Assembly: GCF_040954645.1 (NCBI RefSeq)
Contig: NC_092806.1
Location: 127,370,952-127,434,951 of the forward strand
Source of the DNA: Diabrotica undecimpunctata
Taxonomy: Eukaryota; Arthropoda; Insecta; Coleoptera; Chrysomelidae
Direction of reading: 5' to 3'
Length of the DNA: 64,000 nucleotides
Below the pieces are notes generated by a model that was given only the letters and a program-made list of their open reading frames with translations, made no database searches and was not told the DNA's origin. Each line of letters begins with the position of its first letter. The stretch's first letter is position 1. Position numbers and translations under genes: made by a program. This document shows positions 1 through 64,000 of the stretch, one piece after another.

Positions 1-300
1 AGGTATTACAACGTTTAAAAAGTACCGAAGTAGTGAAAATCGCAAAAATATGAAAATTGGAGTATTTTGCATATGTCATGTGACACCCAGAATGATATGG
101 AGGCCTTTATTCAGGGCAAAATATCTGGAAAGAGGGGTCCCGGTCGAAAAAGAACATCATGGCTTCGTAAACTACGTGAGTGTCTTAATCAGTCTTCGTC
201 GTCTCTCTTCATAAAATTATGATAGCCAATATGATACCCAACGTTCACTAATGGACATGGTACGGAGAGAAGAGAAGACCAAATTATTTTCAACAAATCA
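1..300 (+). pseudogene. 3' end of a non-LTR retrotransposon (decayed)
   Basis: Plus-strand translation gives broken pieces such as KLEYFAYVM and, after frame changes, an ISGKRGPGRKR-like stretch. These match the C-terminal tail that follows the reverse transcriptase in many insect non-LTR elements (a 'LEYFGHVMR...GKRGPGRKR...WLR' pattern, from family knowledge). The related minus-strand piece at 39430-39780 reads MRNAPRYGLLR and AGRTRISQLHNLRKW. Frameshifts and stops show it is dead. The element continues off the left edge of the window. Confidence 0.6.
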
Positions 301-407
301 AAACCGAAGCCGATATTTTACGAAATGAATTTATTCGGTAGTTAATCAGCAATGTTTTTTGGCAACTGTTTCTAATTCTTTTAATTGTTAACACTTGATT
401 TTATAGT

Positions 408-560
408 GGCGGTCTTAGCTCAGCGGCTTACATAGTAGCATTCTAAGTCTGAGCGCACGAGTTCGATTTTCGGCACCAACAACATTTTCATTTCTAAAAA
501 TAATACGAGCCGTCACCGCGCTTCAGAGGGCACATACCAGTCGGTCTACCTGGACTAATG
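408..560 (+). mobile_element. tRNA-derived SINE, copy 1
   Basis: A tRNA-like head contains an A-box-like TCTTAGCTCAGCGGC and a B-box-like GAGTTCGATTTTC, the two internal RNA polymerase III promoter blocks. A body follows with GCCGTCACCGCGCTTC, which also occurs (as GTCGTCACCGTGCTTCG) in the inverted copy at 2296-2433. Two copies sharing head and body make this a SINE rather than a functional tRNA. The B box is imperfect and the 3' boundary is uncertain. Confidence 0.6.
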
Positions 561-2295
561 TGTATCGACACTAGTTATCTGAAACATGGTTAAATATTCA
601 ATTGGCTCCGGAACGATCCGAAAGAATCTATCCGATAGAAATGCTACATTTTTCTAAAGAGACTACAGCTTTTGTACACAATCCAATTTAAACAATCTTT
701 CTTAACACCAAATTTGTTAAATTAACAACTGTAATGCTGACAAAACATGTCAAATGTTGTCACTGAGTGATTAAACAGCCAAATGGCATACTGAAACATA
801 TTTCCTCTTGGAAAGAGTTTCGTACCACGCACCTTAACAACCAAAACGTTAGTTTATTTCAGAGCACATCTGCATGGACAAATTTGATATTTACCATGTA
901 TACTATAATCTTCGTCGCCTAAAAGTTTTTTAATTCCTACCTCGGAAAATGAAGGTTCTTGTAATTTGAAACATTCTTTGTATCATCAAATTTTCCATAA
1001 ATATATAACTCACAATATTTTGCCACTTGTGCTTATATAGGAGCTGTATTATAGAGAAATTGAACAAGTTATAACTTATTTTCAGTGCTTTTTTATTTAC
1101 CCTTTATTTTAGTTTCGAAAATTTCTTTTTCTGTTAATAAAAGAATGTTTTAATCTACACTAACAGAAAATGGCGTCAAACTTCACTATGAATATGCGGT
1201 TTATTTATAGAACTTCGAAGAAATTGATAAAATTAATGAATTAAAGGAGTCAATACCAATGACTCGAATCATTAAAAGTAACGATTTGGCTGAGTTCTAT
1301 TGTAAGCGATGAATAATGAAAGTTTTGTGGCCGTGAGCAAAAAGGTTGTTTTCTAAATGTCAACGAACGGTGATGTCGATGTTAGTTTCGAGTTCTTTTA
1401 CCATAAACGTTTTAATGATCTGTGTGGATGTATGTAGATGTAAATGGATGTTTTTTTATTCATGAGAAGGCGTGTTTTGTCGGCCACAACGAGTCCCAAC
1501 TGAGTTTATTTTGCTTAGAATCGAATGCGTTAGATATAATGCATAATTCTTTAAAGAATTGTCCGTTAATTTATGTATATATAGAGGCAGGCAGGTGATT
1601 AAAGAAATCATACGAATAAATAAATTGCTTAGCAGAAATTAACTCAAGTCTATTTAGTTGATTCTTCAAAGTATCGACAAAGTGTAATACAAACAATTAT
1701 AGACCTACAATATTTTTATCTTTTTTTCATCTCAATACCCGATTTTTATTTAATTCTGCGTTTTTCTTTCTATTTAGTTTGTGCATACCTTTTCTGGATA
1801 TTCATTTTTCAGCGTTCTTATTAAATGCGCAACCCTTACGGCTGCCATGCCTCAAGATGTCTTGTTATCTTCTATATTATTTCTAATCTGCTTTAATCTT
1901 AGATTAAAGAATAAGGAGAAAGTTTGACTTACACCGTCCTCGCTTATTTTTCTCTTGCAATTGCACTGATATAACCTATACTGGACTTTGATCTGAACTA
2001 ACACCTGTCATGTGAGATCTGCAAATTTAATAAAAATACAAAATGCTATGGACACGAAGACTCACCATCTTAAAACAGGGATCTCCTCAGAATTCAACCC
2101 AATGGTTTTAAGAAGGTACCAATGACAGAAAAATATCAAATGATGATAATGAGATAACGAGATCGAATTACTAATCTTTTTTTAATAAAAGCGTAATAGT
2201 GTTGATTATTATTGTTTATATGTTGTTTTGTTTACAAAAAACATATTAAAATTAACAAAACTTCATTTTGAACTCAAGGTCATAAATATAAACTG
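561..2295. other. AT-rich stretch without recognised gene
   Basis: No long open frame, no RT, transposase or integrase motif and no clear repeat boundary was seen on either strand. It is probably old intergenic DNA or unrecognisable transposon debris. Confidence 0.5.
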
Positions 2296-2433
2296 GAAGT
2301 CTGCGCTCCGAAGCACGGTGACGACCCAGTTAAATTAGAAATTGAAAAATTTTTGTTGTCTATGCCGGGATCGAACCTGGGCCGTCCGGCTTGCTATGTA
2401 AGTACCTAACCACTGAGCTGTGGCCGCCCCTTA
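2296..2433 (-). mobile_element. tRNA-derived SINE, copy 2 (inverted)
   Basis: Read on the minus strand it begins GGGGCGGCCACAGCTCAG (A-box region) and continues to CCCAGGTTCGATCCCGGC (a near-consensus B box). It then has AACTGGGTCGTCACCGTG and GCTTCGGAGCGC, matching the body of copy 1 at 408-560. The promoter boxes are better preserved than in copy 1, so this copy is probably younger. I could not define a target duplication. Confidence 0.65.
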
Positions 2434-4395
2434 TTTAACCATCATCAGTGATTTTATGCTATACAGCGTTCCACGTTAAGAAAATAACATTGCGGAGATA
2501 GGGCCATGTATTTCTTATGGACGATAGAAGCGCAGCGATGCCACGATGAACACAAGCACGATTCATAGTTGTATAATTTGTATTTTCGTTTTCACAGACA
2601 TGAATTAAATTCATGTTTTTCAACGTAATTGACCAAAAGTGCCCATTCGAAACAAGAGATGAAAAGTACGGAAAATGATTTTAATTAAATAAATAGTACC
2701 TATTTACAAAAGATAATTTTATTTTATCTTATTTTAATTATAGTAACGACAGTTTATTTGTTTTTCGGTAAGAATATCATATACCATGAATCATAGAAAT
2801 CAGTAGAAAATATTGCTTAGTGAAATCATGCACTTTGCCGGCTATTAAAGATTTAAAAGCAAATAAACGGACCGCTTGGAATGCATATATCTAATTACTA
2901 ATTGCAACTTAAAATAATACGGTGTGCTTATGTCAGCGATTTTATGTCGTTCTCTGAGATTACATAATGATAATAAGGCTTTGTGCTTTGTGGTTCTTCA
3001 GTTGTTATTCTAACTTTACAGTTAAATGTTAATTGAAAATGGAAATTCGAAAAATATATCGACAATCTAGTAAATCGCATGCCTGAGAGTTTTGGCAACA
3101 CTGATCTCCATAAGCCTAATGTTATTTTCTTAACTTGGAACGCTCTATAGTAGATTTATTTCTGCCCTATAGCTTTGTATTGAGTATATTATCTAAAGGA
3201 ATATGTGCTAAATATTCAGACTATTAATCTCTATTGTATTCGGTAATCTTCGCCATTGTTTGCACGTCAAACAAAAATTGTATGATATACATACTACATT
3301 ATGACAGCAATTAGATATGCTACGGTAATAATTTAGAGAAGGGTCGAATTCAAATTAACGGCCTAACATACTCAACGGAATTCAAAAAATGTTACCCTTA
3401 TCCGAACCGCAAAACATCGCCCTACGTAATGTTAATGAAACGTCCAGAAATTCCAGTCGTTCATCACCACCAAGTACAAGTATCATCCACGATAGCCGCC
3501 ATTTTTATTTTTCCAACGAAACAGGCGCTATTTATCGTACACTTCCATCTACCATCCGCTAAAGTAGTTTATAAATTACATCCATCCGTGTTGGCTGTCG
3601 GCCGACACCGTAGAGGCCATGATTCATCGACCGTCTCCCATAACCTCTAATCCTATTCATGCAGAGCCATGCCTCGTTCACCAACGCAAAATGGGCACAG
3701 CTTAGCGCTTTACACGACTCGAAATTGTGGTGATAAATCACGAAAGAATTGAATAAACGCTATCGTTTATATCGGCTATATGAAGTTCTTACAATGTTCG
3801 TTAAGTTTCCTACAAATCATCTTGATTGTCCAATGTAAGAGTAAGACCGCTAGAGATGTGCAATAAAATTATTTACATTGCATACTTAAATTGGGAAAAT
3901 AACACGTTTGTTTACTGTTTGATAGATCATAAATTAAATTGTCAATAGACAAATTTAAACAAATATTCTTCTAAAAATGCCTGGCGTCTATATAGATAGA
4001 CAATGCTAAAGTATAACTATGACATGTTTCCTACCTCATGGAATCTTTAGTGCATAATTGGTATAAATGTCCTCTACTTTGATTTTTTAGTCAAGGTTAT
4101 TCAATATTTTCTTGAAAATAAAAAATGAGAGAACGTTCCTATTCACTTGCATGAATTAATTAAGATACTACTAAGATTTATACGTACTGATGATGATAAA
4201 ATGTTATTTAGATTATTATTACTTAAACTTTGCAGAAAAAGCACTTTTCTCTATATAATAATTAAAACAAATGTCGGTTTTAACTCCAGAGTCGTCGCGA
4301 TAAGTCTGGCAGACGCGATGAAACTTTGTTGTTCGATTTCTTATTGATAGGAGAGACTGTGAACTTCCATCTCAGTTGTCTATTTATAGGTTATG
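2434..4395. other. no recognised gene; GC-richer patch at about 3400-3740
   Basis: Mostly AT-rich DNA. Positions 3400-3740 are noticeably richer in G and C and hold overlapping open frames of 60-73 codons on both strands, but no motif is recognisable and nothing supports either strand as coding. At 2690-2740 there is a run related to the sequence before the DD82E gene (GTACCTATTTACAAAA against GTACCTACCTATTTGC at 7251-7267), possibly a remnant of the same element type. Confidence 0.4.
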
Positions 4396-4399
4396 TAAT

Positions 4400-4700
4400 A
4401 AGTGACAAAAGCAAGTAGAACAGCAAGATGTCTTAACGATACAATATGGAGAAACAAATATGTAGAATCAGAAACTAGCACAAGAAGATACCTGGAAACA
4501 AGTAAAGTGAGGACTCTAAGAAGAATAACAGGAAAGACACTGACAATCAAGAAGAACATGGTCAGAAAAACGAGCAATAGAGACGACATAAATGAATGAG
4601 TACAATTTCGAAAGGAAGAATGGAAAATGGACATTAGCAAAATGGCAGAAAATAGAATAAATTAGAATAGCCCGAGATGTCACCTGTCGAAAGGAGAAGT
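4400..4700 (+). pseudogene. non-LTR retrotransposon C-terminal fragment
   Basis: A 65-codon frame at 4402-4599 reads KASRTARCLNDTIWRNKY, then a rearranged RRYLETSKVRTLRRITGK. This is the post-RT region that recurs at 11505, 16630, 58385 and, inverted, near 45000. In these copies the order is 'LNDTIWKNK...IYKAAIRPILTYTAETR...'. Here the segment between NDTIWRNK and the LLET-like motif is deleted, and stops interrupt the continuation to about 4700. Dead, 5'-truncated copy. Confidence 0.65.
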
Positions 4701-4914
4701 AGAATAGCGGGGGAAGGGAAGATATATTGTGTGCTCTGTAGAAGAAGTCAGCTAAAAGAGGTTACCAACTGTAAAGTGATAGAGAGTGAGTGTGTAGCTG
4801 GTCAACACTGACCGGTGATAGTGAATACGGAGATAAAGGTGAGGCAGAAAGGAAAGCAAGTAGGACTAGAGTGCTGGAAGGATTTGTAGAAAAAGATACG
4901 GTACAGTGAGAATC

Positions 4915-5995
4915 GTAGAGCGAAGGTTAAGAATGGAGACATCGATAGGAGAAGAACAGTTTAGGTTTATGCCAGGGAGGAGGACAACGGATGCCTTTTG
5001 CTTTGAGACAATTGGTGGAGAAATAGGGCGAGAAGAAAAAAGAGCTGCATTTGGTATTTATAGATCTTGAGAAGGCGTACGACATAGTCCCTAGACAAGA
5101 GCTGTGGAGATGTATGAGGAGAGAGAAATGGGTTCCTGGGAAGTACGTAAGGCTCGTGAAGGATATGTATGAAGATGCGTACACTAAAAGTAAGGACATC
5201 TATCGGATTGACCGAAAGTTTTCCAGTGACGGTTGGTTTGCATCAAGGCTCTTCACTGAGTCCTTACCTGTTTAATCTTGTTATGGATGTACTGATTGAA
5301 AAAGTAAGGGAGGGGTTGGAGAACAGGGAGGACTTAAGATTAGCAGGTCAAAAACGAAGTATATGTGGTTTAGAGGTAGAGGAATGGTTGGAGACATAGA
5401 ATTGCTTGGAAAAAAACTAGGAAGAGTAGGAGAATTGAATTACCTTGGTTCCTACATAACGGAAAATGGCACACTATTTTAGAGCGGGGTACTTTTGTCA
5501 TCGAAAAATCAGGGAAGGGCTGAAAGGAAATATATAAAAGAGTGTTGTGAGACCTGCGTTGGTGTGTAGCGGTGAAGTATGGCCTGTAAAGGAGATTCAA
5601 GAAAAGAAGATGGAGGTAGCTGAAATGAAAATGTTTCGGTGGATGTTGGGTACGACTAGAAGGGCCAGAATCAGGAACGACTTGATTATGGAATAAGCCG
5701 GGGTGACTAAAGTCTTAAAAAAGATTCAAGAACAAAGGTTGCAATGGTTTATTAGATCAGATTAGAAATGAAAACTATTTGGGACGAAGGATAGAGCTGT
5801 TAGAAGTTGATGAAAGGAGGGGTAGAAAAAAACCGAGGACAAGATGAAAGAACTGAAGGAGTAGCAGAAGACTTGAGAGAAACAGGTTTAGGTGAAGAAG
5901 ATCCGATGGACAGAAATTAGTGGCGACGAAGAGTAAGGAACAGCGACCCCTGAAAAGGGAAAATCTGAGGCCTCTCGAATGCCTAATGCCAGATT
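4915..5995 (+). pseudogene. non-LTR retrotransposon RT fragment, catalytic segment lost
   Basis: Readable pieces in several frames follow RT order: an EEQFRFMPGRRTTDA block, VFIDLEKAYDIVPRQ (5051 onward; RT motif A with its catalytic Asp), then VGLHQGSSLSPYLFNLVMDV (motif B, near 5225-5290). The expected (Y/F)ADD block is missing: after VLIEKVREGLENREDL the frame jumps straight to post-RT sequence. Further on are GELNYLGSYITENGT and EMKMFRWMLGTTRRARIRN, usual in the C-terminal thumb region. Several frameshifts are present. An internal deletion has removed the catalytic centre, so no active RT can be made. It is a different lineage from the 4400-4700 fragment. Confidence 0.75.
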
Positions 5996-6689
5996 ACAGT
6001 TAATCGGTTTCATTATTCGAAAGACTAAATTTTTCGATTCGTCTTAAATTTAAAATTTTAATTTAATACATTTTATCAATAGGTAAACTTAAAATTAACA
6101 TTTCTTTATCAGGGCCCGAACTAAAACTGTTCACAAACTATCATAATATATTTAATCTTAATCGTTTTTATTACCGATAACATGTCAATGGTCACACCTA
6201 TAAATCGATTAACATCTCGTCGATAATGATGACGTAAAACTACACAGTATTAACAATGGTTACTAAGCTTTTCAAGGTAATTTTCTATTTTATATTACAA
6301 TTGAAGCAAAAAGGTAATTGATTTAGTTTCGATCACGTACTTGGATTATACAACTTGTTTATGATAGATAAATGATTTCATCACCCTATTAATTTTTTAT
6401 CTTGAATTCAAATAAGACGACTCCACTGATTATAGTTGATAGCATTATGTATTTTTATGTTCCACAAATGTTGCGATTTATCATCTGAAAATTGGCGGAA
6501 GTGATCGAAGTAAACGATAAACTGAAGATAGTGAAGGCAATAAAATATTGATACGATTAATAGATTTACTTTTTCTTAAAGAATCCATTACCAAGATTAA
6601 TTTCAGATTTCAATTAATTCGAAGACTGTTGAACAGGAAAATTTATAGAGCGTAACACTTTGGATTGAAATCTTTCGAATATGGATAAC
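5996..6689. other. AT-rich stretch, no gene seen
   Basis: No coding motif or repeat structure was recognised on either strand. Confidence 0.5.
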
Positions 6690-6910
6690 TTGGATTTTGC
6701 TGCTGCTGGATCCCATAGGTCTAGACCGGTTTGAGTATTGTATTATATACCAACAGTTTGTTATGAATGGACAACTTCAATGTTCTGCCCAGTATCCAAT
6801 GTTTATAAAATTTTAACTGTTGGCGCTTTTTGTAAATATGGGTTCTCCATGTCAAAATTTTGTTCAGGTACATTCCAAGGTATTTAACGCTTTCAGCTTG
6901 TGGAGGTGCT
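6690..6910 (-). pseudogene. Jockey-like non-LTR retrotransposon fragment
   Basis: Minus-strand translation reads SVKYLGMYLNKILTWRTHI, then LLVYNTILKPV and TYGIQ. This matches the conserved block after the RT in Jockey-type elements ('VKYLG..LD..LTW..HI ... LY..ILKPVWTYG'). One stop falls at the expected Trp of the PVW motif. Only about 70 codons survive. Confidence 0.7.
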
Positions 6911-7215
6911 TTGATATTTATTTCTATAATATAGTGTATTTTTATGTATGAGAGAGTAATAAAACAATAAATTATGTATGCAAATCCCTAAACTGTTGAT
7001 ACGGGTGACTCAATGAAAAACAGATATTTGTCAACAAGTTTACAGAAGTATATAGGAAAACAATTTTAAATTGAGTATGACCACCAGGTATAAAGGTTGG
7101 AGCAGAATAGAATACAATAGTTGTGAGGGTTACTAATCCCTAAATAAGGTTGCCAGTGTCGGAGTGATGGAGGTTAACAGGCACTAATGAATTTGCAAGA
7201 AATGTAAGATGTTTA
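6911..7215. other. no gene seen
   Basis: AT-rich flank between the Jockey fragment and the palindromes before the DD82E transposase. No terminal inverted repeat of the transposon could be identified here by eye. Confidence 0.4.
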
Positions 7216-7243
7216 TTTTATTGGTTATATATAACCAATAAAA
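7216..7243. repeat. perfect 28-bp palindrome 1
   Basis: TTTTATTGGTTATA is followed directly by its exact reverse complement, with no spacer. It lies 286 bp before the first ATG of the DD82E transposase and 45 bp before a second perfect 28-bp palindrome. It could form a cruciform or be a dyad binding site; its role is unknown. Confidence 0.9.
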
Positions 7244-7288
7244 GTTTAATAAGTACCTACCTATTTGCAAAATAAAGTTTAATTCTTT

Positions 7289-7316
7289 AGATAAAATAAA
7301 ACGTTTTATTTTATCT
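7289..7316. repeat. perfect 28-bp palindrome 2
   Basis: AGATAAAATAAAAC is followed directly by its exact reverse complement, ending 212 bp before the transposase ATG. Its sequence differs from palindrome 1. Both lie in the presumed 5' non-coding part of the transposon, where transposase-binding sites would be expected. Confidence 0.9.
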
Positions 7317-7528
7317 GAAATGAGTGCATTCCACGAAGTAAGGGTTTCAACAATCAAACATTTAATTCTTTAATTCCAGGAATCTACGACAGTAATTGAC
7401 TAGATAATTACCTTCTAAACTTATTCCACAGAAAATGTGATAGTGGGTTTTTCCATTTTGTAGGAAGGTCCAAGTGGCGTATTCAAAATTCTTAACAGTT
7501 CACTAAAAGTAGGTACTTCAGTTGCAAG

Positions 7529-8896
7529 GTGCAGTTTATTGTGTATACTAGTGTTATGGAAAATTTGGAAGTGCCGTGTAAACGCCGAAAAACTGGTCCT
7601 TTAACAGTTAATGAAAAAACATTAATATTTAATTGTTTTAAATCATTTACAGACAAACGTTTATGTGAAAGTGTTGATGAGACCGTTGAGTTAGTTAGCA
7701 GTACACTTGGTGTTGGGAAATCTACGATTTACAGAGTTATTAAAGAAGAGAAATGTGGTAGTTTTCAAATGCCACGTAATGCTCCAGGGAAACCAAAATT
7801 TCAAATAGAATATCATTTTAAAGAAGGACTTCGACGGAAACTGCATGAATTCTTCTTTAGACAAGAATTCCCAACATTGGATAAAGTTCTTGTCTCAGTT
7901 CGAGATGATAAGGATTACCCAGAAATGAGTCGAAGTACGTTATGGAAACTTTTAAAAGAAATAGGCTTCCGCTGGAAAAAGAATCCCAGAAAGTCTATTT
8001 TATTAGAAAGAAGCGATATTGTCATATGGAGAAGACATTTTCTAAGAACCATAAAGGAAATGAGAAACCAAAAAAGAAAAATATTTTATCTTGATGAAAC
8101 ATGGATCAACGAGGGTCATACACCAAATAAATTTTGGCAGGATGAAACTGTTACAAGTCAAAGGCAGGCTTTTGTAAATAACTTATCTACTGGTTTAAAC
8201 CCACCATCAGGAAAGGGACGCAGGCTGATAATAGTACACATTGGCAGTTCAGACGGTTTTGTTGAAGGTGGTTTATTAACTTTTGAATCAACTCGTACCG
8301 GTGACTACCATGAAGACATGAACGCTGATGTCTTTCAAGAATGGTTCGAACAAATGATAGATCTTCTTCCTAAGAACTGTGTAATAGTAATGGATAATGC
8401 AAGTTATCACTCCAGACTTATAGAAGGACTGCCCACAACCAAGTGGTTAAAAAAAGACTTGCAGAATTGGCTGAGTTCAAAAAATATTACGTACCATCCC
8501 GGATCTATAAGAAAGGAACTTTATTCGTTGTGTGCCCTTCATAAAGAAAAATTTAAAAAATACGAAATTGATGAAATTGCCAAAAATCGTGGAATGACAG
8601 TACTTAGATCCCCACCATATCATTGTGAATTAAACCCGATTGAACTGGTATGGGCACAGATAAAGAGTGAAGTTTCAAGAAAAAATACCACTTTTAAAAT
8701 TCATGATGTTAAACAGTTGTTTTTGGAGGCCGTAAATAATGTAAAACCTGAAAACTGGGAAAAGGCAGTAAATCACACTATTAAAGAAGAGGAAAAAATG
8801 TGGAAGCTGGACAATATTACTGATAAAATGATCGAGCCAGTTATTATAAATCTTGGTTCTGAAAGTTCTTCTTCTGAATCTGATTTGGATTTGTAA
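7529..8896 (+). CDS. DD82E (Sailor-type) IS630/Tc1/mariner transposase, intact
   Basis: This 455-codon frame is uninterrupted. It encodes an enzyme expected to cut and paste its own element. Residues 24-75 resemble a helix-turn-helix (VNEKTLIFNCF ... LGVGKSTIYRVIKEE), and 112-150 a second DNA-binding part. The catalytic triad is in IFYLDETWINE (D189), VIVMDNASYHS (D289) and CELNPIELVW (E372). The D289-E372 gap of 82 residues is far longer than the 34 of Tc1 or mariner. I recall DD82E as the signature of a group named Sailor. The C-terminus is acidic and Ser-rich. Translation may start at 7529 or at the second Met (7556). Terminal inverted repeats were not found by eye. Broken relatives lie at 39930-42065 and 54530-54995. 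The intact frame suggests recent activity or selection. Confidence 0.9.
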   Translation: MQFIVYTSVMENLEVPCKRRKTGPLTVNEKTLIFNCFKSFTDKRLCESVDETVELVSSTLGVGKSTIYRVIKEEKCGSFQMPRNAPGKPKFQIEYHFKEGLRRKLHEFFFRQEFPTLDKVLVSVRDDKDYPEMSRSTLWKLLKEIGFRWKKNPRKSILLERSDIVIWRRHFLRTIKEMRNQKRKIFYLDETWINEGHTPNKFWQDETVTSQRQAFVNNLSTGLNPPSGKGRRLIIVHIGSSDGFVEGGLLTFESTRTGDYHEDMNADVFQEWFEQMIDLLPKNCVIVMDNASYHSRLIEGLPTTKWLKKDLQNWLSSKNITYHPGSIRKELYSLCALHKEKFKKYEIDEIAKNRGMTVLRSPPYHCELNPIELVWAQIKSEVSRKNTTFKIHDVKQLFLEAVNNVKPENWEKAVNHTIKEEEKMWKLDNITDKMIEPVIINLGSESSSSESDLDL

Positions 8897-9235
8897 CAAC
8901 TAGCTGTAAGTTTTATATTAATATTTTTATTCATCTATTTAACATACCTTAGACGGTTTTAAAAACTCTTTTTCTCTTTTGTAATTTTTAAAAATTAAAA
9001 AAAATGTGAATTTTTTAAAACCCTTTTTAATGTAGGCCAGTCAGTTCTAATATAGTGTGTGATAAAAGAGGTCACTTTTGTTTACATACACATAACACTT
9101 TATAACACTGAAATAATTCATTTATTTTTTACAATTATTCAAAGTAATTTTTCAATTAATCTTGAGCACGCCCATGGAGTGGTCGGAGCTACCAGTTAAA
9201 ATTATGCTAATTACTCTCTCGTTCATAAAAATAAA
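8897..9235. other. 3' flank of the DD82E gene, no further gene
   Basis: AT-rich sequence. The right end of the transposon should lie here, but I could not pair it with a left terminal repeat. Confidence 0.4.
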
Positions 9236-9560
9236 CTATAGGCGATATTTTGCGACATTTTGTAAAGATGAGTTGTTGTAATTTAGGTTCATACGAGAGG
9301 TAAGCTCGTTAGAAAGTTTCACAGCACTGTATATAGCGTAAAGCTCAGCTAAATATATGCTATATACTGGGGGTAGGCGGGAGAGAAGATTTTTTTCTGA
9401 GAAAACGATTGATGCCCCCACTTCGTCTTCGGACTTAAAGGTATCTGTAGATTTTATGGTGGTCGGGGTACTTTTCTAAGAGGGCTTCAAACTTGAGCCG
9501 AATCAAGAAGTTGTTTGTACTGGATTTATCTAAATAGGCCAGAGATGTATCACAGATTTG
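9236..9560 (-). pseudogene. RNase H fragment of a non-LTR retrotransposon
   Basis: A 61-codon minus-strand frame reads GASIVFSEKN ... LPPVYSIYLAELYAIYSAVK. It matches the RNase H domain at the C-terminus of Jockey- and I-type elements, including the E of the AELYAI helix. Upstream (to about 9560) the frame continues after stops through ALLEKYPDHHKIY-like sequence, usual just before the RNase H. Dead fragment. Confidence 0.7.
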
Positions 9561-9610
9561 TTAATCGATCAGCGAAGGTTCAGGCCTATTAAACATAAAA
9601 TGCTTTGTAT

Positions 9611-9680
9611 TTTGAGATCGATTTCCGAAATAGAAATCGAAACTCCAAATAAACTTTATTTGAAAGTAAAATTGTGGCTT
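9611..9680 (+). repeat. hairpin-GAAAC module, Penelope-type remnant (candidate)
   Basis: GATTTC at 9620 pairs with GAAATC at 9633-9638 around a 7-nt loop and is followed directly by GAAAC, then TCCAAATAAACTTTATTTG. Short hairpins followed by GAAA(C) are typical of the hammerhead-like part of Penelope-like terminal repeats. Similar modules occur near 15745, 29365, 30590, 30720, 43845 and 58090. No PLE coding sequence is adjacent, so the assignment is tentative. Confidence 0.4.
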
Positions 9681-11504
9681 ATTCCTAGGATAATATAGTA
9701 TTAACAGGATAAATCCAAAATGCAACGAAATATTCACAAATATGTGGCTTTATCCACTATGCTTGGATAATTCTAACTTTATTCGGGTAATTCTAGGATT
9801 ATCCGATATTCGCGTTTTAACCGTAACATATATACCATTCAGAGGACGTTATCTCTCTACATTCCTTCTTGTGGTAAATTTGATGGTTTTGGACTTTTGG
9901 GAGCTTATACTAAGCACAGTGACTACAGTTAGACTCTGTTTATTAATATGTTATAACTGTGTATAGAAAATAGAGAAAGTAGCCTTAAAAGAGATGTGAA
10001 TTTTATTAGTTCTATTATATTTTTAATAGGGCTCTCCTCAATATTTATTTCTCCTTGCTCTTTGACATTTTATAGTGTTAAATTTGTTAGAAAAAATGTC
10101 TGGTGTACATAAATCCCGTTCGGCAAAAAATTTCTTATCAAAATAAATATCCTTAACGACCTATAGCATTTAAAATGTTTTTGTTATTCCGAAAATGAAA
10201 TACTAAATTATTCTGCGGAGTTCAAGGGAGAACGTATATCTGAATATGTAATACGCATATCTAATATTCCAGTGCCCATTTAACTTGCCGGTTCAGTCTA
10301 AATGCCAAACATGTATTCAGAAAATGGAACACAGCAAAACGATGCCGTGGCAGCGGTAATAGAACCTCTTAAAATTCAGTCCACGGAAAGGGCAGACGGA
10401 GAACGATATATGGCGGAGACGGAAAGGGAACGAGGGAAACAAACTTAGACTGTTTATGTTCAGTTTGGCGAGTTTGAGGTGCTGTTTGTTTCACGCGATA
10501 AATTCTATGAAAATGTGTTCCACGACTTAGTCTCTCATAACTTTCGAGACAACCTGTTTTGAACTAAGGCGAAGTAACTGTGAAGAACATAACATTTTTT
10601 AATAATTTAATATTTCGTTAAATGTAAAAACATATGTCAGTTACACACGTTTGCAGTTATACTTCTCGACTTTTGGATTGTAGTTTCACCTGACGAAAGA
10701 AGACTTGCGACAGGTCTTGGTGTTACCAGATTGGTAAAACGGATGCTTCCAATTTCAACTTTTTATCTTTTAATTTACTATCTTACTCAGTTATTTTGTT
10801 TCAAGGATTTCCGTCTTAGATATCGTCAATCTGTACTTGGTCTTTTTTCTGTCTGCTCTAGTTTATGTACAATAAGTAAGGATTGACAACTCCGTATAAC
10901 TTTTTACTTGTAGGCTGGTTATAAGTTGTAGTTATATATGAAATTACATGGTTGTCTTGATGTACCAGGTACTGCAATTATTTATTAATTTGTTAATTTT
11001 TAGGTTATATGTATTATTAATTCTATGTCTAGGACGTCTATTTCTCTTTGCTTCAATCTTACATCTTAGTGGTTATCTGAGTATAGTCTATCTCAGAAGT
11101 GTATGAGACTGTTACGCTAGCCCTTGGCCTAGGATCGAACCGCAGGTGGGGGTTCAACCAACTACGACTTCTAAAAGATGCAAGTAAAAGCAGCGAAAAG
11201 TCCAACAATGTCTCCAAAATACTTCCCACTTTCAGTGGTTCGCGTACAGAGGTGCCATTTGTTTTGACAGCGAGGTACGAGCACGATTTAGTAAAATCGT
11301 TTTCTGTTCCTCTGGGTTATCGAAATGTGTAAATGATTGGAACTTTCAGCAAAAGGTTGGTACTACTCTAATGGAATAAGCCAAATATTATGGCGTTGGA
11401 GTACAAATTAGTCAAACTTTTTACGTCCGAATCGGAATCAACTGTTATTTCGGAATCTCTACCTCGTCAGTCGCTCGAGCTGATTCAGATTCAAACCGAA
11501 AAGT
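9681..11504. other. no gene recognised; GC-richer patch 10290-10560
   Basis: AT-rich DNA with a less AT-rich block around 10290-10560. A 77-codon open frame at 11099-11332 has no recognisable motif and no supporting context. It is probably non-coding. Confidence 0.4.
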
Positions 11505-12140
11505 CCAACTAATGATTAACATAAGAGCAAAAGAATTTAATATGACAATCTCATCTCAGGATAATTAAAACTAAAACAATAGTAATCAGCAAAGAACCAA
11601 CTGGATGTAAAATAGAAATTGATGGCATCAGTCAAGTAAAATAAAATACCTTGGAATTACACTATCCAGCTATGGAGACCTGGACAAAGAAGTGAGAGAT
11701 CGAGTACAAAAAGCAAATAGATTGGCAGGATGCCTTAATAAAACTATATGGCAAAACAGATACATTAAAACTGAGATGTCTAGAATTTATAAAGCCAGTG
11801 TAAGACCAATAATGACATATGACTCAGAAACAAGACGCGACACAGCCACAATACAAAGGCTACTGGAAACGGCAGATATGAGAGTACTGAGAAGAATTAC
11901 AGAAAATAGAGATCTAGGATCAAGATCTGAGATATCGAAAGAGAAGTGAAGACATTAGAAAATATAACATACAGTGTGTAAACGAATTGATACTAAATAG
12001 AAAAAAGAATGGAATAACTACATATCCAATTGTTACAAACAAATTTAGAGTTACACAACGAGCCAAGGAACGATGTAAAAAAGAGTAGCGAGAGAGAACA
12101 ATGGAAAGAACTGAGGAAGGCCTATGTTGAGCAGTGACTA
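11505..12140 (+). pseudogene. non-LTR retrotransposon C-terminal fragment
   Basis: After several frame changes the translation gives KEFNMTISSQ, CKIEIDGIS, then VRDRVQKANRLAGCLNKTIW (11692 onward) and YKASVRPIMTYDSETR. The last parts match the 58385-59055 copy, and KEFNMTISSQ with CKIEIDGIS match the inverted 63281-64000 copy. It lacks the RT and begins just after where the YADD block would be, so it is 5'-truncated. It ends near a GATGATGAT run at about 12145, which may be its microsatellite-like tail. Confidence 0.75.
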
Positions 12141-12182
12141 ATTGATGATGATGGGTATATAGTACTTACGACGGGTGTGAAT

Positions 12183-12255
12183 AAGGTATAACCAAATAAA
12201 CGCACGCGGATGAACTGAAAACATGATACAGCTATGTCATTAACTGTAAATTTGT
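12183..12255 (+). repeat. dispersed repeat, copy 1 (partner 13350-13432)
   Basis: GGTATAACCAAATA followed by a CGGATGAACTG-like stretch and TCATTAACTGTA matches 13350-13432, which has AGATATAACCAAATA, CCCGGATCAACG and GTAATTAACTATA. Both copies lie in direct orientation about 1.17 kb apart. Family unknown. Confidence 0.45.
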
Positions 12256-12289
12256 TTTGAATTCGTTGCTTTCAGCGACCTAACTTCAG

Positions 12290-12430
12290 AGTATATGCTA
12301 TAACTCCAAACAAGCTTGAGGGCTTTACACAAGAGTAAATTTTAGTTTCAGGGAATGGTTATGCTTACCTCTAACTACAATAACTATATCATCGTCTGCA
12401 TAGCTCAGGGCCTGCATATTTTGGTTATAG
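12290..12430 (-). pseudogene. tiny RT fragment with YADD motif
   Basis: The minus strand reads QALSYADDDIVIVVRG, the RT catalytic box with its flanking hydrophobic residues, plus a duplicated-looking extra Asp. Stops follow at once. It is a fragment of a non-LTR element too short to assign. Confidence 0.5.
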
Positions 12431-12562
12431 GGTTATAGGGTTTCGCATCTTTCTCCGATGTCGTGCACAAGGAAAATACGTTTTTTCGTTTATAGTCTCA
12501 GTTATAATTATTACCTTGCAGTCATTTCATTCATGTAGTCTTCTTTTGTTCTAAGAGTGTTT

Positions 12563-12986
12563 TTAAAAGTATTTTAAGTTGGTTTTCTCCTTCACTTCAC
12601 GCAGTTTATTACGAAAATAATCTAATTTCTGATTAAATTTAATTATGGGTAAATTGTGATTTAAATTAAACATATACCAAAACGTACAACAAATAAAAAA
12701 AAAAATTTTTTGACTACTCACTGTTAAATATTTCCGTGTGTTATTTTGATCGATAAATATGACATAAAGACTATTTTCCCGCTTTATAATTCTGAAATGA
12801 GTCGTTTCCTTGTTTAGCGAAACAATATACAACTCTCGTCGTTTCTGTATAACGTGCAAATACATAAAGTTCTCTTTTATTATTTATGTAAACATACTCT
12901 GTGTTAGCAGACATTTCCTGTAAAGTGGGATTCTCTTTGTAAAAGAATAACCACTTATCTCCATGTGCAGGAATTTGTTGAAACAC
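12563..12986 (-). pseudogene. unrecognised broken coding region
   Basis: Two overlapping minus-strand frames are present: 12771-12986 (71 codons, with IPAHGDKWLFFYKENPT) and 12563-12865 (100 codons, with IIKRENSLYVIFIDQNN). The composition looks coding: aromatic and charged residues alternate, and there are no low-complexity runs. The second frame picks up about where the first stops, so one frameshift may have split a single coding stretch. I do not recognise the family. It could be a fragment of a transposon-borne, viral or host gene. Confidence 0.3.
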
Positions 12987-13349
12987 TTAAAATATGGTCG
13001 TAACGGCTTCTTTAAGAAATACCACATTGACAGTGAAATTTATGTGTTTTTCATTTTTAATGACATGTCTACGGCTGCTACTAATTAAATGTATGCCTGC
13101 AAAATTTCAGACAAAATACACTGCGCGTCATTAAAAAGAGGTCACATAGAATTTTATAAGAATTTTTCAATAATTTTAAGTTTATGCAATTTATTCTATT
13201 GTAACTAAACTCCCACAATGCAGAAATACTTTTAGGCACAGCTACTGGGTGCCGACAGGTCAACTAAGGGTAATAAGACTCAATGCAAGACACCCTGGGT
13301 GGAAATGTTCTCATCCCGTCATATAACTAACAGGAAACGTTCCATGGAT
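12987..13349. other. no gene seen
   Basis: AT-rich sequence. The minus frame of the preceding region may extend a few dozen codons upstream past a stop. Confidence 0.35.
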
Positions 13350-13432
13350 AAGATATAACCAAATATACACCCCCGGATCAACGTAGATCATGACATAGGT
13401 GGAGCAGCTTTGTAATTAACTATATACTCGTT
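13350..13432 (+). repeat. dispersed repeat, copy 2 (partner 12183-12255)
   Basis: See 12183-12255. The copies share ATATAACCAAATA and a CCCGGATC-like core, with several differences. Confidence 0.45.
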
Positions 13433-15719
13433 GATTGAACATGATGTACACACTAATAGACACACAAACACAACATATATGCACATGCACACCTACAACA
13501 TAGACATCTGCTACACCAACCTCAATTGGATTATCATATGGTTAATGAGATTTGTGCTGTGAGTACAGGGCTCCCAATACCGAGCTCTAACACCAGGGAA
13601 TGCATGGTAAAGAAGGAAAAGTCCTAAGCGATGTCAGCATTTCATTTCAACTCGTGGGAACAAAAAGAGAGAACCACAAAGGCATGGAAACAAAAAAGGC
13701 ATAAAAGAAGGCTCGAAAATGAGTAACTCTTCTGAGACTCTTCTAGAAATAAAAATATAAAGGGAACGAGCAGTAAGGCCTTAATACTCTAATTAATTAA
13801 GGTCCTTCAGTACAGCATTATGTGAAAGTAAGATTTAACTTTGACACAACAGCCCTGGAATAATCAGGGCTAAATAAAAGGTCTGTCGGTTTTCTTTGGA
13901 GAGTCTATATATAGCTAATCTGCCGAATTCCCGAGTACATGTATGTTAGTGGAAGATGCACCATAAGCAAATTAACTGCAGCAGGACCGGTGTAATACAA
14001 TCGGCTTCCAGAGAAGAAAAAAATTAATGGGTTAGTTCGTATTTATTTCAGAACAAAATCTTCAAAAGTAGTGACAAATATAAACTATGTAGTTCAGGAT
14101 TCAAATGTTGGTAACATTGGTTCCATGTTTTTTATTGCTACCAAAAACATCGAAAGTAATTTAATTTTAGGCATAATTATTTTATAGTATTACTAAACCA
14201 ATATTTCACCTAAGCGTGATAAATTGCATGTTACTGATTGCAAATGACTAATTTTATCAATCGAAATCTTCACACATATATTCGCCGACATATCTACATT
14301 GGTACAGTTAATAATATTTTATGATAAAAAGTCCAATAGACAAAAAAGAACGGGTGTGGCAGTCCAGTGGGACTGCATAGTAATAGTAATAAATATTAAA
14401 TACATTTACAAAAGGAATATTTTTATTCTCGAGAGAGAAAGAGAGAGAACATATATCTTCTGTCTCTCTCTTACGTATATCTAACATATATAATGATTTC
14501 ACCGATTCACTCCCGTGCAAATTTCCAACGTCGAGCGCGCGTATAGAAGTATAACTTCAAAAATAACAGCAAGCGTATTTTAAATTATTTTGCATAACAC
14601 TACAAACATTATTTGGTTAGATAATCTTAATTTAATGCTGACTTAAGGGTGCATTTTTATGAAATCGATATCGACGGTCAATATAAATTTGGAGTCAAGT
14701 ATACAGCGAACTGAAATCAAATGTTCTAGGACAGGTTTTTTACTATGACAAACTAAAAAACAATGCAATACATATTGTATTCAAATTACCAAATATAAGT
14801 TTGCACAAAATATGTTTTCTAATTCATTTGGTTAATTTAGGACAAACCCAAATTAAGCCCTTTTGATAGGTCGAGTTTCGTTAATAATATTACCGTACTC
14901 GGAATACAGCCGGTATTGCATTGTCTCTTGAAATGCTCTACTATTCTTATTTTGGTTAATTGATAAAGGATCCTTCTTCCATAATCGTCGTATCACGTTT
15001 TTAATCTGATCACGATTCTCGCTCCGACTCTGCGAGGATGTGAGACTAAACAGAGACAGTAAAGAGAGAGGCACTTCTACCGTTAGCTATTCAAAATGCA
15101 TCCGATATAATAATTGATGTATTCGCGGGCGGGGTAAAGAGGAGAGTAGAGAGAGAAAGATAGAACGAGCGAAGTGCAGGCACTGGAAACGCCAACACGC
15201 AAGCTGCCTGCATACATAAAGAGTGGGCTCTGCCTGCGTGCCTCTGCCTATGCCTGTTTATGGTTGTCGGTTGCCGTTCCTATATTCTACACTGTTAAAA
15301 AGATATACAATTTGAAGAGTCAGCGAGAAAAACGATGAATGTTGCAAATTTCATAATTTGCTCTAGAACATTTTTTATACTTTAAACTTGCACCTACTAG
15401 TTAGAAATCTTTCAAAAAGTATAAAAATTAAATAGGGACAAGCCGACCTATTCATTTTGACATTAAAAGCAATATTAGTTTTTTATTAAAAAAAAAATTC
15501 AATGAAAAGTTAGTTTTTATGGGGGAAAACGATGAAGCTCCACAGATTCAGTGGATAGGAGTGTCTTAGACGTTATTTTTTTAACTTTTATAAAATTACA
15601 GGCTTTTATATTATTAAATAATTGATGGATTCGACCATTACTTGATGGAAATTCATTTTATGTAACAATAAAACACTGAAAACTTTGTTTTCAAACTTCC
15701 ACAAAATTTATTTTAAATT
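13433..15719. other. no gene seen; GA-rich stretches at about 14433-14475 and 15130-15175
   Basis: Contains short GA/TC-rich microsatellite-like runs (14433-14475, with GA and TC tracts facing each other, and 15130-15175) and CpG-containing sequence at 15110-15300. No coding motif was seen on either strand. Confidence 0.4.
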
Positions 15720-15775
15720 CTTATCACTACAGCTGTTTCGGCTGATTGCCTTTCTCAAGTTTCTTACAATTATTA
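15720..15775 (-). repeat. hairpin-GAAAC module, Penelope-type remnant (candidate)
   Basis: On the minus strand, CTTGAGAAAGGCAATCAGCC is followed by GAAACAGC. The short stem GGC/GCC lies directly before GAAAC. This resembles the hammerhead-like segment of Penelope-like elements. No associated coding sequence was found. Confidence 0.35.
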
Positions 15776-16554
15776 ATATAATTGTAATATTAATTACAAT
15801 TCTGCTCGGCAAGTGTATTTCGCCTAAAAACGAATCACGGTCGATTCCCGTTGCAATTATTTAAGCTTGGCATATTACCGACACCATGCTGCAGTTGTGA
15901 TATAAGTTCTTACGGATATCATCGGATATCTTAACCATATTTTCTTTGGCTGAAACGAATCTGTAAACATAAATAAAACATCATGTGGCTAATGGAAGAA
16001 AAACATTAGACAACATTGTCACAAAAAGATTTATTTAGAAACAAAATAATTTTCGGTCGACAAATTTCAGAGTTTTTACTGTGTACCATTGTAAAATCGC
16101 CTGCAGAGCGAAGCGATAGAAAGTTGATTACCATTTTTTACCGCGACACTAACTTTATTCAATGACATTATTATTCGTTATGTAATAATATTTTAGTTTG
16201 ATTGCGCAAAGTGAAAAGGAGGTGAAAATATCAGTGAAAATGGCGCTTCTGGTTGGATGTCAAGGTGACCTTGGAACTTTAACCGAGGTTGGAGTTGGTT
16301 TGTACTGACAATAACTGGAACTTTACAGTTAAATAATTAATCGTTTTTATGACTGGCAGGTCTTCATACAATAATATCTGGTTTCAACACTTGTCGGTGT
16401 TATTCCATTGGTTGAATATCATCAAAAATTTTAAATGTCCATTATTGATAAAGCATCATTTACAAGTATACAACAAAGAAATCTCTTGAACATTGTGTTT
16501 CTTTCTAACCTATTATTAAGCTACAGTGCCCATTTTTTTATTTTTTGAAAAAAA
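15776..16554. other. no gene seen
   Basis: AT-rich stretch without recognisable features. Confidence 0.4.
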
Positions 16555-17130
16555 ATGTTTCCTATATCTTTAGAAGGTACAGAATATGGGAAAAATAATT
16601 TAAAAAAATTTTTGGTTAATATTCTTCTATTGCAGGAAGTAAGATTTAGATATCTGGGAATAGATATAACTAGTTACGGAGATGTTGAAGAAGAAGTACG
16701 ACAACAAAGCTTAAAATCAAGTAAAGCGGCGGGATCTCTTAATGACACAATCTGGAAGAACAAACACCTAAGACAAGACACAAAAACAAGAATCTATAAA
16801 GCAGCAATTAGACCTATATTAACATACACGGCGGAGACAAGACGTGGATCAGGGAAAAGTCTGTTGGATAGGGAGAAAAGCGAAAACATAAGAAGAGCAT
16901 GCAATATAGAAGACATAAATGGATGGGTGACAAAACGGAAACAGGAGTGGAACGAACACATTAGTAGAATGGCAGAGGATATGATAGCACGAGATAAGTC
17001 ACCAAATGGACGAAGAAGTATTGGCAGACCAAGAACAAGATGGTGCGATAATTTAAACAATTTAGGAGGCTAATATTGAAGAAGAAACAGGCTTTAAAGC
17101 CTACATACAAGAAGGGAGAAGAAAAAGAGT
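16555..17130 (+). pseudogene. non-LTR retrotransposon C-terminal fragment, long open frame
   Basis: A 172-codon frame is open from 16555. Homology starts at about 16640 with VRFRYLGIDITSYGDVEEEV, then SLNDTIWKNKHL, IYKAAIRPILTYTAETR, NIEDINGWVTKRKQEWNEHI, ARDKSPNGRRSIGRPRTRW and the terminal CDNL motif. It is the best-preserved post-RT C-terminus of this family in the window. The RT is absent, so this is a 5'-truncated insertion. The first 25 or so codons are probably flanking DNA. A short deletion follows AETRRGSGKSLL, where other copies carry the LLET...LRRI segment. Confidence 0.8.
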
Positions 17131-17411
17131 TTCAGAAAACTAAACTCGATAGTTATTTTATTACAGATCTGATGTTCTCACTGGACACACAAATTCAGTT
17201 TGCAAATGCAGGCACTTGTTCGCCAATGCCATGAATACGTGGAACACGTATTTTAGGACCTGACCAGGTAACAAATATACCTATGAAACGAATATAGGTT
17301 CTCTTAAAACCTAGATTTGTTGGACTAAACAGTATATTTAAAATATACACAAAGTATCTTTCAGATCGCAGTGTGAAACGGTGTGCGAAGCCAAACTACT
17401 CCTTTGAATCT
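17131..17411. other. flank before the Tc1 element
   Basis: No gene seen. The sequence ends at the TA dinucleotide into which the Tc1 element inserted. Confidence 0.4.
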
Positions 17412-17736
17412 ACAGTGGTGTTGAAAAGTCCTGCATCACCTTACCAAATACATGAAAATAGAAGTTTAAGGCATTTACCTTAAATATTTTTTAACCATTT
17501 ACTATCTACATCAAAAAAGCACAAACACAATACTACAAAATGGAAACACAGCAAAAATTTTGATTAATAAAAAAAATGTAGTTCGGAAACTTTTTTATTC
17601 AATATTACAAAAATTAGGCTATTGACATCAAGACGATATTGTCCATCACATTGAAGTAATTTAAACTAATTTTAATATTTAATTGGCCAGCCCTTGTTTT
17701 TAATAACTAGATCACATCTTTTGGGCATGGAATTTA

Positions 17737-18720
17737 TTAATTTTTGCAGTTCCTCCACGAAAATACAGTTAGATGCCAAGCGTGGATTAGAGATTCGATT
17801 AATTTCGTTTTATTTGTGGGTTTGCTTTTGGAAATGATGTTTGATATCTTTTGCCACAAATTCTCGATGGAATTGAGGTCCGGGGATTGCGCTGGCCAGT
17901 CCATCCTATCAATTTCATTACTCTTCATCTAAGCTTTAACCAATTTTGCTCTATGGCAAGGAGCATTATCATCCTGAAAAATAATTTTTTTTTCGCCAAT
18001 CAGGTCTTTTCCACTACGCAGCTTCTTATTCTGTAGTACCTCAATGTATTTGGTAGCATTCATCATCCCAGAGACAACGTGTAGGCGACCAACTCCTCGA
18101 GCGGACATGCAACCCCATATCATAACGGAAGTTGGATATTTAATTGTGGGAAGAACACATTTTGGAGAAAATTCTTCACCAGGAAATCTTCTGACGTAGG
18201 CATTTCCAGCATGATTATTAATATTGCAAGTGGATTCATCACTAAACAGTACACTCTGCCACTGCTCTGCTGTCCAGATTCTATGTTACTTGGCCCATTT
18301 CAAACGGTGCAATCTTTGCTCTTCTGAAAGCAGTGGTTTCTTCCATGCCTTATATCCTCTAAGTCCAAAACTAAGCAGTGTTTTTCTCACAGTGGAAGTG
18401 CACACGCTTACATCTGTAGATTTAGACCACAGCTTCGTCAATTGGGTGGAATTAAGGCTTCTGTCTGCCAGACTTGTTCTTCTTAACGCAGCGTCATCCC
18501 GAACAGATAGGCCACTACGCGGTCTGTCGTCGATTTTTCCTTGTTCAGCATACTTCTTAATGACTCTAATTATTGTAGATTGATTACAGGTTACTGCGGA
18601 TGCTATTTCGCGACTAGATTTGTAGTTTTTATGGTAAAAAATAATTTCAAAACGCTTTTCGTCCGATAATTTAGTTTGTTTGGTCTCGGATGACATTTTG
18701 ATATTTTTATCAAAAATCAA
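17737..18720 (-). pseudogene. Tc1 (DD34E) transposase, two in-frame stops
   Basis: Reading from 18720 on the minus strand, an N-terminal helix-turn-helix (SDEKRFEIIFYH ... SSREIASAVTCNQSTI) and a second HTH precede the catalytic domain. The domain shows VLFSDES (first Asp), VMIWGCMSARG, FQDDNAPCHRAK (second Asp) and WPAQSPDLNSIENLW (Glu). The distance between the second Asp and the Glu is 34 residues, as in Tc1. Two single-codon stops break the frame: TAA after LKWAK (about 18284) and TAG after RAKLVKA (about 17929). Otherwise the frame is continuous, so the copy died by point mutation. At about 327 codons it has the normal family length. Confidence 0.92.
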
Positions 18721-18808
18721 AGAGCGAATGAATGTGTTAGGGTAACTACAGTGTTTATATAGTCAAAATATGTGGCAAATTTGTCATTAAGATTCAATTT
18801 AATAGTAC

Positions 18809-19088
18809 TGTAGCGTGATTAAATAAAACGAGCGGTTCGAATTTATATACATATATTTATTTATAAGTTTACAGTTCGGTACTCTCTTATCAACTAACTC
18901 TACTTCTAACATTCTTACCTATATATACTACAGTTACTGGTTTCGAGAATATTCTGGCGTTGTCCCACCTCTAATTCGCCTACGTGACCGGTTATTCTCT
19001 CTCGCACTCGATACGCCGCGAACTTTCGAGAGTATTAGAGATGCAATGCAACCGTTACCTGGGCCATGCCAAAAGTATGTTCGTAACA
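18809..19088 (-). repeat. Gypsy-1 3' LTR (280 bp)
   Basis: The plus-strand copy begins TGTAGCGTGATTAAATAA and ends GTATGTTCGTAACA. It is identical by eye to 24748-25027. On the minus strand it lies directly after the purine tract that follows pol. Confidence 0.95.
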
Positions 19089-19100
19089 CTGCTCCCCTCT
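19089..19100 (-). other. Gypsy-1 polypurine tract
   Basis: The minus strand reads AGAGGGGAGCAG directly before the 3' LTR and directly after the pol stop codon. This is the expected position of the plus-strand DNA primer. Confidence 0.75.
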
Positions 19101-22100
19101 TAAATCTGATCGTCCCGATCAGCAACTCCGGTAGGCACAGCATGGCGGAATCTACAGGACTCTCCAGCTCTGCATGAACCCTTTAGAAAGAAATAACAGT
19201 CTACTGACTTTGAAGGATACGATCCCATCGGGTTAATGCAACACACAGTAATTCGTACGCCGGTGTCTCGGAAGATCACTTCAAGCATGCTTCTGACAAT
19301 CTTCCAGTCCAGATTATCTAGTGCATGGCCTATCTTGGGTAAGGCCAAATTCTTGATGTCGTAATTGCACACAATTTTCTTCAAATTAGTTAGAGCACGC
19401 CATATATCCTCGTAGCTTGCCCTGTCTGTATAAGACTTCCTGGTCACCATATACAGCAAAGATCGGGAACCATCTTCTAATCTCAGTACTCTTCCAACTT
19501 TAGGCTGCTGGTTTTTTAACTCGTCCAAACGACCGAATTTCTTATAAAATACGGATGAGATCCCTTTAGTCATCTCAAGATCTTGGGCAACACAGTGGGC
19601 TAGAGAGACGTTATGCGGAACACTAAAAAGATCCTGCTGAACTTCTGTGGTCACGCCGAATCTAGCACTCTTTCTCGCTGCGTAATTTGACATAAATTCA
19701 TTAAAGCTTGGTCGCCGGTCATCTTTGATCTCATGTTGAAGGGTTCGTGCTTCTTCTGTTTCATTTGAGCCAGCATATGGTGCAAGACGATTTATGTGAA
19801 CTACTTTTGGTTTACCTTTCGGCAACTTCTTAATTCGGTATATTACGTCATTTATTTTCTTTTTAATTTCATATGGACCTTCCCATTGTCTTTGCAGTTT
19901 GGGAGACAAGCCTCGACGACGTTGTGGATTATAAAGCCAAACAAGATCACCTACTTCATAGCTTTCACTCTTACATCGAGAATCATATTGATCTTTCATT
20001 CTGTCACTGGCTATCTGGATGTGTTGTCGGGCAAGTTCATGAATGTTGTTCATTCTTAACTTCAGGCGGTCGACATAATCTTCGCTTGCAACATGTTCTT
20101 CGGAAGGTCTGCAGCCAAACTCTAGGTCGCAGGGTAAACGAACTTCACGACCTAACATCAGGCAGGTTGGAGTCTGGCCTGTAGTTTCATTCACGGCCGA
20201 GCGGTAGGCCATTAGGAATAAATGAATGTGCTGGTCCCAATCTCTTTGATGTTCTGATACAACTTTGGACAGGTGTTTACCCATTGTTCGGTTCATTCTC
20301 TCGACCATTCCATCTGATTGAGGATGCAGGGGTGTCGTTCTGGTCTTATTGACACCAATCAATTTACAAACGTTTTGGAAAAGGGTTGACTCGAAATTTC
20401 GCCCTTGGTCGGAGTGGATCTCCAAAGGGACACCAAATCGGCTGAAGAATTCTTTAACAAGTACCTCTGCAACGGTAGCAGCTTCTTGATTTGGTATCGC
20501 ATAGGCCTCAGTCCATTTCGTAAAATAATCCATGGCTACCAGGATATATTTATTTCCATCATTTGTCTCTGGAAGTGGACCTGCAATGTCGATTGCTACT
20601 CTTTCCATAGGACTACCAACATTGTACTGTCTCATGGGTGCCCTCTTTTTACCAGCTGGACCATTACTGGTTGCACACAGTTCACATTTCCGGCACCATC
20701 TTCTTACATCATCTTTACAGTTCACCCAATAGAACCGTTCTCGAACCTTTTGCAGAGTCTTCGTGATACCAAAGTGTCCACCTGATGCACCGTCATGCAA
20801 CTGACGCAATACTTCTGACACTTTACTTTTAGGTACAATCAACTGAAGCTTAGTTTCTGTACCATCATCGTTCTCAAAGGTTCTATACAGAAGATCATCT
20901 TTCAGCACTAGGCAATTCCATTGGCTCCAGTAACACTTGACTTCTGGACTACATGCACTAATGTCTTGCCAAGAAGGTCTCTCACTTCGACGCATCCAAT
21001 CCAATACTCTTTTTATACATGGATCATCTGCTTGAGCGTCTTGTAGCTGTTGAGGCTGCCATTGCTCATTAATGACGGTGGTTCGTCTCACGGGGCAAAG
21101 TCGTTCTTCTAATTTAAGACAGTGATTACAATTTGCACTGCACGGCCTTCTCGAAAGGGCATCAGCATTTGAATGAACTCTGCCAGCCCTGTGTTCGATC
21201 TCGTAATCATATTCTTGTAATCGTTCTAACCATCTTGCCATCTGGCCCTCTGGATTACGAAATTGTAGGAGCCATTTTAGAGCAGCGTGATCCGTGCGAA
21301 GAAGAAACTTTCTGCCATACAAGTATTTATGGAAATGCTCACAAGCCTTCACTACGCCTAGCAATTCTCTTCTGGTAACGCAATAGTTTCTTTCTGGTTT
21401 TGACAAGACTTTGCTAAAGTAAGCGATGACTTTCTCCTGTCCATCTTGGATTTGGGAAAGAACAGCTCCTATTGCACTGTTGCTTGCATCGGTGTCCAAC
21501 ACAAATTTTCCTGCCTGTCTAGGGTAGCTTAAAATCGGTGCGCTGATCAGAGCCATTTGTAAGTGTTCAAAAGCTCTTTGACACTCTTCGCTCCATGTAT
21601 ATTCTTTGCCTTCTTCTGTCAACTTTGTTAATGGCTTGGAGATATTGGCAAATCCTTTGACAAAACGGCGGTAATATGTACATAGGCCAATAAAACTTCT
21701 AATTTCGTGTTTATCTCTTGGTACTGGCCAATCCTTAATTGCTGCAAGTTTTTCAGGATCAGCTGTTACACCATTACTTGCTACAATATGTCCCAAGTAC
21801 TTCACTTCTCGTCGAAACAAGTGACATTTCTTCGGACTCAACTTCAGATTAGCTGCCCGCAATCGTTGAAAGACTTCTGTTAGATTATTGGCATGTTCAT
21901 CGAAGGATCTTCCAACTACAATTACATCATCCAAATAAACCAGGCATGTTTTCCATGTTAGACCTCTTAAAACTGCATCCATTAATCTTTCAAATGTGGC
22001 CGGGGCATTACATAAACCAAAGGGCATAACTGTGAACTGCCAAAGCCCTGATCCTATCGAGAATGCGGTTTTTTCACGATCAGCTGGCTCCATGTCTACT

Positions 22101-23341
22101 TGCCAATATCCACTTTTCAGATCGAGTGTGGAGAACCAACGAGAACCAGAAAGTGTATCCAAAGTATCGTCTATTCTGGGCAAAGGATAACTATCTTTTT
22201 TAGTTACTGCATTGAGCTGTCGGTAGTCAATACAAAAACGTGTTGAACCATCTTTCTTCTTTACTAGGACTACTGGTGATGTCCATGGACTGTTTGATGG
22301 TTCAATTACCCCTTGTTTGTTCATATCTTTGATGATGTCTTCGGCTTCATCTCTTTTCGAAAATGGAAGTCGTCTAGGTTGTTGTCTGATTGGCTGAGCG
22401 TCTCCGGTATTAATTTTATGCTTTACTATGCTTGTTTTGCCATTATCCTTCTTATCCATGGCAAAAACATCTTGAAATTCTATCAGCATAGACTTCACTT
22501 TTTTAGTTCGTTCATCATCAAGATCTTGGCACGTTTTAATCATCGTTTCGACAAGCTCCTTTGGATACTTAGATTTCGACGGTTTCTCATTAGTATTCAT
22601 GGAACAAATCGAAGCCACGGAAACACACTGTCCAATCAAAGTTCTTTTACTTAACTTAATAGCAGTTCCCTTTAAATTCATAACTCTTACAGGAACGAAA
22701 TCTCGAATTCTCACCAAAGCTTTTGCCGTTAGGAACTCGGCATTATTCACATCTTCGACCATCCTTAAACTTCCCTCTCGGCAGTAACCATCAGGTCTGG
22801 TCATCAAAATTTTCTCACTATTACCGGGTATTGTTACGTCACAAGTAGTTATTAAGCTGATAACATCTTCTTGGTCTTCATGAAACGGCAACTCTTCACC
22901 ACTGATCTCGAGAACTCCATCTTTGACATTCAATACAGCCCCAACTTTCCTTAGTAAATCCATCCCCAATATGAACTCATCGGAGATCTCTGCAATTAAT
23001 ACTGTATGTTTCACTGTGGTCTGGCCAATGGATACTGACAGATTAGCCTCGCCATATGTATTAATTATCTCACCAGTTGCTGTTCTAAGCTTTACTGTTG
23101 CAGGCAATAACTTAAGATGGCCTCGTACTACTTCTGGCCGTGCAATAGTTCTCGTTGCACCTGTATCTACCAAAAACGATCTACATTTATTATTGATACG
23201 ACCCTCTATGTACAAGCTATGAATTCCACCTGAGGACGTAATGTTCACAGTTACTATGGGGGCTGTGTTTCTCGAGGTCGGCAGTTGCCCCTTGTTGTCG
23301 ACCCGTTCTAGTTTTCCGACTGTTGTATCATTTTCTTGCAA
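19100..23341 (-). CDS. pol: Gypsy-1 pol: PR-RT-RNaseH-IN plus C-terminal macrodomain and CCCH finger
   Basis: 1413 codons without a stop, read from gag by a -1 shift within the overlap at 23308-23341 (the first codon here is TTG, so no separate start is needed). Domains in order: aspartic protease (LVDTGAT, D59); RT about 335-520 with YLDD at 469-472; RNase H about 610-730 (LDTDAS, RTDHAA); integrase with its His/Cys finger (H849, H856, C886, C889) and DD35E triad D918, D978, E1014; then a GPY/F-like module (WEGPYEI) near 1180-1200. Beyond the usual end are a macrodomain resembling TARG1/OARD1 at about 1237-1368 (SLAHCVAQDLEM, FYKKFG, ALPKIGHALDNLDW) and a CCCH finger at 1382-1400 (C-x7-C-x5-C-x3-H). 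The TARG1 catalytic Asp is kept (D1342). The Lys position holds Arg1301 with Lys next to it, and the Gly-rich loop reads MTKGIS. Confidence 0.93.
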   Translation of the reverse strand: MQENDTTVGKLERVDNKGQLPTSRNTAPIVTVNITSSGGIHSLYIEGRINNKCRSFLVDTGATRTIARPEVVRGHLKLLPATVKLRTATGEIINTYGEANLSVSIGQTTVKHTVLIAEISDEFILGMDLLRKVGAVLNVKDGVLEISGEELPFHEDQEDVISLITTCDVTIPGNSEKILMTRPDGYCREGSLRMVEDVNNAEFLTAKALVRIRDFVPVRVMNLKGTAIKLSKRTLIGQCVSVASICSMNTNEKPSKSKYPKELVETMIKTCQDLDDERTKKVKSMLIEFQDVFAMDKKDNGKTSIVKHKINTGDAQPIRQQPRRLPFSKRDEAEDIIKDMNKQGVIEPSNSPWTSPVVLVKKKDGSTRFCIDYRQLNAVTKKDSYPLPRIDDTLDTLSGSRWFSTLDLKSGYWQVDMEPADREKTAFSIGSGLWQFTVMPFGLCNAPATFERLMDAVLRGLTWKTCLVYLDDVIVVGRSFDEHANNLTEVFQRLRAANLKLSPKKCHLFRREVKYLGHIVASNGVTADPEKLAAIKDWPVPRDKHEIRSFIGLCTYYRRFVKGFANISKPLTKLTEEGKEYTWSEECQRAFEHLQMALISAPILSYPRQAGKFVLDTDASNSAIGAVLSQIQDGQEKVIAYFSKVLSKPERNYCVTRRELLGVVKACEHFHKYLYGRKFLLRTDHAALKWLLQFRNPEGQMARWLERLQEYDYEIEHRAGRVHSNADALSRRPCSANCNHCLKLEERLCPVRRTTVINEQWQPQQLQDAQADDPCIKRVLDWMRRSERPSWQDISACSPEVKCYWSQWNCLVLKDDLLYRTFENDDGTETKLQLIVPKSKVSEVLRQLHDGASGGHFGITKTLQKVRERFYWVNCKDDVRRWCRKCELCATSNGPAGKKRAPMRQYNVGSPMERVAIDIAGPLPETNDGNKYILVAMDYFTKWTEAYAIPNQEAATVAEVLVKEFFSRFGVPLEIHSDQGRNFESTLFQNVCKLIGVNKTRTTPLHPQSDGMVERMNRTMGKHLSKVVSEHQRDWDQHIHLFLMAYRSAVNETTGQTPTCLMLGREVRLPCDLEFGCRPSEEHVASEDYVDRLKLRMNNIHELARQHIQIASDRMKDQYDSRCKSESYEVGDLVWLYNPQRRRGLSPKLQRQWEGPYEIKKKINDVIYRIKKLPKGKPKVVHINRLAPYAGSNETEEARTLQHEIKDDRRPSFNEFMSNYAARKSARFGVTTEVQQDLFSVPHNVSLAHCVAQDLEMTKGISSVFYKKFGRLDELKNQQPKVGRVLRLEDGSRSLLYMVTRKSYTDRASYEDIWRALTNLKKIVCNYDIKNLALPKIGHALDNLDWKIVRSMLEVIFRDTGVRITVCCINPMGSYPSKSVDCYFFLKGSCRAGESCRFRHAVPTGVADRDDQI
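19238..19633 (-). other. macrodomain (TARG1/OARD1-like) encoded within Gypsy-1 pol
   Basis: Codons about 1237-1368 of pol. The order of conserved blocks follows the TARG1 branch of macrodomains, which bind ADP-ribose and remove it from acidic residues of proteins: DLF..P near the start, SLAHCVAQDLEM, KGI...FYKKFG, G.V..L, YMVTRKS, YEDIWRAL, LALPKIGHALDNLDW and VRITV. Seen: the Asp after GHAL is present. Known: TARG1 uses a Lys-Asp pair. Inferred: because the Lys is Arg-Lys here and the GAG loop is changed, the domain may bind ADP-ribose without hydrolysing it, or use the neighbouring Lys. Confidence 0.8.
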
Positions 23342-24597
23342 TTACGGCGAATATGACCTACGTCACCGCAATTCCAACATCTGGGCTCGCGTCTCTTCGG
23401 CATCGTGTTACGAACTACTTTTCGTACCATTTCTTCCAGACGTTCATCGTTTGGTTCGTCGCCTTCTTCGATGGTTCTTACTCGATGGCTCCGTGAAGTT
23501 TGACTAGCTGTTTCATGTTCCAAGGCAATAGCGAGCGCTTCATCCAGAACTTTTGGTCTTGCTAGTCGTAAAGCTTTCTGTAATTCACTTTCTTTTAACC
23601 CATTGACGAAGGTATCTACAGCAATTTCTTCCAAAATGTTGTCTGGTACTTCCGGATAAGCCAACCGCACTATACGAGCAACATCTGCTTCAAACTCTTG
23701 TAAATTTTCACTTGCTCGTTGAATTCTACTTCTTAGTTGCGCCTTGTAGACTTGTTGTAGATGGGCATCTCCGTAACGTTTGTCTAGTCGAGTGAACAAG
23801 GTCTGGTAACATTTTTCTTGACCCTTAGGAATCGATCTTAGGATATCTGCAGCATCACCTCGTAAAGCAGCAGTCAAGGAAACAGCTTTTTCTTGTTCTG
23901 TCCAATGATTGGCTGTCGCAATAGCTTCAAATTGTCTAAGGTATATGGACCAAGAGGACTTTCCATCAAATGGTGGCAATTTGAATCTCATATGATGTGT
24001 CATTTCGTCTCTGGCTGATTCTTCTTTTACTACCGGATCTAAAGCTACTGTATTAACTGGTGGTAGCACTTTTGTATTAGTTATCATGCTCTCTAACTGT
24101 TTGATCTTCTCTTCTACTTTATCGAATGTTTTTGTGACTTCTTCAAATTTGTCATTGTTTTGATTACATACTTCGTCGAATCTTCTAGACATATTTTCGA
24201 ATTTCTCGTCGTTTTGTCTAGCTATTTCTTTAATAGTTTGAGACGTTTCATTGAATCTTTCATCATTCTTTCGAGAAGATTCTTCAATCATTTGAGACGT
24301 TTCATTGAATCTTTCATCATTCTTTCGAGAGGATTCTTCAATTTTTTGCGAAGTTACTTCAATCATTTGAGACGTTTCATCGAATCTTTTGGAAACAGTC
24401 TCGAATTTTCCATCAATTATTTTAGTTAAAACGGCTTCGTCTGCTGACTGAAACTGGAATGTCTCTGGGTCTTCTCCATTTTTGTTGAGAACAGTCTTCA
24501 GTCGTTCTTGGAGTGTCTTCTTGGACCCACTGCAGTCTTCATCGCGTTCTTCTAGCTGCTCACGCAACTGTTTTACTGAAAGTTCTACTAGCAGCAT
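23308..24597 (-). CDS. gag: Gypsy-1 gag with SAP-like N-terminus, coiled-coil repeats and zinc knuckle
   Basis: 429 codons. Residues 6-38 (SVKQLREQLEERDEDCSGSK.. LQERLK) fit a SAP-type DNA-binding motif. Residues about 70-165 are heptad-like repeats of the form ERFNETSQMIEESSRKND, some nearly identical, predicting a coiled coil. Residues about 200-365 are capsid-like (LPPFDGKSSWSIYLRQFEA; TALRGDAADIL; LQEFEADVARIVRLAYP). A CCHC knuckle lies at C407-x2-C410-x4-H415-x4-C420 for RNA binding. The last codons overlap pol in the -1 frame. The start at 24597 leaves about 150 bp after the 5' LTR for the primer site and leader. Gag would form the particle that packages the element RNA. Confidence 0.92.
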   Translation of the reverse strand: MLLVELSVKQLREQLEERDEDCSGSKKTLQERLKTVLNKNGEDPETFQFQSADEAVLTKIIDGKFETVSKRFDETSQMIEVTSQKIEESSRKNDERFNETSQMIEESSRKNDERFNETSQTIKEIARQNDEKFENMSRRFDEVCNQNNDKFEEVTKTFDKVEEKIKQLESMITNTKVLPPVNTVALDPVVKEESARDEMTHHMRFKLPPFDGKSSWSIYLRQFEAIATANHWTEQEKAVSLTAALRGDAADILRSIPKGQEKCYQTLFTRLDKRYGDAHLQQVYKAQLRSRIQRASENLQEFEADVARIVRLAYPEVPDNILEEIAVDTFVNGLKESELQKALRLARPKVLDEALAIALEHETASQTSRSHRVRTIEEGDEPNDERLEEMVRKVVRNTMPKRREPRCWNCGDVGHIRRNCKKMIQQSEN

Positions 24598-24728
24598 CTT
24601 TGGTCAGGCACACACGTACTTTTTAAATGTTCTTTTATATAAAGATCACTACGCGGATGTTCCCGACGAATAATACTTTTCAAGTTCAAAAGTCTTTTTC
24701 AAAAGTCACTGCTGAATTTATTTGCAAA

Positions 24729-24746
24729 TCTCACACCGTAACACCA
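24729..24746 (-). other. Gypsy-1 primer-binding site
   Basis: One nucleotide inside the 5' LTR, the minus strand reads TGGTGTTACGGTGTGAGA. Its complement ends in CCA like a tRNA 3' end. I could not match it to a specific tRNA from memory. It begins right after a G that follows the LTR. Confidence 0.65.
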
Positions 24747-24747
24747 C

Positions 24748-25027
24748 TGTAGCGTGATTAAATAAAACGAGCGGTTCGAATTTATATACATATATTTATT
24801 TATAAGTTTACAGTTCGGTACTCTCTTATCAACTAACTCTACTTCTAACATTCTTACCTATATATACTACAGTTACTGGTTTCGAGAATATTCTGGCGTT
24901 GTCCCACCTCTAATTCGCCTACGTGACCGGTTATTCTCTCTCGCACTCGATACGCCGCGAACTTTCGAGAGTATTAGAGATGCAATGCAACCGTTACCTG
25001 GGCCATGCCAAAAGTATGTTCGTAACA
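24748..25027 (-). repeat. Gypsy-1 5' LTR (280 bp)
   Basis: Identical by eye to 18809-19088. It should hold the element's promoter; on the minus strand it ends next to the primer-binding site. Confidence 0.95.
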
Positions 25028-25274
25028 GTACTTTAACGACTCAATAATCACCTCATAATTTTCTCGGATTATGGGAAATCCCTTCAATCATATTATTTTA
25101 ATCTTTTCTGTAGAATTTTGAGGTAGTAATTAAAAAACCATTAGTAATTATACCGATAACGCTAATTACAAGCACAAACTTAAAATGAATTAGCGAAAAC
25201 ATACAAAAAACTTGTGTTAAACCTCAAAAACTATTAGGCGCCTAGCTGATGCAGGACTTTTTAACACCACTGTA

Positions 25275-26129
25275 CAATATACTGTTCCGTTATTAAAAAA
25301 TAATCGAAGCAAAAATATAATACCGTCATTATGTTCCGTTATTGTTTAAAAGGCTTTAATTTCATTTTGGAATATGTTTTAATTAATTTATCATACTTAT
25401 TGTTACTTAGTAGTTTATTACATAACACTATCAAGTAAATAAACAATAACTTCAATAATATGTAAAATTCAACGTATAGAAATTAACGGTACATTAAGAT
25501 AAGGTACTTTATACTTGAAATAGAAATATTAAACTGGTTGGGCGAAGTTAAGGTGCGCCAGGTATAAATTATTGAAAAGTAATCAAATCAGCAATAGATC
25601 TCAGCTCGCTGCATACAATGGCCGTCACACAAACAATAGAGCTGAGTCACGTTGAAATGACAGTGAAATATGATTTTTATACCAATTTTCTCGAGTGAAT
25701 AATTCTACAGGTTGTCCAGAATCATTATAATAACATGTTTCACAATATTTCAGTGATTTTATGACTTTTTATGCCTTGTTTCAACATTCTCCAATATATT
25801 CGATAATATATTAGGAACTCATAAGATTTTAGAAACTAGACGAGAACATTTGAAACAAAATATTCCGTTAATCAGTATATTAATGTTGGATTTTGTTTAT
25901 TGTTAACTTATAGTGACGTTAAAAAAATGTGAACAACCGGAAAGAATCACCGACTTATAACATAAATTTATACGCCACTCCGTTTCGCTTTCAATAGAAA
26001 ATGATAATAAATGGACAAACTATTGATCGATTGGACTTTTTTAAAACAAAAAGCCACCGGTGGCATTGGTATATCGCGGGATGCGACTTTTAGGCTGCAT
26101 TCATTTATATCATTTTTATATTTCACTAT
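25275..26129. other. no gene seen
   Basis: AT-rich DNA between the right end of the Tc1 element and the next non-LTR fragment. No motif was recognised. Confidence 0.4.
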
Positions 26130-26512
26130 CATCAGCCTGTAGAGCAGCGGGATATCGAAAAGTACTCTGTACTAAAGACCACCTTCAAGAAGTATGAACT
26201 CTTAATTGACAAAAGTGCAGAATACAGTAAACCTCTACCCACTGTTTAATTTTGCAGATTACCAAAAAGTCTTTGATTCTGCGGAAACCTCGAAAATTCT
26301 CACGGCCTTGCCTAGCATAAGAATCGACTCTAGATATTTAGTCGTATCAGGCACTCAAAAATATTAGAATGCAAGTCACAATAGATGCAGACAAAAAAAC
26401 AAATATATATCCATCAATAGAAGAATACGTCTATATGATACTGTTTCCTTTAAGTTGTTCTGTCCTAGGATATATCTTATAAACTTAGAAAGGCGAAATG
26501 GGAGCATTAATA
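26130..26512 (+). pseudogene. non-LTR retrotransposon RT fragment
   Basis: With frame changes the plus strand reads TKDHLQE, a KSAEYSKPL-like piece, FADYQKVFDSAETSKILTAL (RT motif A region), IDSRYLVVSG and FCPRIYLINLERRNGSINI, which stands where '(T)ISPKLF..ALE...GI.I' is expected. Only the first half of the RT remains, with many substitutions. It ends where an oppositely oriented element begins. Confidence 0.6.
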
Positions 26513-26514
26513 TT

Positions 26515-27565
26515 CTTCTTCTTGATGTACCTATCCGTTACGAATGTTGGTGATCATCATGGCAATTTTTATCTTATCTGCAGCAGCACAGAAAAACTCC
26601 ACAGATGTTGTATTGAACAAGATTCTGAGGTTCTTTAACCAAGATGTTCTTCTTCTTCCTAGACCTCGTTTTTGAAATATTTTTCCTTGCAGGATGGCTT
26701 GAAGGAGAGCATATCTGGATCCATTCGCATAATAATATGTCCGAAGAACTGTAACTTTCTAGATTTGATGGTGGTCAGTATTTCTCGGTTCTTATTAATT
26801 CTTCTGAGGACCTCCTCATTTGTGACTCGGTCAGTCCACGGGATCTTAAGCATTCTACTATATAGACACATCTCAGATGCTTCCAGTTTTCTGCACATAT
26901 CTTCGTTCAAGGTCCACGATTCAACACCATAAAAAAGGACAGAGAAGACGTAGCATCGCAGCATTCTTACTACTTTTGTATCATGAGAGAGGTTGTAACT
27001 CTTGAAGAAGGCCCCCATCCGATTGAAGGTGGATCTAGCTTTTCCGATGTGTGCTCTAATCTCCTGGTTCTTGGTCCATTCTTCATTTATTATGGTGCCG
27101 AGGTAGTTGTAGTGCGTCACTCTTTCTACAGAGGATTGGTTGACGTAGAGTTGACCTTCTGTTATCCTTTTCTTGCTAATTATCATAAGCTTTGTCTTCT
27201 TAACGTTTATATTGAGTCAATATTGTTGACTGTAATACGTGATTTTGTTCATAAGAACTTGTAGGTCTTCTGTTGTTCGCAAATACTATGGTGTCATCTG
27301 CATATCTGATGTTGTTTAGCCGGTAACCATTTACTAGAATACCTTTTTCAGTTTCGTGTAAAGCTTCGATAAATATTCTTTCAGAGTACAGATTGAAGAT
27401 TAGAGGAGACAAAATACAGCCTTGCCTTACTCCTTGCATAATTTTCACATAGTCAGTGTGTTCACCTTCAACTCTGAGATTTTTTGTCTGATTTCAGTAA
27501 AGATTTCTAATTATTTTCAGATCTTGGTTGTTAATTCCTGTTTCTTTTAGTATTTGCATCATCTT
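26515..27565 (-). pseudogene. 5'-truncated non-LTR retrotransposon (RT to 3' end)
   Basis: From about 27565 on the minus strand: ILKETGINNQDLKIIRNLY, then GVRQGCILSPLIFNLYSERI (motif B, about 27380-27430) and NNIRYADDTIVFANN (catalytic Asp pair, about 27280-27320). After a frame change comes MIISKKRITEGQLYVN, HYNYLGTIINEEWTKNQEIR, LFYGVESWTLNED and SRKLQFFGHIIMRMD. It ends in a GAAGAAGAA-type tail near 26515. Motif A is missing, so the copy was truncated on insertion. At least one frameshift and some stops are present. The same lineage as 40439-41676 and 59799-60795. Confidence 0.8.
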
Positions 27566-27599
27566 GCATTAATATAGAAGTTGTTTATCTGAATCACTT

Positions 27600-28230
27600 T
27601 CCCTTTGCAGATGATATCGTCCTTATAAGTAAGAACACGGATAAGCTTAAAAGTATATTGGAAGAAATTCATCAAGCAACTACACGAATATGGAACTTTA
27701 AACGAATCTTGCTAAACACTTGACTTCCTAAAAGATATAAATGAGGCTTGATTATCAAATATTGGAAACAAAATACAGTTAGGAAAAGGATACCAGAGTT
27801 TTAAAGTGGTTAGAAGAAGAGTCTTGGAAGACTTGGCAAACTGGGCCCTATACTTAAGTCTCTGTTGTACCTCTTTATATACGATCATGGAACAAATGGG
27901 ATTCACACGTAAATCCCTGAACAAGTTTCAAACCTTCCAACGATCAAGAGAAAGGGCTATTCTGTAAATAAACTTATAAGACATAAATTCAAAGAAAAAT
28001 CATAGTTATAATAGATGTTCTTGAAAGAGTTTGTAAACTTAAGTGGCAATGGGTCTGTCATATATCACGACACCTCATGGATGGGCGGACACATAAACTG
28101 TTGGGTAGCATCTTATAGAAACCAAGAAATATGTGAAAATAATTGGAAAAGGTCTATATCCAGGGGTGGATGATTGAAGACTCAGCAGACAGAGAAGAAA
28201 TGCCCACATTGTAGAGTATAGAGTAAATCG
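27600..28230 (+). pseudogene. decayed non-LTR retrotransposon fragment
   Basis: The plus strand gives FPFADDIVLISKNTDKLKSI (RT catalytic box; about 27604-27665). Much further on it gives a VCKLKWQWVCHISRHLMDGR block (about 28030-28085), matching the 'KLKWQWAGHIARR.DGR' C-terminal motif of RTE-like elements. The part between is largely unreadable. Same lineage as 48605-49290. Confidence 0.6.
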
Positions 28231-28249
28231 TACTGCAAGTACTCCTAAA

Positions 28250-28455
28250 CCTATGAGGTGTACTAGTACAACAACCTTAACTCTTATACATCAAGACAAT
28301 CCACAGACTCATACAGTAAGGTTTACTACAAGCTTCTTACAAGAAAATAACGTGGATTTGCTTTCATGGTCCTCTCGCGCCCTGGACATATCGCAAATGC
28401 GGGATATCATCGCTACTCGATTAAATAATTTATTCCAACCACCATATAACTGACT
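28250..28455 (+). pseudogene. Tc1/mariner transposase C-terminal fragment
   Basis: A 66-codon frame reads LIHQDNPQTHTVRFTTSFLQ, then LSWSSRALDISQMRDIIATRL and LFQPP. It aligns with the Tc1-like 'QDNAPCHTA....W..RSPDLSPIE..WD.L' block. The Glu of the triad is replaced (SQMRD in place of SPIEH), so the copy is catalytically dead. It is more diverged than the 17.4-kb Tc1 element and belongs to another lineage. Confidence 0.6.
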
Positions 28456-29047
28456 TGAACTTTGTAACTGAATGCAAGAACCCTGGGATGACATTCCTTA
28501 GGATTCTCATTTTTTCTTAAAAATGTAATATTGTAACACAACAAACGCTGGACAGTGTTTGATGCACACAAAATGAACGAGGCCGCGTTGCTCAGAGTCG
28601 GAAGAGATGTGTGGATGGTTCTTAAGACGTTAAAATTTCGCCACATTTGTTAATCGTTCGATCGAATTAGGCTAATCAAAAAAAGTTCTTGAATTTGGCT
28701 TGCGTCATTCTATAAGAATCGACAGTCAAAACAATTTTAATGGCTATTACGTTCTGAATTAAGCGGACTTTTTTTAAAAAATAAAAGTTTTTTCTATCTT
28801 TACAATATACGTATAAATCTCATTGAAATTAATCATTTCTTACTGGGTGTTCAGATTTTTGAAGATTGGTATATTTATATAGTAGCATAACAATTGTGTT
28901 ATTAAAAGATTTATATGTTTTTTCTTTTTTGTTGCAGGTAAATTATAAAATATACATATGAGAAACAAATTGGTAAGCATATAACATTAAAGACGCAGTT
29001 ACACAATAATTTAATATTGGTTTTTTTAATAATACTGTCTCCCACTC
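28456..29047. other. no gene seen
   Basis: AT-rich sequence without recognisable coding or repeat features. Confidence 0.4.
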
Positions 29048-29052
29048 CTATA

Positions 29053-29113
<61 letters not shown>
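29048..29113. repeat. (TA)n microsatellite
   Basis: About 33 TA units with one G interruption near the left end. Confidence 0.95.
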
Positions 29114-29115
<2 letters not shown>

Positions 29116-29253
29116 CTAAAGTATTCAACTAGTGAATTCAGAGGTTTAATCGGTCATTCAAGTTGGCAAATAAAAAAAGAAGTCAACTACTTCATAAGTT
29201 TATCGAAGACGTTTCGCTTTATATTTCTAAATATATATTTCTATATATATTTA

Positions 29254-29255
<2 letters not shown>

Positions 29256-29286
<31 letters not shown>
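29256..29286. repeat. (TA)n microsatellite, second
   Basis: About 15 TA units. The 140 bp between the two TA tracts includes GAAGACGTTTCGCTTT, a Penelope-type flanking motif. Confidence 0.9.
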
Positions 29287-29289
<3 letters not shown>

Positions 29290-29329
29290 ACTTTTTTATT
29301 TCCTGGGTTTGTCGGTCTGATGTAAATAA

Positions 29330-30215
29330 AACTATTTAAATTTTGCTTAAACGTTTCGGCAAATTTGCCATCATTTTCAATAAGCACTTTATTAAACTTT
29401 AAACATTATATTTTACATTTAAATTTCATGTTTACACTTTTTTAAAAAGTTTAACATGGATTAAAAATTGGTATCTGACATTGACAGATGACATCTGGCA
29501 GATATCTTAAAGTATGAGTGGTTCAGGGTCGTATTTTAAAAATCTGCCATAGTGCATTTAAAAAACAACTCAATTTATTAAGTTATGATACATATTGGAA
29601 AGATCTTTGATGTTAGTCTTATTATTGATGGAATTTGGATCTTTTTTTATGTGAATCATCTCAAATATGCATCTTTTGTTGTAATTTTGTTCCTTTTCCA
29701 AAATCTGTACATTTTCAAAATCAAAAGAATGGCTATTTTCTATAGAATGTTTGGCTAGGGCTGTTGTGTTTAAATCCTTGGTTTGTATACTGTGTTTGTG
29801 TGCAACCATTCTTCTATGTATGTATTGGTGTGTTTGTCCAATATATGTTGAATTGCAGTCTTTACAATTTATTTTATAAATAACATTTCATTGATGGTCT
29901 TTCTTAACTTTAGCTTTAAATTTTGAAAAATATTTTCCAGATATTTTTGATGATTTATGTCCAACATTAATATTACCTATACTTTGCAAACATTTTTGAC
30001 AGTTGTTCAGAAAATCCATTAATGTATGGTAAGGATATATAGGATTTGTTAGAGTTAGTGACATTATTATTATTATTGCTAGGTATGATTTGGGTTTGTT
30101 TTGGTATGGTATTCGTAAATGCATAAATATCACAATTCACATCTCTACATCGTTGAAATAGTCCAAATTTAACAACAATAAAAAAACTACTTTGTGGGTA
30201 TGGACTCATTTCCTA
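29330..30215 (-). pseudogene. Penelope-like element: linker and GIY-YIG endonuclease fragment
   Basis: The minus strand reads ISLPYINGFSEQLSKMFAK (linker after the RT), NINVGHKSSKISGKYFSK, then INCKDCNSTYIGQTHQYIHR and LAKHSIENSHSFDFENVQIL. The last two form the zinc-finger-plus-GIY-YIG endonuclease C-terminus of Penelope-like retroelements (CKDC, then YIGQT). Frames change at least twice. Downstream (29352-29380) lies GGCAAATTTGCCGAAACG, a hairpin followed by GAAAC as in Penelope terminal repeats. No RT domain is present, so this is a 5'-truncated copy. Confidence 0.75.
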
Positions 30216-30299
30216 TACATTAGTAAGTTTATTTTTACTATTTTACAAGATATTATATATATTATACTATTGAAAATTAAACAAGTTTAACTTTCGGCT

Positions 30300-31190
30300 T
30301 TATTGATAATACAGTTTAGATGTTTTTTTAAATATGAATCATCCCCAATATGCGTCTTTTATTATAGTTTGGCTCTCTTTATAGAGACTGACCATTTTCA
30401 AAATCGAAATAATGGTTATTTTCCAAAGAATGGATTGGGTCGCTGTTTCTTCTGCTGCTTTTGTGAGCAATAATTTTTCTATGTAAATATTAATGTATCT
30501 GACTTAAATATATTGAACTTTGATCAAATGAAAGGCAGATATCGAGCACAGTTTTATTAATTAAATCTTGCCCAAGTACTTTCGCTTCCTAGAGCATCTT
30601 CAGGGGCATTTCGTCAATTTCGGCCTATCCAACAATCACAGAATGTCATAAACATAAAATCTGTGATTCTGTGATTGTTGGATAGGCCAAAATTGACGAA
30701 ATGCCCCTGAAAATGCTCTAGGAAGCGAAAGTACTTGGGCAAGATTTAATTAATAACACTGTGCTCGATATCTGCCTTTTATTTGATCAAAGTTCGTTTA
30801 TTCGAGCATTCAACCTTATATAAATTTAAATATATTGTCTTACAATCTTTACAATTTATTTTATAAACAAAATGATGGACTGTATTTATACTAGGTTTGA
30901 ATTTTGAAAAATATTTATTGCAAGATTCTGGTTTGCGAGAAATGAATACTTGAAAACACCTAAGGCTTTATAGGCGGGATATTCACAAACTTCTGTAAAA
31001 AAATGTTCAGGCAAATAAGAAAATTATTTTGGGAAGTAAAAAAAAATGCTACAATTATAGTAGTTTTATTTTTCGTGGTAATCTTTTGTTTGGATCCACA
31101 ATTTGCCTCTACATTTTTGCTTTCTTTTCTTATCAGGAACCTGGCTGTTCTATACTGATCGTGCTGCAACGAATTAGCTTACTGTCATAT
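30300..31190 (-). pseudogene. second Penelope-like fragment, interrupted by a hairpin insertion
   Basis: DNA-level similarity to 29640-30170 is clear: ATTTTCAAAATCGAAATAATGG at 30391 matches ATTTTCAAAATCAAAAGAATGG, and CTTTACAATTTATTTTATAAA at 30849 matches the same words at 29859. The left part (30300-30515) and the right part (30826-31190) are collinear with the first copy once the 30516-30825 insertion is removed. Coding sense is mostly lost. Confidence 0.65.
30516..30825. mobile_element. 310-bp hairpin (foldback) insertion with 12-bp target duplication
   Basis: A 130-bp arm (30515-30644) and its inverted copy (30666-30795) differ at only four positions and are separated by 21 bp. A 30-bp single-copy tail follows. 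The word TTAAATATATTG occurs at 30504-30515 and again at 30826-30837, marking a 12-bp target duplication. The insertion splits a Penelope-like fragment. Each arm carries a CTGAAGATGC...GCGAAAG module, on the minus strand at 30579-30603 and, mutated, on the plus strand at 30707-30731. I infer a retroposed inverted dimer of a Penelope-type terminal repeat. Confidence 0.8.
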
Positions 31191-31424
31191 GCCATTAACT
31201 ATTACAAAAGTCTTGGCGATAGTAAAAATAAAATATTTTTAAATACATATTATATAATTGTTTCTGAACTAAGTACCATCCCTATAATCACTGGGAATGT
31301 ATCAGAAATGTAGTAAAATGAACACTATATGATTTCTTTCATCCGGTTGCAAACATATACATACTCATTCATTTATAATAAATGTATATTTTATTATATC
31401 TATGTATATTTTCGTAATAAGCGG
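31191..31424. other. flank and target site of Gypsy-2
   Basis: AT-rich, no gene. Ends with GCGG (31421-31424), the target duplication of the errantivirus-like element. Confidence 0.6.
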
Positions 31425-31652
31425 AATTATATAAATATAAACAAAATAATTCCATTGGAATCCGCCGACCACAGTCCATCCGATGAGAGGATATAAATAG
31501 GCCTGCACTTGTTTATAACGATAATTCATTAATTAATAGTTCAGTTAATTGTATTAAGAGCGTGTATTTATATTTCGGCAAATAACTAGTTTGTATTATA
31601 TTTTGAAAATAAAGTTTTTAAAAACAAAGTGTCTACAAAAATAAACTTAATT
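31425..31652 (+). repeat. Gypsy-2 5' LTR (228 bp)
   Basis: Begins AATTATATAAATATAAAC and ends AATAAACTTAATT. A TATA-like box GGATATAAATAGG lies at 31489-31501, and an AATAAA signal near 31608. Identical by eye to the 3' LTR. Confidence 0.95.
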
Positions 31653-31669
31653 GGCGCAGTCAGTAGGAT
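31652..31669 (+). other. Gypsy-2 primer-binding site (tRNA-Ser type)
   Basis: TGGCGCAGTCAGTAGGAT shares its first T with the last base of the LTR. From memory, 17.6/297-type errantiviruses use a nearly identical site complementary to tRNA-Ser. Confidence 0.8.
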
Positions 31670-32031
31670 TCCTGAAGGTTGAAGCAGTTTCCTGAAGGCG
31701 AATTATTAGAAAATTCCCAAGAAAAGCAAAAATCAACCGTTGGTTTCCACCATTTGTCTGGAGAATCTACGTACCAGCATAACAAAGTAAGTTACTGAGA
31801 AATTTTATATTCCTGTCTTACTTTCCTTTTACTGGTTATTCTTTTTATTGAGTATAGAATTTTGAATTTAACTAGGTTTTTGCCGAACAAGAATATTTTT
31901 CTACTCTTGTTAGAGATTTCTAATTTTGAAATTCTTTTTCTACAGAGTAGATTATTTTAAAATATATTTGTATTTGAAAGTTTAATAAAAAAAAGAAAAA
32001 TTTTTATATATATTATAAAGAATATTTTTTA
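31670..32031 (+). other. Gypsy-2 leader
   Basis: About 360 bp between the primer site and gag. AT-rich, no open frame. A splice donor for env mRNA would be expected here or early in gag, but I could not pick one with confidence. Confidence 0.5.
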
Positions 32032-33294
32032 ATGCAAACTGATATTGAGGATCTAGTTATAAATCTAAACAAAATGGCACTTAATCCAACACCTACTATT
32101 CAAGCAGCTAAAGCTCTTGCAGACTTTTTACCTACATTTAATGGCGATTCTCTGAAACTGGAAAGTTTCGTACAAAGATGCGATAAATACTATCTTACGT
32201 ACGGACAAACCACAGATAATACATTAAATGATTTTACTTTCAATGTTATTTGTTCAAAGTTACAGGATAATGTTTTAAATTTTGTTATGTGCCGACCAGA
32301 TTTAAATACCTGGCCTCTAGTCAGAGAAACGTTAAAAAATAATTTTGGCGATAGAATTGATAGACAAACGCTCACTAAAGAATTTTTACAATTAACTAAA
32401 GGTAGAAACGAAAACATTCTTGATTTTGTTGCAAAAATTTCTCAACTTAAATCAAGAATAGAAGTTAAGATTAATTCAGAAACAGAATTAAATGCGGATA
32501 GAAAATTAATATTAATGGATCAAACTGAAAGCAATTCTATCGACATTTTATTAGCAAATGTAGACGAAAAAACAAGAACAATATTAGAAATTAGAGAACC
32601 TAGAACATTTATTCAAGCTTCAGATATTATATCTAGACAATTTTACAATGATCAAAGAATTCAATCTTTAAATCCTTTTAATAAATTTAATAAAAGTAAA
32701 CCCAATTATCAAAATCATAAATATATGCCAAATTCGAACCAAAATTTCAATTTTAATCATAATTCTAATTTTAAAAATTTCCAAAATAGTACAAATAAAC
32801 ATTTTCAACAAAATCGACCTAATTTTTCAAATTTTAATCATCAATATACAAATATGCATTCTTATTCGCATAATCCTAATTTTAACCATCCCAGTCATTC
32901 AAGGCAAACATTTCCTAGCCAACCTATAAATATTCAATCAAAACCAATTCATAAAAAATATTTTACTAATGAACAAGTATTCGGTAAACCAAAACATGTT
33001 TTCGATCCAAAAAATGCTCCAAAAAATACATATCAGCCAGAACCAATGTCCACCACATCGAGAATGCCTTCCATTAAACAAAAATTTCAATTCCAACAAA
33101 GGGCTCCTCCTAATTTTCAAGTAGAAGAACTTTATAATCTATCAGAAGATGAAATTGAAAATAATCCATGTTCATGTTCCTGTTCTCAAAATTATCATTC
33201 CTATTCTCCAAATTCGAAAAATTACGAATACGAATCTCAAGATCAAAATCAGTCAAATTTTCCCGAGCGTATTCAGCAAAGTCCAAACGATTAG
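32032..33294 (+). CDS. gag: Gypsy-2 gag
   Basis: 420 codons. Residues about 10-210 are capsid-like (ALADFLPTFNGDSLKLESFV; LTKGRNENILDFVAKISQLK). The second half, from about 220, is very rich in Asn, Phe and His (NFNFNHNSNFKNF and similar), a low-complexity tail likely to bind RNA or drive assembly. There is no CCHC knuckle; a CSCSCS run near residue 395 is the only Cys cluster. Lack of a classical knuckle is usual in errantiviruses. The end overlaps pol, which lies in the -1 frame. Confidence 0.9.
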   Translation: MQTDIEDLVINLNKMALNPTPTIQAAKALADFLPTFNGDSLKLESFVQRCDKYYLTYGQTTDNTLNDFTFNVICSKLQDNVLNFVMCRPDLNTWPLVRETLKNNFGDRIDRQTLTKEFLQLTKGRNENILDFVAKISQLKSRIEVKINSETELNADRKLILMDQTESNSIDILLANVDEKTRTILEIREPRTFIQASDIISRQFYNDQRIQSLNPFNKFNKSKPNYQNHKYMPNSNQNFNFNHNSNFKNFQNSTNKHFQQNRPNFSNFNHQYTNMHSYSHNPNFNHPSHSRQTFPSQPINIQSKPIHKKYFTNEQVFGKPKHVFDPKNAPKNTYQPEPMSTTSRMPSIKQKFQFQQRAPPNFQVEELYNLSEDEIENNPCSCSCSQNYHSYSPNSKNYEYESQDQNQSNFPERIQQSPND

Positions 33295-36200
33295 CAAAAC
33301 AAATCGATTTAAATAATATAGTCCCTAATTCACTGCCATACATTCAAATAAATTTTCCAACTCCAATAAAATTATTAATAGACACAGGATGTCACCCATC
33401 TCTTCTAAGACCTTATGTTGCAGAAAAATATTTCCCTGATAAAATTAGTCGTCATACTACTCCTATAATTACTTGTGCAGGATCAAGAGAAGCACAATTT
33501 AAAGCTAAAATTCCCCTTTTAAAAGAATATAAATTATTAGATTGCTTAGATTTTGTACTATTTGATTTTCATAATTATTTTGATGGAATTATCGGAATAA
33601 GAGATTTACGAAAATTACATTTAAATCTAGATATAAACAGTGGAATTCTTTTTAACAAAACCGCAATGATACCGCTTAACTATAGGAAAAATTTTAATAT
33701 TCAAAAAATCGAAATTCCCGCTTTATCTACGATAATAAAAGAAATTTATACCTCATTGCCTAGTGGTGATTTTTATTTACAGGAAATAGAAAACCAAAAC
33801 AAAACAATAAAAATTCCATCTAGTTTAATAAACATAAACAACGGAAAGACCAAAATTGAATTCATCAATAAATCTTTCCACACTGAATTAATTAGTATAG
33901 ATGATAATTTTTTAAATAATTTTGTGGAAAATATTGAAATAAACAAATACAATTACTTTTCCATGGAGGAAGTTATGAATATTTCCACAAGTAGTAATGA
34001 TTTTAATGTAGAAGAAATAAATGATAATATTGAAGAAAATTTTAGAACAAAACACTTAAACGAAGAGGAAAAGAAAGCACTTCGGATATTAGTTAGAGAA
34101 TATCGAGACATATTTCATCATCCTAGTAATAAATTAACATTTACAAATGAAGTAAAACATAAAATTAAAACTAGTGATGAAATTCCTGTATACTCTAAGA
34201 CTTATAGATATCCCTTCGTACATAAAGAAGAAATAAGAAGACAAATAAGTAAAATGTTAGAAGATGGAATAATACGACCATCTCAAAGTCCGTGGAGTTC
34301 CCCAATTTGGATTGTTCCAAAGAAGCTAGATGCTTCTGGAAAACAAAAATGGAGAATTGTAGTAGACTACAGAAAACTGAATGAAAAAACAATTGACGAC
34401 CGCTACCCTTTACCTTCAATTCAAGACATTTTAGATAAATTAGGACGATGCCAATATTTCACTACATTGGATTTAGCCTCCGGTTTTACACAAATCGAAA
34501 TGGATGAAAATTCAATTCTGAAAACAGCGTTTAATGTAGAAAATGGTCATTATGAATATCTTCGTATGCCATTTGGTCTTAAAAACGCACCGGCTACGTT
34601 CCAAAGGGTAATGGATAATGTACTTAAAGACGTATTAAATAAAATATGCTTCGTATATATGGACGATATAATCATATTTTCAACTTCTCTTCAAGAACAT
34701 GTTAGTAACATAAAACAAGTATTCAAAAGATTAAGAAAAGCTGGATTAAAAGTACAGCTCGATAAATCTGAATTCCTTTGTAAAGATGTAGAATTCTTAG
34801 GACATGTTATAACTCCTCAAGGTATTAAACCAAATCCAAAGAAAATATATGCAATAAAAAACTTCCCAATTCCAAAAACAGCAAAACAAATTAAATCATT
34901 CTTAGGACTTATCGGTTATTATCGACGATTTATTAAAAACTTCGCTAAATTAACTAAGCCTTTAACTTCTTGTCTTAAAAAAGGTGTCCAAATTAAACAT
35001 TCTCCCGAATTTATTGAAAGTTTTGAACTTTGTAAAAATATTCTAATGAATGATCCCATTTTGCAATATCCTGATTTCGAAAAACCTTTTAATGTAACAA
35101 CCGACGCCTCTAATTTTGCAATCGGTGCTGTTCTCTCCCAAGGTCCCATAGGTAACGATTTACCTGTTGCTTTCGCATCTAGAACCCTAAATCCCGCCGA
35201 ATGTCACTATAGCACAATCGAAAAAGAACTTTTAGCCATAGTTTATGCTGTCAAATATTTTAGACCCTATTTATATGGTACAAAATTTAATATTGTCAGT
35301 GATCACAAACCTTTGCAATGGCTTTTCTCACTAAAGGAACCAAATTCAAAATTAATAAGATGGAAGTTAAAATTAGAAGAATATGATTATAACATTATTT
35401 ATAAAAAAGGTAAATTAAATACTAATGCAGATGCTCTTTCACGAGTAGAAATTCATCCTCTCGAAACTGAAGATGACAATCTCTCAGTCTTAATGAACTT
35501 AGACCCTAGCGAGTTTATCAGTTATGAAACTGAAACGCAACTAAGAAATTTAGACTCCCAAGAAATTATATCTAGATCTCCCTTTAATTTTGATAACATT
35601 TTAACAGAAAATATAGATATTAATCCTTATCAAGATATAACACAAGAATTCATAGATGAAATCATTGATACAGAATTACCGACATCAAATAATGTCTTAG
35701 AAAATATTGAAAATAAAATATTAGCACCTGAACAAACACCTGAAGTAAATTCCAGTCCAAAAATCAAAATCCTACAAGATATTGTTATTTCTAACAAAGA
35801 AGAAAATAAAAAAGATTCAGATGACTTAGAAACTGTTCATACAAGTCTAGAAGACCCTATATTAAAAATACCTTATACAGAAAAAGCTATAAATGTATAT
35901 AAAAATCAAATTATAATCTCCTCTAGTAATACTACACAACCAAAAAACACATATGTAAAAATATTTGATAAAAATAGATACTATTGGCAAATACCTAAAG
36001 AAAATTTTGAAGAAAAACAATTTTTATGCTTAGTAAAAGAAATTATAAGACCAAACAAAACATATTGTTTATTGTTTAAAGATAAAAATCTAGAGATACC
36101 ATTTATTCGTTTCATGGAAAATAACTTTAAAAATAATGCATTTTTCCTTATTATTTCAAACAAATTTCTAACAGACATAACAGACGAAGAAGAAAAAGCA

Positions 36201-37280
36201 GAAAAACTTAAATTCTATCATGAAACTAAAACAAGTCACAGAGGAATTAATGAAAACCTCGCTGCGTTAAAAAAGCATTTTTATTGGCCAGATATGGACA
36301 AAGACATTTCAAATTATATTAACACTTGTGATTTATGCCAAAAATCAAAATATGAAAGGCATCCCACTTCTCTTGTTTTTAAACCAACACCAATCGGAAA
36401 CTCTCCCCTAGAACATCTATATATCGACACATTCAAATTTAGTAGTCAAAATTTCCTAACAATCATTGACAGTTTTTCAAAATTTGGTCAAGCCTATCCT
36501 ATTAATTCCATAAATGCTGTTGAGATAGTAAATAAATTAATATTCTTTATTAGTCATTACGGAATTCCTAACAGAATAACATGTGATAATGGCATAGAAT
36601 TCAAAAATAAAACCTTCCAAGATCTCTGTCTTCTTCATCGTATAGATATTCACTATACAACTGTGTATAATCCTAATAGTAATAGTCCCATTGAAAGATT
36701 CCATTCTTCTATAATTGAAAGTTTAAGAATACTAAAAGAAGAAAAAGAAAATATTCCTATTAATATTCTAATGAGTTACGCGATACTAGCATATAATAAT
36801 AGTATACATAATAGCACAGGCTACACTCCTTTCCAAATTATGCGAGGAAAACTAGAATATAAAAATCCTTTTGAACTAGATGAAAACGAACGCATAACAC
36901 AGTACATATATGAACATTCAAATAATTTAAATATACTTAATGATTTTATTCGAAATAAATTAACAAAAACTCAAAAAAATAATTTAGAAAGAGCCAATAG
37001 AACAAAACAAAGAGAAATAAAATTAGATACAAATCGCCCTGTATATCAATTAAAAGGCTCAGAACAAAGATTAGCAAAATCAAGTCAACCCTATAAAAAA
37101 TTAATCGATCCTAAAATAGTTGGAGATAATAAAATATTATCAGAAAACAAAATATATCATTTAAGAAATATAAAACCACAACGCTTTGTTACAGATACCA
37201 GTAAACAACATGAAGCTGATAGCGACGATGATATTCCTCTTGCTACAAGGATATCAAATGCTAGAAATCAAAGAAATTGA
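33168..37280 (+). CDS. pol: Gypsy-2 pol: protease, RT, RNase H, integrase
   Basis: An open frame of 1370 codons. The first 40 or so overlap gag and are reached by a -1 frameshift, so no independent start is implied. Protease: LLIDTGCHPS (D72). RT about 335-540 with FTTLDLASGF and YMDD at 497-500. RNase H about 640-760 (TTDASNFAIGAVL; SDHKPLQWL). A long acidic spacer of about 200 residues (780-985) precedes integrase. Integrase: His/Cys finger (HETKTSH ... CDLCQKSK), then the triad YIDTF (about D1086), TCDNGIEF (about D1139) and PIERFHSS (about E1175), giving DD35E. The C-terminus overlaps the env frame by 95 bp. No stops or missing catalytic residues. Confidence 0.93.
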   Translation: MFMFLFSKLSFLFSKFEKLRIRISRSKSVKFSRAYSAKSKRLAKQIDLNNIVPNSLPYIQINFPTPIKLLIDTGCHPSLLRPYVAEKYFPDKISRHTTPIITCAGSREAQFKAKIPLLKEYKLLDCLDFVLFDFHNYFDGIIGIRDLRKLHLNLDINSGILFNKTAMIPLNYRKNFNIQKIEIPALSTIIKEIYTSLPSGDFYLQEIENQNKTIKIPSSLININNGKTKIEFINKSFHTELISIDDNFLNNFVENIEINKYNYFSMEEVMNISTSSNDFNVEEINDNIEENFRTKHLNEEEKKALRILVREYRDIFHHPSNKLTFTNEVKHKIKTSDEIPVYSKTYRYPFVHKEEIRRQISKMLEDGIIRPSQSPWSSPIWIVPKKLDASGKQKWRIVVDYRKLNEKTIDDRYPLPSIQDILDKLGRCQYFTTLDLASGFTQIEMDENSILKTAFNVENGHYEYLRMPFGLKNAPATFQRVMDNVLKDVLNKICFVYMDDIIIFSTSLQEHVSNIKQVFKRLRKAGLKVQLDKSEFLCKDVEFLGHVITPQGIKPNPKKIYAIKNFPIPKTAKQIKSFLGLIGYYRRFIKNFAKLTKPLTSCLKKGVQIKHSPEFIESFELCKNILMNDPILQYPDFEKPFNVTTDASNFAIGAVLSQGPIGNDLPVAFASRTLNPAECHYSTIEKELLAIVYAVKYFRPYLYGTKFNIVSDHKPLQWLFSLKEPNSKLIRWKLKLEEYDYNIIYKKGKLNTNADALSRVEIHPLETEDDNLSVLMNLDPSEFISYETETQLRNLDSQEIISRSPFNFDNILTENIDINPYQDITQEFIDEIIDTELPTSNNVLENIENKILAPEQTPEVNSSPKIKILQDIVISNKEENKKDSDDLETVHTSLEDPILKIPYTEKAINVYKNQIIISSSNTTQPKNTYVKIFDKNRYYWQIPKENFEEKQFLCLVKEIIRPNKTYCLLFKDKNLEIPFIRFMENNFKNNAFFLIISNKFLTDITDEEEKAEKLKFYHETKTSHRGINENLAALKKHFYWPDMDKDISNYINTCDLCQKSKYERHPTSLVFKPTPIGNSPLEHLYIDTFKFSSQNFLTIIDSFSKFGQAYPINSINAVEIVNKLIFFISHYGIPNRITCDNGIEFKNKTFQDLCLLHRIDIHYTTVYNPNSNSPIERFHSSIIESLRILKEEKENIPINILMSYAILAYNNSIHNSTGYTPFQIMRGKLEYKNPFELDENERITQYIYEHSNNLNILNDFIRNKLTKTQKNNLERANRTKQREIKLDTNRPVYQLKGSEQRLAKSSQPYKKLIDPKIVGDNKILSENKIYHLRNIKPQRFVTDTSKQHEADSDDDIPLATRISNARNQRN

Positions 37281-37839
37281 TAACCCCGTTTTACCTGTAC
37301 AAATTGGCAAAGCAAAAGTTATTTTATCCAAACATACTTTTATCTATCATATTAATTTAACTCAACCATTAGAGATAAGTAATCAAATATTATTCGAATT
37401 ATTAGATTTAAAACATAATATTACGGTAAATAATCATTTTTCTTTACTAATAGTACATAAGTTAGATCATAGTATAAATTTAAGTCAAACTATAAATTCT
37501 CAGCTAACGGCTTATTCAAAAAATACGAGAACAAAAAGAGCTTTAATTAATGCAGTAGGAAAAGCTTCAAAATGGCTTTTCGCAACCTTAGATTCTGACG
37601 ACGAAAATTACTATAATAACTATCTATCTATTCTTAATGATAATCAAAAACAAATAAATTCAAGTTTATACAAACACCACACTGTTTTAGTCGAAATGTC
37701 AAAATCATATGCAAAAAGCTTTAATATTCTTAAAGAAAATCAAAACCTGATTAGTAAACAAATGACAATAATGGCACAAGAATTAAAAGAAATAATAAAT
37801 GTTGAAAAAAGCTTTCTCACTAAATATAGTAATCGATAA
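37186..37839 (+). pseudogene. env: Gypsy-2 env, N-terminal part (before frameshift)
   Basis: 217 codons. Residues 9-23 (MKLIATMIFLLLQGYQ) look like a signal peptide. N-glycosylation sites are present. RTKR at 115-118 fits a furin site, followed by ALINAVGKASKWLF as a fusion-peptide-like stretch, in the manner of the baculovirus-F-related envelope proteins of errantiviruses. The frame stops at 37839, where the remaining two thirds continue in another frame. The disruption lies within 37799-37839, next to a run of A residues, and indicates a single small indel. In intact relatives env is made from a spliced mRNA. Confidence 0.8.
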
Positions 37840-38869
37840 TCTAATAAATCAATTACATGATTTGCAAATTGTTATTAATAATATAGAGACCGCAATATCA
37901 TTGGCAAAATTGAATATTCTTCATAATTCTATTATTAAACCTTCTCAACTAGAATCAATAATTACAAGTCTAAATAGAGTATATGGAACACAAAATATTC
38001 CAAAACTTAAAAATTTTATGAATTATTATAATCTCTTTTCTACTCAAGTTCAAATTCACAAGAATTTGATTATTTTTAAAATTCATACTCCAATTGCCAG
38101 TAATTCCTATAGATATTTCCAAATTTATCCTATACCTCTAAATAACCTTACAATTATTCCTGACCAACCTTTCCTACTTCTCAGTAGCAAAGAAAATTTG
38201 ATGACAGCCAAAAGATGTCCCGAAATTGAAAATTATTATTATTGTTTAAAGAAGACTTTACAAGAAAATTCTCAACCATGCTTAAGTAAACTTATAAAAA
38301 CTGGAAAAAATGAATGTAAAAGTACGAATATACATTTAAAGAAAACCACAATATCAACTATTAATTCAAATCAACTAGTAGTCATTCCTGTTAATTCAGC
38401 AACGTTAGAAACCAATTGTGATAAAAATGGAATATATAAAATAAGCAAACCATCAGTCATCACTATGGGAAAATGCCAGATAACAATCAACAATCAAATA
38501 TATGAAAAAGAAGAGACAATCCACGAAGAATATATATTCGACTTACCAAGATTCGAATATAAAGAAAATATAACGAATCTACCCATACTAAAATTGAAAA
38601 CATTGGATAGCAGCGAAATTAAGAAGATACAGAAAATAGCAGAAAATATAGAAATGCCCGAACTAAAAGAAGTCCCAACATATCACAACTGGACCAACTC
38701 AAGTTTAATTATTATAATTGTACTAATAATTCTTGTTTTAGCAATCTTTAAGGTGTTCAAAAGTAAATTCAAAGAATACTGTACCAAAAGGAAAACCCAG
38801 AAGACAAAAAATGGCTCAGAAAAACCAAGTCCCTTGTTTTCAGAGCTTAAGGAGGGAGGAATTATATAA
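37799..38869 (+). pseudogene. env: Gypsy-2 env, C-terminal part (after frameshift)
   Basis: 356 codons in the +1 frame relative to the N-terminal part. Heptad-like helical sequence opens it (LINQLHDLQIVINNIETAI), followed by a Cys-containing ectodomain (RCPEIENYYYCLKK; ETNCDKNG), a transmembrane segment near residues 300-323 (SSLIIIIVLIILVLAIF) and a basic cytoplasmic tail. The frame runs ten bases into the 3' LTR and passes through the purine tract. Without the indel the two parts would form a protein of about 570 residues, a normal errantivirus Env length. As it stands neither part gives a complete envelope. Confidence 0.8.
38849..38859 (+). other. Gypsy-2 polypurine tract
   Basis: AAGGAGGGAGG lies directly before the 3' LTR. 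It is also the last part of the env reading frame. Confidence 0.8.
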
Positions 38870-39087
38870 ATATAAACAAAATAATTCCATTGGAATCCGC
38901 CGACCACAGTCCATCCGATGAGAGGATATAAATAGGCCTGCACTTGTTTATAACGATAATTCATTAATTAATAGTTCAGTTAATTGTATTAAGAGCGTGT
39001 ATTTATATTTCGGCAAATAACTAGTTTGTATTATATTTTGAAAATAAAGTTTTTAAAAACAAAGTGTCTACAAAAATAAACTTAATT
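38860..39087 (+). repeat. Gypsy-2 3' LTR (228 bp)
   Basis: Identical by eye to 31425-31652. Followed by the GCGG target duplication. Confidence 0.95.
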
Positions 39088-39091
39088 GCGG

Positions 39092-39429
39092 CTTTTTATT
39101 TTTAAAATTGTACTGGATCTGTATTCTTCCGTTATGAATAATATGTTATTGAAAACTGAGCAGATGTTTTTAATATCACATCTTCGTTGAGAAGCATTGG
39201 CACTGATGTGGGTAAATAGATATGCATACTGAGTTAAATACGTAGACAACAGGTGTACTAATTATTATCGAGTTTTACAGGCTTTGGTCTATATACAGCC
39301 AACTGTTTAAAGTAACAATAAATAATGTGTAATAATTATTACAATAATGACGCCTTCGAAAAAAGACGAAACAACAGTGGCGGCTTGTGATATTTTAGTT
39401 TGGAATGACGCAAACTAATCCAAAAATGT
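39092..39429. other. no gene seen
   Basis: AT-rich flank of Gypsy-2. Confidence 0.4.
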
Positions 39430-39780
39430 TTTTCATTAAATTTGAAAATTTGGTGCAATCCGGACAACGGTCGCCTTACCGATGTTAGACACCAACATGA
39501 CTATTCTGACTTTATTGACTGCTGTCCTAAAAAGTCCGGTAGTGGTCAAGTTAAACCATTTTCGTAAGTTATGCAACTGCGATATTCTCGTTCTTCCTGC
39601 ACTTCTTTTTGCATGCACCTTACTTTGGCATATTGCCCGAAGTAGGCCGTATCGTGGTGCATTACGCATTATATGGTCCAGGTATTCCAGTTTGCTACGT
39701 TTTATGGATATGACTAATGAGTTCGCACTCTTTACCCATTCTGTGTAAAACTTCTTCGTTGATAACTTTGTTTATCCAGG
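39430..39780 (-). pseudogene. 3' end of a non-LTR retrotransposon
   Basis: The minus strand reads a KRSKLEYLDHIMRNAPRYG block, then GRTRISQLHNLRKWF and TGLFRTAVNKV. It is the C-terminal tail of the same type seen at 1-300, better preserved (77 open codons at 39436-39669). The RT is absent. Confidence 0.65.
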
Positions 39781-39929
39781 AAATCGATTCGAAATAAACG
39801 AATTTTTATTTCCAGTTGTATATTGTGACCGCTAAAGATTTTGTTCATTTTGACTAGTCCTAGACTTCCTAGAGTCCTAGACTCCTTGACTTATTCTTTA
39901 GACTAAATTGACAAAGTTCTTCATCGTTA

Positions 39930-42065
39930 TTATCAACAGTATACAATCTTTCTTCTTTCGCCATTGGTCCATATATCTTTCGTTACGTATTTTATGGAAT
40001 TCAATGAAAGTTGTTTGACATCCTTGAATTTAAAAGTTTTATTTTGTCTGGTCACTTCATCTATTACTTGAGCAAATATTAACTCTATTGGATTCAGTTG
40101 ACAATGGTAAGGTGGTAAACGTAATATCGTTATTCCTTTTGTTTTTGCAATTCGTAATAATTCCGTTTTAAGCATAATCTGATCATAGGGTATTGTTTTG
40201 CGTTGGAGCCAGTCAATTATATCTACTTTTTTACATGAGAACGACAGTATTATTTGGTAGAAAATTTAATACCTGAGAAAAGTAATCCTCAAAAGCATCG
40301 GAGTTAATTTCTTCGTGGTAATCTTTAGTGGATTTGGAAATGAACTCAAATAAACCATTCTCCACAAAATGTTCGCTACCAATGTGCATGATTATTAATG
40401 TTCGACCCTTTCCTGTGGGAGCATTTAAACCAGTAGAATCCTCCTCCTCAGTTCTAATCCCTTTTGGGATGTGGTAACACCATCAGGCCTTTACAGTTTA
40501 TTCACGATTTCCCTCCATCCTTCCCTGTCCTGGGCTAGTTGTTCGGCTTTATGTAAACCTTGGTTAATCAATATTTTTGTTTGATCTACCCAACGGCTTG
40601 GAGATCTTCCCCTAGGTCTCTTTCCTTCAACTCTACCCTCGACTATCAGTTTTTCCATCGTACCTGTTCTTCTAGCAATGTATCCAAAATACTGCAAATA
40701 TCTCTGTTGTGTTGGTTTAAGCAATCTATCCTTTACTTTAAGTTGTATCTAATATCGATACGTTAGTGCGATGATCAATCCAGGATATTCTTAACATGCG
40801 GCGGTATACCGACATTTCAAAAGCATCTAGTTTATTTTTATTCGCTTTCTTTGAGGTCCACGTTTCGGATGCATATGTGGCTATGGGAAAAATGAGTGCC
40901 CTTACCAGCCTTAGTTTTGTGTGTATTGTTATGCTAGAAAGTTTCCAAATTGTTGCCAGTTTCATCATAGGTGTTCTAGCAATAGTCAACCTTCTACGTA
41001 TCTCTCGGTCACACCCTCCGCCATTTGTTATTAGGGACCCCAGGTATATGAAACTATTTACTACTTCAAATCCCCCAATTTCTTTAATGTGTATTATTAA
41101 TATTATTCCGTGCTCTGTCTACTATCATGATCTTTGTCTTACTCCTATTTAGCTTTAGTCCAAATTTTTTGCTTTTCTTCTCCAGACATCTCATTATGTC
41201 TTCCATTTCTTCTTGATTTGCCGCGATTATTAAAGTGTCATCAGCATATCTTAAGTTACTGATTTTTTTGACCTCCTACTGATATTCCACCCTTCCATCC
41301 GTCTAGTACCTTCGCATAATGTGTTCGCTGTAGATATTAAACAGAGTTAGCGAGATTATGCATCCCTGCCTGACACCTGCCTCTGTTCTGAAATGATCGG
41401 CATGGGTGTTGTTTATTTTTACTGTGCACTTATTATTTTCATATAGACTTCTAATTAGTTAAATTAAGTTGTGGGGTATTTCCATTTCCGCTAGTATGGA
41501 CCTATATATAGATAGCTGCTGCCATTTGACTTTATCGAAGGCCTTTGTGTAATCCACAAAGCACGTAAGCATAGGAGTATTGAACTAACGAGTTTTTTCG
41601 ATTAGCTGTCTGACATTAAGAATGTGTTCTCTTGTGCCTTTTCCTGAGGCACATTCCTGATATCTGAGGCAATAGCACCAGTAGAACATCCTTCTAGAAA
41701 GATGTGTCGAGAACTTTTAATATTTTTATCTGCCCACACTTTTGAAACGGTATGATTTTCGTTTATCCAGGGTTCATCTAAATAAAAAATGCATCTTCCT
41801 TCTAATCTAAATATTTTTATTATTCTCAAATATTGCCTCTCCAACAAACCATCTCTTCTGTATCGTTCAATTTAGGTTTTTTTCTTTGATTTTCATAGCA
41901 AAAACTGATTTCTTTCAGTAATTTCCATAACTTATCTCGGCTACAGTGAGGAAAATTATTATTTCTTATTGCCTTTAATATTGTATCCAATGTAGAAACC
42001 TACTTGTTTACATAGAACAAATGAACTTTTCTCCGAAGGACGTTTCCATGAAAGTCATCATTTCC
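39930..42065 (-). pseudogene. DD82E (Sailor-type) transposase, copy 2: dead and split
   Basis: The minus strand runs from about 42010 through LKAIRNNNFPHCSRDKLWKL (frame corrected by eye), CIFYLDEPWINENHTVSKVW (first Asp; about 41770-41800) and IFLEGCSTG (about 41690). After the 1.24-kb insertion at 40439-41676 it resumes with TGLNAPTGKGRTLIIMHIGS, KDYHEEINSDAFEDYFSQ and LPNNTVVLM. A deletion then removes the second catalytic Asp (MDN). The last part, LRIAKTKGITILRLPPYHCQ and LNPIELIFAQ (third residue, Glu), follows at 39933-40175. It aligns block by block with the intact 7529-8896 protein, but Thr of DETW is Pro here. Confidence 0.85.
40439..41676 (-). pseudogene. nested non-LTR retrotransposon, 5'-truncated, 10-bp target duplication
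   Basis: Flanked by ACCAGTAGAA at 40429-40438 and 41677-41686, inside DD82E copy 2. Minus-strand pieces in several frames: an EHILNVRQLIEK-like start, FVDYTKAFDKVKWQ (motif A), AGVRQGCIISPTLFNIYSEH (motif B), ISNLRYADDTLIIA (catalytic pair), then LRLVRALIFPIATYASETW, YRRMLRISWIDHRTN, LQYFGYIARRTG and KRPRGRSPSRWVDQ. The 3' end has a GGAGGAGGA tail. It begins within the fingers of the RT, so it lacks the endonuclease. Frameshifts and stops make it inactive. Confidence 0.88.
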
Positions 42066-42462
42066 GTTGGTTGTTTTCCTGGGCAGACACGAATTGAGGC
42101 CCAAAATGAAATTTTAAGTAAGGGTTTACTTTTATACCTGAAAAAATCACACGAATTGAATTGAGGACCAAGACTTCACCAAGGTATAAAATATTAAAAG
42201 TACGAATCCCAAAAATCGTAAATATTTATTGCCTATTTCAGAAACAATATTTTAAACATAAAAGCGTTACACTTATTTACATTTAATATTTATAAAAATA
42301 ATAGAGGTACACATATTTACATTTAATATTTACACTTTCGCATCGGAAATACAGGTTGGTAAACGCGGTTGGATTTGACGTCTCTTGTAATACATATTAT
42401 TTCTTACGTAGGTAATGTCTTTTCTTGTCAAAGAATTCATAGCATCACTGTTTTCCCTTATT
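42066..42462. other. no gene seen
   Basis: AT-rich, with an internal duplicated phrase: TTTACATTTAATATTTA occurs at about 42278 and again at about 42318. Confidence 0.45.
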
Positions 42463-42512
42463 CCTAACCTAACCTAACCTAATCTAACCCAACCTAACCT
42501 AACCTAACCTAA
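42463..42512. repeat. interstitial telomere-type array, (CCTAA)10
   Basis: Ten consecutive 5-bp units. Eight are exactly CCTAA (TTAGG on the other strand) and two are single-base variants (TCTAA, CCCAA). TTAGG is the ancestral insect telomere repeat. The array is internal and flanked by ordinary AT-rich DNA. Confidence 0.9.
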
Positions 42513-42857
42513 ACTAGCGTAAACAATTTTGCGTTACATTTATTTACCGTACATGTCGAAAACTTTTCACCACTTTTAAGCACTTTTTTTTCACGATACT
42601 TATAATCATCCAACACAAGTAACGAGTTTCCCTTTTCACTTAAGATCATTTTAATTTCACTCATTTTGACTACCTTTCAAGACAGCTCAAAATAAACTAA
42701 ATATAAAATAATATTTTATTATTAAATATTTCCTTAATCATTAAAATCTCGTTCGGTCCGTAATTCGGTGCACTTATTTTGGCTGTTCAGGTAGCGGTCC
42801 TCAATTCGAGAACACCGGTTTTCCTTCATATCTTTTTGGCTCAGTAATATTTCGGAC
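42513..42857. other. no gene seen
   Basis: AT-rich. A possible 82-codon minus-strand frame (42734-42982) overlaps the repeat motifs of the next element and looks fortuitous. Confidence 0.4.
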
Positions 42858-44700
42858 GTGTACGAACTCATCACTATATAGCCCCCCATAAAATTATTAG
42901 ACCCTCGGAGATATAGTAAACTGATCACCGGCATCCTTTGGAGATTGGTAAACTCATCACCGGAGATAGGTAAACTCATCACCGTAATTTTTGCCTGGTT
43001 TCTAATGCGAAAGATTGCCTCTTACCTGTTATACTTCTCGTTTATGTGATAATTTAATAAATTCAGAAATAAATTATTTTAAGCAAGTTGCTTTAAAATT
43101 TAACTGAGATATTAATATATCTCACGGTGTGGCCTATTAGACGTATCTGCCAATCTAAATGGTTTTGAGATCTAAAAATTTAGTTACATATAATTTCGAT
43201 AGTGAACTTTAAAATGAAAATATTTGTCAACATGTGCTATTTTTGTTTATATCGGAAGTAGTCCCAACTTCGTTATTTGATTTTCATTGCATTTTTATAT
43301 TTCTCATTGAATTCTCGAGATAATTTGTTAAGCATACATTCGGTCTAAGTCTTACTGTTTTGGCGTTATTTGACTATCTTGGAAATAATGGACGATTTTG
43401 GACAGGAAGTAAATATAAAATGTCTAAAAAATAGGAAAAGCTAAAAACTTGAGTGTGCTATTAGTGCGTTGAAGTCGAAGGAAACTTAATTTTTTACACG
43501 TGCAAAGCTTTACATTTTATGGCATCATTGGCGGAAATTTTTAAATTTAAAGTAATCAGCAATGCATTTATTGTGACAGAATGCATCAAAATGCTTAAGT
43601 ACAGTTTCCTGTACTTTATCTTTCAATGACTTGTACAAAGATTCCACAATTAGAGTGCTTTTAAAAGCAATTTTTTTACATTTTTTGGTTAGTTTTCGCC
43701 ATTATTTGTAGGACTCAGATGAGTTGTTCATTTCATTTTATAAACATCATGACAACTAACCTCAATTAGTGTAAGATACAAAATAATTTTTATTCTGTAA
43801 TTTGTACTAATTTTCTTTATTGTAGCACCCTGATGATGCAAATAAAGATTTGCGAAAGCTTGGTAGACTAAAAAGAGTACTTCTTTATCCTATCTTCAAC
43901 TGCACACCCAAATAGTTGTGTTTTGTAGTCTAACTGATCAGCGTTGACTACAAGCGTTTATCGCTTTTTCAGTATATGTACACAATGTGACTTTAACAAT
44001 TTAATTTAAATCTCAAAATGTAATATCAGAAAAGGTAATCTACAGCAACAAAGTAATATTATGCCTTGCCTACAAGAAACATCTTATACAGTTAACTTAA
44101 AGAACTTAATTACGCTGATTTTTTTCTGTTTGATCAGGATGATTCGCGAAAACCAGTGCGAAACAACTAAACAAAAACGGTATAAAATTTCTACTCACCA
44201 GTTGTATGACATTTAGTCATACAACTGGTGCGACACCCTTTCGTCGCACAAGTCCACAAAAGGCAATCGATTTTTTTAGAGTCTTTCGCAATTGAAATTT
44301 GAAATTATTGATAACCATTATTTTTTGTCCGCGTTGGCTTAGGACGTAATCAATTAGCAGTTCACTATCCATGTTGAAGAAACAAGGGCAAATGAAGAGA
44401 AATTTTTCTTTTCGCATGATTTTAGATACCTATCAATAGAATTTTGTGGAATTATCAAATAAAAACAAATAAATTGCAGTTGCATTTAAGACATCTGGAT
44501 TTGGATTATTCTGTGAAATTACCAAAAACTAGCCGTTTGCTGCGATTTTATGGTCTATACCTGATCCGGGGTGCAGGTAGGCCAGTGATCAGTTTACCAA
44601 TCTCTTAGGGTCTATTTTGAAAACCCTACTTTATGGCGGTGATGAGTTTGTACTATGTACGAGGGTATTTATGGTAATTGGTGATGAGTTTACGTGTACC
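42858..44700. mobile_element. non-coding DNA element with inverted ends and an iterated GTAAACTCATCACC motif
   Basis: The left end carries four copies of GTAAACTCATCACC or close variants (42860, 42916, 42948, 42970). The right end carries three in inverted orientation (GGTGATGAGTTTAC and variants at 44583, 44637, 44680). The sequence around them also matches in inverted form: CCATAAA...TAGACCCT...GAGAT...GTAAACTGATCAC lies at both ends. The 1.6-kb interior has no long ORF. Iterated subterminal motifs are the usual landing sites for transposase, so this looks like a non-autonomous DNA transposon of a family I cannot name. Confidence 0.6.
43822..43865 (+). repeat. hairpin-GAAA module (hammerhead-like candidate)
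   Basis: CTGATGA, then T, then GCAAAT-AAAG-ATTTGC, then GAAAGC, at 43830-43859. This matches the hammerhead core order (CUGANGA, helix II, GAAA) except for one extra U before the helix. It resembles the 30579-30603 and 30707-30731 modules. Confidence 0.45.
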
Positions 44701-44999
44701 CAATATTTCCTTGTTTTCTTTCACTTAAAAATCTGTAAATGATTCTTTCATTAACACCTGTCATTTTCATACCGGAGCACATAGTCACTACAATATTAAC
44801 CGTTGTTTTAAAAGTTGTTTTTGAACAAGGAAGTCATGAACATGAACATTTAATACAATAGTTTTTTTCTCTCAGAGAATACGCGCCGTTTTAAGTTTAA
44901 CTGCAACAAATTGAAAAGATGATACCATTTTACCGCATGGACTGAACTGCTAACTGATAACACGGACGGTATCAAATTCGTCACAAGTTTTATCTAGTA
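44701..44999. other. no gene seen
   Basis: AT-rich, featureless to eye. Confidence 0.4.
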
Positions 45000-45215
45000 T
45001 TACCTGCTTTTCTTCAACAATGCCTCTTATTCTATTTGAATATTGTCATTCCATATCTTTCTAGGTCGACCCATGCTTCTTTTTTCGATTGGTGACATAT
45101 CTCAGCTATTTATTCTAACTATTCTATTTTATACCATTCTGCTGACGTGACTTATCTACCCATTATTCCTTTTGAAATTGCACCCATTCATTTATGTTGT
45201 CTATCTTGTACGTGT
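45000..45215 (-). pseudogene. non-LTR retrotransposon 3' fragment
   Basis: The minus strand gives NINEWVQFQKE, then, after a frame change, DMSPIEKRSMGRPRK and a WNDNIQ-like end. This is the 'ARDKSPxGRRSIGRPRxRWxDN' C-terminal motif of the family seen at 16640-17070. Only about 60 codons remain. Confidence 0.6.
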
Positions 45216-46089
45216 TTCTGTTCTGTTTCTGTTTCTTCTTGATCTATATCTCGTATATCAGTAAATTTCGTATAAAAAGTTTAGAACTAATACTAATAAA
45301 ATGAATATACAAATGTTTAAAAATTATATTCTTAGTAACCTTGAAAAAAAAACAAAGTCAAATAGAAATATTCAATAAGTTATATCACCACGTATTTATG
45401 AGATGCATATGCTAATACTCAATTCTAGGATGTAATCTGCAGGTAGGTACGAACAAATTTATTATGTGCATATTTATTTTTCTCATTGCCTCATCCTGAT
45501 AAATGTGGGCGCATAGGAAAGTCGACCTGGAAGATTGGTTGCACTGCGACGTTGCCGTTTCCTTGCTTAAAGTATGCTTTACAGTACATTAAAACAGATT
45601 TTTATTCTTTTTATTACGTTTTCATCTTACTAGTTTAGTTGCCTTATTGGGTAGATAATGGGCAGCTGTCCTACCACTTTTTATTTGTTTTACAGCTTGA
45701 ACTAAAACAGTCTTTTCCATATGTGTGACACTACACCATTGGGTATTTATTTATTTATTATACTTTATATATCTTTACATTTTAGAACTAATTGATAAAT
45801 GTTTTAATATCAATTTTGATATTGCATTTTTTATTCGAATGCGTCGAATACTTTGTTTCCGAGTTCCGGCTCAAGTTACTAGGATTTTTACCGGTATTTT
45901 GAGCAAATAGAAGAATCTGTTTAAGTTGCTTTTCTCACCAGAATATGTTTATTTTTTACCTTTCCTGGTCTAGTCTGTATGGGTCTGCAGGACTGCAGAC
46001 TACTTATTTATTTATTTAGCGAATGGATTTTCACAATTCGATAAATACACATATACAAATACTAAAATAAAATGAAACTAAATATTAAT
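45216..46089. other. no gene seen
   Basis: AT-rich. A short duplicated word is present (CTATTTATTTATT-like runs at about 45745 and 46003). No coding motif. Confidence 0.4.
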
Positions 46090-47500
46090 GTCTAATTTAC
46101 ACAGCCATTCAAGTGCTTCTGGGGAACATTTCACAAAGTCCTGGAGTTTCCACGAGAGGCACGATTTGGGCAGTCTGAAATTCAGGAGTTTACGGTCTGT
46201 CTAGGGGATCCGCAATCGCACTATGGACCCTCCGCATGGCCCCATTTAAACATCGGTATCTGTTTATAGTCTGATTTTATTGTTGGCATCCATCTTGTTG
46301 ACCATTGCCAATGTATATCATAAGTATCACCCATTTTTCGGGCAATTCTGGTTGGAGGATTTCTAGATCTCAATCGCTGGTACTGATCTGTGATGTGTGG
46401 TATATATTAATGGATTGGTAACTCTACATTGGCTACAATTTTCTGGTACTCTTCCGCTAATGCTGTTGTATGTCGTAGATCTGGTGGAATAATATTACTC
46501 AAAATATGGACCCATCTCACTGGGGTCGATTTTATTGTTCCAGTGATTATTCTCATGGTTTGATTAAGTTGGACATCGATTTGTTGGTATGTGCACTATT
46601 TAGCCATACTGGTGCACAACATTCTGTCACTGAAAAAACTAAAGCTATCGCAGAGGCCCGAAGTGTATCTGCAGAAGCACCCCAAGTTGTTCCTGCAAGT
46701 TTTGTAATTATACTATTTCTTTTTCTCAATTAACCGGTTGCGTTTGTAAGATGCCTTTTGGATGTTAGTGTTCTAGCAAGTCCTAGATATTTTAGGTTGT
46801 TATTATGTTTGATAGCTGTCATTTAGAGTTACATTGAGAGTATCTCCCACAAGTCGACTCGACAGGTGTAAGAGACAGGGCTTCAGTTTTGCTTGTGTTG
46901 GGGCATAAACGCCAGCTCTTAAAGTAGGTACTTAGTGTAGTTAGAACTTCGTTTAGGGCTCGTTCTCCTACTTCTTTACTTTTATCTTGAAAGCCAATGG
47001 CCAGGTCATCAGCATAAGCGATTTTTCTTGATTTTGTTTCATGTATGTCTGTCGTATAAAGGTTAAATAATAATGGAGTTCCGTTGTTCAGTTTTCTAAC
47101 GTAATTTTTTATTAGCTAGCAAGTTTTGAGACAGGGTATGATTTTCATCAACTTATAAATAAGGCTCTCTCTCTACACAGTTTCATAGGCAGCTGTTAGG
47201 TCTATGAATTTTATGGCAGATTTTTCACGTCTTTCAAAGCCAGCTTCGATAAATGTTGTAAGCGACAGCATTTAGTCACAGCAGCTTCGTCCTCTTCTCA
47301 AAACGGCTTGCTCAATTGGTACAGCAGCCTCAATAGTATTACATATTCTGTCATATAAGAGTCGTTCCAGTAATTTATAACAACAACTGAGTAAGGCAAT
47401 AGGTCGATAACTTTCAGGCAGCTTGTTGTCTTTGCCAGGCTTCTGGATTGCGATAATTTTTGTTGCTGAACGGCCCGGGATACCAGAACTTTTTCAATTT
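46090..47500 (-). pseudogene. Jockey-like non-LTR retrotransposon, decayed
   Basis: From about 47460 on the minus strand: IAIQKPGKDNKLPESYRPIA, LLSCCYKLLERLLYDRI, then motif A-like IKFIDLTAAYETV, a GTPLLFNLYTTDI block (motif B region) and RKIAYADDLAIGF (catalytic pair, near 47010). 'KPGK....SYRPI.LL....K..E' is the hallmark of the Jockey group. Beyond the RT the frame decays but can be followed, with frame shifts, to about 46100. No endonuclease sequence was seen, so it is 5'-truncated. Confidence 0.75.
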
Positions 47501-47585
47501 CTACTATAATTGAGTTGCCACTGTGCTTTGAAGGGCACGTAAATCCGTTGGTCCCGACTATGTAAATTGTTAACACTAAAACCCG

Positions 47586-47995
47586 TTACTCTCTCTCTTC
47601 ATTGGCGCTACAGCCCAAATCGAGCCTTGGCCTCCTGCAAACTATGCTTCCAATCTGTAGGTCCCGCGCCGATCTTCTCCAGGTTCTCACGTCTAGCAAA
47701 TTTTGCGTGATCGCTGCAATTTCATCCTCCCACTTTTTCCGTGGCCTTCCTTTTGGACTTGCGCCCTGCATTTTCTTGCATCTCCATTCTCACTACATGA
47801 TCAACCCATCGAAGTCTTTGAAGTTTAACAAATTCTGAGATCGGTGCCTCTTTAAACAGTTGGTAAAGTTCATAGTTGTACCTGGATCTCCATACTTCGT
47901 TTTTATTAATAGGTCCAAATATCTTTCTTATGACTTTTCTTTGAAAGACTTCCATCTTCTTCTGTCTTTATCCATGTCTCGCATTCATAACATAG
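47586..47995 (-). pseudogene. non-LTR retrotransposon 3' fragment
   Basis: Two overlapping minus frames join by a frameshift: 47722-47955 (FQRKVIRKIFGPINKNEVWR, RYNYELYQLFKE, FVKLQRLRWVDHVVRM) and 47586-47771 (KGRPRKKWEDEI, TWRRSARDL). The order is the usual one for the end of RTE/CR1-like polyproteins. It terminates next to a GAGAGAGAG run at 47586-47600, probably its microsatellite-like 3' tail. Confidence 0.75.
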
Positions 47996-48014
47996 TATAT
48001 GCATAGTGCATGCT

Positions 48015-48530
48015 TCTGAAAAAAAAAACGAAACTCAAAATGGACAAGCTTTGCTGTGCGGATAATACTATAATCGGAGCAGAAACTGAGAATGACCTTC
48101 AAAGAATGCTGCACTTATTACATACTACCGCTTTATTTATTTATTTAACAGATTTTCTGGGATTATCGGAAGTTAAATTATCCAGCGACCAAAATATAGA
48201 GGAAGACAATTACAACATAAATTTTTATCAACGGAAGTAAAGACATACATAAATAAAGTTTTGGATAGATCAATAATGCCAATCTGCTGAAACCCGAGCT
48301 GATACGAACCCATCGTAAAGACTATTAGAAATAACGAACAGATGGATCAAAATTGTAAATGCTGAATGAAATCGAATAACGGAGAATACAGTTATTCTTC
48401 CCAAGAGATAAATCACTAGCTGAAACGAGGTCCAGGGAAGGCCAAGAAAACGATGATCAGAAAATTTTTAAAACCGAGTAATATCAAAACCGAAGAATGA
48501 CTGAGGAAACTGTAACCCTCATTGAAATTG
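48015..48530 (+). pseudogene. decayed non-LTR retrotransposon fragment
   Basis: The plus strand reads a CADNTIIGAETENDLQRMLH block (degenerate RT catalytic box and following helix; the second Asp is Asn). After about 150 bp of unrelated DNA it continues with an SAETRADTN-like piece matching the TAETRPDT block of the 58.4-kb family. It contains an AT-rich insertion near 48130-48170. Confidence 0.5.
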
Positions 48531-48604
48531 TCCTAGTTTGGCATCACTGATACTAACTGGTGATTTTTCAATATACATACATAGAATATACTTGTAAGAA
48601 GGCA

Positions 48605-49300
48605 GATCTGAACGAGTGTGGTATCAACATAAATGGAGGGAAGCTCCGTATTTGAGATTCGCAGATGACATCGTCCTTATAGCCGATCGTATGGATGATG
48701 CAATAATAATGTTTGAAAAATTATATCACGCTTCCTTGGAGGTCGGACTAAAGATTAATATGAACAAGACGCAAATAATGACTAATCTGGTGCTAAAGCG
48801 AAATTTTGCTGTTGATGGAAAGGATATTGTGCAGACTGCATCGTATAAATACTTAAAACATGAATTTGGGTTGGGCAGAGATAACCAGACATGTGAGCTC
48901 CCACATGAGGCCGTGGAAGATTATTGTAGATAATGGTAAACTGTGTAACTTTAAAAGAGTAGAAAAGTTAAATTATTTGGGAGTAACACTGAAAAGTAAC
49001 ACTGGAAAGTTTAAATTAATTGTTATATCATAGATTATATTTATATTATATTTTACCTGGGTGCTCGCCACTGGGCAGCTTCCCACTATGTTATTTCACA
49101 TATTGCTTATTGTTTGTAATGAGACATATTGCAATAAACATTGGATGTTAAATAAAAAAAAATTGGGAGTAACACTGGCAGAATGCAACAAGGAAGAACT
49201 AGAGGCTCTAATATTAACAAAATCAAAAAATAGATAGGAGCTCTAACATATAATACTAAGAGATAGGGACAAATCAAAGAAAAAAAATTTATTTTTAACA
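48605..49300 (+). pseudogene. non-LTR retrotransposon RT fragment, split by a retroposon
   Basis: A 105-codon frame reads LRFADDIVLIADRMDDAIIM (RT catalytic pair intact), EVGLKINMNKTQIMTN and DGKDIVQTASYKYLKHEFGL. Then come VEKLNYLGVTL and, after the nested insertion at 48992-49162, LGVTLAECNKEELEAL in continued alignment. It lacks motif A and everything upstream. Same lineage as 27600-28230. Confidence 0.7.
48992..49162 (+). mobile_element. short poly(A)-tailed retroposon with 15-bp target duplication
   Basis: TTGGGAGTAACACTG occurs at 48977-48991 and again at 49163-49177. The 171 bp between end in AAATAAAAAAAAA and hold an ATAAA-type signal (GCAATAAACATTGG). Long direct repeats with a poly(A) tail are typical of LINE-mediated retroposition. 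The inserted RNA (CTGGGTGCTCGCCACTGG ... ) is not recognised. It may be the 3' UTR of a Jockey-like element or of a host mRNA. Confidence 0.75.
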
Positions 49301-49935
49301 TTTTTAAATCAGTATAATATCTTTCAATAACGTTTCACATTTAAACTAGTTTATTTTTTTAGGCTGACGTAAATATCCGTCCAAGAAATTAAAGGAAATA
49401 ATACATAATAATAAATTATTTATGTTTTTATAGCTTGTTCCGTAACGATTGTTTCAATACTTGTGTTGTTTGTGAAAATTTGGCAACGCCGACCGGGTGA
49501 GTGACACAGCTGCGAACGTCGGATCTGTGTGTAAGTGCGTGTGTCTCACGAAACGAAAAGTCGATTTCTAAAGCCGATGGAATAGCAGTTCCCCTTTAAG
49601 TTGCGCTACACGACTGCAAAGCCTACTATCGCATATATTGTAAATCGCACGATTGGTTGGCTCGGACTCGCCTGTTTGATTTTGCTTTGTTCGTTTTGCG
49701 ACACATACACCGTAGGATATTTATTGCGATTTAGAGATGGACAACCTGGTCGTTCTGGAGTGGATGGATTATTATTGCTCCATTTTCTTATTTAATGTAC
49801 ACCTTAAATCAATTCTGGTAGACATCTATAAAAGTAAAATAATATGTTAAAATCTATCATCGTAAGTTAAAGGCATTCATAAAGCTTATAAGAACGTTTG
49901 AACGGGCAACTGACCGAAATTAAAAGCCGCGTCCT
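49301..49935. other. no recognised gene; 64-codon frame at 49601-49795
   Basis: 49445-49760 is less AT-rich and contains a plus-strand frame (MRYTTAKPTIAYIVNR...; hydrophobic centre CLILLCSFC) with no recognisable homology. Coding status unsupported. Confidence 0.35.
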
Positions 49936-49948
49936 ATCCACATCGATT

Positions 49949-50036
49949 AGTGGCGGTCATAGCCTCAGTCAGCTCACCAAGCGTAGACGACCCCAGGTTC
50001 GATATCACCACAGACAAACGACTTCGGAAAAAAGAA
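49949..50036 (+). mobile_element. short tRNA-derived SINE, copy 3, 13-bp target duplication
   Basis: ATCCACATCGATT flanks the insert at 49936-49948 and 50037-50049. The 88-bp insert starts AGTGGCGGTCATAGCCTCAG, close to the head of copy 1 (AGTGGCGGTCTTAGCTCAG). It contains the B-box-like CCAGGTTCGATATC and ends in an A-rich tail (GGAAAAAAGAA). It is truncated compared with copies 1 and 2. Confidence 0.75.
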
Positions 50037-50296
50037 ATCCACATCGATTCTAAAACCATTTCTAGGAAGGTCACAAGTCTATTATGTATTATGTCACAGC
50101 CCAACCCGGATGATAGCTTTCTATTTTTTTTTTGTTTCATATGCACGAGTATGGATATGTCTAATTAAACTGGGTAACTGAGTTTATCGAACGGAATATT
50201 CCAAAATTGATCATGATGTATAAGCCATATTTCCCCTTTCTTCTTTTATAAATTTTACTTTGGTCTTATTTTTCTATATTATTTAGGTATTATATA

Positions 50297-50712
50297 TGTA
50301 GGGTTTTTCTTTGTCGTCTAGGGTTTAATAATTATAGGCCACGGGTCGATTCGAATTGAAACAAACACTTTATTGTTTAACTTGTAAATTACAGGAATGA
50401 ATAATGCAACTAACGTAAACAATAACTACTTATAACTTAAAATAGGTCCGCGGCTTAATAGCAAAAATATTATCGTCTTTCGTCGTACGTCGTATAGAGA
50501 TGAGATGCCGTCATATGCATATCAACTCTTCGTCTTGAGTGCTCTACTTACACTGTGTACTCGACCCCCCGTCGAGCTACCATCATACCGCGTTTTATGT
50601 TTTTTCAGCCATGGTACTTTCGGCTTTCGGCTCGCGGTTCGTGATAAATAAAAGTTATTGGTAACGGAAATAACGGAAATGGAGTTTATTTGATGACGAA
50701 TGTAATCCTACA
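50297..50712 (-). repeat. Gypsy-3 3' LTR (416 bp)
   Basis: Identical by eye to 53524-53939. The integrase stop codon (TAG, 50708-50710) lies inside its first five bases as read on the minus strand. Confidence 0.95.
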
Positions 50713-51883
50713 CTCGGCCATCCTCTTCAGAATCCGACTCGGATTCGTCGCTTTCATTGTCGACCCACGGTTTAAGATACTCAGCACACGTTGATGTTCG
50801 CATTGGTCCCTCATGCTCACCAATCTTAACAACATCGTAACGATCGTTATCTTTAACCTTGACAATCTCGTATGGACCTAAGAACTTTATCTTGAGTTTA
50901 AGTCCTGGGCCGAACTGGGTTCTTTTTATTGCAACTAAATCTTTTTCCTTATAAATTTTTGCACGTTTTCTTCTAGAATTATACCCTTTTTTGTTTTCAG
51001 CTTGTACCTTACATATTTGTTCTTTACATCTTTCTCGAAGTTCTTTTCTTTCTTCATCATATATTTTAATCACCTCTTCCTCTATGAGTTCTCTGATTCG
51101 AATATCATCTTTATTTTTCATTTTTACGCCAACCAATACTTCGAAAGGTGTAGTACCTATACTTCGTTGATAGGTAGAGTTCAATGCATTTTGTACCCTG
51201 TCAACATTTTTATACCATTTCGTAGGTTCTTCTAAACTCAATTTGGTAAGAACAGGGATGATTGTTCTATTCACTCGTTCAACCTGACCGTTTCCTCGTG
51301 GTACTCCAGTTGTCACTAGAACATGTTGAATGTTTTCTTCTTGGCAATATCTTTCAAATTCCTCTGATCGAAATGCTGTACCTCGGTCGGTTATCATTCG
51401 AGAAGGGTTTCCAAATATTCTTCGTTGCTTTTCAAGACAACTTATAACTTCTTTCGTCGTTGTGGACTTCGTCGGGTAAAGCCAAACAAATTTGGTAAAA
51501 TCGTCTATAATTACAAGTATATGCTGATAATTCTTACTTGTAGACTGCAATGGACCCAAATGATCCGCATGGTATGTGTGCAGTGGACCGTCTAGTTTTG
51601 GTATGGGGTTAAGTGTCCCTTCCTTTTTTCCTTCCTTTTTGCTTCCCAGTATACATGCTATACAGTTAGAAATAACATTTTTAACTTTTTCTTTTATCTT
51701 TGGTATATAAAAGTCTTTAGCTATTACTTCCTCAGTTTTTTTCTCAGAAAAATGTCCTACCTCGTGACTTCTTCTTATTATCTCAGTCTGCATATTTCTC
51801 GGTACAACTAATAGTTTTAATCCATTGACATACTTGTATAATATTTCGTGCTCTAAGTAAAAATCTTCATATGCTTCTGTCAA
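50708..51883 (-). CDS. pol: Gypsy-3 integrase (pol remnant)
   Basis: 391 codons, stop-free. His/Cys zinc finger: H40, H44, C74, C77. Catalytic core: TYHADHLG (D107), MITDRGTAF (D166) and GNGQVERVNR (E202), a proper DD35E triad. A C-terminal module (IKFLGPYEIVKVKDNDRYDV) is followed by an acidic tail. The frame is open upstream of the first Met for at least ten codons and lies -1 to the end of the gag-like frame, the usual gag-pol arrangement. This suggests that an in-frame deletion joined gag directly to integrase, removing protease, RT and RNase H. Integrase alone could still act if supplied in particles of a complete relative. Confidence 0.9.
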   Translation of the reverse strand: MTEAYEDFYLEHEILYKYVNGLKLLVVPRNMQTEIIRRSHEVGHFSEKKTEEVIAKDFYIPKIKEKVKNVISNCIACILGSKKEGKKEGTLNPIPKLDGPLHTYHADHLGPLQSTSKNYQHILVIIDDFTKFVWLYPTKSTTTKEVISCLEKQRRIFGNPSRMITDRGTAFRSEEFERYCQEENIQHVLVTTGVPRGNGQVERVNRTIIPVLTKLSLEEPTKWYKNVDRVQNALNSTYQRSIGTTPFEVLVGVKMKNKDDIRIRELIEEEVIKIYDEERKELRERCKEQICKVQAENKKGYNSRRKRAKIYKEKDLVAIKRTQFGPGLKLKIKFLGPYEIVKVKDNDRYDVVKIGEHEGPMRTSTCAEYLKPWVDNESDESESDSEEDGRV

Positions 51884-51894
51884 AAGTATTTGTT

Positions 51895-52692
51895 TTATCG
51901 CCTTTCTTCGTATTTTCGTCTCTCTTCGTCATTATTTCGTTCATATCTACGTCTTTCATCACATATTTGTCGTCCTTCGTCATAATTTCGCTCTTCGCGT
52001 CTTCGTCTATCCTCGTCGTTTCTTCTCTCACGTCTTCGTCTTTCTTTTTCTTCACGTCTTTCGTCTTCCGAACGTCTTTCATCGTCTTCCCGTCTTTCTT
52101 CTTCTAATCGTCGTTTTTCTTTTTCACGTCTTTCATCGTCTTTCCGTCTTTCTTCTTCCAATCGTCGTTTTTCTTTTTCACGTCTTTCATCATCTTTCCG
52201 TCTTTCTTCTTCCAATCGTCTTTTTTCGTCTTCCAGTTGCGTTTTTTCGTCTTTCAGTTGTCTTTTTTCTTCCTTTCGTCTTTCGTCGTCTTCATCTATA
52301 TCTGATACGTCATCCTCCTCTTCGTCGTCTTCAGTTTCGTCGTCGTTAATAAAGGTATTCAAAAATGAACAAATACGGACAACCACGTCATGCTTTTCAT
52401 TTTTATAATTTAAACCAAGAATTTGGCATACCGCAATTAAATCAGGAAGATCAAAATTTTCACTTACGTCTTGACATTTACTCAAAAATTGTTCGGAAGT
52501 GTCGTCAAGCCGAAATCCAGGAAAAGCACGCAAAGCTTTTCTAGTTTTTCGAGGTTCACCATCAGTGGTAAAACAAATATAATGTAAAATTTTAGCAACT
52601 CTCAATTTAGCATGAGTAATATTATAGCCAATATTACCGATAGAACCCAAAGTTGCCATAATAATAAAATATTTTTTAAAAATATCCAACAA
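51895..52692 (-). CDS. gag: Gypsy-3 gag-like protein with Arg/Glu-rich repeats
   Basis: 265 codons. Residues about 25-115 include a SAP-like helical unit (FDLPDLIAVCQILGLNYKNE..DVVVRICSFLN). An acidic stretch (DDETEDDEEEDDVSDIDEDDE) follows. From about 130 to the end the protein is almost entirely Lys, Arg, Glu and Asp, in repeats such as KRRLEEERRKDDERREKE, three of them nearly identical at the DNA level. It would form a long charged helix. No capsid or zinc knuckle is left, so this is probably a gag N-terminus truncated by the internal deletion. Confidence 0.7.
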   Translation of the reverse strand: MLDIFKKYFIIMATLGSIGNIGYNITHAKLRVAKILHYICFTTDGEPRKTRKALRAFPGFRLDDTSEQFLSKCQDVSENFDLPDLIAVCQILGLNYKNEKHDVVVRICSFLNTFINDDETEDDEEEDDVSDIDEDDERRKEEKRQLKDEKTQLEDEKRRLEEERRKDDERREKEKRRLEEERRKDDERREKEKRRLEEERREDDERRSEDERREEKERRRRERRNDEDRRRREERNYDEGRQICDERRRYERNNDEERRKYEERR

Positions 52693-53368
52693 TACCGAAA
52701 ATATATGTAACTACATATAAACTATAAACATGCAAAAAATTAAACCTTTTCAAAAATGATTATTGTCTTTTAATAACCATAACGCATATTTGTGCTATCA
52801 AACCTACATAAATTATCGTTTTCCTAATCTAAAACAGAAATATATCGTCGACAAAAAATAGGAGTAATAAAATTTTTATTATAATTGATTTCTATTTATT
52901 ACGGAATTCACTCTTAAGACTCATAAACGTTTAAAAACCGGATACCATAAATGTTCAAATAATGTATGAAAATGTTTTTATTATAGTCACAAAATTAAAT
53001 CTAGGTCAAGTAAAAATAGTTCATTCATATAATAAGAAACACGTGCGTCTTTACTGAGAGTTCATCTACTATACTATTAATTCTGTTATATAAACAAATG
53101 CAAAACTTTCAAATCACAAATGTCATATAAATATAAATAACGTTATCTTCTTTGTCTTTATCTTATTTGCTTGGTAGAATGTTGAAAAATAACTCTTACC
53201 TTAGCAAATCATCTTTAATAGTTTTTTAATTTGTTACCATCTTTCGTCGGTTGAGACTTTATCCTCTTTGCTCCTGTTTCTCGTTCTTGGCACATCTACT
53301 TGAGTTGGTATTGGTAAACAAGGCGTTGTTGTGTCGTCAATCATATAATATCCTGTTCCTCTATCCTT
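52693..53368 (-). other. Gypsy-3 leader
   Basis: About 680 bp of AT-rich untranslated DNA between the tandem repeat and the gag-like start. No gene seen. Confidence 0.55.
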
Positions 53369-53502
53369 TATCTGCTATCCGCTATCTGCTATCTGCTATC
53401 ATTTATCGTTCATCGTTCATCGTTTATCGTTTATCGTTTATCGTTCATCGTTCATCGTTTATCGTTCATCTGCTATCTGCTATCCGCTATCGTTTATCGT
53501 TC
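53369..53502. repeat. tandem repeat in Gypsy-3 leader
   Basis: About 19 units of a 7-bp motif, in two flavours: ATCGTTT/ATCGTTC in the middle and ATCTGCT/ATCCGCT at the sides. It lies directly next to the primer-binding site, so it would be near the 5' end of the packaged RNA. Confidence 0.85.
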
Positions 53503-53520
53503 ATCCCGGACGAGCCCCCA
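53503..53520 (-). other. Gypsy-3 primer-binding site, tRNA-Pro type
   Basis: Three nucleotides inside the 5' LTR, the minus strand reads TGGGGGCTCGTCCGGGAT. This is, from memory, exactly the site complementary to the 3' end of tRNA-Pro used by gammaretroviruses. Confidence 0.9.
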
Positions 53521-53523
53521 AAA

Positions 53524-53939
53524 TGTAGGGTTTTTCTTTGTCGTCTAGGGTTTAATAATTATAGGCCACGGGTCGATTCGAATTGAAACAAACACTTTAT
53601 TGTTTAACTTGTAAATTACAGGAATGAATAATGCAACTAACGTAAACAATAACTACTTATAACTTAAAATAGGTCCGCGGCTTAATAGCAAAAATATTAT
53701 CGTCTTTCGTCGTACGTCGTATAGAGATGAGATGCCGTCATATGCATATCAACTCTTCGTCTTGAGTGCTCTACTTACACTGTGTACTCGACCCCCCGTC
53801 GAGCTACCATCATACCGCGTTTTATGTTTTTTCAGCCATGGTACTTTCGGCTTTCGGCTCGCGGTTCGTGATAAATAAAAGTTATTGGTAACGGAAATAA
53901 CGGAAATGGAGTTTATTTGATGACGAATGTAATCCTACA
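53524..53939 (-). repeat. Gypsy-3 5' LTR (416 bp)
   Basis: Identical by eye to 50297-50712. Confidence 0.95.
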
Positions 53940-53943
53940 TATA

Positions 53944-54529
53944 TATATATATTTTATGGTAAGCATGTGATACTTTGACTTCAATGAAAACTATAAGATA
54001 TATGTTTAAAATACTAGATATAATGTTGTTCTTAATTTTGGAAATGAAGAATTAGCATGAGGAAAAACGGAATGAATGTTAGATGACAATAAATCGGTTA
54101 CTTCCAATACTCAGTTTCCCTGCGAAAACCGAGCAATGAATACCGATTCCTTCAAAACATACTTAACCCAAATGGTCCTAGTAGAAGTAAGTTCTCATAA
54201 ATTTTTAGGAAATAAAAATAATCACAGGGACTTCGAAAGACTAGACAAGATTAGAATGAGGACGTAGTAGAAAGAAAGAGATTTAAATAACCTCTACACA
54301 CATTGATAAATGATGATCATCCATCATCTCATTTGTCTTTTACTGTAACTATCATTTTCAGTAAAACTCTTTTCTGGACCAAACCATTATTAAAATGCTT
54401 CGGCGACATAGCTTCATGGAATGTGGCAGAGACTGATTTTTCATGTAAAATTAGATAACAGAAAAATTCCAGTGAGGTTTCTTGTCGTTTAATGTATGCT
54501 AATGATATAGAAATCATAAATTTAATATT
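53944..54529. other. no gene seen
   Basis: AT-rich. A 63-codon plus frame at 54076-54267 has no recognisable motif. Confidence 0.35.
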
Positions 54530-54995
54530 TCACTTCACCGTCAGAATCTGGGCTATAATCTGAGCTTATACTCATATTACCAGTATCTATTATTATTGGT
54601 TCAATGTTAATCTCAACCATATTTTTTCTCAGATATACCACTTTTTAATAATTTCATGAATAGGTCTCACACATTTTCCCAAATTTCTGTATCACATTGG
54701 TTTAGTGCCTCTTCCCACATATTTATCACAGCATTATCAGAATGTCCATCTCTACCAATATACTTATTTTCCCATGATAACCAGCTGCTTTAGATTGTGA
54801 GCAAAATGATAAACTTGCTTCAGTAACAAATCCTTTCGAAGAGCCAGCGTGAACAATTATAAAACGTTTACCATCATACCCTTCTGGTTCACGTACACTT
54901 TTGACACTGTTGTCTTGAAATGAAATTGTTTTATTTCCCTTTGAATAAATCCACGTTTCGACCAAAAAAAAAAAACAAAATCCAGTCACTTAAAT
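54530..54995 (-). pseudogene. DD82E (Sailor-type) transposase, copy 3: internally deleted
   Basis: The minus strand reads VETWIYSKGNKTISFQD (DETW block, with the first catalytic Asp replaced by Val), EPEGYDGKRFIIVHAGSSKG (matching SGKGRRLIIVHIGSSDG of the intact protein) and AAGYHGKI. It then jumps to the extreme C-terminus: NIEPIIIDTGNMSISSDYSP, which matches MIEPVIINLGSESSSSE. Everything from the second Asp to the Glu is missing. An A-rich run at about 54964 marks the broken 5' side. Confidence 0.75.
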
Positions 54996-56718
54996 TAACA
55001 ATAGTGGTATGCTCAATTAATGCTCTTCGGTTGTTGTCCTTTTCTTATTTAAATTTAAATTCTTTAAACAGAAGCTAACAGACGTTGTCAATGGATCGAA
55101 CATCTTTAGTTAAAAAACAGATAAGTACAGAATAAATCGCATTGTTATAACTATTATAGTATAATGTAAAGAAATTAAATACTTTATTTTTATAAAACTG
55201 TAAATTATTTCACATTAAAAAACACAATACAATTGACTTAATATCAATCAATGTACTCAGCACAAATTTCCTTGAAATACTTTTATCAATCTTTTTTCAC
55301 AACATACATTTATATAAAGTATTGATTAAAAAGTACCTCCTGGTTTATTATCAAATTGAGATTGAAGAAATCGGTTCTTACTTTGTTGGTACATGTCGTA
55401 TACTGCCATTTTTGATCCCTCAGGTAGATCGGTTGTCTTGTTTTTCGGACGAGGTCTACTTTTGCTGTGCTTTGGAATACTATGATTATTTTCTTTCCTT
55501 TTTATAATTGTAAATATATTTTCCGTCGTGATATTTTTAATGCAATAGCTACTCTATTAAATAAATAATTGTTTAATGATATGTATTTTGATAAATGGAA
55601 CATTCATTTCAATATGGTAACAATTAACCAGATGAAAATGGCTCCTAAGGCCGTTCATTCAGTTTTTCTAATTTGAAATACTCAACATATTTAACATAAG
55701 TAAATGGTTTGCTTGAGAATTCAATGGTTTACTAGGCATACTCTAAAAATAAAAACCCTTAAAAATATTTCATATCACCCCGTTGACGTGGTTTTAGCCA
55801 TATTTAGATGACTAAATGTCAAAATATTATATTATTTGTCATTAATCGAACACAAAGGTAACGGATTAGTCGTTATAACAACTGTTTGTTAAAAAATATG
55901 TATAAACAAAGTACGAAAAAGCATTGAATATTTAAATGTCACGAAAATAATTTATAAACACAATACAAACGCCGTCAAAACAAAACTTAAAATATTCCAG
56001 TAGGTGAATCAATCACCGACCATCGTCCTATGGCTGGCTGTCTTTGTTAGATGTATGCTGTTGTGTGTGGATAGGCGGCTTAAGTTCATCGATAGTTTCT
56101 GTGAGTAGGAAAGAGAGAAATAATTTGTGAATAATGTCATACGTGTGCAATGTTCTAGCGCATGGACTGTATCTTCTAATTTTAAAATGTTAAAAACTAT
56201 TCGCTACTTTGAAAACCTATTCAGTTATTTTAATTGTAATGAGAAATTTAATTTTATATAGAAAACATACTTCAAATAATTCTAATAAATACAGAGTACT
56301 TTTAAAATTATACTTTTCCAGTAAATTGTTATACAAAAGATACAAGGCAACTTTTCTGTAGACTTGAGTATAAAGAGCACGAGAAATTTGACAATGAAAT
56401 ATCGATTTACACACCAGAGATTAAAAAGGGGAACTCGCTTGGGAGATATAATCTCAACAAAATTGTAATGTTTGGGGTTTCAGCAAGTATTCAATGGTAG
56501 AGACCATACGGGACACAGGCGGGTAAAATATGATATTTATTAGCAAGGGCTACAAAAATTTTAATAATCCATCCATGTATCTCCGTCTTTACAGAGATTC
56601 TTCTCTAAACTTTTTCCTTGGATGTTTCTATAACTTTTCTTCGTCTTCTACGCATTTATTTCTTTTAGCTTGTTAAGAGATTCAATTTTCGTACCCTGTA
56701 TACATGCCGAAGCTTTAT
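54996..56718. other. no gene seen
   Basis: AT-rich DNA with only short open frames (for example 55322-55507 plus and 56217-56414 minus) that lack any motif. No repeat boundaries recognised. Confidence 0.4.
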
Positions 56719-57160
56719 TCAAAGTTTGATAAATTCTTCTTCGTTTGGAGATTGTCGATAAACGTGCGAAACATTTCTACTGGCCACAGTCCAAATCATT
56801 CTCGCCGATTGCTTAACTAGAAAATTAATTTTATGGCGTTTTCCACTTATTCGATCTATCATTTTATCCTGCATTGTTGTGATATATTTTGATCCTTTAT
56901 AATCACTGGCAGTCTCCTTTTTGTTTTCTCCTTGGTCCTTTGTTATTGGCCTTTGTTCTAGCTCTGCTTGAAGGCTCGTCGCCGTGGCTTTTTTGGATAT
57001 TTTTCTTATCTGGCCAAATTTGTAGCTAGCCACATAGTTATCTTTGTTTGGAACCTCTGCAGATGTAGAATATATTGTAAGACTCAGTTCTATTATAGAG
57101 TCTTCATCGACTCTTTTTAGACGTCTCCAATTCTTTGTGTTGAGATAATCAATTTTGTAT
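56719..57160 (-). pseudogene. unrecognised open frame, about 140 codons
   Basis: The minus-strand frame is open from about 57160 to the stop at 56719, although the first Met is at 57033. Residues include NTKNWRRLKRVDEDSIIELS, ASYKFGQIRKISKKATA, TTMQDKMIDRISGKRHKINF and VASRNVSHVYRQSPNEEEF. The composition is balanced and coding-like. I recognise no family. It could be an exon or exon remnant of a host gene, or part of an unknown mobile element. Confidence 0.3.
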
Positions 57161-57988
57161 ATCTTGGTTATTCAAACTACATGAAGATATGTCATAAGGA
57201 ACTTGGAATGTGGAAAGTTACTGGTATCTTAGAGTCTAAATGAAATTTTCCAATCTTGTTTAAACAGTAGGTTGCTTAATTTAGGCTTTTTTGCGTTCGA
57301 TGTAGTTTCTCTATTGTTTACAGCATCATCTATATGGTTACCAAGCATTCCAATGAAAGAGCAGTCTTTATAACAACATTCCTACCCTTATTGCTATCAC
57401 GGCCTGCCTGTAAAATGATTAGATGTATAAGAATTATTAAGTATTAAGAATAATTGTGAATAATCATTGCCATAAGAACGGTTTTTAGGTAAAAGTAACC
57501 TGGATAAAATTTCTGTGTTTAAGTATTCTATAATGTCCAAATCGTCTGTATACTTATCTTCTTCTACGGAACTGCAGTCCATGGTGAGCCGAGATTTAAC
57601 CAACTATCTGCCTCCTAACAGATCAATATTGAGCTGTTGTTCGCCGTCATCCAACTCCCAGCTTTATTAAATCGTTTTAGACATCGTCAATTCACCGAAG
57701 ACTAGGTCTTCCTAGAAATTTTCAGCGTCCTGGAGTTGTTCAATACAATTTCATAACCGATCGCAATAATGATAGTAGACTACCTATCTTAGTCCCACTG
57801 TTTTCGCCTCCGCTAGGTCAGGTTCTTTATACATCATAGGTATTTCGTTGTTACGTTTTATCCACTCAGGAAGGGTTCCATAGATATTTACTAAAATCTT
57901 TCTCTCTCAACTACGTGGTTGATTTTTACTCTTCCTTGGAAGAGTTCAAATTTCTGCCCCCTAGAGTAATAAACTTTGATTTTTGATG
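57161..57988. other. no recognised gene; 68-codon minus frame at 57397-57603
   Basis: The small frame contains LTMDCSSVEEDKYTDDLDI and PKNRSYGNDYSQL, coding-like but unrecognised, and might belong with the 56719-57160 frame. The rest is featureless. Confidence 0.3.
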
Positions 57989-58000
57989 CAAAGATGAAGA

Positions 58001-58174
58001 AATGAAATCGTAGGCTTCCACGGCCAGAGTCAGAATTATAGTTTATTCGTCTTCCGGGTTTGGACCGTGTCATTTGTGAGTGACCCAAAAGTGGGTTCGA
58101 AACGTCGAGATGAACCCACTTTTGGGTCACTCACAAATGACACGGTCCAAACCCGGAAGACGAATAAACTATAA
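58001..58174. mobile_element. 174-bp hairpin insertion with 12-bp target duplication
   Basis: Two 63-bp arms (58036-58098 and 58112-58174) are perfect inverted repeats around a 13-nt spacer, GAAACGTCGAGAT. CAAAGATGAAGA occurs at 57989-58000 and 58175-58186 and marks the target duplication. A 35-bp single-copy lead precedes the left arm. Within the arm, GACCCAAAAGTGGGTTC is followed by GAAAC, the same hairpin-GAAAC arrangement seen in Penelope-like terminal repeats. The layout parallels the 30516-30825 insertion but the sequence differs. Confidence 0.85.
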
Positions 58175-58186
58175 CAAAGATGAAGA

Positions 58187-58384
58187 GTTGTTTTGCAAAG
58201 AACACATATTACCAGCTGCTGCCTTACGTGTATTTCATCTTCGATTGACCGGCATACCTTAAGTATTAGAAACTGAACCAGTATTCGAACTCATCTCCGC
58301 TGAGAATGAGATTTTCGTATGACTCTTCTCTCTCTTCTATCACGGTTTAAGGTATTTGCTTTATTTATCTTTTATCTGTGTTAC
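58187..58384. other. no gene seen
   Basis: Short AT-rich gap. Confidence 0.4.
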
Positions 58385-59056
58385 TCTGTTACGCAGACGA
58401 CGCAATATTGTTAGCCTGAGATAAAGATGGTCCACAGATTTAACATAAGATCAAACAATAGTAGTCAGCAAAGAACCAACCAGATGTAACATAGAATTTG
58501 ATGGCATCAGTATTGAACAAGTAATGGAAATAAAATACCTGCGAATTACACTGTCTAGCTATGGAGACCTGGACAAAGAAGTGAGAGATCAAGTACAAAA
58601 AGCAAATAGACTGGCAGGATGCCTTAATAACACTATATGGCGAAACAGGCACATTAACACTGAGATCAAGAATTTATAAAGCCAGTGTAAGACCAATAAT
58701 GACATATCCCTCAGAAACAAGACCCGACACAGTCACAACGCAGAGGCTACTGGAAACAGCAGATATGAGAGTAGTGAGAAGAATTACAGTAAATACCCCG
58801 AGAGATCGAAAGAGAAGTAAAGACATTAGAAGAAAATGTAACGTACAGTGAATAAATGAATGGAAACTAAATAGAAAAAAAATGTAATAACCACATAAGC
58901 AGAATGGAGGAGACCCGTGTCGTCAAAATACCAAGAGATAAGTCACCAATCGGCAAAAAAAGTATCGGACGACCGCGCAAAAGAAGAGGTATTAATCCGC
59001 CAATGAACAAGCAGCATTGCTTATAAAGAGGAAGAAGAAGAAGAAGAAGAAGAACT
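58385..59056 (+). pseudogene. 5'-truncated non-LTR retrotransposon with (GAA)n tail
   Basis: Begins with the RT catalytic box (a YADDAILLA-like block at about 58395). After a short deletion it continues with EFDGISIEQVMEIKYL, SSYGDLDKEVRDQVQKANRL, GCLNNTIWRNRHIN, YKASVRPIMTY, a TRPDT block and RKRSKDIRRKCN, with changes of frame. It ends in (GAA) repeats at 59029-59052. Same family as 11505-12140 and as the inverted copy at 63281-64000, which supplies the upstream RT. Confidence 0.8.
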
Positions 59057-59758
59057 TTTATCATCACCACACAGTATCAGCAGCACTTTTAGTGTCCGTA
59101 TAATCTTCCTCACGGTTATAGTTTTTCTTATCAGCCTATATGAATTACTGAACTAGTCTTTCATCTAGGTTGCCCCGAATTTGTCTCATTACTTTTTCCA
59201 GTGCAAGGTTGAAAAGTGTGACCGAAAGGATTCCTTTCTGTCTCACTCCCATCTTAAATCGAAATCCACAAGGAAACTAAGTTCCTGTAGCTGGATAAAA
59301 GGTATATAATTATATACCTTTTATAAGGAAATTTTAATAAATTTTTTAAATCGAAATGTTTTCGACATCCTTACACCTTCTTTGACAATACTTTTGGTAT
59401 CTGCCCCCTAAGCGCCTGTATAGTATTTATCTTTTCATAATTGTTCCAATGGCCTTCGGGAAATACAAACAAAATAATTCAAATATTCATGTTAATTATG
59501 CACTGCACTCTAATTAAGTAATATTATTATAAACAAGAGTTGCGATAATTTTTGTGGCGTAGATGATTTTTTTCTACATTTTTCTGCTTGTAATAGTGGC
59601 ATAATAAACTGCGAGGTCACTTATCTACTTCAACAAATAATACTAGTTTTTTGTTTTTTTTTAATTCAAAGAAATAAATAATTAAATTAAATTAAAGTTG
59701 TTTCTAGTTTATTGCCCCATGAAGCTAAGCCAAAAATCACTTGTAGTAGTATCACTTC
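59057..59758. other. no gene; one 30-bp perfect palindrome
   Basis: 59160-59270 contains a weak minus-strand match to an RT motif B region. Otherwise AT-rich. A perfect palindrome lies at 59295-59324. Confidence 0.4.
59295..59324. repeat. perfect 30-bp palindrome
   Basis: ATAAAAGGTATATAA is followed by its exact reverse complement without spacer. Function unknown. Confidence 0.9.
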
Positions 59759-59798
59759 TGAGCAATTCTCAGCTGTAAGTTCAGCTGAGAATTGCTCA
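59759..59798. repeat. 17-bp inverted repeat at the truncated end of a non-LTR element
   Basis: TGAGCAATTCTCAGCTG, a 6-nt loop TAAGTT, then the exact inverse. The right arm belongs to the coding sequence of the 59799-60795 element (SILSNSQLNLQ). The left arm is therefore an inverted duplication made at the break. Confidence 0.85.
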
Positions 59799-60795
59799 GA
59801 ATAGATCTAAGTTTCACAAATGTTCCTCTTGCAATTTCTATACGAGTTTTAATTTCTTCAACCGGATTTAGTGTCTCGTTTATCCAACATACTAGGTATT
59901 TAAAATGGTTAACTTTTGTTACCAGTTCATTATTGACAATTAGTTGTATAGCGCCGAGGTCTTGTTTACTAATAACAAGTAACTTTGTCTTTGTTGTATT
60001 TATGCTTAGTCTGTAATTAGAGCATTCTCTAGTAACTCGATCTATAAGGAATTGAAGATCTTCGATACTTTCAACCATGATCGCGGTGTCATCTCGATGT
60101 TGTTAATAGTTTCTCCCCCGATTCGAACCCCACATTGCCCTTCCAAGGCTTCGTTAAAAATTATTTCTGAGTAAACGTTAAACAAAGTTGGGGATAACAC
60201 ACAACCCTGTCTAACACCTCTTGAATACAAATTTTGTCTGTTTCTTTGCCGTCTACCAGAATAGAAGCTTCTTGATTCCAATATAGATGTTGTAAAAGTC
60301 TCAGATCTTTATCATCTATTCCAATCATTTCTAGATATTCGAACAGCCTACCATGTTGAACCCTATCAAACGCCTTCTCAAAATCTATAAAACAGACGTA
60401 AATTGGTTTCTGTACTTCCCATGATCGTTGAAGTAGTGTTAGCATTGAGAACAAAGCTTCTCTCTTTCCAAATCCTTCTCTGAAACCGAATTGTTTATTT
60501 CCCATTGTGTCTTCATATTTCTGCTTGATTCTATTAAGAATTATCCTAAGAAGTAGCTTGTGAGAGTGACTCATGAGACTAATTAGTCTAAAGTCTTTAC
60601 ATGATGATGTATTAGGTTTTTTTGGAAGTGGGATAAATGTAGACTCCAACCATATTCGTGGCAGTGTTCCAGTTTCGTATATGTTAAATGTTTGTTAGTC
60701 CTGAGACATTGTCGTCGTCTAGAAGTTTGAGCCAGTCGGATGGTATTTGATCAGGGCCTGGAGATTTCCCATTTTTGCTTTGTTTGCTTGTGAGC
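59782..60795 (-). pseudogene. non-LTR retrotransposon RT, truncated at both ends
   Basis: The minus strand starts near 60795 with SPGPDQIPSDWLKLLDD, then FIPLPKKPNTSSCKDFRLIS, RIILNRIKQKYEDTMGNKQF and FREGFGKREALFS. Motif A is VCFIDFEKAFDRVQHG, and motif B, after a frame change, is GVRQGCVLSPTLFNVYSEII. The YADD region is damaged (NNIEMTPR, then a stop). Then come NYRLSINTTKTKLLVISK and NHFKYLVCWINE. The 3' third is missing, and the break coincides with the inverted repeat at 59759-59798. The first 162 codons of RT (60161-60649) are unbroken. Confidence 0.85.
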
Positions 60796-62010
60796 TCGTG
60801 TAGTAGTAATATTTTTCATTGTTATTTAGCTTTCTTATATATTTACGTATCCTTTTGATAGGTTTTAGTTTATAACGATAAGACTACCAAAGAGGATTGA
60901 AATACTATTATAAAATAATACCTCAATCAACCATGGGAGCTTATCGTCTATGCTTCGCTTAGCTCAGTCTCTCAAGTGTGAATCCGTCTTGTCTTAAGCT
61001 ATGAATTAAACAATGAACATCTAGCTGGTAACAAGTAAAATAATAATTTAACTAATCATATTTATTTAAAATAATAATTAAGTAGCAAAAACAACCCTGT
61101 CTATAGCTTTACAATAAATAAATTTGGAACTGATACTTGTGGCATAGATGGGCTGCTTGCTTCTAATTATATGTTGCCTCTATATTTGTTTTTAGGTCCT
61201 GTTGCCGCCTCCAGAGCATGTGGGTAGGTCTTACATACAGCTGCAGTTAATTAGTTTCATAAATTCCATATTATTCCATAAAACATTCCGTAGAATTTCA
61301 ATAAATTATCCAATAAAATTCTATAATAAAACCAATAAACTAGAATATTAAACAGCCTGTATTAGAGAAACATCAAAGGGGGTTTAATTTCCTTACCATT
61401 TTACAAAATTACAGTTAAACAAATAGCAGATGGCAAGGATTAAATGAAATATAATTATTATTAAACTTGGTTAAATTTTGTTCCACATGCATAGAATTGA
61501 AAACGTGGTTTTGAAAGAACTAAGGTTATGAATATTGAAAATGCTGTCAGAATTATAGAATAATTACAATGAAAGTACTCACCCCAAGAGAATTCTACAG
61601 ACGATAAAATGAACCTTATAATAATTTTTGCCTTCTTTTATAAATTTCAATTACAGACAAAAAAGGATATCCCACCATGAAAGTTGCTTGACTGAAAGTA
61701 AGTGGAAGATTATAATGAAGTATAGCACAGATGTCATAAGATGTATGCCTATGATGGAATTAGCTCTTCTGTCAATATAGAACAGAATTTTTACTAGCGG
61801 ACAGAAAGAGAGAGGGCGAATATTTATTCTACCGGAATGAAAGAGAGAGGAAAGAAAGAGACAGGGTGCCAACTACTTTTTGAAGAAAAAATAGTAAAAA
61901 AAAACTGAAGGTAAAGGAATTAATAAATTAATAAAGAAATTAAAATAAAATAATTATTTAAATATAAATTAATAAAGATGTGACGTTTTTAACGTTACAA
62001 GTTAGAATAA
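60796..62010. other. no gene seen
   Basis: AT-rich, with GA-rich patches at 61800-61865. No coding motif on either strand. Confidence 0.4.
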
Positions 62011-62390
62011 ATGTGTCAAAATCACCTTTTTTTTACATTTATTGGTCTAAGCCTTTTAGGAAGTAGTCTCGCTGGTACATTACATTCACAGTTAACGAGC
62101 ACCTATAGAACCTTTTCATACACATGGGTGTCTTTTTATCGGCCAGCCAACAATGACATTTGGGACAGACAATTCGAAAAAAGTACCTTAAGAAGTTTTT
62201 AATGAAAGTCGTTTCAAAATATGTAAGATATGTAAAAAGGAATATTGAGAAAAATGCTAGGACATCGCCAACTGGACAACTACAATTAATTCACGATGTT
62301 ACCCATCAAATACCTTTATTACGTCAAAGATTAAAAATATGCGATAATTTATTTAAAAATATGTATCTAAATTCACTATATACAAAATGA
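62011..62390 (+). other. two overlapping unrecognised open frames
   Basis: 62011-62202 (63 codons, hydrophobic start FFTFIGLSLLGSSLAGTL resembling a signal peptide) overlaps 62160-62390 (76 codons, KYVRYVKRNIEKNARTSPTG, basic). Each looks moderately coding-like and they may be one sequence split by a frameshift. No homology recognised. Confidence 0.25.
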
Positions 62391-63198
62391 TAAACCTTCA
62401 ACTCGGTATTGATACAGTAAAGTAACACTCCCAATCATTAAATTTCTCATAAACGGAAAAAACCTGAAGTGAAAGCTTTCGTGTTCACCGTGCCCTTGAT
62501 TCTCTTTCGTTATATCACAACGTGCAACAGAGTAATTCTGGTGAACAAATACCGTGAATAAATAATGCATTAATTACATTTTATTGCATATTATATTAAC
62601 GTTAAAACGGTTGTAGCTATATCGGAACACCAGTCAATTTCACTAAGTAATTATGAATACGTAATAGTCCAGGAGCCAGTCGTGCAAATTCTAAACGATT
62701 AAGTAGTAGGATTGATATTTGAATTTATTTAGTTAGTGTGTAATTAGATGTCTATTAAATCATATTTTAGTCACCTGTTTAAGTCTATCTATATAAATAT
62801 TAAATTCAGTCCGTAATAAGTGAATCAATCATTTATTGACACTAGTAGTGTTACCAGCATTAATTTAATATATTGTATCGATATATACATATTAAATACT
62901 CGCATTCGTATCACGTTTCTGAGCCTTTATATCTTTTTTATTGTATATATGCGATGCCAGTTTTGGTCCGTTAATTACATTTGAAATTATTTTTGTTGCG
63001 CTTCTCTACACATTCAAATTTTTCTTATTAAATATTTTTTATTATTATTTTCTTCATACTTAGCTGTAATTGGCGTGTTTGTGTGTCTTTATTTACTTAA
63101 CCTAATATGCCTAATATACTTATAAGAAATCTATTCGGTCCTGCATTGAGACATGGCTTAGTATGACTGAATATTCGTGTAACCAACGCTTCAGTTAT

Positions 63199-63199
<1 letters not shown>
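62391..63199. other. no gene seen
   Basis: AT-rich; featureless by eye. Confidence 0.4.

Positions 63200-63238
<39 letters not shown>
63200..63238. repeat. (GA)n microsatellite
   Basis: About 19 uninterrupted GA units, about 40 bp from the end of the following non-LTR copy. Confidence 0.95.
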
Positions 63239-63241
<3 letters not shown>

Positions 63242-63280
63242 AAGCATACATTCATCATCAAAGGTAGCGCACAATCATAA

Positions 63281-64000
63281 GGTCCAGGTCTCCATAGCTA
63301 GACAATGTAATTCCTAGGTATATTTTATTTCCATTACTTGTTCAATACTGATGCCATCAATTTCTATTTTACATCTGATTGGTACTTTGCTGACTATTAT
63401 TGTTTTAGTTTTCTGAGATGAGATTGTCATATTAAATTCTTTTGCTTTTATGTTAAATCTGTGGGCCAGTCTTTGTAAACTATCTTCATATTGGGCTATC
63501 AATATTGCGTCGTCTGCGTATTAGAGTATTTTTATTTCTTTGCTTAGCAATCTGTATCCTCTTCCTTTGTTAACGCTTTTGATGATTTCATCCATGATCA
63601 AATTAAAGAGTATGGGACTCAATGAATCTCCTTGTCTTATTCCGCTGCCTATTTCTCTAGGTTCTGTAAGTTGTCCATCTATTCTGACTTCCATTTTGAT
63701 GTTTTGATAGATGTTTTCGATAGTTTTTATAATATTTAAGGGAACTTCTCTCTTATACAGAAGATGGATTACATCTTTGAGTCTTACTCTGTCAAACGCT
63801 TTCTTTAGGTTAATCAGACACAGAAATGCTGGTGTATTATACTCTAGTGATTTCTCAGTAAGTTGCTGTATAACGAATATTGTATCTGTACACGATATTC
63901 CACTACGAAAACCCTGTTGTTCATCTGCTAAACTTATCCTCTGATTTATTAGCACTTGTAAAATTTTAGTTGTAAGTTTTAGCATAAGTTTAGCGCAAGT
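63281..64000 (-). pseudogene. non-LTR retrotransposon RT (runs off the window)
   Basis: From the right edge the minus strand reads KLTTKILQVLINQRISLADE, QQGFRSGISCTDTIFVIQQL, motif A FLCLINLKKAFDRVRLKDV (the catalytic Asp position reads Asn), motif B GSGIRQGDSLSPILFNLIMD and KGRGYRLLSKEIKIL. A stop (TAA for the Tyr of YADD) is followed by ADDAILIAQYEDSLQRLAHR, FNMTISSQKTKTIIVS and KIEIDGISIEQVMEIKY. It ends abruptly at about 63281. The 154-codon first frame is long, so the copy is fairly young but has lost motif A's Asp. Same family as 11505 and 58385. Confidence 0.85.

What the first reader, a model, noticed from the sequence alone, without database searches (positions are those of the whole stretch)
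19142..19633. A gypsy retrotransposon pol that ends in a TARG1-like macrodomain and a CCCH zinc finger
Seen: the intact 1413-codon pol continues about 180 residues past the normal integrase/GPY-F end. The extra part carries ordered blocks of the TARG1/OARD1 macrodomain (SLAHCVAQDLEM, FYKKFG, ALPKIGHALDNLDW) and then a C-x7-C-x5-C-x3-H finger at residues 1382-1400. It is in the same frame, ends at the purine tract, and lies between identical LTRs, so it belongs to the element. Known: viral macrodomains strip ADP-ribose and blunt host PARP-based defence, and CCCH fingers bind RNA. I do not recall a macrodomain as a standard part of Ty3/gypsy pol. Inference: the element captured a host macrodomain to counter ADP-ribosylation of its particles or to bind modified nucleic acid. 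The catalytic Asp (D1342) is kept, but the Lys is Arg1301-Lys1302 and the Gly-rich loop is altered, so reader and eraser activities are both possible.
Basis: partly seen in the sequence, partly recalled or inferred. Interest (0 to 1): 0.9.

Follow-up and report, generated by a model that had tools for sequence, protein, structure and literature searches.

The report
Beetle retrotransposon with captured ADP-ribose domain
An abundant jumping gene of a leaf beetle carries, at the end of its integrase, a protein domain of the kind that animals use to recognise or remove ADP-ribose tags, plus an RNA-binding-type zinc finger; similar tails occur in other beetle families, which suggests that these tags matter in the contest between insects and their transposons.

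The parts
18809..25027 (-). Ty3/gypsy-type LTR element, 6.2 kb; target duplication GTAC at 18805-18808 and 25028-25031
   Evidence: LTR block 100% identical over 282 nt; ends and duplication read
24748..25027 (-). 5' LTR (TGTTACG...CGCTACA)
18809..19088 (-). 3' LTR, identical to the 5' LTR
23308..24597 (-). gag ORF: SAP domain, Retrotrans_gag, CCHC knuckle
   Evidence: Pfam
19100..23341 (-). pol ORF, 1413 codons: protease, RT, RNase H, integrase, then the tail
   Evidence: Pfam on separate pieces
19778..19879 (-). integrase C-terminal domain (PF22938)
   Evidence: 48.4 bits, cut-off 27
19241..19651 (-). TARG1/OARD1-type macrodomain, pol residues 1231-1367
19436..19444 (-). Thr-Arg-Lys, pol 1300-1302; Arg1301 stands where TARG1 has its nucleophile Lys84
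   Evidence: alignment; Arg in 45 of 45 distinct copies read, the window copy included
19316..19318 (-). Asp1342, equivalent of TARG1 Asp125
   Evidence: Asp in 43 and Glu in 2 of 45 copies
19142..19198 (-). CCCH zinc finger, pol residues 1382-1400
   Evidence: PF00642 above cut-off; CPSF4 finger 1.8e-6
19089..19102 (-). stop codon running into the polypurine tract, directly before the 3' LTR
   Evidence: sequence; nearly the same bases follow the tail in the copies (one of them, L105, lacks the stop there)

Best explanation
A lineage of Ty3/gypsy retrotransposons in beetles acquired, once, the ADP-ribose hydrolase domain of a eukaryotic (most likely insect) TARG1/OARD1-type gene and carries it, with a CCCH finger, as a C-terminal extension of integrase (supported by sequence, fold, copies and tree). 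Inferred mechanism: made as the last part of Gag-Pol, the tail travels in the particle and stays on integrase; the finger holds it on element RNA or cDNA ends, and the macrodomain takes ADP-ribose off nucleic-acid ends or Asp/Glu of element and host proteins, undoing PARP-type marking during reverse transcription and integration. In Diabrotica two lineages later lost different halves of the Lys/Asp dyad, so there, and in the window copy, the domain more likely binds ADP-ribose (reader, shield or decoy) than removes it.
Against: No activity, binding or expression data. Both Diabrotica lineages, including this one, lack the full dyad, so an eraser role is unproven or lost where I have most copies. 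Loop-1 Gly41 is Ser or Thr in all 12 TE rows. Singleton variants also fall short of neutral N (49 of 81, p 3e-4), so part of the N shortage in that sample is sampling or mutation bias; shared against singleton p is 0.035, and the unbiased pair test is p 0.03 on about 9 changes. The C-terminal part outside the macrodomain has dN/dS near 1 (1.1 S, 3.7 N per pair); lineage-B macrodomain variation is not distinguishable from neutral (15 N of 22, p 0.23). Leptinotarsa lacks the Asp loop. No call here shows that PARP-type marks restrict insect LTR elements.
Confidence: 0.5

Rival explanations
1. One reading: as the chromodomain at the integrase C-terminus does in chromoviruses (recalled), the macrodomain directs integrase to ADP-ribosylated chromatin such as PARP-marked breaks or active genes; catalysis is secondary and was lost in Diabrotica.
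For: Position exactly at the integrase C-terminus, where chromoviruses carry a chromodomain (recalled); fold kept while half of the dyad is lost in two lineages; macrodomain dN/dS 0.22 in the window's family despite Lys to Arg.
Against: The dyad is complete in 9 of 10 rows from other beetles or unnamed sources, which a pure reader would not need; lineage B has also lost the residues that align with both glycine loops of TARG1; insertion sites were not analysed.
Confidence: 0.25
2. The CCCH finger is the working part (binding element RNA for packaging or priming near the purine tract) and the macrodomain is a passenger or scaffold that is decaying.
For: Finger motif exact in 11 of 15 TE rows and free of the fixed differences; lineage B keeps the finger while its macrodomain loops are gone; C-terminal position.
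Against: The macrodomain is conserved across beetles at 38-51% identity over the tail and has dN/dS 0.22 in the window's family, and its dyad is intact in most other rows.
Confidence: 0.2
3. The domain came from a virus or bacterium rather than from a eukaryotic gene.
For: TARG1-like domains occur in 58 viral-contig loci and in insect RNA viruses.
Against: In both trees TE and eukaryotic OARD1 rows are separated from 23 phage and bacterial rows at 99/98 and 100/98. Insect RNA-virus macrodomains were not in the trees, so that source is not excluded.
Confidence: 0.1
4. One-off fusion, assembly error or chance resemblance.
For: None found.
Confidence: 0.01

Closest known systems
Human TARG1/OARD1 (C6orf130), ALC1-like macrodomain class
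   Same: Whole fold at 1.0 A over 141 residues and 38% identity; dyad kept in 9 of 10 non-Diabrotica relatives of this tail
   Different: Here part of an integrase polyprotein, followed by a CCCH finger; Lys84 is Arg in the window copy; Gly41 is Thr, Tyr150 is Cys
Ty3/gypsy (Metaviridae) LTR retrotransposons
   Same: Protease-RT-RNase H-integrase order, LTRs, 4-bp target duplication, purine tract
   Different: About 225 further residues after the integrase C-terminal domain
Chromodomain at the integrase C-terminus of chromoviruses (recalled)
   Same: An extra domain of chromatin-protein type at the same place in pol
   Different: Unrelated fold; no chromodomain match in the Pfam scan of the last 319 residues
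Viral macrodomains (alphavirus nsP3, coronavirus, rubella) and TARG1-like folds of insect RNA viruses (Kadipiro VP8)
   Same: Macrodomain fold in a selfish element; the Kadipiro protein is the top viral match (E 1.1e-16, 35% identity)
DarG antitoxin macrodomain
   Different: Bacterial, 21% identity; acts on thymidine-linked ADP-ribose (PMC7050489 passages)
L078 gene of the same genome (C3:100934206-100934631)
   Same: TARG1-like with full dyad; shares the Trp after the TY motif and the final Val-Cys with TE tails
   Different: 683-codon frame; no integrase match and no finger seen; copy number not tested

Membership tests
Ty3/gypsy LTR retrotransposon | RT, RNase H and integrase in that order | tested here: met
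Ty3/gypsy LTR retrotransposon | LTR pair, short target duplication, purine tract | tested here: met
TARG1/OARD1-type macrodomain | TARG1 fold and sequence over the whole domain | tested here: met
TARG1/OARD1-type macrodomain | Pfam Macro above its cut-off | tested here: not met
   16.6 against 22 bits; the beetle gene L078, 48% identical to a mammal OARD1, also gave no Pfam family at E up to 0.01
Active TARG1 hydrolase | Lys84 nucleophile | tested here: not met
   Arg in the window copy and in 45 of 45 copies read; Lys in 10 of 10 non-Diabrotica TE rows
Active TARG1 hydrolase | Asp125 | tested here: met
   Asp1342; lost in lineage B
Active TARG1 hydrolase | ADP-ribose hydrolysis | not testable with these tools
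   needs an enzyme assay; SCO6735 lacks both residues and is active (PMC9411070 passages)
CCCH zinc finger | C-x7-8-C-x5-C-x3-H and PF00642 above cut-off | tested here: met
Chromovirus | chromodomain after integrase | tested here: not met
   no match in the Pfam scan at E up to 10
MacroD-type viral macrodomain | fold nearer to viral MacroD-type domains than to TARG1 | tested here: not met

The most novel reading that the evidence does not exclude
The first retroelement-encoded system against (or reading) ADP-ribosylation: insects mark retroelement RNA, cDNA or integrase with ADP-ribose as a defence; beetle Ty3 elements took a eukaryotic eraser to undo it and bolted it to integrase with an RNA-binding finger; and in Diabrotica, where two lineages each lost one half of the active site, the eraser became an ADP-ribose-reading pseudoenzyme used to hide from or find ADP-ribosylated targets.
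Probability: 0.35. Interest if true: 0.95.

Novelty: new variant of a known kind. Interest (0 to 1): 0.82.

Why it matters
Viral macrodomains are a known sign that ADP-ribosylation is used against viruses. A conserved macrodomain at the end of the integrase of an amplified beetle retrotransposon points to the same conflict inside insect genomes, and gives a natural set of intact-looking and altered active sites with which to test it. It also suggests that at least some proteins named 'OARD1-like' in beetle annotations (P0003 and P0004) are transposon parts rather than host genes.

Tried and rejected
Tail-less sister copies: none in 30 copies chosen by integrase-end DNA. Of 150 rows ranked by similarity to a metagenome integrase end I picked 14 by hand to vary frame length: 13 are a second lineage with the tail (L160 with a deletion in it, L161 with a broken frame) and one, L151, is a window-type copy with a deletion inside the tail. 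No phylogeny of RT or integrase was made. Viral contigs: the tail alone gave 0 relatives of 3 pattern matches; the profile gave 58 loci, of which 14 were extracted and 12 used in the trees after 2 near-duplicates were dropped; none was examined for retroelement genes. Prokaryote genomes: 11 loci, used as outgroup. Species: the named proteins nearest the tail are from Diabrotica, and the 1.74-Gb assembly lies near the 1.56-1.64 Gb measured for the fucata group (PMC8982398 passages); the species is not identified. dN/dS: the first sample was chosen by protein similarity to the tail and is biased; in it several upstream comparisons were misaligned by indels and are not used. The second is not chosen by the tail but has only 6 copies of the second subfamily; 4 of 30 tails not open to the normal stop were left out, and the upstream value rests on 95 of 120 pairs. 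Copies dropped: 3 of 49 own loci with partial matches; L092 duplicates L086. L078 as kin of the capture donor: its sister place falls to 94/78 when lineage B is added; the OARD1 group of the trees holds 12 animal rows and one EukProt row (Rmarinus) whose taxon I did not look up. The finger alone was not folded; in both models its region is mostly below pLDDT 70. Papers: seven searches on macrodomain or OARD1 with retroelement terms listed nothing on topic, judged by titles and abstract starts; of those papers only PMC4695847 was looked into, by passages. Searches were on Diabrotica repeats and on PARP with retrotransposons. Most subscription papers are not held.

Full report
What is in the sequence. 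On the minus strand the window holds a 6.2-kb LTR element, 25027 to 18809, with a 282-nt LTR block that is 100% identical between the two ends and a 4-bp target duplication GTAC (read), so the insertion looks young. Its gag (23308-24597) and pol (19100-23341, 1413 codons) are both open. Scanned in separate pieces, pol shows protease, reverse transcriptase, RNase H and integrase, and gag shows a SAP domain, Retrotrans_gag and a CCHC knuckle. The integrase C-terminal domain (PF22938) stops near residue 1188. About 225 residues follow in the same frame.

It belongs to the family, not to one copy. The genome that holds the window (G000, 1.74 Gb) gave 6088 first-look candidates for the tail; the best 150 were scored and all 150 cover residues 1-195 at 96-100% identity, 148 without an internal stop. 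Because that sample was chosen by the tail, I also chose copies by 360 bases of integrase-end DNA: 30 of 30 fetched copies (40 scored, 1565 candidates) have the whole tail directly after it at 97-100% identity, and 26 of 30 are open to the normal stop.

It is old. A profile search (1562 proteins, 120 listed) shows proteins with the same tail in Brassicogethes (Nitidulidae), Gonioctena, Leptinotarsa and Acanthoscelides (Chrysomelidae), Aromia (Cerambycidae) and Pyrocoelia (Lampyridae), and in unnamed sequence collections (families looked up for Diabrotica, Pyrocoelia, Brassicogethes and Aromia, the other three placed from recall). Identity of the non-Diabrotica rows to the window's tail is 38-51%. 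In six rows (P0007, P0010, P0021, P0029, P0081, P0082) integrase-end sequence precedes the macrodomain in the same protein; these cover Chrysomelidae, Cerambycidae and Lampyridae, while for Brassicogethes the link to an element rests on the shared tail and its ending. Eleven of the 14 relatives continue into a peptide with Arg-(Gly or Arg)-(x)-Gln-Cys; in the window's DNA the bases at that place are the purine tract plus the first bases of the LTR (inference for the others, for which I had no DNA). The exact finger motif is present in 11 of 15 TE rows counted with the window; two others have Ser for the first Cys, and P0007 and P0081 lose the frame or the motif.

A second lineage lives in the same genome. 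Ranking integrase ends by similarity to a metagenome relative brought up elements with open frames such as 1422, 1431 and 1841 codons. Of 14 stretches read downstream, 13 carry a tail about 42-43% identical to the window's (38% in L160, which has a deletion; L161 has a broken frame) and one is a window-type copy with an internal deletion. In this lineage the Lys is kept, but the Asp and its glycine loop are missing and the first loop is rewritten; the finger remains in 11 of the 13 open full-length tails.

Origin. In a 49-row tree the 12 TE macrodomains form one group (96/91), with the beetle gene L078 beside them (99/81) and 13 eukaryotic OARD1 rows (12 animal) as the next group; 23 phage and bacterial rows are apart. 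With lineage B added, TE is 99/88, L078 as sister 94/78, OARD1 92/82 and the prokaryotic split 100/98, with a bootstrap that had not settled. So one capture from a eukaryotic, most likely insect, TARG1-type gene is the simplest account. The reverse (L078 derived from an element) is not excluded. I had no other insect host genes and no insect RNA-virus domains in the tree.

Active site. TARG1 works with Lys84 and Asp125 (passages of PMC9411070; PMC7050489, prints the second as Glu125). Lys is present in 10 of 10 non-Diabrotica TE rows and Asp in 9 of 10. In the window's family Lys is Arg in 45 of 45 distinct copies read, while Asp is kept in 43 and is Glu in 2; the D. virgifera row has Arg and Glu. 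Lineage B keeps Lys and lacks Asp. The two Diabrotica lineages are not sisters in the tree (moderate support), so the dyad was probably broken twice in different ways. Loss of the dyad does not prove inactivity: SCO6735 lacks both residues and is active (PMC9411070).

Selection. Between the two subfamilies of the window's family, in copies not chosen by the tail, the macrodomain has dN/dS 0.22 (5.06 synonymous and 4.12 nonsynonymous changes per pair; p 0.03 if treated as one pair), pol upstream 0.04, and the rest of the tail 0.99 on few changes. Variants shared by three or more of 45 copies are 8 N and 15 S against an expected N share of 0.78 (p 1.2e-5), but that sample was chosen by protein similarity, and its singletons fall short of N as well (49 of 81, p 3e-4; shared against singleton p 0.035). 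Lineage-B variation is not distinguishable from neutral. So the macrodomain of the window's family seems still constrained even though its Lys is gone, more weakly than integrase, and the case is moderate.

How it probably works. Shown: position, fold, residues, spread, and copy counts as lower bounds. Inferred: the tail goes with integrase; the finger touches RNA; the domain removes or binds ADP-ribose. TARG1 removes ADP-ribose from proteins and from nucleic-acid ends, and a review suggests that ADP-ribosylation could mark transposon-derived RNA (PMC7050489). ADP-ribosylation of KAP1 by SIRT6 is linked to L1 silencing in mammals (passage of PMC4695847), and ZAP/PARP13, a CCCH-finger PARP-family protein, restricts L1 (passages of PMC4441479). 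TARG1-like folds also occur in insect RNA viruses, a hint that selfish elements of insects gain from this domain. I put the eraser-then-binder account at 0.5, a targeting reader at 0.25 and a finger with a passenger macrodomain at 0.2.

Novelty. Seven searches of 5.39 million open papers listed no report of a macrodomain in a retroelement (judged from listings). Subscription journals are mostly outside that library. I file it as a new variant of a known kind: an ordinary Ty3/gypsy element with an extraordinary integrase tail.

Noticed in passing
window 23308-24597 (-), residues 5-35 of the ORF: The gag ORF begins with a SAP domain (PF02037, 26.9 bits, cut-off 23.9), a DNA-binding type that I do not recall as usual in gag.
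   Followed up: no
G000 copies: Some copies show one open frame of about 1800-1866 codons where others show 1413 or 1414, as if gag and pol were read in one frame in part of the family.
   Followed up: no
window 32032-38869 (+): A second LTR-type element: a gag-like ORF (Retrotrans_gag below its cut-off) and two ORFs matching the Baculo_F envelope family, errantivirus-like; the 1370-codon ORF between them was not scanned.
   Followed up: no
window 50708-51883 (-): Integrase ORF of another element; the Pfam scan at E up to 0.01 shows no macrodomain match.
   Followed up: no
window 7529-8896 (+): A transposase-like ORF with DDE_3 and a weak winged helix-turn-helix match.
   Followed up: no
L078 1027-3078 (-); L150 4733-6784 (-): Putative beetle TARG1-type gene, one frame of 683 codons, full Lys/Asp dyad, long charged N-terminus, no Pfam match at E up to 0.01.
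   Followed up: partly
Viral-contig loci L001-L058; Bacillus phage G gp437: TARG1-like macrodomains occur in 58 viral-contig loci and 12 phage records; the 14 viral-contig domains that I tabulated keep both Lys and Asp.
   Followed up: partly
BFVD entry A0A8E0KJF2 (Kadipiro virus VP8): Top viral fold match to the tail's macrodomain, 35% identical, in a virus that I recall as a mosquito dsRNA virus.
   Followed up: no
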